A stretch of 35,303 bases of DNA from Methanosarcinales archaeon (GTDB lineage: Archaea > Halobacteriota > Methanosarcinia > Methanosarcinales > Methanogasteraceae): NCBI GenBank assembly GCA_030625165.1, contig DAOURL010000007.1, forward strand, positions 1 through 35,303. Reading direction: 5' to 3'. Position 1 is the first letter of the stretch, and each line of letters starts with the position of its first letter. Positions 1 through 35,303 of the stretch are shown one piece after another. The position numbers and the translations under genes are program-made. The notes under the pieces are model-generated. The model was not told the origin of the DNA. It saw only the letters and a list, made by a program, of their open reading frames with translations, and did not search any database.

Positions 1-141
1 ACCGCAGAGTACGCAGAGGGGCGCGGAGGTGGAATAAATGGTTAAATGCTCTGCGTTCCTCTGCGCCCTCTGCGGTTATTTTTCTTGCCAGAAATTACAG
101 GATCGCAATCAGGAGACCAATCAGTATACCTGAGTAGTTAC
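1..141. mobile_element. MITE family 1, right part (cut by window edge)
   Basis: This is the right-hand part of a non-autonomous element found complete at 7316-7551 and 12581-12812. It shows the central imperfect inverted repeat of CTCTGCG-type units (about 1-75) and the conserved right flank. It ends in TACCTGAGTAGTTAC at 127-141, the reverse complement of the left terminus seen in the full copies. The left end lies outside the window, so its target duplication cannot be tested. It contains no coding sequence. Confidence 0.85.
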
Positions 142-317
142 CAAAAAACAGATGTGGTTTGGCACAATACAACAAGAAGGAACTAAAAAGTCTCACAAAA
201 CTGAGACATAGTTATTGGATTCTATAGCTTAAGCATCAAGTCCAAACGCCGCATAAAACAAGCCCCCGAGCAACCACAACATAGTTGAGCAAGCACGCAA
301 AAACCCAATCACAAACC

Positions 318-1409
318 ATGAAACCTCTATCCAGCACCAGCCCAAACACCAAGTACGTGCCAGGCAGATCGATCGCGGAGATTAGCGAGCAGTACAACAT
401 CCCGGCAGATGCGATCATCAAACTCGGATCGAACGAAAACCCACTCGGACCCGCACCTGCCGCGGTCAGAGCCATAATCGAGCACGCAAACGAGGTCAGC
501 ATATATCCCGATAGCGATGCATCGGGTCTCTGCGATGCGCTATCTGCGTACACCAGCTACCCGGGAGCAAACATCGTGGCAAGCGCGGGGATGGATGGGG
601 TCATCGATACCCTGATGCGGATGCTGATGCCAGGAGAAGCGATCATACCGGTGCCGACCTTCAGCTACTACGCGATCTCGGCACGCACGCATCACGGCAC
701 CCCGGTCTTCGCATCAAGAGACAAGAACTTTGGCTTCGATCCGCAGGCGATCGTATCGCAGGTGACCGATGAAACGCGGGTCATCTTTCTCTGCTCCCCT
801 AATAACCCGAGCGGAAATCTGGTACCAGAGTCTGATCTCCGGACGATCCTGGAGGGGTGCGGTGACTGCGATGGTTGCGATGCGGTCGTGTTTCTCGATG
901 AGGCGTATGTCGAATTCTCGGAAGGGAGCATGATACACCTTGTGCAGGAATTCGACAATCTGGTGGTCGGTCGCACGCTCTCAAAGGCATTCGGGCTTGC
1001 GGGCTTGCGGGTTGGCTACGCGGTCATGCCCAAGCGGATGCGAGATGAGTATCTGGGATATGCGACTCCGTTTTCGGTCAGCAGTCTTGCGGCTGAGGCA
1101 GGCATAGCAGCGCTTGGCGATGATGCGCACCTGAAACAGAGCGTTAAACTTGTTCGGGACGGGCGCAGAGTGTTAATGGATATCCCGTTTAAGGTCTATC
1201 CGTCAGAAGCGAACTTTGTGCTTGTGGACGTCTCGCCACACCGGTCAGGGGATGTATGTGATCTCCTTGCACGCAAAGGGATCATCGTGCGGGACTGTTC
1301 GTCATTCCGCGGTGCAGGAGATGCTCTTGTCAGGGTGAGCATCGGAACGCCAGAGCAGAATGAACGCGTGGTAGAGGCGTTTTCGGAATTTAAGAGTCGT
1401 AACGAATAA
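318..1409 (+). CDS. hisC: Histidinol-phosphate aminotransferase
   Basis: A fold-type I PLP aminotransferase of 363 residues, which in histidine biosynthesis converts imidazole-acetol phosphate to histidinol phosphate in the cytoplasm. Visible marks are the N-terminal KLGSNENPLGP motif, CSPNNPSG, the FLDEAYVEF segment contacting the cofactor, and the Schiff-base lysine in TLSKAFGLAGLRVGY (K223 from this start). Length fits the HisC family. I chose the ATG at 318; an in-frame TTG at 285 would add 11 residues that look unlike a HisC N terminus. It stands alone, with repeat-filled intergenic DNA on both sides. The family is close to other aminotransferases such as CobD, but the SNENPLGP motif and overall length favour HisC. 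Confidence 0.9.
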   Translation: MKPLSSTSPNTKYVPGRSIAEISEQYNIPADAIIKLGSNENPLGPAPAAVRAIIEHANEVSIYPDSDASGLCDALSAYTSYPGANIVASAGMDGVIDTLMRMLMPGEAIIPVPTFSYYAISARTHHGTPVFASRDKNFGFDPQAIVSQVTDETRVIFLCSPNNPSGNLVPESDLRTILEGCGDCDGCDAVVFLDEAYVEFSEGSMIHLVQEFDNLVVGRTLSKAFGLAGLRVGYAVMPKRMRDEYLGYATPFSVSSLAAEAGIAALGDDAHLKQSVKLVRDGRRVLMDIPFKVYPSEANFVLVDVSPHRSGDVCDLLARKGIIVRDCSSFRGAGDALVRVSIGTPEQNERVVEAFSEFKSRNE

Positions 1410-1478
1410 CAGGATCATCCGAATCGCTGGAAGCCATTCTTCTTGTTGTGGCGTCCGCGTAACAATCCATCTGTTTGG

Positions 1479-1566
1479 ATTCGTGCCATTCGTGATTTAA
1501 TCACTTTTTACGAAAAACCACAAATAAAACACGAATGAAACGAATTGTACAAATTACACGAATGTT
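1479..1566. repeat. ATTCGTG-type intergenic inverted repeat, copy 1
   Basis: The left arm contains ATTCGTGCCATTCGTGATTT. The right arm carries the complementary CACGAATG and CGAATTGTAC units, so the RNA could form a long imperfect hairpin. Related copies occur at about 5982-6070 and 9441-9531. It lies between the convergent ends of hisC and larB. No gene is visible in 1410-1638. Confidence 0.7.
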
Positions 1567-1638
1567 ATTTGATATTGTGAATCTGTTTAAGGGTGTTTAG
1601 CCGGATCAAGTTATTTTGTGACAGTCCCCATCCCCAAC

Positions 1639-2424
1639 TTACACCGATTTTACTGATGCTGCCGCGGCAAGGTTCGCAATACGCGCTGCAAACGCGCCTG
1701 CCACAAAACCGGCATCGATGTTGACGACTGTGAGGACCGAGCATGACTGGAGCATCGAGAGAAGCGCTGCCTCGCCCTTGCCACCTGCGCCGTACCCAAC
1801 AGAGACCGGCAGCCCGATCACAGGAACCGGCACAAGCCCGGCAACGACCGTCGGAAGCGTACCGTCCCTTCCTGCGGCAACAACGATCGCATCCACGCCT
1901 TTCTCGATCAGATTGCCGAGATCAGGAAAGAGCCTATGAATGCCTGCCGCACCTGCATCATAGATCAGATCGACATCGCACCCCATCTCCTCTGCCGCGA
2001 CCCGCGCCTCCTCTGCAACCGGGATGTCCGCGGTGCCCGCGGTGATGATGCCAACCATCCCGCCTGTTTTGTTGATGGGGGTGGTGCCACATACAAGGGT
2101 TCTGGCACGTTCGTTCCACACCATGTATGGCGGGTCGATGTGCGACTCCAGTTCACGCAACTGGGCATCCGAGACTCGCGTGATGAGTATGCGCACGTCT
2201 CCGGTCAATGACGCCTCCACGATCATAGCGAGATCGCCAGAACTCTTTCCTTCTGCAAGAATCGCCTCGGGGATGCCGGTTCTCTCTGACCGGTGGCAAT
2301 CGATCCTTGCGATCTCTGAGATCTCCTTGAACCGCAGGAGTTTGATCTGCACTTCAGCCTCGGCGATCGAGATTTCGTTGTTCCGGACCTTTGTGAGAAT
2401 TGATATGATGGACACGATGATCAT
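1639..2424 (-). CDS. larB: LarB-like nickel-pincer cofactor biosynthesis protein (PurE-related)
   Basis: A 261-residue protein of the AIR-carboxylase-related LarB family. LarB carboxylates and hydrolyses nicotinic acid adenine dinucleotide in the first step of the nickel-pincer nucleotide cofactor used by lactate racemase and related enzymes. The C-terminal PurE-like half is recognisable from TAGTADIPVAEEA, the DAGAAGIHRL segment, VVAAGRDGTLPTVVAGL and PVIGLPVSVGYGAGGKGEAALLSMLQ. The N-terminal ~100 residues are the LarB-specific extension. I start it at the ATG at 2424, because the longer frame back to 2640 would run through the L7Ae gene on the other strand. No larC or larE is in the window, so the downstream pathway cannot be confirmed here. 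Confidence 0.8.
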   Translation of the reverse strand: MIIVSIISILTKVRNNEISIAEAEVQIKLLRFKEISEIARIDCHRSERTGIPEAILAEGKSSGDLAMIVEASLTGDVRILITRVSDAQLRELESHIDPPYMVWNERARTLVCGTTPINKTGGMVGIITAGTADIPVAEEARVAAEEMGCDVDLIYDAGAAGIHRLFPDLGNLIEKGVDAIVVAAGRDGTLPTVVAGLVPVPVIGLPVSVGYGAGGKGEAALLSMLQSCSVLTVVNIDAGFVAGAFAARIANLAAAASVKSV

Positions 2425-2436
2425 CCTGCACAGCAA

Positions 2437-2448
2437 CCTATATATACC
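2437..2448 (+). promoter_or_regulatory. Putative TATA box for the L7Ae-S28e-L24e operon
   Basis: CCTATATATACC lies about 80 bases before the L7Ae start. With usual archaeal spacing, transcription would begin near 2470, giving a leader of about 50 bases that includes the AGGAG ribosome-binding site at about 2512-2517. The box is almost symmetric but sits too close to larB (starting at 2424) to serve it in the usual way. Confidence 0.45.
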
Positions 2449-2524
2449 CCTCTCGCTGCTATTATAGGTACCGAAGAATCGAGTTAAATCCCGATGACGG
2501 ATTAAATCCAGAAGGAGATAAAAA

Positions 2525-2890
2525 ATGGCACAGATGTATGTAACATACGAGGCTCCAGACGAACTGCGTGATAAAGCACTGGAATCGCTGGAACTTGCAA
2601 GAGATACCGGAAAAATAAAGAAAGGAACAAACGAGACCACAAAAGCGGTCGAGCGTGGCGTAGCCCAGCTTGTGCTGGTAAGCGAGGATATAAACCCACC
2701 CGAGATCGTGGCTCACCTGCCAATGCTATGCGATGAGAAAAAGATACCGTACATATATATAAAAAAGCAGGACGAACTTGGAGCTGCATGTGGTATCGGG
2801 GTTGGCTGCGCTACTGTGGCGATCGTCAATGCTGGCAAGGGCAAGAGCGCAGTCGAGGAACTCGCAAGCAAGATCGAATCGCTGAGGTGA
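2525..2890 (+). CDS. rpl7ae: Ribosomal protein L7Ae
   Basis: A 121-residue L7Ae/L30e/S12e/Gadd45-fold RNA-binding protein. It is part of the large ribosomal subunit, and in archaea it also binds kink-turns in box C/D and H/ACA guide RNPs and in RNase P. The family core is plain: [47 protein letters not shown], and the C-terminal [13 protein letters not shown] segment. A strong AAGGAG site precedes the ATG. It is the first gene of the conserved archaeal cluster L7Ae-S28e-L24e-Ndk, with S28e starting only 4 bases after its stop, so co-transcription and translational coupling are likely. Confidence 0.97.
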
Positions 2891-2894
2891 TGTC

Positions 2895-3113
2895 ATGGCA
2901 GAATATGATGACGCATATCCTGCTGAGGTGGTCGAGGTCGTCGGGACGACAGGCATGCACGGGGAGGCGACCCAGATCAACTGCAAGGTGCTTGATGGAC
3001 GGGACAAGGGCAGGGTCATTGCCAGAAACTGCATAGGTCCTGTGCAGGTCGGGGACATCCTGATGCTGCTCGAAACCTCGAGAGAGGCAAAGAAACTGAC
3101 GACAGGCAGGTGA
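2895..3113 (+). CDS. rps28e: Ribosomal protein S28e
   Basis: A 72-residue small-subunit ribosomal protein with an OB-like fold, whose eukaryotic counterpart sits near the mRNA exit channel. Diagnostic segments are [35 protein letters not shown] and the very conserved C-terminal [12 protein letters not shown]. It starts 4 bases after the L7Ae stop and its own stop overlaps the Shine-Dalgarno region of L24e. The length is typical for archaeal S28e. Confidence 0.97.
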
Positions 3114-3119
3114 GGGGAG

Positions 3120-3290
3120 TTGGAACAATTCGTCTGTTCGTTCTGCGGAAACCCAATCGAGCCGGGCACTGGAAAGATGTTTGTTAAGAGGGACGGCACA
3201 GTCTATTATTTTTGCAAATCAAAGTGCCAGAACAATTTCAAACTCAAAAGAGTCCCGCGAAAGGTTAAATGGATCACGAAATCTGCGTAG
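3120..3290 (+). CDS. rpl24e: Ribosomal protein L24e (zinc ribbon), TTG start
   Basis: A short 56-residue protein read from a TTG six bases after the S28e stop. It has the L24e zinc ribbon: [13 protein letters not shown] supplies the first two cysteines and [12 protein letters not shown] the second pair. It continues with the basic tail [11 protein letters not shown]24e is a large-subunit protein of archaea and eukaryotes. GGTGAGGGG just upstream can act as the ribosome-binding site. No in-frame ATG precedes the first cysteine pair, so TTG is the most reasonable start. Position between S28e and ndk is the standard archaeal order. Confidence 0.92.
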
Positions 3291-3315
3291 GTGTCCAAAT
3301 AGACACTTAAAGAGA

Positions 3316-3408
3316 GATTAAATGGAACAAACATTCGTGCAACCTTTTCACAAAAGGTTGATCAAAAACTGCCCTTTGGGAAGGGATTGAATGGAACAAA
3401 CATTCGTG
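3316..3408 (+). repeat. 24-bp direct repeat around a 45-bp hairpin insertion at the ndk start
   Basis: The 24-base stretch that ends with the first six codons of ndk occurs twice, at 3316-3339 and 3385-3408, differing at one base. Between the copies is a 45-base segment. It opens with the perfect palindrome CAACCTTTT-CAC-AAAAGGTTG and continues GATCAAAAACTGCCCTTTGGG. The same motif recurs at 18560-18597. The simplest reading is insertion of a small hairpin element with a long target duplication that restored the ndk start. A 69-base tandem duplication would give the same picture. Confidence 0.8.
3322..3390 (+). CDS. Upstream mini-ORF abutting ndk
   Basis: A 22-codon reading frame created by the duplication described at 3316-3408. 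It begins with the same six codons as ndk (MEQTFV), runs through the hairpin insertion (ending NCPLGRD) and stops at TGA 3388-3390. The real ndk ATG follows immediately and in the same frame. The original ndk leader lies upstream of this first ATG, so ribosomes may first translate the mini-ORF and then reinitiate. It is probably not a functional peptide, but it may affect ndk expression. Confidence 0.5.
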   Translation: MEQTFVQPFHKRLIKNCPLGRD

Positions 3409-3840
3409 ATGATCAAGCCCGACGGAGTGCAGCGCGGCTTGATCGGTGAGATCATATCCAGAATTGAGCGAAAAGGACTTAGAATTGTCGCTATGCGGAT
3501 GTGTCGGGTCACTGATGAGACTGCGCGGAGACATTATGCAGAGCATGTGGAAAAGCCGTTTTTTAACTCGCTTATCGAGTTTATCACGTCTTCTCCGGCT
3601 GTTCCTATGATCGTGGAAGGCGCAGATGCGGTTTCGGTGATGCGCACGATTGCAGGCGCAACCGATCCGAAGGAAGCTCTGGTCGGCACCATAAGAGGTG
3701 ATTTCGGGCTGGATGTCGGCAGGAACCTTATCCACAGCGCAGATTCGCTCGAATCGTCAAAAAGAGAGATTGCGATACATTTCACCGAGGATGAGGCGGT
3801 TCTATACGAGAGGGCTGAGGAATCCTGGGTGTACGAGTGA
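3391..3840 (+). CDS. ndk: Nucleoside diphosphate kinase
   Basis: A 149-residue enzyme that moves the gamma phosphate from ATP to other nucleoside diphosphates through a phosphohistidine. The N terminus MEQTFVMIKPDGVQRG, the ALVGTIRGDFG segment, and the active-site RNLIHSADS with the catalytic histidine at about 115 are all present, so it should be active. It is the fourth gene of the L7Ae cluster. It starts about 100 bases after L24e instead of directly behind it, because a hairpin element and a copy of its own 5' end lie in between. It converges on the MBL hydrolase gene, whose stop is adjacent. Confidence 0.96.
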   Translation: MEQTFVMIKPDGVQRGLIGEIISRIERKGLRIVAMRMCRVTDETARRHYAEHVEKPFFNSLIEFITSSPAVPMIVEGADAVSVMRTIAGATDPKEALVGTIRGDFGLDVGRNLIHSADSLESSKREIAIHFTEDEAVLYERAEESWVYE

Positions 3841-4581
3841 TTAAAGCACCATCTCCATCCCATCGTACCCGAGACTCCACCGCTTCACTGCTTCATCGTG
3901 TGGCGGGAAGAGATGGCTTAAGTGCGTCATAACCATCTCTTTCGCATTTAACTCTGACGTCAGGTCCTCTGCCTCTGCCGTGTTCATGTGCTTCTGGAGG
4001 TCGTATTCGGGCGGCGCAATCGCGTCGCATATCAGGATGTCAGGATCCCGCATGATCTCAATTGAGCGATTCGGAATCTGCCTGGTGGTATCGCCGGTGA
4101 TAACGAGTTTCTTGTCACCGTCGCAGACCACAACGCCGGCAGATTCGGCAAGAGGCGGATGGTGGACCGGGAACAGCGTGAATTCAAGCCCGATCAGGCG
4201 GAATGGCTCGTAGACCGATACGTCGCAGCGCGTCGGTTTCATGAAATATAGATAATCGAGTATGTAGTCCAGGGTGTCTGAGAGCCCATAGACCGGTACA
4301 CGGTTCTGGACACGGTAGAACTCGCCGAATCCGGCGTAATGGTCATAGTGCCCGTGCGTCCAGATCACGCCGTCCACATGGCTTATTTTGTGTCTTAGAA
4401 GTTGGTACCGGAGATCCGGACCTGTATCGATCAGGACGCGCCCATCTTCTGTCTCGATCAGAATCGAGAACCTTGTCCGGCTGCTCCTCCCGCCTGCGAG
4501 CGCATCCATGCACGCAGGACACTCGCATCCGATCTTTGGCGTGCCGACCGTGTCACCGGTTCCGAGCAGAACGATTCTCAT
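3841..4581 (-). CDS. PhnP-like metallo-beta-lactamase-fold hydrolase
   Basis: A 246-residue MBL-fold metal hydrolase. It begins MRIVLLGTGDTVGTPKIGCECPAC, the start typical of PhnP-like phosphodiesterases, with a CxCxxC metal site. It contains the THGHYDHYAGF motif (HxHxDH-like, with the first residues as H-G-H-Y-D-H) and TGDTTR further on, and ends with a late THLSHLFPPH histidine. PhnP acts on cyclic phosphoribosyl phosphates, but the archaeal relatives mostly have unknown substrates, so I do not assign one. Its ATG overlaps the stop of the AAA ATPase gene by four bases, so the two are an operon. Confidence 0.8.
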   Translation of the reverse strand: MRIVLLGTGDTVGTPKIGCECPACMDALAGGRSSRTRFSILIETEDGRVLIDTGPDLRYQLLRHKISHVDGVIWTHGHYDHYAGFGEFYRVQNRVPVYGLSDTLDYILDYLYFMKPTRCDVSVYEPFRLIGLEFTLFPVHHPPLAESAGVVVCDGDKKLVITGDTTRQIPNRSIEIMRDPDILICDAIAPPEYDLQKHMNTAEAEDLTSELNAKEMVMTHLSHLFPPHDEAVKRWSLGYDGMEMVL

Positions 4582-5780
4582 GTTGGCGTGTATTCCTTCA
4601 TCATCAAGCCCACCCTGTTACTGAACTCATCGACGGCATCGGTCAGGTCTGACTGCGTGATCGACATCCGATCCTCTGTGAGCGCGTGGAGCACCGCCTC
4701 CCGAACAACCATGCGCAGATCCGATCCTGTGAATCCATCTGCCAGCAGAGCGATCTCCTGTGCATCAAAGTCACCATCCACCTTCGAAAGAATGATATCA
4801 AGAATATTCTTGCGCATCCCCACGTCCGGAAGTGGGAAATCAACGATTTCGTCAAACCGCCGCCATGCAGCACGATCCAGCAGTTTTGGGTGATTTGTAG
4901 CGGCGATCAAAAGAACTCCGTCGTCGATCAGACTGATCTCATCGATCGCCTTCAGAAGCGTGTTGACGGCACGTTTCACCGCAGCATGTTCGTCAGAAAC
5001 ACGGGTCTTCGCTATGAAATCGAACTCATCGATGAACAGGATGCAGGGGCTTAATTTTTTCGCAAGTTCAAAGACCTTATCGATATTTTTCGAGGTTTCT
5101 CCGAGATACTGGGATGTGATCATCGAGAGCCGGACCTCCACGAGCGGGCTGTTTAATTTTTCCGAGAGCGCTCTGGCTACCGATGTCTTGCCGGTGCCCG
5201 GAAGCCCGATAAAGAGCATCTTTCCGATCTCACATAGCCCGATATCGCGCAGATACTCCCGGTGTCCGATCGCCTGCACGATCTTCTCGATCTTATCCTC
5301 CTGATCGCGTGTGAGCACGAGTTTATCGATCCGCTGTCTGACATCCTCCGGCGCAACGAGGTGCACGAGTGTCAGGAGATCGACATCCTCGTCCGATGCA
5401 GCGATCTCTGCGGCAAGCGAGGCAAGATATTCCCGGTCCCGCTCCTTTGGCTGGGCTTTCAGGGTTGCCTCTGCATAACTGACATCCACGCCGTCATTCT
5501 CATAAAACGATGCGAGCGTCGGATTTATGCGGATCCGGTCTATCGCACCATCTTGCTTCGCAAACCATCTCTTTGCGAGATCAAAGACTGTGAGTTTAAG
5601 TTCCGCTCCGAATTTCTCAAATTCGATAAACGGGAGGGACTCTATCTCCTGCATGACATCCTCGATCCCGTATAGCTCCGCAACATCCCCGACCCGGACG
5701 CTGATCGGGCGGTTTACTTGCTTCTTTTCGCGGTTCCAGTAGTGTTTTCTTATGTTTACTGGCAGATCGTTCTCTGTCAA
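4578..5780 (-). CDS. AAA+ ATPase, archaeal, role unknown
   Basis: A 400-residue AAA+ protein. An N-terminal region of about 180 residues without a recognised domain is followed by the ATPase. The ATPase has Walker A GLPGTGKTS, Walker B ILFIDEFDF, the sensor-1 region LLIAATNHP, an arginine region AAWRRFDEIVDFPLPD, and a sensor-2 helix near GFTGSDLRMVVREA. It looks like a Cdc48/FtsH-type AAA domain without a protease. The only in-frame start is TTG at 5780. In-frame codons upstream still read like protein (DVVELLLTAQIYNQSE) back to a stop near 5870 with no ATG/GTG. The true start may therefore be the GTG near 5867 with a frame change in an A5C5 run. It is co-transcribed with the MBL hydrolase. 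Confidence 0.8.
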   Translation of the reverse strand: MTENDLPVNIRKHYWNREKKQVNRPISVRVGDVAELYGIEDVMQEIESLPFIEFEKFGAELKLTVFDLAKRWFAKQDGAIDRIRINPTLASFYENDGVDVSYAEATLKAQPKERDREYLASLAAEIAASDEDVDLLTLVHLVAPEDVRQRIDKLVLTRDQEDKIEKIVQAIGHREYLRDIGLCEIGKMLFIGLPGTGKTSVARALSEKLNSPLVEVRLSMITSQYLGETSKNIDKVFELAKKLSPCILFIDEFDFIAKTRVSDEHAAVKRAVNTLLKAIDEISLIDDGVLLIAATNHPKLLDRAAWRRFDEIVDFPLPDVGMRKNILDIILSKVDGDFDAQEIALLADGFTGSDLRMVVREAVLHALTEDRMSITQSDLTDAVDEFSNRVGLMMKEYTPT

Positions 5781-5981
5781 TGTTTCGGATTGGTTGTATA
5801 TCTGCGCCGTCAGGAGCAGTTCAACGACGTCGCGGGGGTTTTTCTGATCTGGTATGCAATCACCTCATCTCACTGGACTGTAATTCTTGGTTGCTGAGTG
5901 TGAAATAGTTTTGGTTCGCGGGTAGTCGCTGTTGCAATAATATAGTAGATGAATCATGTCCGCGTGTTATCGGGTGCTTAG

Positions 5982-6070
5982 GGATCACAAATGGCACGAA
6001 TAAACGAATAGCACGAATGTTAAACCGGAGTAAATTCGTGTAATTCGTCCATTCGTGAAATTCGTGATAA
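5982..6070. repeat. ATTCGTG-type intergenic inverted repeat, copy 2
   Basis: GGCACGAATAAACGAATAGC on the left and ATTCGTGTAATTCGTCCATTCG on the right form an inverted repeat related to those at 1479-1566 and 9441-9531. It sits in the 412-base gap 5781-6192 between the AAA ATPase start and the radical SAM stop. Apart from this repeat and the possible N-terminal extension of the ATPase, I see nothing coding there. Confidence 0.65.
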
Positions 6071-6192
6071 AAACTGCCAGAAACATACCAAATTCCCGAT
6101 AAACCCCCTGAACTAGAGTGGGATGAGTTTTGGTCACTGCAACGCGAGATGCCAGAGACTCACAGTTTTTGGGTGTCCGACCGCACAACCTT

Positions 6193-7200
6193 TCAGAAAA
6201 TTCCATCGATCTCTGCGCCGCAGTTAAAACATTTCCCGTCCTCGATCCGGTTCTCGATGATGCTGAATCCGAATCGTTTGATCAGGAGCTCTTTACACCG
6301 GTAACAGTATGTGTTCTCGTTTCCCATGCCAGGAATGTTTCCCTCGTAGACATATCTGAGCCCTTCTTCGATACCGATCTCCCTTGCCCTGTGCAGAACC
6401 TCGACAGAGGTCGAAGGAGCATCAAGGAATCTGTACTGCGGATAGAACTGGCTGATATGCCACGGAATCTCAACACCGACATCTGCGATGAATCCTGCGA
6501 TCTCTCGCAACTCTTCCTCGCTGTCATTGACGGTCGGCACCACGAGCGTTGTCACCTCGAGCCAGATGCCAAGTTCCTTGTACCGCCGGATCGTGTCGAG
6601 AACCGGCTCGAGTCTTGCCCCGCACATCTTCCGGTATGTCTCGTCCCTGAAAGCCTTGAGATCGATGTTTCCGGCATCGAGATACTGCGAGAGCTCAGAA
6701 AGTGCCTCCTCGCTTGTGTACCCGTTTGTGACAAAGACGTTCTTGATGCCTGACCTGTGTGCGAGTTTCATCACATCGAGCGCGAACTCCGTGAAGATTG
6801 TGGGCTCAGTGTAAGTGTATGCGATCGTCTTGCAATCGTGCTGGGTCGCAGACCAGACCACATCCTCCGGAGTCATATCGTGACCCGGTATCTCCTTCGT
6901 GGTCATCGGAATCTGGCTGATGTTCCAGTTCTGGCACCAGCGACACTTGAAATTGCATCCGGCAGTCGCTATCGAGAACGATTCAGTGCCGGGAAGGAGA
7001 TTGAATAGCGGCTTCTTCTCGATCGGATCGACACCGCTTGCGATGACCCTGCCATACACGAGACTGTAGAGTACCCCTTTCCGGTTCTCCCGTACTGAGC
7101 ATATCCCCCGCTTGCCAGGGGCGATGGTACAGAAATGGTTGCATAAATGACATTTAACCTTGTCATCTGCAAGTTTCTCATAGAACATGGCTTCCCTCAT
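6193..7200 (-). CDS. amrS: AmrS-type radical SAM protein (AmmeMemoRadiSam / PFL-activase-like)
   Basis: A 335-residue radical SAM enzyme of the COG1180 group. An N-terminal cysteine cluster (CHLCNHFCTIAPGKRGICSVR) is followed by the radical SAM CNFKCRWCQNW motif. The body is typical of this family: YTYTEPTIF, FVTNGYTSEEAL, NIDLKAFRDETYRKMCG. A C-terminal CYRC...CFNCG zinc-like pair closes it. It is related to pyruvate formate-lyase activase. The usual partners (Memo and AMMECR1) are not in this window, so the substrate is not indicated. I start it at ATG 7200; the frame continues upstream to 7251, but those residues lack family similarity. A TATATA stretch at 7208-7213 may be its promoter. 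Confidence 0.85.
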   Translation of the reverse strand: MREAMFYEKLADDKVKCHLCNHFCTIAPGKRGICSVRENRKGVLYSLVYGRVIASGVDPIEKKPLFNLLPGTESFSIATAGCNFKCRWCQNWNISQIPMTTKEIPGHDMTPEDVVWSATQHDCKTIAYTYTEPTIFTEFALDVMKLAHRSGIKNVFVTNGYTSEEALSELSQYLDAGNIDLKAFRDETYRKMCGARLEPVLDTIRRYKELGIWLEVTTLVVPTVNDSEEELREIAGFIADVGVEIPWHISQFYPQYRFLDAPSTSVEVLHRAREIGIEEGLRYVYEGNIPGMGNENTYCYRCKELLIKRFGFSIIENRIEDGKCFNCGAEIDGIF

Positions 7201-7282
7201 GATTGGCACCGATATATAGTTCAGGGCTGGTGGGATATGAATGTTTGGCAAAAACTATGAGCCACTAATCTCCCACCCGGAG

Positions 7283-7315
7283 GGCATTTCTTACTCGATT
7301 TTTTGTGAGAAAATC
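7283..7315. repeat. Fragment of hairpin repeat family, split by the MITE
   Basis: GGGCATTTCTTACTCG followed by CGATTTTTTGTGAGAAAATCG resembles the right part of the repeat at 18636-18666. The palindrome ends exactly where MITE family 1 begins at 7316, so the MITE appears to have inserted into or beside this older repeat. Confidence 0.55.
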
Positions 7316-7551
7316 GTAACTACTCAGGTACCTAAAACCACTATCAGGAGACTTCACTATGCAGGGACTACCGGGGACATGGGGGCTACTGTAACCAAAC
7401 CGGGAATTTAACCGCAGAGTGCGCGGAGGGACGCGGAGGGGAAATAAACGGTTAGACGCTCTGCGTTCCTCTGCGCCCTCCGCGGTTATTTTTCTTGCCA
7501 GAAAGTACAGAATCGCAATCGAGCGACCAATCAACATACCTGAGTAGTTAC
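7316..7551. mobile_element. MITE family 1, complete copy (236 bp)
   Basis: The ends are perfect 15-base inverted repeats, GTAACTACTCAGGTA at 7316-7330 and its complement at 7537-7551. The flanking 8-mers AGAAAATC and AAAAAATC differ at one base, consistent with an aged 8-bp target duplication. Inside is a large hairpin of CTCTGCG-like units and a conserved right flank shared with copies at 1-141 and 12581-12812. Ends starting GTAA with 8-bp duplications are typical of the IS66 family, so movement by an IS66 transposase in trans is a reasonable inference. The element carries no ORF of its own. Confidence 0.88.
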
Positions 7552-7562
7552 AAAAAATCGGA

Positions 7563-8411
7563 CTAAACCCGAAGACCCCTGACAAGCGCAACAAAGAGCC
7601 CCCCGATTATGATATCCGCAGTCGAACCCGGATTTGCCTTTTCACGGATCAAACTCTCATCAAATTCATGAACTTCGGATTTTATCGATGCCAGATCCCT
7701 GCTGCCCCTGATAACATCTGATGCACGCTCGCTGATCTCGATTGACTTGTCCTTGCCGAACTTTGTCCGGATGAAGGTATCAGGAGTCTCTGCAAGCATC
7801 CGGAGGAACGTGCACACGATGGCGTCATTGATGCTCATCGTATCCGCCTTCTTTGTGATCATATCCGCGCACCAGTTTGTCCGCTCAAACCCGCTCACCC
7901 ACTCGTTTGCGACCAGATCATGGTCGGCAGAGAGTCTCATCAGATCGAAGAGTTTGATCCCATCTTCCTGAATCCTGTCAGCAGAGTTCGATTCCCCAAG
8001 ATCGAAGTCAGGAACAGAGTCGATACGGACATTCGCAATCGAGAACGCACGATAGAACTCAACCGCGTCCTCGGAAGTGGTATTTTGAACTATCTTTGAT
8101 GCCGGCGTGTCGCTTCCGGCAGCCATCAACAGCGGTATCAGCAGCACGAACGCGCCGAAATGAGTGTTTCCTCCGCGCTGCCATCGCAGGGACTCCTCGG
8201 CTGCCGCACGTATCAGCGCGCCAGCGCCGGTGCGCGACCTTGCCGCCTCTTCCAGTACAGGGTATGTCCCGACCGCTGATGCCAGGAAGTGCTCAAAGGT
8301 CGTGTCAGGAAAGTCGTGATCCCGATCCACGTTTCCGGGTTTGGGATGGGCAGCGACCTCGAGAACCATTGCAAGTTGTGCGCAGCGCGCCAGATGTGAT
8401 GGATCGTTCAT
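7563..8411 (-). CDS. CitG-family (triphosphoribosyl-dephospho-CoA synthase-like) protein
   Basis: A 282-residue protein of the CitG/MdcB family. These enzymes condense ATP with dephospho-CoA to make the prosthetic group precursor of citrate and malonate lyases. The family hallmarks near the N terminus are visible: EVAAHPKPGNVDR, the FEHFLASAV segment and RGGNTHFGAFVLLIPL. In archaea without these lyases the CitG-like protein has an unsettled role, so I name only the family. The gene stands alone, with the MITE close behind its stop and degraded genes upstream. Confidence 0.75.
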   Translation of the reverse strand: MNDPSHLARCAQLAMVLEVAAHPKPGNVDRDHDFPDTTFEHFLASAVGTYPVLEEAARSRTGAGALIRAAAEESLRWQRGGNTHFGAFVLLIPLLMAAGSDTPASKIVQNTTSEDAVEFYRAFSIANVRIDSVPDFDLGESNSADRIQEDGIKLFDLMRLSADHDLVANEWVSGFERTNWCADMITKKADTMSINDAIVCTFLRMLAETPDTFIRTKFGKDKSIEISERASDVIRGSRDLASIKSEVHEFDESLIREKANPGSTADIIIGGLFVALVRGLRV

Positions 8412-8478
8412 ATCTCTTTATGTTCCTTTCTTATCGTTCCGAGCGTGTCTGAAGTTCCTCAAAGGAGATTTATACGAG

Positions 8479-8553
8479 CTATATGAAACTTTCAGTCAGA
8501 ACCGTTGCGATATTCTCCATTTCAGCATGGATCTTCTCTTCTATGCTAACCAT
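8479..8553 (-). pseudogene. 24-codon stub of the gene after the MNT nucleotidyltransferase
   Basis: An ATG overlapping the last eight bases of the nucleotidyltransferase gene opens a frame MVSIEEKIHAEMENIATVL... that ends at TAG after 24 codons. Minimal nucleotidyltransferases are commonly followed, with just such an overlap, by a HEPN-domain (HepT/DUF86) partner forming a toxin-antitoxin pair. The stub is helical and charged, as HEPN N termini are, but too short to identify by sequence. I read it as the remains of that partner. Confidence 0.4.
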
Positions 8554-8812
8554 ACAGCACTACTCCATCTCGTTTTACAAGTTTATTAAATAAACAATCT
8601 TTACTTAAATCGATAACATCTAGTGGCTTGGATAGATCTCTATACAGTTCCCAGCAGAAATCAAAGAAGGATTCAGGCGCCAGCCCGATTACACCAATGT
8701 CTATATCGTTCGCGTCTGTTCTTTCTCTGGATGAGCCGAAAAGTATCACTCTTGTCAATTTGTATTTTTTTGCGTATTTCAATATCAGAAGCTTATCGTT
8801 TTTGGATATCAT
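8546..8812 (-). CDS. Minimal nucleotidyltransferase (MNT, MntA-type)
   Basis: An 88-residue protein with the nucleotidyltransferase-fold signature: VILFGSSRERTDANDIDIGV (GS...DxD), and the later PLDVID strand providing the third acidic residue. It starts at the ATG at 8812; the frame is open further upstream, but that part overlaps another remnant and lacks domain similarity. MNT proteins usually act as antitoxins that AMPylate a HEPN RNase encoded next door. Here the next frame is cut to 24 codons, so the pair looks dismantled. Base composition is AT-richer than that of the flanking housekeeping genes. Confidence 0.8.
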   Translation of the reverse strand: MISKNDKLLILKYAKKYKLTRVILFGSSRERTDANDIDIGVIGLAPESFFDFCWELYRDLSKPLDVIDLSKDCLFNKLVKRDGVVLYG

Positions 8813-8834
8813 CGCATTCCATGTTTCCTTAACG

Positions 8835-9002
8835 CTATATCTGGATTTCGTCTTTGGTCGCAGCTGCCACCGCATCGATGTATGTGTCCAGCTTCGAACC
8901 GCTTGCAACGATTCCTCCAGGAAATGGCGTGATCGAGCCTTCGAGTTGCATGACCGCCTTTAAACCCAGCCCTTCGAAGCGCATCGCCTGCACCCGCGCC
9001 AT
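8835..9002 (-). pseudogene. Remnant resembling formylmethanofuran:H4MPT formyltransferase (Ftr)
   Basis: A 55-codon frame starting 9 bases after the PIN gene stop. Its middle reads EGSITPFPGGIVASGSK, very close to the conserved segment of Ftr, the enzyme that passes the formyl group from formylmethanofuran to tetrahydromethanopterin in C1 metabolism. Ftr is about 300 residues; only this piece and a loosely matching tail (AAATKDEIQI) remain. The frame ends at TAG before the nucleotidyltransferase. I read it as a fragment of a lost paralogue, not a working enzyme. A small protein that reuses the motif cannot be excluded. Confidence 0.5.
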
Positions 9003-9011
9003 CCCAAAAAC

Positions 9012-9389
9012 TCACGGAACAGAGACAAGATAACTCCGCTGCCGCAGATACACGACCTTCACGCCCCCTTCTCGTAACCTTCCTTTCAGTTCAGCATCGT
9101 TGGTAAAGACGGCAACCTTCATCTCGACCGCAAGTTCCACGATTGAATCGTCCACATTTCCCACAGCCTCCGCAGTCTCGATCGTCTGGCACCGGTCCAT
9201 GAGGGCTAGCGCAACACGGGCCGCGTCACTGCCCTTACCTCTGCCATGGGATGCGATCCCTTCGAGTTCGCGCGCCACCCCGGATGGGACGATCCAATCA
9301 TCAAAACCGAGTGCTGCAAGTTCTGAAAAGATATCGACACCAAACTCCGCGGGCACCATCAGTGCATTGGTGTCGAGTATTATTTTCAT
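9012..9389 (-). CDS. PIN-domain protein (Fcf1/VapC-like fold) downstream of aIF2-gamma
   Basis: A 125-residue protein that is all PIN domain. The acidic metal-binding residues can be seen as D6 in ILDTNAL, E41 in VARELEG, D80/D81 in NVDDSIVELA and D98 in FTNDAEL, so nuclease activity is plausible. In many euryarchaea this same gene (COG1412-type) follows aIF2-gamma in an operon leading to RNA polymerase subunit RpoE. That supports a role in rRNA or tRNA processing over a toxin role. Here a 190-base gap with a repeat separates it from aIF2-gamma, and rpoE is missing behind it. Confidence 0.85.
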   Translation of the reverse strand: MKIILDTNALMVPAEFGVDIFSELAALGFDDWIVPSGVARELEGIASHGRGKGSDAARVALALMDRCQTIETAEAVGNVDDSIVELAVEMKVAVFTNDAELKGRLREGGVKVVYLRQRSYLVSVP

Positions 9390-9440
9390 CCGGTATCCTC
9401 TTCAAATTAAATAGTGACTAAGCACCCATGTCTGTAGGGT

Positions 9441-9531
9441 ATTCGTGTGATTCGTACAATTCGTGCCATTCGTGATCTACTGGTGCTGATTTTATCACGA
9501 ATTCCACGAATGAAGCGAATGGCACGAATTT
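9441..9531. repeat. ATTCGTG-type intergenic inverted repeat, copy 3
   Basis: The left arm ATTCGTGTGATTCGTACAAT... and the right arm ...CGAATGGCACGAAT mirror each other around a short loop near 9483-9492. It lies between aIF2-gamma and the PIN gene and may separate two genes that are an operon in relatives. Confidence 0.7.
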
Positions 9532-9578
9532 GGTCACCACAGAAGATGCATTTTACCATTACTTTTGGAGTGGATACT

Positions 9579-10805
9579 TCATCCGACCAGTTCGCCCATC
9601 CCGATCAGACGCCATCTGGCTCCGATCCGCCTCGATATCGCAACCCCGGATCCGATCTCAGCGCATACAGGTCGCTTCATCTTGACCCTGACCACATCGC
9701 CGCGTGCGCCTGTCACGATGCCCACTGTGGTTGCAGTTCCGACGCTTAACATCAGCGGCTCGGTTGCGCAGATCGGCTCGACCTCTGCTTTGTCGCTCGA
9801 TCCGACAACCCATTTGAGGAGGGTGGTTCGCATACTAAAATCCTCCCACGTCGGCGGCAGCGTGCCTGGTTTGCCTGCAACCTGCCCTGTGAGCCGGTCG
9901 CTCTTGGTCATCGCCGGATCCAGCGTTGTGCCGATTGCAAGCAGTCCTCCGGAGGTCGCCTTCTTCTTCTTTTTCCCGCCTGCGATGATGCTTGTGATCT
10001 GCGTCGTAATCGGCACCCAGCTGACGCTGCCGATCTGCTCAACACGCCGTCCGGGTCTGATCTCGATATTATCACCGGTATGCAAGCTGCCCTCCGAGAT
10101 CGTGCCACCGATAACGCCACCAGTTAATTTCTCAGGAAGTATCCCTGGTCGGTTGACATCGAACGATCGCGCAACGATGAGGCGGGATGGCTTGTCAGGA
10201 TCAGGTTCCGGTGTCGGAATCGCGTCTTCGAGTACCTGGATCAAAAGATCGATGTTTATCTTCTGTTGTGCAGATATCGGGACTATTGGGGCGTTTTCTG
10301 CAACCGTACCCTTAACAAACTCCTTTATAGCATTGTAATGCTCGACCGCATCCTGTTTCGAGACGAGATCGAGTTTATTGTGGACGACCACGATGTTCTT
10401 GATCCCGATGACATCGAGCGCCATCAGATGTTCGCTCGTCTGCGGCTGCGGACAGGGTTCGTTCGCTGCAATCACGAGCACCGCGCCATCCATGATCGCT
10501 GCTCCGGAGAGCATTGTCGCCATCAGCGTCTCGTGACCCGGCGAATCGACAAACGAGACTGTACGCAGTTCGTCGGTCGTAGCGCCGCAATGCTGGCATT
10601 TCTTCAGAACAGTATAACACTGCGGCTCTTCACAGTTCGGGCAGCGCCTGAATGTGACGTCTGCATACCCGAGCCGTATCGATATTCCTCGCTTCAGTTC
10701 CTCGCTGTGCTGATCCGCCCATACTCCGGACAGCGCGCTGACAAGCGTGGTCTTTCCATGATCGACATGCCCGACCATGCCGATGTTAACACAGGGCTGT
10801 TTCAA
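9579..10805 (-). CDS. eif2g: Translation initiation factor aIF2, gamma subunit
   Basis: A 408-residue GTPase that carries initiator Met-tRNA to the small ribosomal subunit as part of the aIF2 trimer. Motifs in order: G1 GHVDHGKTT (residues 12-20), switch 1 around RGISIRLGY, a zinc knuckle with Cys 55, 58, 63, 70 and 73, G3 DSPGH (87-91), and G4 NKLD (143-146). Elongation-factor-like beta barrels fill the C-terminal half, ending in the [11 protein letters not shown] strand. A glycine/lysine-rich loop ([12 protein letters not shown]) in domain II is typical. It begins at the ATG at 10805. The PIN gene follows. Confidence 0.97.
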
Positions 10806-11036
10806 TCGTTCATTTCCTCCATAGGTTATGTAGCATACATCTCTACGCCGATTATAAGTAACTTATGGGTGGACATGATTGTAACGTCCGTGGAGCAGTC
10901 TGCCGGATAGTACATCCCTATAGTCATCCGGACAGGAACCTTTATTACCTATTAGCATGTTTATTAGATTTAGTAATATTTCATGCCATTAACATTGAAT
11001 GAAGTATTACCAGATGGAAAGGAGGTATATCAAACA

Positions 11037-11300
11037 ATGGAACATGTTGAACCCGTTAGTGCAAAAACGGAGCTGACCGAACTCGACATTGAAGGCATCG
11101 ACAAGATTGCAGAAGACGCTGTGGATTTTATCAACAGCGGCAAAATGGATGTGAGACAGGCATCTGCCTGGGCTATACACAGTCTTGACGATCAATGGGG
11201 CTTCCCGTCGCTCACAGCGCTGTATCACAAGATGGTCGAGCGTCTCGAGAGCAACTTTCCGGCAAAGCGGGAACTGGTCAGATACGTTCAGATGTGGTGA
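11037..11300 (+). CDS. Small conserved-looking protein of unknown function (87 aa)
   Basis: I do not recognise a family. The protein is acidic and helical, with a notable stretch ASAWAIHSLDDQWGFPSLTAL and a C terminus ending in RYVQMW. The start is set by a near-perfect Shine-Dalgarno AAAGGAGGT (11018-11026) ten bases before the ATG at 11037. An in-frame ATG at 10983 would add 18 residues but would put the ribosome site inside the gene. A strong stem-loop with a T-run follows at 11311-11349, so it is probably a single-gene transcript and well expressed. There are no membrane segments or cysteines. Confidence 0.75.
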   Translation: MEHVEPVSAKTELTELDIEGIDKIAEDAVDFINSGKMDVRQASAWAIHSLDDQWGFPSLTALYHKMVERLESNFPAKRELVRYVQMW

Positions 11301-11310
11301 GACCACAATA

Positions 11311-11349
11311 GGATGTGCTGAAGAGATCAGCACGTCCACTATTTTTTTT
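11311..11349 (+). terminator. Stem-loop and T-run behind the small unknown gene
   Basis: GGATGTGCTGA and TCAGCACGTCC form an 11-bp stem (one G-T pair) around a 5-base loop AGAGA. Eight Ts follow at 11342-11349, close behind the stem. It looks like an intrinsic terminator, unusually well formed for an archaeon. Confidence 0.8.
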
Positions 11350-11392
11350 CTCATGCGGACATGCTACGGTTCGGGGCAGTGGTTCGCGCTGG

Positions 11393-11400
11393 TTTTATAT
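11393..11400 (+). promoter_or_regulatory. Putative TATA box of SepCysS
   Basis: TTTTATAT is placed 33 bases before the ATG at 11433. Normal archaeal spacing would give a start site very close to the start codon and an almost leaderless mRNA. No Shine-Dalgarno is visible, in agreement. Confidence 0.45.
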
Positions 11401-11426
11401 TCAGTGTGCTTGCAGTACAGATATGA

Positions 11427-12557
<1,131 letters not shown>

Positions 12558-12580
12558 GCTGCCTGTTCCCTGGTGAAAGG

Positions 12581-12812
12581 TAACTACTCAGGTACATAAA
12601 ACACTATCATGCGACTTCGCTATATCGGCACTGCTTGACCCGGAACACAACCTGATCCAAACAGGGAATTTAACCGCAGAGTACGCGGAGGGACGCAGAG
12701 GGGGATAAGCGGTTAACCACTCTGCGTTCCTCTGCGCCCTCCGCGGTTATTTTTCTTACCAGAAAGTACATGATCGCAATCGGGCGACCAATCAACATAC
12801 CTGAGTAGTTAC
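12581..12812. mobile_element. MITE family 1, complete copy (232 bp) with exact 8-bp target duplication
   Basis: The termini are GTAACTACTCAGGTA (12581-12595) and its perfect complement (12798-12812). The 8-mer GGTGAAAG precedes the element (12573-12580) and is repeated exactly after it (12813-12820), direct proof of transposition. The interior has the same CTCTGCG-unit hairpin and right flank as the copies at 1-141 and 7316-7551. It is inserted in the gap between the convergent ends of SepCysS and the first cohesin gene. Confidence 0.93.
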
Positions 12813-12840
12813 GGTGAAAGAAGGGAAATGATAGACCGCA

Positions 12841-13707
12841 TCATCCATCATTCTTCACACGTCTCACAGCAACGATCATAAGCAAGCCGATCAGTGCTAC
12901 CAGTCCGGGCGGCGTAAGTATGGGAACCGGCACCGGATGCTCGAATCTGTTCTCCTTGCAGTTATTCCCTTCATTGCTCTCGGCGACAACATCGTCCATG
13001 TCAGCGCAGACCTCGATCGTATCGCTATCACCGGTCATCGTAAACGGTCCGAGTGTGGCTGTGTGACTCCCGCCCGGCGATAATGCCGGAACAGCATCGG
13101 TTGCAGCATTGACTCCATCGATCGTAACCGAGGTTGTGCTTGCGCCTGCGTCACCAGAGCCTGTGTTTGCCACGGTGTATGCGATGTTGTAGGTCTTATC
13201 TTCCATGATGACCCACGATTCGGACTTTTGGGTTATCACGAGGTCTCGGTATGAACTCGTAAATGATCCGTTGTTCGTCGTGTATGCTATCGTGGTGCCG
13301 TTTATGTCAAAGATGTTTGCGGATGCGATGTTTAGCGGACTCGTATCCCCGTCATCGCATACTGCGGTGAGATCGAGATATGCAAAGGTCACGTTTCCAC
13401 TCAGTCCATCTACGTCAAGCGCATTTGCGCGCATCCATCCGGAACCATTGTTGATCTTGTACTTAAACGAGAAACGCAAATCGCCCTGGAGAACATCGGT
13501 CATACGAACTACGGTGGGGTCATAAGTGAAATTGATCTCGCCACCGCCCAGCATCACAGTATCGTTGATCCGGATAGGTACTGTGACCGTGTTACCGGGT
13601 TCGACACTGTAATCATCGATGCCGATGGTTGTTTCAGATGCAGATACGAGCGATATCGAGATGAGCATAAGTATGCCCAAACAGATCAGTTGTATCAATC
13701 TGGTCAT
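12841..13707 (-). CDS. Secreted cohesin-domain + CARDB protein with C-terminal membrane anchor
   Basis: A 288-residue surface protein. Residues 1-23 are a signal peptide ending SLVSA-SE. Residues 24-150 form a cohesin-type beta domain (DDYSVEPGNTVTVPIRIND, INFTYDPTVVRMTDV, GWMRANALDVDGLSGNVTFA). Residues 150-260 are a CARDB-like adhesion domain (YNIAYTVANTGSGDAGA ... VAESNEGNNCKEN). The C terminus is proline-rich (PVPVPILTPPG), then a hydrophobic helix and RRVKNDG, resembling an archaeal sorting signal. The cohesin part is nearly identical to the N-terminal cohesin of the next gene upstream (13740-15434), pointing to recent tandem duplication. It probably displays a docking site on the cell surface. 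Confidence 0.8.
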   Translation of the reverse strand: MTRLIQLICLGILMLISISLVSASETTIGIDDYSVEPGNTVTVPIRINDTVMLGGGEINFTYDPTVVRMTDVLQGDLRFSFKYKINNGSGWMRANALDVDGLSGNVTFAYLDLTAVCDDGDTSPLNIASANIFDINGTTIAYTTNNGSFTSSYRDLVITQKSESWVIMEDKTYNIAYTVANTGSGDAGASTTSVTIDGVNAATDAVPALSPGGSHTATLGPFTMTGDSDTIEVCADMDDVVAESNEGNNCKENRFEHPVPVPILTPPGLVALIGLLMIVAVRRVKNDG

Positions 13708-13739
13708 GGTATCAGAAATAAAAAAGGAGGGAGAGGAGA

Positions 13740-15434
13740 TTAAGGTTCCTCTACCCTGCCGCTCGTGTACTTTGCTATGTACAATGCGTCCAGCATATCC
13801 ACAACACCATCTCCTATCGGGTCTCCAGCTTCGCCTGCGACATCCCCAACCAGTACGCCTGGTGGATTCAAGGCTTCCGGTTCCAGACCTGCTACATAGT
13901 TGGATATGTAATCCACATCCATCTCGTCGACGAGACCATCACCGTTCACATCGCCTCTCTTAAGGACTGTTAGCTCGATGCTCACCGAATCATTGATGCC
14001 TCCATCGTTATCGGTTGCATTGATAGTCAACTGGTGGGTGAAGTCCGGGGCATTAATAGCAGCAACAACCTCTGTTGCGTTCGTGGTCACTTCCCATACA
14101 TCCCCCAAGATGTGCTCCATCGGCTGGACAGGTGATCCGCCTATTGATGAGAGATTGATAGTTACCGCGATGATGCTACCGTCCGTATCGGTTACCTGAG
14201 CACTCAGCGAAGTGACGTTTGTTCCGGGTGTTCTGGGTCTGCCGTTGTCGTAGAGTATCGTATCAGGAGTTCTGGATACGTTTGTCACCTCTGGCGGTAC
14301 GTTTTCCCGGATGCTGAACGTTCCATTCCTCCTGATGTGGACGATTTCCTTGAAGGATACGTCAAGCAACCGGCTATCCTCAAACTCCATCTCGCTCACA
14401 TCACTCTTGTTGCCAACAGCAGCGAGAGTGACGTGTGCAAAGGTCACGTTTCCACTCAGTCCATCCACATCAAGCGCGTTTGCACGCATCCATCCGGAAC
14501 CATTGTTGACATTAAACTTAAATGAGTAACGCATGTCGCCCCGGGCAACATCAGTCATACGAACTACTGTGGGATCATAAGTGAAATTGATCTCGCAGAC
14601 GCTCATATCCACCGTGTCAAAGACCATGATCGGGACGGTCATATTCCCCCCCGGCATTACAACAACATCTTCTATGTACAGGGTTGCCGGGAGTCTCGCC
14701 TCGTACGTCGCTGAGTTGTCCGTAGCCGCATTGCTGTTATTTGACGCGTCGGTTGCAACAACGGTTACGTTGTATGTGCCTGGAGCTCCGGCAGCCGTTA
14801 TCGTGCCTTCCCACGTATCGCTTCCGGCATCTGCAAGGGAAACACCGTCAGCAGTCACACTCGCTATGCCTGACGCATCGGTTGCGGTGACAATCACGTT
14901 GATCGACCCGTTTGGTGCAACCACTGTCGGATCAAGCACCACTGAATGTATCACCGGTGGTGTCGTGTCGTTTGCCGATATGATCGCAAATGACCCATTG
15001 TTCACTGTGTATGATATCTCGGTGTAGTTTATATCAACGAGGTTTATGGATGTGATGTTTAGCGGGCTCGTATCTCCGTCATCGCCCACTGCGGTGAGAT
15101 CGATATATGCAAAGGTCACGTTTCCACTCAGTCCCTCCGTGTCAAGCGCATTTGCGCGCATCCATCCGGAACCATTGTTGACATTAGACATAAACGAGAA
15201 ACGCAAATCGCCCTGGAGGACATCGGTCATACGAACTACTGTTGGGTCATAAGTGAAATTGATCTCGCAGCCGCCCAGCATCACCGTATCGTTGATCCGG
15301 ATCGGTGCTGTGACTGTGTTGCCGGGTTCGACGCTGTAATCATCGACGCCGATGGTCGTTTCAGATGCAGCTACAAGCGATATCGAGATGAGCATAAGTA
15401 TGCTCAAACAGGTAAGTTGTATTAATTTAGTCAT
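13740..15434 (-). CDS. Secreted protein with two cohesins, Ig-like modules and a C-terminal dockerin
   Basis: A 564-residue modular protein. A signal peptide (about 1-23) is followed by cohesin 1 (24-150), an Ig-like module starting TTPPVIHSVVLDPTV (155-245), cohesin 2 (247-375), a second Ig-like module (378-490) and a dockerin (about 494-564). The dockerin has two calcium-binding repeats, GDVNGDGLVDEMDVDYISNY and GDPIGDGVVDMLDALYIAKY, each with a D-x-N/G-x-D loop. Cohesin and dockerin modules bind each other in cellulosome-like assemblies; having both in one chain allows chaining. There is no catalytic domain. Its 3' end closely matches that of the next gene (15467-17374), while its 5' end matches 12841-13707, so it is a mosaic. 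Confidence 0.82.
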   Translation of the reverse strand: MTKLIQLTCLSILMLISISLVAASETTIGVDDYSVEPGNTVTAPIRINDTVMLGGCEINFTYDPTVVRMTDVLQGDLRFSFMSNVNNGSGWMRANALDTEGLSGNVTFAYIDLTAVGDDGDTSPLNITSINLVDINYTEISYTVNNGSFAIISANDTTPPVIHSVVLDPTVVAPNGSINVIVTATDASGIASVTADGVSLADAGSDTWEGTITAAGAPGTYNVTVVATDASNNSNAATDNSATYEARLPATLYIEDVVVMPGGNMTVPIMVFDTVDMSVCEINFTYDPTVVRMTDVARGDMRYSFKFNVNNGSGWMRANALDVDGLSGNVTFAHVTLAAVGNKSDVSEMEFEDSRLLDVSFKEIVHIRRNGTFSIRENVPPEVTNVSRTPDTILYDNGRPRTPGTNVTSLSAQVTDTDGSIIAVTINLSSIGGSPVQPMEHILGDVWEVTTNATEVVAAINAPDFTHQLTINATDNDGGINDSVSIELTVLKRGDVNGDGLVDEMDVDYISNYVAGLEPEALNPPGVLVGDVAGEAGDPIGDGVVDMLDALYIAKYTSGRVEEP

Positions 15435-15466
15435 GGTATCAGAAATAAAAAAGGAGGGAGAGGAGG

Positions 15467-17374
15467 TTAGGGCTCCTCTACCATGCCGCTCGTGTACTTT
15501 GCTATGTACAATGCGTCCATCAGATCCACAACGCCGTTACCTACCGGGTTTCCAGCGTCACCTATAACGTCCCCTGCCAGTACACCTGGTGGATTCGAGG
15601 CTTCCGGTTCCAGACCTGCCAGATAGCGGGATATGTAATCCGCATCCATCTTGTCAACGAGACCATCACCGTTCACATCGCCCCTCTTGAGGACGGTTAG
15701 CTCGATGCTCGCCGAATCATTGATGCCTCCATCGTCATCAGTTGCAGTGATAACCAACTCGTGGGTGAAGTTCGGGGCATTAAGAGCACCAGCAACCTCT
15801 GTTGCGTTCGTGGTCACTTCCCATAGATCCCCTGCGACGTACTCCATCGGCTGGACAGGTGATCCGCCTATCGATGAGAGATTGATGGTGACCGCGGTGA
15901 TGCTACCGTCCGTGTCGGTCACATACGCACTCAGCGAAGTGATGTCTGTTCCGGGTGTTCTGGGTCTGCCGTTGTCATAGAGTATCATATCAGGAGTTGC
16001 GGATACGTTTGTCACATCTGGCAGTACGTTTGGCAGGATGCTAAACGTTCCATTATCCCTTATGTGGGTGATCTCACCGAAGGATGTGTCGAGCAATCGG
16101 CTATCCTCAAACTCCATCTCGCTCACATCACTCTTGTTGCCAACAGCAGCGAGGGTGACGTGTGCAAAGACCACGTTCCCACTCTGTCCATACACATCAA
16201 GCGCGTTTGCACGCATCCATCCGGAACCGTTGTTGATGTTGTACTCAAACGAGAAGTTCAGGTCGCCCCGTGCGACATCGGTCACATAAACGACTGTTGG
16301 GTCATACGTGAAAGTGATCTCGCAGCCGCTCATATCCACCACGTCGAAGACCATGATCGGGACGGTCTTATTCTCTCCTCGTCTTATGGCAACATCTTCT
16401 ATGGATAGGGTTACTGGAAGTCTCGCCTCGTACGTCGTTGAACTGTCCGTAGCCATATTGCTGTTGTTTGACGCGTCGGCTGCAACAACGGTTACGTTGT
16501 ATGTGCCCGGAGTGCCTGCAGCTGTTATCGTGCCTTCGTAAGTGTCGTTAGCAACGAGCGCGAGTACAATGCCGTTAGCAGTCACACTGGCTATGCCTGA
16601 GTCGTCGGTTGCGGTGACGGTCACGTTGATCGACCCGTTCGGTGCAACCTCTGTCGGATCAAGCACCACTGAGATTATCTCTGGCGGTGTTGTGTCTCCT
16701 GGCTCTGGTACCGTATACGTCGCTGAGTCGTCCGTAGCGTTATTGCCGTTCGGTGATGCATCAGTTGCAACAACGGTTACGTTGTATGTGCCCGGAGTGC
16801 CTGCAGCCGTTATCGTGCCAGTCCATGTGTCGTTTCCAGCATCTGCAAGTGAGACGCCTTCAGCAGTCACACTGGCTATGCCGGAGTCGTCGGTTGCGGT
16901 GACGGTCACGTTGATCGACCCATTCGGTTCAGATACTGTCGGATCAAGCACCACTGAGTGAATCGTCGGTGGTGTCGCGTCTCCTGGCTCTGCGAGACTG
17001 ATGTTGTACACGAATCCGCCAGCATCCAACTCATTCTGGGTAACTACGTGTTCTGTGACACTCGACTGGCTTTCATCCGGACTTGCGGCGTTGAACTGCA
17101 ACGTATCATTAACGCTTACGTTATCGCTGTCCAGCACCATCTGGTAATCGTTCGAGCTTTCGTTCGTCTCGGCTACCCATGTACCACTTGTATCCAGGTT
17201 TGTTATGTTGACCGTGGGATCGTTGCATTCGCTACCGTTTTCATAGAAAACGACTCCACTGATCACAAACGAAGCTGTCGGCGCAGCATAAGCTGCAGAC
17301 ATTGTTCCAATCATTACCACGATTGCAATGATTGCGCATCTCAAATACGATCTATTTGGGTTCATTCTTTCCAT
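15467..17374 (-). CDS. Secreted cohesin protein with Ig-like modules and C-terminal dockerin
   Basis: A 635-residue surface or exported protein. A signal peptide (about 1-30, MIGTMSAAYAAP) is followed by a carboxypeptidase-regulatory/Cna-B-like beta module (36-125, ISGVVFYENGSECNDPTVNI). Then come two near-identical Ig-like modules (about 130-220 and 225-318), one cohesin (320-445), a further Ig-like module (450-565) and a dockerin with GDVNGDGLVDKMDADYISRY and GNPVGNGVVDLMDALYIAKY repeats. In the second loop a calcium-ligand position reads N (GNG) instead of the usual D. Many NxS/T sequons suggest N-glycosylation. It is the first of three head-to-tail related genes, with paired hairpins upstream of its start. 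Confidence 0.82.
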   Translation of the reverse strand: MERMNPNRSYLRCAIIAIVVMIGTMSAAYAAPTASFVISGVVFYENGSECNDPTVNITNLDTSGTWVAETNESSNDYQMVLDSDNVSVNDTLQFNAASPDESQSSVTEHVVTQNELDAGGFVYNISLAEPGDATPPTIHSVVLDPTVSEPNGSINVTVTATDDSGIASVTAEGVSLADAGNDTWTGTITAAGTPGTYNVTVVATDASPNGNNATDDSATYTVPEPGDTTPPEIISVVLDPTEVAPNGSINVTVTATDDSGIASVTANGIVLALVANDTYEGTITAAGTPGTYNVTVVAADASNNSNMATDSSTTYEARLPVTLSIEDVAIRRGENKTVPIMVFDVVDMSGCEITFTYDPTVVYVTDVARGDLNFSFEYNINNGSGWMRANALDVYGQSGNVVFAHVTLAAVGNKSDVSEMEFEDSRLLDTSFGEITHIRDNGTFSILPNVLPDVTNVSATPDMILYDNGRPRTPGTDITSLSAYVTDTDGSITAVTINLSSIGGSPVQPMEYVAGDLWEVTTNATEVAGALNAPNFTHELVITATDDDGGINDSASIELTVLKRGDVNGDGLVDKMDADYISRYLAGLEPEASNPPGVLAGDVIGDAGNPVGNGVVDLMDALYIAKYTSGMVEEP

Positions 17375-17397
17375 TTATTCTTGAGTTTTATTCTTGA

Positions 17398-17439
17398 GTA
17401 GTTCTTACCGAATACAGAACTACAGGAGGGGGCCCCTCC
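17398..17439. promoter_or_regulatory. Two adjacent hairpins upstream of the cohesin/dockerin cluster
   Basis: GTAGTTCT (17398-17405) pairs with AGAACTAC (17416-17423), and directly beside it GGAGGGG-G-CCCCTCC (17425-17439) is a perfect palindrome. They lie 24-65 bases upstream of the minus-strand start at 17374, where a leader or operator would be. Function is unknown. The rest of the 273-base gap (17375-17647) shows no gene. Confidence 0.5.
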
Positions 17440-17647
17440 CCTATACCGTTTCACCATAAACGTATCGTTGATACGATGGATCCATCTCTTTTTCCGGAAT
17501 TTTTGCCTCTTTACCACACACCTCCTCTAGCAGGTCTGCTTTCGGTGTTGTACCACTTTTATTACCCTACTGAGCGTAATGGATTTTTATACCCCTGCAT
17601 GTCGTCCGCCGATGTGGCGTATACGGCTAACATATTCGCCCCGACAC

Positions 17648-18364
17648 TTAGTCTCTCTTCATTTTTGATGCCAGAAGCGATGCAACAACCAATCCCGCGA
17701 TCGAACAGAATGCCCCAAAACCGGGAATCGTATTCTTCGTTGACGGACGCTCCGGATGTGTATCGGTTGTGGGTGCGGTTGAAGATACGGAATCGGCAGG
17801 TTTTTCATTTGCAGTCGTTGTAACCCCTGACGATTTCTCCACAATGCATGTTCCACTGTTGACAACAACAGCACCGATCGGGTGAGTGCCTGAATCGTAT
17901 AAGCTCGCCTCTAACGTTAGGTCGCATGTCCCCGGTCCAAGTGCTTCAAAGTTGATCGATGTCAGCACCCCGGATTCGGTCGCACCGCCGACACCCCCCT
18001 TTATGGTCTCGCCATATTCGATCTTTCCGACTGCATTGTTGATACCGTTTAACATCTCGACGGTCTCCGCGCCATCACTACTGAGAAACGTCCCTCCACT
18101 CTGATCATTCGCTTTCAGCATCGCAGTGTCAAAATGAAGCGTGCATTCCGCGCGATAAACCTCATTGCCAGCAGGATCCACAACAACGTCCAATGTGAAC
18201 GTATCACCCTGCGATACGGTCATCGTCTGGGGCGATATGCTTACCATGCTTTCTGTTGCCACCCCGGTCTGGCAGATGCCGGTTAGCAGCAGAACTGCTA
18301 ATGCAAACAGTTCTGTGCGTTTTCTCATCCTCTGGTTCACATACATAGCACACCCAAACTTCAC
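17648..18364 (-). CDS. Cohesin-domain surface protein with PGF-CTERM anchor
   Basis: A 238-residue exported protein. A signal peptide (about 1-37, VLLLTGICQTGVATE) leads into one cohesin domain (about 38-180, SISPQTMTVSQGDTFTLDVV, AECTLHFDTAMLK, GVLTSINFEALGPGTCDLTL). A Thr/Ser/Pro-rich linker follows, then NTIPGFGAFCSIAGL...KMKRD, matching the PGF-CTERM signal that archaeosortase A processes for lipid anchoring. It could be the cell-bound scaffold for the dockerin proteins encoded next to it. Its cohesin is clearly different from those of the three downstream genes, so it is not part of the recent duplication. Confidence 0.85.
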   Translation of the reverse strand: MKFGCAMYVNQRMRKRTELFALAVLLLTGICQTGVATESMVSISPQTMTVSQGDTFTLDVVVDPAGNEVYRAECTLHFDTAMLKANDQSGGTFLSSDGAETVEMLNGINNAVGKIEYGETIKGGVGGATESGVLTSINFEALGPGTCDLTLEASLYDSGTHPIGAVVVNSGTCIVEKSSGVTTTANEKPADSVSSTAPTTDTHPERPSTKNTIPGFGAFCSIAGLVVASLLASKMKRD

Positions 18365-18529
18365 TATAATGTATTACGTACTACTTGTGGCGTATTAAAG
18401 GTTTCGACATTACATGAGGATATTTTTATTATTTTCGTTAACACTCCATCCCTAAAAATTCATACATCATAAAAGATTTGATATAATTAAAGTTCATATT
18501 AGAATATGTGTCGAAAGGTATCATCCCCT

Positions 18530-18672
18530 CATGACCTTTTCACCAAACTTTTCACCAAACTTTTCACAAAAGTTTGATCAAAAACTGCCCTTTGGGTTAT
18601 TCCGCATTCAAAAACGCTAACCCCTCCCGAAGGGCAGTTTTTACTCGATTTTTTGTGAAAAAATCGGTGAAA
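18530..18672. repeat. Hairpin repeat cluster behind the MCM gene
   Basis: The 315-base gap 18365-18679 holds no gene but several nested inverted repeats. TTTTCACCAAAC occurs twice. CAAACTTTTCACAAAAGTTTG is a palindrome. AAAAACTGCCCTTTGGG at about 18582-18597 is answered by the inverted GAAGGGCAGTTTTT at 18632-18647, and CGATTTTTTGTGAAAAAATCG is a further palindrome at the right end. The left part matches the insertion at 3340-3384 and the right part matches 7283-7315. It could end transcription of mcm. Confidence 0.75.
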
Positions 18673-18679
18673 AGATCGG

Positions 18680-21600
18680 TCATGACAACCTGACATTCCC
18701 CTGCGTCGGCTCGTAGAGTTCGCCCTGCGTCTTGAGTCGCTTGAGCATGTCCTCGACATGTTCCTTGTCAAACCCTTGCTCTTCAGCCCTTGCATAGATC
18801 TCGTCCTTCGAAGCCATGCCGCTGTGCTCTGCCGCAATATCACGTATGATGCCGCGCAGTATCTTGAACTTATCACGCTGGCTCTTGCTGACGCCGGTGG
18901 TTATGATATCGGCATCGAACATGCCAGTCTCGGCATCGAACGCAACCTGCCGCAGGCAGCTCTCGACGACCCGGATCACACGTTTTGCATCATCGATCGT
19001 GACCTCATCGCTAAGTCGCATCCTTGCGCTCGCCTCACATAACCGCACCAGCGCCTCAAGCTGCCTTGCTGTTACCGGTACAGGCGAATCCCGATCCTCG
19101 CCCTGCCGCCGAAGCCCGAGATAGAACTCGATCAGGCGATCCATTGCGTCGCTCTCCATGATCGGATAGACCCCTTTCTTTGCATAAGCGATGTACTTCC
19201 TGAGCAGATCAGGCATGATCTCCGGCTTTATGATCGTCATCGCACCCTCGACATCAGCGTGCGTGACGCCGCTACCTGAGACGTAGGTCCGGTGGGCATG
19301 AAGTTCACCTGCATGGTGTGCGCCAAGAATGTGGGATGCGATAGCCGAATCCCTACCGATATCGGGTTCATCCTTGAGCACGAAGATCAGGTCGAATCTG
19401 GAGAGGAGTGCAGGCGCCATCTTGATCTGCTGCGCGATTCCTTCGTACGGATCGAACCGTCCGTATTTTGGATTCGCAGCACCGAGAAGGGAGCATCTCG
19501 ATTTCAGGGTCGCCATAATTCCTGCTTTCGCGATACTTACTGTGTTATGGAGGATCAGCCCGTTGCTCACGAACGTGTGGTCCGGCTCAACCGTGACGTC
19601 ATAAACCCAGTCAAAGCCATCGTTTCTGACCATCGATACTGATTTGACCGTCGTAAACCGGATGTCAGAGTTGGCGATCCTTTTTATGCCTTTGATCGTA
19701 TTCCCTGATGCGCCGATCTTCGCTTTCGCTATATATTTGATCTGTTCCAACATGCAGGAAGCGTTCTTTGTTGATGGGTTCCTTTCGATATACGTCACCA
19801 TCGAATCTGAAAGATCCATCCGTTCGGCGATCAGATGGATGGGAATCCGGTATTTCTTTCGTATTTCCCTCGGATTCGTCATCTCGTCGATGTTGTGTGG
19901 CTGGAGGTCGGACAGGTATGATTCGACCTTGTTTAAGTATTTCAGAGCGACTTTTCTGTGAATCCCATTATTGTTCGCGATGATCTTGTCGAAATAACCG
20001 TTATCCAACCGGTAATCCTTCAACAGTTTTTTTATCAGGATTGCGATATCGACGGGAACGGTATCGCGGTCATTCAATTTATTATGGCTTCTTACTACAA
20101 ACTGACTGATCCTTTCATGTCTTTTGTCATGCGTTCCGATAATATCATAGAATCTCTTCTGACTATCCTGCCCTGAGACCACCACTTTATATGCACTTTT
20201 CGTCCGTTCTTCCTTGTTTGACCTGTATTCAGCCGATTTAGCGATGTAGGAATAGATACCCAGGCAGAGCAATAGATCAGAATAATCGTTTGCCAGACCG
20301 ATCGAATTCGTCGTATACCCAAACCGCTCGGAATCGTAAAAACCATCGCCTCGGAACGCACCGATTAAGAATTCTATCTTAACATCGTCGTATGATGCAA
20401 ATATCTGATCAGGAATTCGCTTTTCATGCGATCTGACAGTCACTCCCTCGAAATTCAGTTTCATGAATTTGTGCAGCGGAATCGATGCGCATCTGACCGT
20501 GTACAAATCCTTCGTGGCGGTTTTTCTTGTATTATGCGGCTGATGCTGGATATATGTCGTGGTATCAAAGGTTCCCCGGATCAGATCATCCGCATCGTTT
20601 ATGATATCGAGATCGGTGTTCGAGATCATAACCTCAGCAGCGCCGTTCTTCTCTGAATAATAGACATGCCCCTCGCTCACGATATAGCCAAGCAGTCTGC
20701 CAAGATCACTGTCGAGACGTGTTGGGAACGATATCTCCTTGTAATGGCGACCCTGCGCACGTTGACGCGAATCCGGGATTTGCAATGAGACCTCGGAACT
20801 GGCAAGCGGATACTTATTTGGAATCGGAGCAAACGCCCCCTCCTCAAGCTCACCTGCCAGCACGGTTGTTATCTCGCCGTTTTGCATGACATAAACAGGG
20901 TGTTCCGGTGTAACGGCGATGCTTCTTCCGTTCGAATACGTGATCTGTATGAAGTGGTCGGGTGCCTTATGCCGGCTGACACGGTTGATTGGTATCTGGC
21001 ATATATTATTATCCGGATTAAGTGCCAATATCCCTGTGCCGTCAAGATCGCGGTTACCATCAAAGGGTAAAATCTCACAATCGACTCCGTCTATGGTATT
21101 ATCCCGGTTATTTTCGATAAGCGCATCAACAAACTCCCCAATCCTGACTTTCCGCCCGTCTGAAAACATAATCTCAGTGGAGGGGTGGTAGGATTGCTGT
21201 TCCATTGCTTCGTGAATAGCGCTCCGGTCCTCCGGACGCATCTTATCCATCTCATCGACCGCTGCAATCCCCTGATCTGCAAGCACGAGTGCGCCAGCCT
21301 CAAGCGTCCACCTGCCATCGCCGAATTCGTCGCGGACAGCAGCCGCGGTGAGCCCAGCTGCCGAACTTGAGCGACCACTCGTATAGATCCCGCGGGGCGC
21401 AAGTTTCCTGATGTACCTGAGGAGTTGCGACTTGGCAATCCCGGGATCGCCGACGAGCAGAATATGCACATCCCCGCGGATCCTCGCGCCGTCCGGAAGG
21501 TTCTTTGGAACGCCGCTCATCAACTGTAGCGCAAGCGCCTCCTTCACCTCCTCGTATCCATAGATGGATGGAGCGATCGATGCAATGATTTTTTTATAGA

Positions 21601-22414
21601 TCCCCGGGTCTTTACTAAGTTTTATGATCTCTTCTTCCTCTTCCGGCGCAATCTCGATCTCTGTGAACTCCTTGTCCTTCGTCTCGATCGAGACCGAGTC
21701 GAGTATGATATCAAAGAACGTGCTCTTGCCTTCGCGCGTGATCCGCTGGTAGGACCGCAGGACTCCTGCGATGATCACATGGTCCCCGGGCGCTACGATC
21801 CCTGCAATATCATCCTCGATATTAACGTCAAGGGTCTGCGGCTGTTCGCCTCCACGCATGTCCTCCGGAGATTCCTGCACCCGCAGTTTCTGTGCATCCA
21901 CAAACTCTGATTCAGTAAGTTTTATCTTAAACTGTCCTTTTCTCCCGCATCCCTCATTTTTGCACATATACGGCTCCACAAACCTGCCGCTGGACTGGGG
22001 CACGAGCATGGTATCTCCGCACCCGTTGCATTCGAATGCCGCGACAAGCAATCTCGGGCGCACCTCGGTCGCCATGCGCACAAGCCCCTCGATAGCGATC
22101 AGTTTCGAGATGTGGATGCTGCGCAGATCCCGTATCTGGACCTTCTGCGGGATGTTTGTGATTCGCAGATGTGCGTTTGTGAGCGTCTTCTTGACCGGGA
22201 GATCAAAACTCCGGAGCGCTTCCTCTGCTGTACTGAGAATCCGGTCCGGATGCGTTAGAAGTTCTTCTGCCAGATCAGGATCGAATTTCTCGATATTTAC
22301 GAAATCAACATACAGACTTCGGCTTTCCGGGTATTCGTTCGCCAGAGCAAGGATGTCTCCGATGTAGTAACGATTAAAAAACTTATCCCACTGGGCGGAT
22401 GTGTCGGTTTTCAT
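18680..22414 (-). CDS. mcm: Replicative helicase MCM, interrupted by an intein
   Basis: The 1244-residue precursor contains a 550-residue intein; the joined extein would be 694 residues, a normal archaeal MCM. The N-terminal domain has the zinc motif (C129, C132, C151, C156) and the OB-fold hairpin region. The AAA+ part shows Walker A GDPGIAKSQ (322-330), Walker B AAVDEMDKM and, after the intein, sensor 1 GAANPKYGRFD and the arginine finger LLSRFDLIF. A winged helix ends it (KDEIYARAEEQGFDKEHVEDMLKRL). MCM unwinds DNA at the replication fork as a hexamer, and activity depends on splicing. The intein sits just past Walker B at EAMEQQ/T, a conserved place. No partner replication gene is adjacent, although primase PriL is 10 kb away. 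Confidence 0.95.
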   Translation of the reverse strand: MKTDTSAQWDKFFNRYYIGDILALANEYPESRSLYVDFVNIEKFDPDLAEELLTHPDRILSTAEEALRSFDLPVKKTLTNAHLRITNIPQKVQIRDLRSIHISKLIAIEGLVRMATEVRPRLLVAAFECNGCGDTMLVPQSSGRFVEPYMCKNEGCGRKGQFKIKLTESEFVDAQKLRVQESPEDMRGGEQPQTLDVNIEDDIAGIVAPGDHVIIAGVLRSYQRITREGKSTFFDIILDSVSIETKDKEFTEIEIAPEEEEEIIKLSKDPGIYKKIIASIAPSIYGYEEVKEALALQLMSGVPKNLPDGARIRGDVHILLVGDPGIAKSQLLRYIRKLAPRGIYTSGRSSSAAGLTAAAVRDEFGDGRWTLEAGALVLADQGIAAVDEMDKMRPEDRSAIHEAMEQQSYHPSTEIMFSDGRKVRIGEFVDALIENNRDNTIDGVDCEILPFDGNRDLDGTGILALNPDNNICQIPINRVSRHKAPDHFIQITYSNGRSIAVTPEHPVYVMQNGEITTVLAGELEEGAFAPIPNKYPLASSEVSLQIPDSRQRAQGRHYKEISFPTRLDSDLGRLLGYIVSEGHVYYSEKNGAAEVMISNTDLDIINDADDLIRGTFDTTTYIQHQPHNTRKTATKDLYTVRCASIPLHKFMKLNFEGVTVRSHEKRIPDQIFASYDDVKIEFLIGAFRGDGFYDSERFGYTTNSIGLANDYSDLLLCLGIYSYIAKSAEYRSNKEERTKSAYKVVVSGQDSQKRFYDIIGTHDKRHERISQFVVRSHNKLNDRDTVPVDIAILIKKLLKDYRLDNGYFDKIIANNNGIHRKVALKYLNKVESYLSDLQPHNIDEMTNPREIRKKYRIPIHLIAERMDLSDSMVTYIERNPSTKNASCMLEQIKYIAKAKIGASGNTIKGIKRIANSDIRFTTVKSVSMVRNDGFDWVYDVTVEPDHTFVSNGLILHNTVSIAKAGIMATLKSRCSLLGAANPKYGRFDPYEGIAQQIKMAPALLSRFDLIFVLKDEPDIGRDSAIASHILGAHHAGELHAHRTYVSGSGVTHADVEGAMTIIKPEIMPDLLRKYIAYAKKGVYPIMESDAMDRLIEFYLGLRRQGEDRDSPVPVTARQLEALVRLCEASARMRLSDEVTIDDAKRVIRVVESCLRQVAFDAETGMFDADIITTGVSKSQRDKFKILRGIIRDIAAEHSGMASKDEIYARAEEQGFDKEHVEDMLKRLKTQGELYEPTQGNVRLS
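19544..21193 (-). other. Mini-gene inside mcm: Ser-1 intein with LAGLIDADG homing endonuclease
   Basis: Residues 408-957 of the MCM precursor. It begins at Ser (SYHPSTEIMFSDGRKV), contains the block B motif VTPEHPVYV with the Thr-His pair, and ends with VYDVTVEPDHTFVSNG then LILHN before the first C-extein Thr. It therefore has the His-Asn end and a Thr +1 nucleophile. Two LAGLIDADG-type motifs can be seen, LGRLLGYIVSEGHVYY and LIGAFRGDGFYDS. Near the C-terminal part IPIHLIAERMDLSDSMV looks like a small helix-turn-helix. Ser at position 1 is less common than Cys but known. Both splicing and endonuclease residues appear intact. Confidence 0.92.
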
Positions 22415-22581
22415 GTAGTGTCAGTGACTACGTCTGCGCAGGTATTTAGGGTTTTGATCGGGATGCCTGAATTCGACCCCTGCCCAAGCGGAAAGTATTT
22501 ATTGCACCTACCTGATAATCCGATTGTACTATACATTTCGCGTTAGGGCGAAGTGTACAAACATAATAAGAGGAGATAAAT

Positions 22582-22761
22582 ATGACCGTAACAGTAAACG
22601 AAGAAGAATGTACAGGATGCGGAACATGCGTGGACGAGTGCCCTGCAGAAGCAATCACCCTGAACGATGACGACATCGCTGTGATCGATCAGGACGAGTG
22701 CACCGAGTGCGGAAGCTGTGTGGAAGCCTGTCCTGCAGAAGCAATAACGATGGAAGACTGA
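22582..22761 (+). CDS. Two-cluster [4Fe-4S] ferredoxin
   Basis: A 59-residue electron carrier with two classical cluster motifs, [16 protein letters not shown] and [16 protein letters not shown], at residues about 10-25 and 39-54. The two halves are near duplicates, the usual clostridial-type fold, and the protein is acidic. A good AGGAGAT site precedes the ATG by seven bases. It is transcribed away from mcm, and a T9 run follows at 22777-22785, just before asd. No specific redox partner is indicated by the neighbours. Confidence 0.95.
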
Positions 22762-22776
22762 AACGGTCATCCATCA

Positions 22777-22785
22777 TTTTTTTTT
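22777..22785 (+). terminator. T9 run after ferredoxin
   Basis: Nine consecutive Ts lie 16 bases past the ferredoxin stop and 11 bases before asd. Archaeal RNA polymerase often releases at such runs without a stem. Because asd starts so close, read-through into asd is equally possible. Confidence 0.35.
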
Positions 22786-22795
22786 ATTGATTATT

Positions 22796-23821
22796 ATGGA
22801 AACGATAACTGTTGGTCTACTCGGGGCAACCGGTGCGGTCGGGCAGCGGTTCATCGAGGCGCTTTCAGACCACCCGTGGTTTGAACTGACCGCACTTGCA
22901 GCATCAGAGCGGAGCGCTGGCAAGCCATACTCGCGCGCTGCAAACTGGAGACTCTCGTCTCCGCTCCCGGACGAGATCGGGGAGCAGGTTGTGGTTTCCA
23001 TGAAGCCGGAAGAAGTCGAAGCAGATCTCGTCTTCTCAGCGCTGCCAGCGGATGTTGCGCGCACCGTCGAGCCAGCGTTCGCCCGTGCCGGCGCCATAGT
23101 TGCGAGCAATGCGTCGGCATTTCGGCAGGAGCCGGATGTGCCACTCTTGATCCCTGAAGTAAATTCCGATCATCTCGGTCTGCTCGAGATCCAGCGAGAG
23201 GCGCGGGGCTGGGACGGCGCGATCGTGACCAACCCGAACTGTTCTGTGATCATGCTCGCGGTCACGCTAAAGCCGCTTATGCAGTTTGGGATCACTGATG
23301 TCAAGGTTGCGACGATGCAGGCGGTCTCAGGCGCGGGATATAATGGCGTGGCATCGATGGCGATTCTTGATAACATCGTCCCGTACATCGGCGACGAAGA
23401 GGAGAAGGTCGAGAACGAGGCGCAGAAACTGCTCGGAAGATTCGATGGCAGCTCTGTCGTCAACGCTGAGTTCGATGTGAGTGCAAGCTGTCACCGGGTG
23501 CCGGTTCTCGACGGGCACACCGAGGCGGTATGGATAACGATGGCTGATGACCCGTCACCCGCTGAAGTTCGGGGCGCATTCTTAAATTTTGATCCAGGAC
23601 TTGATCTCCCGACTGAGCCCGAGCGCGTGATCATCGTCCGCGACGAACCTGACCGACCGCAGCCGAGACTGGACCGGGACGCAGGCGACGGCATGAGCGT
23701 CTCTGTCGGGCGCATACGAGACGGGATCAGGTATATCGCGATGGGGCACAACACGGTTCGAGGCGCGGCTGGCGCATCGGTGCTGAATGCCGAGCTGATG
23801 CTGAGTCGCGGGTTATTGTGA
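22796..23821 (+). CDS. asd: Aspartate-semialdehyde dehydrogenase
   Basis: A 341-residue NADP-dependent enzyme making aspartate semialdehyde from aspartyl phosphate for lysine, threonine and methionine. The N terminus GLLGATGAVGQRFIEAL binds the nucleotide. The catalytic cysteine is in VTNPNCSVIM and a catalytic histidine region is ASCHRVPVLDGHTEAVWI. The form without the bacterial insertions, ending in GHNTVRGAAGASVLNAELM, matches the archaeal/fungal branch. ATG at 22796 is the likely start; an in-frame TTG at 22787 adds three residues. Its 3' end has been partly duplicated downstream (24121-24224 and 24397-24430). Confidence 0.95.
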   Translation: METITVGLLGATGAVGQRFIEALSDHPWFELTALAASERSAGKPYSRAANWRLSSPLPDEIGEQVVVSMKPEEVEADLVFSALPADVARTVEPAFARAGAIVASNASAFRQEPDVPLLIPEVNSDHLGLLEIQREARGWDGAIVTNPNCSVIMLAVTLKPLMQFGITDVKVATMQAVSGAGYNGVASMAILDNIVPYIGDEEEKVENEAQKLLGRFDGSSVVNAEFDVSASCHRVPVLDGHTEAVWITMADDPSPAEVRGAFLNFDPGLDLPTEPERVIIVRDEPDRPQPRLDRDAGDGMSVSVGRIRDGIRYIAMGHNTVRGAAGASVLNAELMLSRGLL

Positions 23822-23887
23822 GCGGTCGATCAAAACCTGCCCAACCATGCGGATCAGATTTACCAGGCATGCAGTTCAAAATCACTC

Positions 23888-24112
23888 ATGAAAGGTAACA
23901 TCAGATACGATATGGATGTGGACATCGCAATGGTCATACTCTCCGATAAGAAACTTGCTTATGAAACCGAGATGGATGATGTCATCGTTGGTTTTTCAGA
24001 GGATAATGAACCCATCTGGCTGGAGATCCTCGATGTGAGCAGCGGATTTCTGCCAAGACTCGCCGATGCTGTAAAGCGCACTGGAAGGTCTGTAGAGGTT
24101 TCGGTTGCGTGA
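23888..24112 (+). CDS. DUF2283 family protein
   Basis: A 74-residue protein. The order RYDMDVDIAMVILSDKK ... DDVIVGFSEDNEPIWLEILDVSSGF matches the short DUF2283 family (consensus: YDxExDxLYI ... VxxDxDGxxxGIEILxAS). These small beta-rich proteins are frequent in mobile and toxin-antitoxin neighbourhoods, but no function is proven. The gene lies 66 bases after asd and before the duplicated asd debris and the IS1 element. A possible partner toxin is not visible. Confidence 0.75.
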   Translation: MKGNIRYDMDVDIAMVILSDKKLAYETEMDDVIVGFSEDNEPIWLEILDVSSGFLPRLADAVKRTGRSVEVSVA

Positions 24113-24120
24113 TCCGAAAT

Positions 24121-24224
24121 TCGGGCGTGTGATGATGCGAATCAGGATATTGGGGGATTATAACACGGTGCAGGGCGCGGCTGGCGCATCGGTCTCGAAT
24201 GTTGAGTTGATGCTAAGTCGATAA
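24121..24224 (+). pseudogene. Degenerate copy of the asd 3' end
   Basis: The bases encoding the last ~35 residues of asd recur here in decayed form. The stretch GGCGCGGCTGGCGCATCGGT is identical to the original, and the frame still reads GAAGASVSNVELMLSR before an in-frame TAA. The start of the copy is heavily eroded. It is followed by 172 bases of unrelated sequence (24225-24396), then by a second, exact piece of the same duplication at 24397-24430. Confidence 0.8.
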
Positions 24225-24308
24225 GTCGCGTGCGGAACAATCGAAAACTCCACTGAAAACACTCTGATGGCACTGCCGATTCCAGTGAAATCGCCATGCC
24301 CTTAGATT

Positions 24309-24373
24309 ATACCGCAGAGTGCGCAGAGAATTGAAAACGGTCTCGAAACTCTGCACCCTCCGTGGTGATAAAA
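24309..24373. repeat. Degenerate CTCTGCG-type hairpin
   Basis: ACCGCAGAGTGCGCAGAG on the left and CTCTGCACCCTCCGTGGT on the right form an imperfect inverted repeat of the kind found in the core of the MITEs. The MITE ends are missing. It is contained in the insertion that splits the duplicated asd tail. Confidence 0.6.
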
Positions 24374-24396
24374 ACACTTGATTTTCAGACTGTATC

Positions 24397-24430
24397 GTCG
24401 CGGGTTATTGTGAGCGGTCGATCAAAACCT
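24397..24430 (+). repeat. Exact 34-bp copy of the asd stop region
   Basis: These 34 bases equal 23805-23838, spanning the last codons of asd, its stop and 17 bases beyond. The last eight bases, CAAAACCT, are also the left target duplication of the IS1 element. After the element, the copy resumes with CAAAACCTGCCCA at 25506, as in the original, so IS1 landed inside the duplicated segment. Confidence 0.85.
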
Positions 24431-24439
24431 GGTAATATC

Positions 24440-25057
24440 CTAATCCAAGATAGTTAATTGGAAATAGAAAAATTCGTGCCATGTCCACAGGTTATCCGCC
24501 ACTCCTTCCAACATTGCAGGCGTTGTTCTTCTTTTGAACTCGTTTATGAAATTCCAATAGAATTGAAACACTTGGAGCGAACATTCCAGCCTCCACCTCC
24601 GTTTTGAGAAACATTTTGTCTTCCATACCAACCTACCAAGCCTTTCCCTGAGTATCCCGTTGTAGTTCTCGACATCAGTGGTTTCTATATCACCGGGATC
24701 TGGGTTGCCATATATTGTTCTTTTCTCCTTGCGGACGACTCTTCCGTTCTCCCTGATCTTTACAAGCTGCCCATAATCGATACAGGTATCTGCATAATAA
24801 TCTGGAAAAACATAAGTGTAATCGTCGTTTCCATCGGTGAACACCTCCATTTTAGTCTGCGGAGACGGCTGCTCCGTTCTTTCAGATAGCTTCTCTATCA
24901 TTCTTCCACAAGTCTCTTGGGTCCATTTCCCAACTGAAAAAGCCACAAAGAAGTATGTACTTCGCTTTATGCAGGTGTAGATCCATGCATCACCCTCTTC
25001 AGTCCAATTTGAGCTGCCGGGCTCAATATTTTTTTGTTTTTTTTGACAAAGCTCCAT
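24440..25057 (-). CDS. insB: IS1 transposase, catalytic part (InsB frame)
   Basis: The second frame of the element. With the upstream frame it would give a fusion of roughly 335 residues. It continues the IS1 catalytic domain: EGDAWIYTCIKRSTYFFVAF, then the second acidic residue in EVFTDGNDDYTYVF and the third in VENYNGILRERLGRLVWKT, followed by CFSKRRWRLECSL and a C terminus LTILD. The ATG at 25057 lies upstream of the slippery run and is probably not a normal start; translation should enter by the -1 shift. Fusion length is greater than E. coli IS1 (232 residues) because of a longer N-terminal part and insertions. Confidence 0.88.
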   Translation of the reverse strand: MELCQKKQKNIEPGSSNWTEEGDAWIYTCIKRSTYFFVAFSVGKWTQETCGRMIEKLSERTEQPSPQTKMEVFTDGNDDYTYVFPDYYADTCIDYGQLVKIRENGRVVRKEKRTIYGNPDPGDIETTDVENYNGILRERLGRLVWKTKCFSKRRWRLECSLQVFQFYWNFINEFKRRTTPAMLEGVADNLWTWHEFFYFQLTILD

Positions 25058-25449
25058 AGTTCATCACATTCGAATGGTGTAAGCCCGAGGGTCTTTATGA
25101 GGTACTCATTCATCTCTGCCGCATGCTCAGCCATATCCTCCAGCAATCTACCTATCGTGTCCCTATGGTGTCCTGTAATCCGCTCGATACTCCGTGCCCC
25201 GTTCTTCTCTACCAGGTACTTGCAAATATTGATTATTTCACTTTCGGTCAGTTGTTTTCGGTATAACGGAGTGCCCTTCGTTTCCATGAAATAGGTTTCG
25301 CAATGCTTGCAGTAATACCTCTGATGGCCGGTACTCTTGGACTTACCACTTTTGATAATGTCTTTCCCAGCTTCTTTTCGGTAATAACGGCACTCAGGGT
25401 TCTGACAGACAACATCGATTTTTCCTCTTGGTCGCGCCATGGTGTTCAC
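24967..25449 (-). CDS. insA: IS1 InsA-like DNA-binding frame
   Basis: A 160-residue frame with two N-terminal zinc-ribbon cysteine pairs (CQNPECRYY and RYYCKHCETYF), a helix-turn-helix around IERITGHHRDTIGRLLEDM, and the first catalytic acidic residue in FECDELWSFVKK. It shares GKSTGHQRYYC-type sequence with E. coli InsA. The run of eight As (25037-25044) follows the VKK codons. A -1 slip there leads into the InsB frame; without the slip, translation ends after 29 more codons, giving a probable regulator. Confidence 0.88.
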   Translation of the reverse strand: MNTMARPRGKIDVVCQNPECRYYRKEAGKDIIKSGKSKSTGHQRYYCKHCETYFMETKGTPLYRKQLTESEIINICKYLVEKNGARSIERITGHHRDTIGRLLEDMAEHAAEMNEYLIKTLGLTPFECDELWSFVKKNKKILSPAAQIGLKRVMHGSTPA

Positions 25450-25567
25450 CAGGAGAATGGTTCTGTTGCATACTATAATAAACTATCGTAAATTAGGACA
25501 CTACCCAAAACCTGCCCAGCCGGGCGACCAATTAAATTAAATCAGATTGCAGCCCCTATTCTCTAAT

Positions 25568-26596
25568 ATGAAATGGCTTGTGAGAACTATCGCTATATGT
25601 GCGATCATAAGCATACTCTCGACGGTCGCGGTTCTTCTCTACACATCCACCGAAGATACGCTACCAAGTCTCTGTGCAGTAAAGCCAGTTTACCTGCTGG
25701 CAGCGGTTCTCCTGCACATCCTCTCTTACGGCATCTGGGGGTTCCGGATATCGGTGCTCTGCCGGAGTCTTGGCGAGCGCGTGGGTATCATCAAGTCGAC
25801 CGAGATCGCGACCTCAAGCTTGCTCATGATGGCGGTCACTCCATCGAGCGCGGGCGGTGAGCCGGTTATGGTCTACATGCTCACAAAGGAAGGGATAACG
25901 CCGGGTAAGTCGTCAGCAATCGTCGTTGCAGGGAGATTATTCGATGCTGTCCTGCTCCTCCTTGCGCTGCCGCTCGCAATAATCACGCTGAAGAGTGTAT
26001 CGTTCGAACTCGACATCCTCCTCATAGCTGCCGCGCTTACCATGGTACTGGCGATATCCGCATTATGGATGATCATATTCAATCACGGTCGGTTCATCTC
26101 GGCTGTTACAGCGGTATGCGAGAGGGTCTTTCGTCTTGTCGGACTCGGAAAGATACCGGATACGATCATCGGAAGGATAGAAGAGGAGATAATCGAGTTC
26201 AAGGACAGTTTCATAACAGGCGCCCGCAGCAGGAGATCGGATATGCTTCTCGCAGCCGGTGCGACCATCCTCTTCTGGATAGTTGAGTTCATGCTCATTC
26301 CGCTCATCCTCTACGGGCTCAATGTGCCGGATGCGTTCTCCCTGATCGCGGTCGCGTTTGCAGCCCAGGTGATCATCTCGATCGTCATGGTCGTGCCCCT
26401 GACACCGGGCGCGTCAGGGGTTGCAGAACTCTCATCCACCGCACTGCTGGCTACATTCATACCGCTGCATCTCGTTGGCATCGTGGTGATCTGCTGGAGG
26501 GCGGTGACGTACTACCTGAATGTGATCGTGGGCGCGTTCGTGAGCATCAGGATCATGAAGAATATGGATTACATCACAAAGCGGTTCTCTAAGTGA
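25568..26596 (+). CDS. AglD/LPG-synthase-type integral membrane protein (UPF0104)
   Basis: A 342-residue polytopic membrane protein with about eight hydrophobic helices. It belongs to the lysylphosphatidylglycerol synthetase transmembrane / AglD family: SSLLMMAVTPSSAGGEPVMVYML (first conserved loop), GRLFDAVLLLLALPLA, and VVPLTPGASGVAELSSTALL (second loop) are diagnostic. Archaeal members act on lipid-linked sugars or as flippases, but most are untested. I start at ATG 25568; an in-frame TTG at 25547 lies earlier, inside sequence duplicated from the asd region. The IS1 element ends only 62 bases upstream and may have replaced part of its promoter. Confidence 0.82.
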   Translation: MKWLVRTIAICAIISILSTVAVLLYTSTEDTLPSLCAVKPVYLLAAVLLHILSYGIWGFRISVLCRSLGERVGIIKSTEIATSSLLMMAVTPSSAGGEPVMVYMLTKEGITPGKSSAIVVAGRLFDAVLLLLALPLAIITLKSVSFELDILLIAAALTMVLAISALWMIIFNHGRFISAVTAVCERVFRLVGLGKIPDTIIGRIEEEIIEFKDSFITGARSRRSDMLLAAGATILFWIVEFMLIPLILYGLNVPDAFSLIAVAFAAQVIISIVMVVPLTPGASGVAELSSTALLATFIPLHLVGIVVICWRAVTYYLNVIVGAFVSIRIMKNMDYITKRFSK

Positions 26597-26669
26597 GTTC
26601 GTTTCATTCTCGATCCACAAATCCCGGGGGCAGCATCATTTAATTAGTTAGAAGGTCGTATCACTAAAT

Positions 26670-27920
26670 ATGCCGATCGGATCAGAAGGCAAGGTGGTGA
26701 AAGCGGACACTCTGAAAGACATGTACCGCGTTTTTGCATACGAGCCGTTGACCAGGGACGATTTCGGGTATTATGTAAAGAGAGAAAGCCCGAGAGAGAA
26801 TTTCAGACTGGGTCTGTTGTGCGGCGGGGAGCGGTATCTGCTTGCCGGGCATAGTGGCTGCGGTAAATCAACCGAACTGATCAGATTGTCCGATGAGTTA
26901 AAAGATGACTTTTTTGTTGTTTATTTTTCAGTGGAAGGTGAACTGGACATCGACGACCTGCAATGTGAGGATGTATTGGTTGCAATCGGGCTTAAGATAT
27001 TCAAGGAGGCTAAACGATTAGAAGAGGATGGATTGATCGAGAAATTGAATACAGATATCATAGATGACTTCTACGAATTCCTCTCTGATGTAACAGAGAT
27101 AAAAGTAGAGGAGAGAATAAAAGAAAAAGGAGTCGGGGCTAAACTAACATATTTACTCAGTTTTTCGGGCTGGTTAAAGAGTGAATCAAGAACCAGAGTG
27201 GAGATGCGAAGAAAGTTGGAGCATCGATTGAGCGATCTTATCGAGAGAATCGATAACATGGTAAGTGAGGCAGAAATCAAGACGAAAAAACCTGTTCTTA
27301 TTATAGTAGACGATCTGGAGAAGATACCAAGAATAGACGCGGCAAAGAAGTTGTTTTATGAAGATATAGGCGTGTTATTGCAGATAAAACCCAGAATGAT
27401 CTACACAATTCCTATTTCGCTGGTACTTGATCCGATTTTTGCTCAGATCAAATCGAGATTTGATGATGACCAGACACTTCCGAATATAAAAATAAAGGAT
27501 AGAGATGGTAACCCATTAACAGACGGCAAAGAATTTTTTGAGAATTTTGTTAATAATCGGATAGGGGACAAACAATTAATCGAGGGAGAAGCTCTGGATT
27601 TTGCGATTGAGATGAGTGGTGGGGTTCTTGGGCAGTTTGTGAACATCATACGAAATTCCGCCATATATGCTCTGCAGGATGGAGATGATTGTATAAAAAA
27701 GATACATATAGAATTGTATGTACATAAGGAACGGAGAAGTTTTGATCGATTTCTCAGTTATGACGATATTGAATTTTTGAAGGTGATTCGTGATAACAAG
27801 GATGCAAGAGACGGGAATACGTTATTAACGCTTCTTCACTCTTTAAGCATCCTTGAGTACCAGAATGATAACAACTGGTTCGATGTAAATCCGATCATCG
27901 TACCGCTGTTAGAAAAATGA
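26670..27920 (+). CDS. P-loop ATPase (AAA/STAND-like), first gene of a two-gene module
   Basis: A 416-residue ATPase. A short N-terminal region is followed by Walker A AGHSGCGKSTEL (about 62-73), FVVYFSVEGELDIDDLQCED (an early beta-strand block), a long charged coiled region, and Walker B PVLIIVDDLEKI. The C-terminal third resembles the winged-helix part of such ATPases. No DNA-binding zinc finger or nuclease is seen. The ATG of the TPR protein overlaps the stop of this gene (ATGA). Both genes are visibly AT-richer than the neighbours, suggesting transfer. Comparable ATPases in bacteria are paired with TPR proteins in signalling or defence islands; no function is proven. Confidence 0.75.
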   Translation: MPIGSEGKVVKADTLKDMYRVFAYEPLTRDDFGYYVKRESPRENFRLGLLCGGERYLLAGHSGCGKSTELIRLSDELKDDFFVVYFSVEGELDIDDLQCEDVLVAIGLKIFKEAKRLEEDGLIEKLNTDIIDDFYEFLSDVTEIKVEERIKEKGVGAKLTYLLSFSGWLKSESRTRVEMRRKLEHRLSDLIERIDNMVSEAEIKTKKPVLIIVDDLEKIPRIDAAKKLFYEDIGVLLQIKPRMIYTIPISLVLDPIFAQIKSRFDDDQTLPNIKIKDRDGNPLTDGKEFFENFVNNRIGDKQLIEGEALDFAIEMSGGVLGQFVNIIRNSAIYALQDGDDCIKKIHIELYVHKERRSFDRFLSYDDIEFLKVIRDNKDARDGNTLLTLLHSLSILEYQNDNNWFDVNPIIVPLLEK

Positions 27921-29146
27921 TCGCTGCAAACGATGTCTTAGATGTCGAAAGTGAACTTGGGCGGATTGTTACGGAGTTGGAAGTATCAAAAGATACCGGT
28001 GATGTCATAATTGCGGTATGTAATGATTTTTCCTTGCGGAAACTAATAACAGATGAAATTATACAGAGAACCGGGTATAACAGATACGACATACATCTTG
28101 ATGAGAAAAACAAGAATTTGCCGAAGATATTATCCGAAGAAAAGGATGAGATCTTGGATTCCATCGTTTTTGTTCATGGGATAGAGAAAGCAGAGCCGGA
28201 GATCTATCGATATCTAAATTTCCAGCGCGATATATTCTATAAACTGAAGCAGAGGGTTGTGTTGTGGTGTTATTCCGGGTTTGTCAGGAATCTCCTAAAA
28301 TATGCGGCTGATTTCTGGAGGTTCAAGGGAAATACTTATGAATTCGATTTGAAGGTGGAGAGGGAGCTTCCCGTTGTCCAGTACATGCTTTCAAAGGATA
28401 TCCATTACAGAGATATAGATGAGTTGAACAGCAGAATAAAAATTTTCGAATATTTATTGAAAGAGGTTAAAAGCGACAGAGAGAACGCAGATATACTTTT
28501 GAAAATGGGGATATTTTACTACTTAAAATATGATCTCGATAAAGCAGAGGAGATGTACAGAAAGTCACTTGCAATCAATGAGGCGCTTGGTCGGAAGGAG
28601 GGGGTGGCAAGTGGTTACGGCAATCTCGGAAACGTGTATCAGATTCGCGGAGACCTCGATAAAGCAGAGGAGCTGTACAGAAAGTCACTTGCAATCGAGA
28701 AAAAGCTTGGCAGGAGGGAGGGGATAGCAAATCAGTGTGGCAATCTCGGAAATGCGTACCTGATTCGTGATGATCTCGATATCGCTGAGGAGCTGTACAG
28801 AAAGTCGCTTTTGATCAACGAAGATATCGGCAGGAAAGAAGGAGCTGCAAGTGATTACAGCAATCTCGGAAATGTGTACCGGATCCGCGGCGATCTCGCA
28901 AAGGCAGAGGGGATGTACAGAAAGTCACTCGAATTGTTCATCTCGATTGGAAGCGAAAACATGATCAAAAAATTGAACTTTCTGATCACTGATCTGAAGC
29001 AAAGTGGGCGGATGACGACTCAGGAACTTCTCCAGCCCGTCACAGTGTGCCGGCAATGCGACCCGGACCTGCAACACTCCAGATCGTATCTGGATGCCGT
29101 TAGCGCTTTTAACCAACGAAGATTGGCAGGAAAGAAGGAGCAGTAA
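27917..29146 (+). CDS. TPR protein with degenerate NTPase-like N-terminal domain, partner of the ATPase
   Basis: A 409-residue protein. Residues 1-190 look like a P-loop fold lacking Walker A (DVIIAVCNDFSLRKLI where it would be). They include a block LNFQRDIFYKLKQRVVLW followed by YAADFWRFKGNTYEF, which recurs before TPR arrays in bacterial STAND-like proteins. Residues 204-345 are tandem 40-residue TPRs (DLDKAEEMYRKSLAINEALG..., GNLGNVYQIRG), three and a half units, encoded by near-identical 120-base repeats at 28531-28930. After about residue 360 the sequence loses TPR character and probably does not match the ancestral end; the expected continuation is found in another frame at 29125-29352. 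It may sense or bind proteins for the ATPase. Confidence 0.72.
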   Translation: MIAANDVLDVESELGRIVTELEVSKDTGDVIIAVCNDFSLRKLITDEIIQRTGYNRYDIHLDEKNKNLPKILSEEKDEILDSIVFVHGIEKAEPEIYRYLNFQRDIFYKLKQRVVLWCYSGFVRNLLKYAADFWRFKGNTYEFDLKVERELPVVQYMLSKDIHYRDIDELNSRIKIFEYLLKEVKSDRENADILLKMGIFYYLKYDLDKAEEMYRKSLAINEALGRKEGVASGYGNLGNVYQIRGDLDKAEELYRKSLAIEKKLGRREGIANQCGNLGNAYLIRDDLDIAEELYRKSLLINEDIGRKEGAASDYSNLGNVYRIRGDLAKAEGMYRKSLELFISIGSENMIKKLNFLITDLKQSGRMTTQELLQPVTVCRQCDPDLQHSRSYLDAVSAFNQRRLAGKKEQ

Positions 29147-29352
29147 GTGATTACAGTAACATAGGAACACTGTTTGCATCCACAAAAAGATACAAAGAAG
29201 CACTGCAAAATTTCATGACCGCTGCCGTAATATTTGGGAAATTAGGTTCGCCGAAGACGGCACTTAACGAAATCAGCGCCATAAAACAAAAACTCGACGA
29301 TTCTCAGTTCAACCGATATCAGAAGGAGATCGAGTCGCTTTCTCTTGCATAA
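29125..29352 (+). pseudogene. Out-of-frame TPR C-terminal tail
   Basis: In the frame one base off the preceding gene, these bases encode GRKEGAVSDYSNIGTLFAS, then KRYKEALQNFMTAAVIFGKL and a charged helix ending IESLSLA before TAA. The first part equals the third TPR unit (GRKEGAASDYSNLGNVY) almost base for base. It is the end of a TPR gene, either cut off from 27917-29146 by a frameshift and a ~110-base foreign stretch, or left over from a paralogue. There is no start codon of its own. Confidence 0.75.
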
Positions 29353-29525
29353 CCTGCTCCATCGCCCCTGAAAACCGCCCCTTCCACTCGTCCATTATCT
29401 CCACAAACGCCACCCCCCTTGAATGCCACGTCACAATCCGGCAATTGTGTCTCATGAAGCGAGAGCATGAGACTTACGGCAACCATGGTCTTCTCTGTCG
29501 CCTTTTCCGCTTGCAACCGATATGA

Positions 29526-30026
29526 TCACGATCGCATCCCCGCAAGAAGTTTACCTGCCTTTGATTCGTACTCCACGATGTACGCGGACGCCCGGATGGC
29601 AAGATCCAGTCTGGTTTCGGGAGAAACGCCGCCCGTATCGCGAATCTCTTCGATCACACCGCCGTACTGGTCCGGATCGGTTACAGCAGCTACGCTCCGA
29701 AAATTCTTTATAGCCGATTTCAGTAGCGCAACGCCACCGATATCCATGCTCTCGATCGAGCTCATCGGGATCAGATTTACGACAACGATTGCGATCTCTC
29801 CGGTCGCGATTGCGGCGTGGACTTCCGGATGGAGCGTCTTTATCCTGCCGCCAAGCATCTCAGAAAATCCCGTCAATTCAGATACGTGGATTACAGGGAT
29901 CCCGTTTCGTGAGATCTCTCTTGCAGTCCCTTCTGTTGCGATCATCTCTATTCCAAGATCAGACAGATCGTTTGTGAACTTTTTCAGGTCTCTTTTGTCT
30001 GATACGCTTATCAGGGCTCTTTTCAT
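29526..30026 (-). CDS. purH: Stand-alone IMP cyclohydrolase (PurH N-terminal type)
   Basis: A 166-residue protein equal to the IMP cyclohydrolase half of bacterial PurH, which closes FAICAR to IMP. The start KRALISVSDKRDLKKFTNDL, TEGTAREISRNGIPVIHVSE, LGGRIKTLHPEVHAAI and VVVNLIPM...MDIGGVALLKSAIKNF blocks are the family's signature. The formyltransferase half is absent; archaea that do this usually make FAICAR with PurP. Most methanogens use a different cyclohydrolase (PurO), so this type resembles Archaeoglobus. It is shorter than the bacterial domain by one loop. Its ATG overlaps the stop of the UPF0200 gene. Confidence 0.85.
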   Translation of the reverse strand: MKRALISVSDKRDLKKFTNDLSDLGIEMIATEGTAREISRNGIPVIHVSELTGFSEMLGGRIKTLHPEVHAAIATGEIAIVVVNLIPMSSIESMDIGGVALLKSAIKNFRSVAAVTDPDQYGGVIEEIRDTGGVSPETRLDLAIRASAYIVEYESKAGKLLAGMRS

Positions 30027-30580
30027 TTCGCTTCCCCCCTATCTGAAAGCAGTGAATTTACATTCTCCCGAAACCGGTTGATCTTACCAGCATTCCGTAT
30101 GACATGGTCCGCAGATGCGATCGCCTCACCGATGCCCCACCGCATCTCGCGCTCGTCCCGCGCCTTTAATGATTCCATGCTTGTGATGGCATCGGATCGT
30201 TTTCTGCCGGAGATGCGTTTCAGGCGCGTATCGATCGGCGTATCGATTGCTATCAGCATAAAATCGTCTCCGAACTCGCATCTGAAGCAATCCACTTCGA
30301 TAAGTCCCCTGATCCCGTCGATCACCACGGTATCAGCCGTTCCATAGAGTTTGCGGATCGCTGGAACGCACCGCTTTGCAATCGCATCCATCCCTTCTGC
30401 GGCTCTTAACTGGTCAGCAAGCCCGCCGATATTCGCGTCATTCGGGTCAATCCCGCATCTCTCTGCTTCTTCCCGCACGGCGTCGCCCATCACGATCACC
30501 GGAATGCCGCGCCTCTGCGCCACTCTTGACGCTTCGGACTTTCCTGATGCGGGCATGCCCACAAACGCGATGATTCGCAT
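30023..30580 (-). CDS. UPF0200 P-loop nucleotide kinase-like protein
   Basis: A 185-residue archaeal protein starting MRIIAFVGMPASGKSEAS, with Walker A (GMPASGKS), then VIVMGDAVREEAERCG and a VIDGIRGLIEVDCFR Walker B-like strand. RISGRKRSDA and DEREMRWGIGEAIASADHVI follow. This order is that of the UPF0200 family (MJ1399-type), which looks related to adenylate or dephospho-CoA kinases; the substrate is unknown. It overlaps the IMP cyclohydrolase start by four bases, so a nucleotide-related role is reasonable. The start at 30580 is the only one giving the full P-loop. Confidence 0.83.
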   Translation of the reverse strand: MRIIAFVGMPASGKSEASRVAQRRGIPVIVMGDAVREEAERCGIDPNDANIGGLADQLRAAEGMDAIAKRCVPAIRKLYGTADTVVIDGIRGLIEVDCFRCEFGDDFMLIAIDTPIDTRLKRISGRKRSDAITSMESLKARDEREMRWGIGEAIASADHVIRNAGKINRFRENVNSLLSDRGEAK

Positions 30581-30642
30581 GTCGTAAATCTCATCTGGCG
30601 CAACCCTTAACTGTTGGGATTGTGATCATAACATACTGTTGC

Positions 30643-30716
30643 GCCGCTGTGGCTTAGCTCGGTAAAGCGGCTGATTCGTAATCAGCAGATCGTGGGTTCG
30701 AATCCCACCGGCGGCT
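30643..30716 (+). tRNA. tRNA-Thr (anticodon CGT)
   Basis: 74 bases fold as a cloverleaf. The acceptor GCCGCTG pairs with CGGCGGC, the D arm is GCTT/AAGC, the anticodon stem GCTGA/TCAGC encloses the loop TTCGTAA with anticodon CGT, and the T arm GTGGG-TTCGAAT-CCCAC is perfect. The discriminator base is T, as in archaeal tRNA-Thr. There is no intron. CCA is not encoded. RNase Z, which makes tRNA 3' ends, lies just downstream on the other strand. Confidence 0.96.
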
Positions 30717-30759
30717 TTGACCAGTTAGTGGGGGTACTGTATAAAAATCCGGGTGTTTT

Positions 30760-30966
30760 TGTAATGGTCAATCTGACCCTGAACACAAGAGCGACCGATA
30801 CGATACAGGATCACTAACAGGATGATTTTTGTTCTTTGCGTCCTTGCGCCCTCGCGTCTTTGCGTTCTCATTCTCAGTTTAACGCAAAGTCGCAGAGACG
30901 CGAAGAGTATTGTCAACCCATGTCTCAACGTCTTTCGTGTTGTTGCACATCCGACTGACCATTACA
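30760..30966. mobile_element. MITE family 2 (207 bp) flanked by 15-bp direct repeats
   Basis: Terminal inverted repeats TGTAATGGTCA (30760-30770) and TGACCATTACA (30956-30966) enclose a hairpin of TTGCGTC/GACGCAA-like units. Outside lies the direct repeat AAATCCGGGTGTTTT at 30745-30759 and again at 30967-30981, an exact 15-base duplication. The element is unrelated at its ends to MITE family 1 but has the same plan. It fills the gap between tRNA-Thr and RNase Z; the rest of 30581-31003 holds no gene besides the tRNA. Confidence 0.85.
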
Positions 30967-31003
30967 AAATCCGGGTGTTTTCCTCTGATTTACTCGATGC
31001 GGA

Positions 31004-31918
31004 TCATGAGTCGCGGTACGGTATCTCGATCTCGAGAAAGTCCCTTGCAACCTGCACATGATCGAATACCTCTTCCGCATCCTTTAGAAGCGGTGAAGCA
31101 TCCGCATATCTCGAACTGATGTGCGTCAGCACCAGTTCCCGCACTCCTGCCTCCTTTGCAAGGAGTGCCGCCTCCCGTGCAGTGGAGTGCAGGGTCTCGC
31201 GTGCCCAACCGATGAGATCATGCGCCAGACTGCTGTCATGGATCAGCAGATCAGCGCCACGGCTTGCCTCGAGTATCTCGTCGGTTGGTCTGGTATCCCC
31301 GGTGTAGACGATGCGCCGCCCTGGTCTCGGGCTGCCAAGCACATCCTCAGGATGCACGGTAGTCCCGTCCACAACAACGCTCTCGCCACGCTGCAATCTC
31401 GAAAACAAAGGTCCCGGCGGGACTCCGAGTTCGATTGCCCGCTCCCGGTTGAACCTTCCGGTTCTCGGGTGCTCGGAGAGTGCATACCCGATCGAGGGCA
31501 CATTATGCTCGGTCCGGATAGCGAGAATATCATACTCGTCCACTTCGACCACGTCTCCCGGTAACAGTTCTGTGATCTGCACCTCGAACTTCGGTCTGGT
31601 ATGCCCGATGCGCGTGAGATACTCGATCTGGTCTCCGGACCGCTCTGGCGCGTATATGAACAACGGGTCGGTCCGCCCCTGGAAGGACATGGTCTGGACC
31701 AGTCCTGGTATGCCAAGGATGTGATCTGCATGGAGATGGGTGATGAAGATAGACGAAAGTTTCATCATCCCGGTCTTTGCCCGCATCATCTGCTGCTGGG
31801 TTCCTTCGCCGCAATCAAAGAGCATCAGCTCGCCTTCACGGTTGACAAGGATTGCGGACGGGTTCCTGTGCGGTGTCGGAAGCGAGCCGCCGGTTCCCAG
31901 GAATGTTACACGGAGCAT
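31004..31918 (-). CDS. rnz: Ribonuclease Z (tRNase Z)
   Basis: A 304-residue MBL-fold endonuclease that removes 3' trailers from pre-tRNAs. Family motifs are clear: FLGTGGSLPTPHRNPSA, FDCGEGTQQQM, HLHADHILGIPGL (metal site H61, H63, D65, H66), PRPGRRIVYTGDTRP, and LTHISSRYAD near the C terminus. The length is right for the short form. It starts at the ATG at 31918. The nearby tRNA-Thr is a potential substrate, and the two genes point toward each other around MITE family 2. Confidence 0.95.
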   Translation of the reverse strand: MLRVTFLGTGGSLPTPHRNPSAILVNREGELMLFDCGEGTQQQMMRAKTGMMKLSSIFITHLHADHILGIPGLVQTMSFQGRTDPLFIYAPERSGDQIEYLTRIGHTRPKFEVQITELLPGDVVEVDEYDILAIRTEHNVPSIGYALSEHPRTGRFNRERAIELGVPPGPLFSRLQRGESVVVDGTTVHPEDVLGSPRPGRRIVYTGDTRPTDEILEASRGADLLIHDSSLAHDLIGWARETLHSTAREAALLAKEAGVRELVLTHISSRYADASPLLKDAEEVFDHVQVARDFLEIEIPYRDS

Positions 31919-31964
31919 GTATGCCGTATTTCAGTCCATGGGTATTTAGTTGTTATTATTGAGG

Positions 31965-32145
31965 GTCTTTCACATCCGGGCGGGGGCGGGGCGACTCCTG
32001 ACAAGTCCCCCTTCCTATCTGTTCCCTGAGTCGGCGCCCCGCGCCCCGCAAGCCCGACGGCACCCACGCAAGCATCTTTCTCATTTATCGGGACCCCCCT
32101 CATCACGGGCGCCCCCGGAGCCAGCTGCTGCCCGTTTCTTGTGGT
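31965..32145. ncRNA. GC-rich structured intergenic segment, candidate RNA
   Basis: Between the RNase Z start and the cupin stop lie about 180 bases much richer in G+C than any flanking DNA. On the plus strand GGGCGGGGGCGGGGCGACTC (31978-31997) can pair with GAGTCGGCGCCCCGCG (32028-32043), with small bulges. A second C-rich/G-rich set follows (GGGACCCCCC, GGGCGCCCCCGG). On the minus strand GTGATGA matches a box C consensus, but I cannot find a good box D. There is no protein-like frame. It might be a structured RNA; strand and family are unknown. Confidence 0.35.
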
Positions 32146-32148
32146 AAA

Positions 32149-32520
32149 CTATTCTTTCTCGAGATCACAATAACAGTCCGGAGAAAATCTTGGCGTGCAG
32201 ATGCAATAAAAAATCAAATCAGTTTCTCCAGTATTGGTAATTCGCTGTGGAATGCCTGCAGGTATGATGACCACATCTCCAATACCAACTTCGGTGGGCG
32301 AAAGATCTCCTGCTTCTACTATGCCCTTCCCAGATGTGATAAGATATCGTTCGTTTACGCCTTTGAGATAATGAAGTGTGGTCATTACTCCCGGCTTGAC
32401 TCGTGCTCGCGCAATAGATAGAATCTCATCGTTTGACGAGTTCCATGTCTCTGAAATAAAGCATCGCTCCGGTGTAAAGAACTCATTCTCAAAATCACAT
32501 TTTACGACTTCGGGTTTCAT
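32149..32520 (-). CDS. Small cupin-domain protein
   Basis: A 123-residue single-domain cupin. The metal-binding motifs appear in order: ARVKPGVMTTLHYLKGVNERYLI (G...H...E type) and GDVVIIPAGIPQRITNTGE (G-D...P.G..Q.I.N). In the second motif the usual histidine is replaced by Q, which occurs in many sugar-isomerase-like cupins and may weaken metal binding. Three C-terminal cysteines (CICTP, DCYCD) are unusual. Substrate is not predictable. It lies 39 bases downstream of priL and could be co-transcribed. Confidence 0.8.
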   Translation of the reverse strand: MKPEVVKCDFENEFFTPERCFISETWNSSNDEILSIARARVKPGVMTTLHYLKGVNERYLITSGKGIVEAGDLSPTEVGIGDVVIIPAGIPQRITNTGETDLIFYCICTPRFSPDCYCDLEKE

Positions 32521-32559
32521 GGTTAGCCTCCCTTTTTAGTATTGCACTGACTTCCGCCA

Positions 32560-33558
32560 TTATGCCTTCGACACCGCGCCCTGTTCCCGTTTCTTGATCC
32601 GGTAATAGTTAAGCGGATGCTTAATCCTCGTGCAGAGCCCATCAGCGCCTGCGCAGTTCCCGTACGTCTTCATCGTATCGCAGCCGGGCGCGGTGTATTC
32701 GCTCCCTGAGATGTGCTCGACCTGATATCTGGTCCGTGTTTCATCAAAGTCAGGCGATCCGCCGAAGATGTGGATGATCCCGTCCACGTCCATGCCGATA
32801 TTCAGCAGAAACGATGTGGCAGCAAATCTCGCGGAGTGCGGGAGGTTGGCGCCTGCCTGCAGCATTCCAATCGCGTGTGCGATGCACGGCGGGAACGCAT
32901 CCGGCTCGACCGCACCCTCGATCTCAAACTCGGTCTTCCGCGCTCCAAGCGACTCTCGCACATCGGCAATATGCTGTGATAACGCATCACAGATTTCAGG
33001 CGGGACGCCAAGCGGCAGATCCTGCTGTATGTGATCGCGGATCGCCTCCTGAAGCAGCCGTCTGAACTCGCGCAGTGAGAGCAGAACCGAGCCGTGATAG
33101 AGCCGCCTGTTCACGAGTTTCCATACGGGATCGTGCATACGGTTGGCGTACCTGACATACTCCGCGAAATACATCTTAAACCTCTGATCGGATGGGGTGG
33201 GATGCATCCCGAACTCCTGCCCCATAGCAATCAAGAAATCCCGCGGTTCGGTTCTAAGAGACTCGTGCACGGCTTTCGCCTCGGCAAGAGCGTATCTGCG
33301 GATCAGGTAATCATCGTCGATACAGGATACGATCATCCTGGCGATCGGGTAGGAGAGCAGTTCGAGTTCGGACGGGATTTCATCATTACTCTTAATCCCG
33401 CCCTCGATCGCCTGAATCACCCGGTCCATGCCGCGACGGCGGGCGCGGGCGTAAACGTGCTTCTCGAGGAGATCCGGGATCGGGATTTCAAGATCCCTGA
33501 CGTAGGCTGTGGCGTCTGATGTGAATGGGTAGGTGGCAAGGTGGGGATCTGGGATCAT
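32560..33558 (-). CDS. priL: DNA primase large subunit PriL
   Basis: A 332-residue non-catalytic subunit of the archaeal/eukaryotic primase. It partners with PriS to make RNA primers and regulates initiation and length. The N-terminal helical domain (ATYPFTSDATAYVRDLEIPI) is followed by the C-terminal [4Fe-4S] domain. The four likely cluster cysteines are in FPPCIAHAI, APGCDTMKTYGNC and GLCTRIKHPLNYY. PriS is not adjacent. The gene starts at the ATG at 33558. The long PEICDALSQHIADVRES helix region is typical. Confidence 0.93.
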   Translation of the reverse strand: MIPDPHLATYPFTSDATAYVRDLEIPIPDLLEKHVYARARRRGMDRVIQAIEGGIKSNDEIPSELELLSYPIARMIVSCIDDDYLIRRYALAEAKAVHESLRTEPRDFLIAMGQEFGMHPTPSDQRFKMYFAEYVRYANRMHDPVWKLVNRRLYHGSVLLSLREFRRLLQEAIRDHIQQDLPLGVPPEICDALSQHIADVRESLGARKTEFEIEGAVEPDAFPPCIAHAIGMLQAGANLPHSARFAATSFLLNIGMDVDGIIHIFGGSPDFDETRTRYQVEHISGSEYTAPGCDTMKTYGNCAGADGLCTRIKHPLNYYRIKKREQGAVSKA

Positions 33559-33769
33559 ATTCGGTATGTATTTACTGGTAGTTATGTGAATGTAAAATGA
33601 CCTGTAAATCGATCATTCCGGCTGCTGGCTGCAGGATCATGAGAGCACACGGACGAGGTGCTGTTGATCGCTGATACCAGTGAGGCGTAGCGTCATCCGA
33701 CATCGGTCCACACTTCCGGTATTCCGTACCTGCTGGCACGTTTTTAGGGAATGCCAGCGGGATTTTATA
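33559..33769. other. Intergenic gap with small inverted repeats
   Basis: No convincing reading frame is present. GTGCCAGC... can pair as GCTGGCA/TGCCAGC near 33732-33759 (minus strand), just after the glycosyltransferase stop, possibly a terminator. ATACCAGTG and CACTTCCGGTAT (33675-33724) form a second imperfect hairpin. AT-rich sequence near 33560-33600 may carry the priL promoter. Confidence 0.4.
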
Positions 33770-34822
33770 TCACCTCTTAAGGATCTTCTTGAAGTACTCC
33801 AGATACCGCTTTGCCATAACTTCCCTTGAAAAATGCTCTTCGACGCGTCTTCTGCACTCATAAGGATCGATCTCGCTTGCCTTATCGGCAACGATGATCT
33901 CCTGCACCTCATCTAACGCATCACAGAGAAAACCTGTCACACCGTCCACTATCTGGTCGGTCAAGCCACCGCTCCGGAGCGCGATCACAGGCGTTCCGCA
34001 GCACATCGCTTCTGTAGCATGTAGCCCGAATATCTCCATGAACGGGTACATCGGAAGCGAGATCACGGCTTTTGCGTTCTGGAGAAACTCTATCTTCTCT
34101 TTGTATGACACGGTGCCATGATACCGAACCTGAGTGCCATCGCATCGGGATTTCACCTCTTCGACATATTCCAGACTCTCGATGAAGCGATCCTCGCCGC
34201 AGACATCCCCACAAGCGCCTGTGTCCTTCATCAACTGAATAAACTCCAGAATTCCTTTATCGCGGCATATCCTATTTGCAGACATGTAGCGCCCCCCTTT
34301 CTCGGCTTTGAATGGATACAACTTGGTATCTATACCATGCGGAATCCGTCTGCATGATACCCCCATGCGATTTGAGATGTTCATCGCCTGAGCGCGGGAC
34401 GCTGCGATGAAGTATGGATCACCCTTTATCCGTGGGGCTCGCTCCCAGCCACACGTTCCATGAAATACATGGCAGATGTTCGCATCAGGATCTGCTATCG
34501 TGTGGTCGTATACCAGAGCGGATCCGATATTATCGAGTATGATATCATAATCCTTCAGATATTTTTCATAGACCCGGTATGCCCTCTCTTCCTTCGCAAA
34601 CCAATCGTGGCACATATCCTGCGATTCCTCCACGGTCTCTATTACCCTCAGTTTCGGTAGGTTCGCAGGAAAGATCGAACCCTTGCAACATGCAACAGCA
34701 ACCTCATCTACCCCATCGAATTTGCAGAGTTCTGTTGCCAGATCGCCTACAACAAGTTCGGTTCCACCATACTTTCTAAAGTCTATCGCTTTTTCCGCAG
34801 GCGAAATGATAAATATTTTCAT
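33770..34822 (-). CDS. Glycosyltransferase, GT4 family
   Basis: A 350-residue GT-B glycosyltransferase. The N-terminal Rossmann half begins MKIFIISPAEKAIDFRKYGGTE with the acceptor-site glycine loop. The C-terminal half has RRIPHGIDTKLYPF and ends with the donor-site EIFGLHATEAMCCGTPVIALRSGG (E...E motif). It retains sugar from a nucleotide donor, but donor and acceptor are not readable. It overlaps by four bases (ATGA) the 3' end of a glycogen-debranching-type gene, an arrangement known in Methanosarcina-type genomes, so glycogen or another storage or compatible sugar is a fair guess. Confidence 0.85.
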   Translation of the reverse strand: MKIFIISPAEKAIDFRKYGGTELVVGDLATELCKFDGVDEVAVACCKGSIFPANLPKLRVIETVEESQDMCHDWFAKEERAYRVYEKYLKDYDIILDNIGSALVYDHTIADPDANICHVFHGTCGWERAPRIKGDPYFIAASRAQAMNISNRMGVSCRRIPHGIDTKLYPFKAEKGGRYMSANRICRDKGILEFIQLMKDTGACGDVCGEDRFIESLEYVEEVKSRCDGTQVRYHGTVSYKEKIEFLQNAKAVISLPMYPFMEIFGLHATEAMCCGTPVIALRSGGLTDQIVDGVTGFLCDALDEVQEIIVADKASEIDPYECRRRVEEHFSREVMAKRYLEYFKKILKR

Positions 34823-35303
34823 TTATTATTCACCATTTCAAATATAACATTTTTAATTTCTTCCTTGTCCAGTACATCCTCTTTTTCCAGTGGGACTCTC
34901 GTCATGATTCTCGTATACCTTCCTTTAGTAATCTCTGTTGTCACGTCAACTTTAACACCGTTGATAGTTGCGCTGGGGCGATCCGCAATCACCGGAAGAA
35001 CGACGCCGAAATCTACGTCAATGATGTTACCTTCGTTTCGGGCAGTTGCCACAACATCAGTACCACCCCATCTTAACTCAAATGATAATAAACTTTCACC
35101 GACGCGAGTCTCTTAACCGATATGTTCCAGTCCCTGGCGAGGTATGGACAGATCGTGACACTCTCCGGAGCTTGCGGCGTAATGCCGAGAAATCCACGAA
35201 CGATCGTGTACAGATAGATCGTTGCGGACCACGCCTGGATGAAGCATCCGGCACAACTTGGAGAATCGGGCACTGTCGATTTTTCCAGTGAGCTCGCCAT
35301 GCC
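34819..35303 (-). CDS. Glycogen-debranching-type (amylo-alpha-1,6-glucosidase) C terminus, frameshifted, cut by window edge
   Basis: The upstream part (35300 to about 35100) reads CAGCFIQAWSATIYLYTIVRG, then FLGITPQAPESVTICPYLARDWN. This is the C-terminal (alpha/alpha)6-barrel end of an archaeal amylo-alpha-1,6-glucosidase. After WNISVKRL the frame ends in 10 codons. In the neighbouring frame the beta-sandwich continues from RVGESLLSFELRWGG to the stop at 34819. One frameshift near 35103-35112 (in AGAGACTCGCGTC) therefore separates the two. It could be a sequencing error or a real mutation. The N terminus lies beyond the window. Confidence 0.75.

Follow-up and report, generated by a model that had tools for sequence, protein, structure and literature searches.

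The stretch of DNA analysed here, called the window throughout, comprises 35,303 nucleotides of contig DAOURL010000007.1 from a Methanosarcinales archaeon (assembly GCA_030625165.1), the genome of which amounts to 2.3 Mb in 258 contigs. An ATPase gene and a TPR partner gene lie in it one behind the other and share an ATGA overlap (Table 1), an arrangement that suggests translational coupling and a fixed ratio of the two products. The open reading frames agree with the first-pass annotation, made from the letters of the sequence, which had reported an ATPase with clean Walker A and Walker B motifs overlapping a TPR gene by ATGA. It had also taken 26670-29352 as one two-gene module. The two genes are indeed there, but the TPR frame closes at 29146 and the remainder is a broken tail.

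Table 1. Features of the ATPase/TPR island, in window coordinates unless residues are given
Feature	Position	Strand	Description
Mobile island	26604..29531	.	~2.9 kb, flanked by a convergent pair of housekeeping genes
AAA+/STAND-like ATPase gene (putative class)	26670..27920	+	416 aa ORF
Helical hydrophobic insert in ATPase	residues ~100-205		between Walker A and B
Further ATPase features			sensor-1-like YTIP; putative AAA+ lid MSGG; C-terminal LLHSLSILEYQNDNNWFDVNP segment, winged-helix-like by inspection
TPR partner gene	27917..29146	+	409 aa ORF
Partner N-terminal domain	27917..28480	+	~188 aa; signature LNxxR(D/E)xF ... APDFWxxR
TPR array	28525..28940	+	40-aa repeats, 120-bp period, LGN/KLC type
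C-terminal cap (LELFISIGSENMIKKLNFLITDLKQ) and ~45-residue tail	28941..29146	+	early stop TAA at 29144-29146
Out-of-frame remnant of the former 3' end of the TPR gene	29104..29352	+	part of a repeat and C-terminal cap, frameshifted off the ORF

The GC content of the island is 0.426 and that of the ATPase gene 0.404, against 0.518 for the remainder of the window; island-length stretches elsewhere in the window range from 0.478 to 0.552. The AT-richness read earlier from the letters thus holds, and at 13 of 14 other loci, too, the pair is poorer in GC than the DNA around it.

Some further genes of the window deserve a record in their own right. A recent IS1-like insertion occupies 24221-25505, with the transposase in two overlapping minus-strand frames (DDE_Tnp_IS1, E 1.3e-4; InsA-type zinc ribbon, E 0.0015); the sister genomes G298, G299 and G300 lack it at the corresponding place. 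A large intein, itself with a homing endonuclease of the LAGLIDADG type, interrupts the MCM helicase gene (18680-22414, minus strand); the models matched were MCM domains, Intein_splicing (E 3e-17) and LAGLIDADG_3 (E 2e-19). Two adjacent genes on the minus strand (13740-15434 and 15467-17374) encode cohesin-domain proteins, here in an archaeon, and the second adds an Ig-like domain. A short minus-strand gene at 29526-30026 matches an MGS-like domain but, of the AICARFT/IMPCHase model, only the beginning; it resembles a PurH reduced to its N-terminal part, and its product is ~166 aa in the sister genomes too.

The Walker A motif of the ATPase (GHSGCGKST) spans residues 60-68, and Walker B reads VLIIVDDL, with VLIIVDD at residues 209-215. 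When 30 homologues were aligned, the P-loop was invariant or nearly so; D214 of Walker B, followed by T246/P248, was invariant, as were R180 and R297. The C-terminal block of the same alignment, 'LLxxLxxLEYxN..W..xxP', looks like a winged helix by inspection of its pattern. The insert between the Walker motifs is hydrophobic, and scoring it for a membrane segment gave no consistent transmembrane prediction. Against Pfam, the protein scored 26.1 bits with AAA_22, just below the cut-off of 27, and AAA_16, KAP, ATPase_2 and NACHT were weaker still; the KAP model exceeds its cut-off in a Nostoc relative. The family profile matched RFC, TnsC, ORC4 and mS29 in the PDB weakly (mS29/DAP3-like match, E 0.38), the alignments with RFC and TnsC reaching into the lid region. 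From these weak profile matches together with the Walker motifs, the protein appears to belong with the AAA+ ATPases. An AlphaFold model built on a shallow alignment of close relatives was unusable (mean pLDDT 35.4). Apart from a generic TPR match, PADLOC models gave only weak matches to the two proteins (mad8, 2.5e-4; PDC-S20, 0.0027), and no relative of the ATPase was found in the viral contigs searched.

The N-terminal domain of the partner had been interpreted as an NTPase fold that lost its Walker A motif. This holds in part: the LNFQRD..VVLW..ADFWRF block is present, and no P-loop was seen in the partner or in 30 homologues of the domain, in the alignment of which R104 is invariant. However, profile-profile comparison detected no homology between the domain and the ATPase, and its profile found no convincing match among PDB sequence families; weak matches, mostly to Rossmann-type proteins, were judged to be due to chance. 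The AlphaFold model of the partner, likewise from a shallow alignment of close relatives, reached a mean pLDDT of 64.8, good over the TPRs and poor over the N-terminal domain, where the low-confidence model alternates helix and strand in a manner compatible with a P-loop-like core. The domain may possibly be an inactive P-loop core, as far as this model goes. A Foldseek search with the partner model had only TPR proteins (LGN, KLC) among the matches listed, and none of these fell on the N-terminal domain.

The TPR content of the partner is clear from the Pfam match (TPR_12, E 4.4e-27), and its repeats most resemble, among the structural matches listed, those of LGN and kinesin light chain, which bind peptides. 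Because of this resemblance, a protein or peptide is a likely trigger. Downstream of the array, the gene has a different end from that of its sister copies. The intact partner proteins of G295 and G296 are 460-461 aa long, and the out-of-frame remnant in the window, which reads IGRKEGAVSDYSNIGTLFASTKRYKEALQNFMTAAVIFGKLGSPKTALNEI...IESLSLA*, matches their C-terminal cap. The ~45-residue tail of the window protein occurs only in the window genome and in G300, which has the same short form; no other copy turned up when its source was sought within the family. The truncated and frameshifted 3' end, taken together with a decayed copy in G297 and broken copies at several other loci, could mean that the island is a decaying mobile-element remnant with no present function in the window genome. 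Yet the window and G300 share the truncation, and a comparison of the two gives dN/dS values of 0.07 in the ATPase, 0.09 in the N-terminal domain and ~0.24 (0.026/0.110) in the C-terminal region. Given these ratios the short form appears to be still under constraint, and we regard decay as very improbable.

Next, we consider the mobility of the island. In the sister ANME-2 genomes G298 and G299, which belong to the same genus, the site is empty: the genes that flank the 2.9-kb island here lie ~48 bp apart there, and ~37-40 bp stand in place of 26604-29531. The horizontal transfer proposed in the first-pass annotation is supported by these empty sites, by the AT-richness and by the patchy presence of the pair. 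Where sister genomes do have the pair, the DNA of the ATPase and N-terminal domain is ~91-94% identical to that of the window, and dN/dS among them is 0.07-0.12 for the ATPase and 0.09-0.13 for the N-terminal domain; by this measure both are under purifying selection. The array follows a different course. Against G295 and G296, DNA identity is mostly above 90% over the ATPase and N-terminal domain, falls abruptly at ~28528, stays at ~40-60% across the TPR array and recovers past the cap. In the C-terminal part, the window and G295 proteins are 28% identical and synonymous change is saturated, which argues that the array has been replaced and has not diverged gradually. A single misassembly is an unlikely cause, as either type of array was recovered from two separate MAGs. 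More widely, in 55 pairs of loci whose ATPases are at least 55% identical, conservation of the C-terminal part was below that of the ATPase in 53 cases and below that of the N-terminal domain in 54, figures to be read with the generally fast evolution and poor alignment of repeat arrays in mind and taken without an unrelated TPR control set. The suggestion that the TPRs act as sensor gains from the array exchange next to a conserved ATPase and N-terminal domain: they are the variable, sensor-like part.

Traces of the island were also seen elsewhere. On contig C124 of G297 (locus L046) the same island is decaying, the ATPase having acquired stops and a frameshift and the TPR gene being nearly all deleted except for a C-terminal remnant. 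Isolated pieces, each of a single 120-bp TPR repeat, lie on contig C38 of G299 (L112, 10417-10537) and on contig C190 of G306 (L114), outside any copy of the pair and in the same relative place; they are 77-82% identical to the window array and are possibly scraps of array exchange.

We surveyed 295 genomes of the phylum to which the window belongs. Of 38 strong matches to the N-terminal domain, 35 are immediately preceded by the ATPase on the same strand, and the spacing between the two genes ranges from -59 to +135 nt. Conversely, six of 42 strong ATPase matches have no N-terminal domain within 3.5 kb, and several of these six are at contig ends. At one locus (L052) both proteins form a single ORF of 860 aa, possibly produced by a frameshift. 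Homologues occurring only singly or only in housekeeping operons, the outcome that had been named as refuting the module, were not what we saw: they are nearly always paired, although the flanks are mostly housekeeping genes. Its recurrence in both archaea and cyanobacteria makes the pair a real conserved unit and more than a chance association. Defence-family matches among the archaeal neighbours are single and scattered, as counted with no matched background set, and a constant third gene was sought beside the other archaeal loci and not seen. That no effector is visible also holds for the archaeal pair, which contains no nuclease, TIR or other effector.

Relatives outside the archaea are found on cyanobacterial plasmids, where the gene after the ATPase encodes the N-domain (E 1e-13 to 1e-36) together with WD40 repeats in one protein. 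This gene order was observed on Acaryochloris and Nostoc plasmids, and at least two of the N-domain/WD40 proteins contain an nSTAND1 NTPase as well. A plasmid search with the archaeal N-terminal domain at pairwise sensitivity gave no match; the profile, in contrast, detects the domain in these partners. On a Calothrix NIES-4101 plasmid (AP018277.1, L122) an ATPase, an ATPase-TIR fusion (7186-9279; TIR_2, E 1.5e-33) and a WD40 protein with two N-domains are consecutive and form a candidate immune operon of three genes. In Nostoc C057, a SAV_2336-N protein has the ATPase as its C-terminal module, and its gene shares an operon with those for MoxR and VMAP (VMAP-C). In published VMAP systems the effector modules are located C-terminally in the vWA component (PMC7159879, PMC8195603), and the SAV_2336-N part of the Nostoc protein would be that vWA component. 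An Acidobacteria plasmid has a further, weak relative near CHAT and TPR genes. As a separate observation, the pair on the Acaryochloris marina plasmid pREC1 (NZ_AP026076.1, L128) is flanked by two tyrosine recombinases and adjoins HicAB and a NACHT protein; the recombinases may delimit a cassette in which the pair travels.

These relatives bear on the question of an immune role, which had been put forward as speculation. The ATPase-TIR fusion, the VMAP-MoxR-vWA operon and the N-domain/nSTAND1-WD40 proteins suggest such a role; the mostly housekeeping flanks in archaea speak against it. The same flanks, the strong purifying selection, the effector-less archaeal pair and the ease with which slippage makes TPR arrays evolve would fit a regulatory or assembly module without immune function, with a chaperone-like or DNA-bound ATPase, a TPR scaffold for host proteins and ordinary fast evolution of the repeats. 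We consider this account rather unlikely, since it sits poorly with the patchy presence and clean empty sites, the AT-rich islands, an array swap that is abrupt where gradual divergence would be expected, and the cyanobacterial TIR fusion and VMAP-MoxR-vWA context.

We favour, with a probability of roughly 55%, the interpretation that the pair is a mobile two-gene, two-protein STAND-like switch with an exchangeable sensor, and that it is probably an uncharacterised switch of the immune (conflict or immunity) type. The physical complex, the sensing of a trigger, the ATP-driven assembly and the immune role are what we infer from the observations above. According to the STAND model, a repeat-type sensor binds its trigger, after which the NTPase assembles in an NTP-dependent manner (PMC7159879). 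The present pair would work like such a receptor cut in two. The ATPase, with its AAA+ core, lid and winged-helix-like end, would be the nucleotide-driven switch, and the co-translated partner would dock on it through an adaptor domain and bind the trigger, probably an invader's peptide or protein, with its TPR array (WD40 elsewhere). Binding would lead to nucleotide exchange in the ATPase and then to an oligomer that gives the output. In cyanobacteria this output is plausibly the fused TIR domain. As no effector is recognisable in the archaeal pair, the output there would have to come from the ATPase itself, with the hydrophobic helical insert as a candidate, or from a host protein. A more specific proposal, of one split immune receptor common to archaea and cyanobacteria in which the ATPase and adaptor stay constant, the sensor array is swapped as a cassette between strains and the archaeal form has no known effector domain, is put forward only tentatively.

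If the favoured interpretation is right, archaea, including uncultured methane oxidisers, possess a minimal two-gene STAND-type switch, and it can be asked whether cassette exchange re-targets an immune receptor with a constant motor. Natural sister strains differing almost only in the sensor array make array recognition directly askable. The definition of the family by the ATPase and the LNxxR...APDFW domain also allows the pair to be annotated as such, in place of 'AAA ATPase' and 'TPR protein'. In the openly searchable literature we found no paper describing the ATPase/LNxxR-domain pair.

Among described systems, the nSTAND2 dyad (Kaur et al. 2021, PMC8195603) appears to be the nearest in kind, on a comparison with its published description only, and we have not filed the pair under it. 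Both are mobile two-gene operons in which one protein has intact NTP-binding motifs and the other, lacking them, bears variable C-terminal modules. These likenesses and the weak mS29/DAP3-like match of the ATPase would be expected if the pair were itself a member, with one active and one eroded STAND NTPase. We think this quite improbable: the domain of the second protein, at ~188 aa, is smaller than one would expect of a complete STAND module and shows no detectable relation to the ATPase in sequence or profile, and its modules are TPR, WD40 or nSTAND1-WD40, whereas those of nSTAND2 are most commonly GT4 or HEPN, neither of which was seen in the partners scanned. The present pair also occurs in archaea as well as cyanobacteria. 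nSTAND2 systems are described with a conserved arginine finger in both proteins; here the invariant R180 and R297 of the ATPase and R104 of the partner are putative candidates for such roles. The iSTAND/iSTAND2 MoxR-vWA ternary systems (Kaur et al. 2020, 2021) similarly combine an NTPase switch, a component without NTP motifs and superstructure-forming repeats; the archaeal island, unlike them, consists of two genes only, with MoxR and vWA absent beside the pair. The VMAP-MoxR-vWA ternary systems are connected to the ATPase family through its Nostoc C057 member, whereas the archaeal pair stands independent of VMAP, MoxR and vWA. Finally, single-chain STAND receptors (APAF-1, NACHT/Avs proteins, MalT, AfsR) differ from the pair, which is divided over two polypeptides, has an extra adaptor domain and has no recognisable effector in archaea, but they share with it an ATPase, a winged-helix-like end and a repeat-type sensor, and in both the core is conserved while the sensor is diversified.
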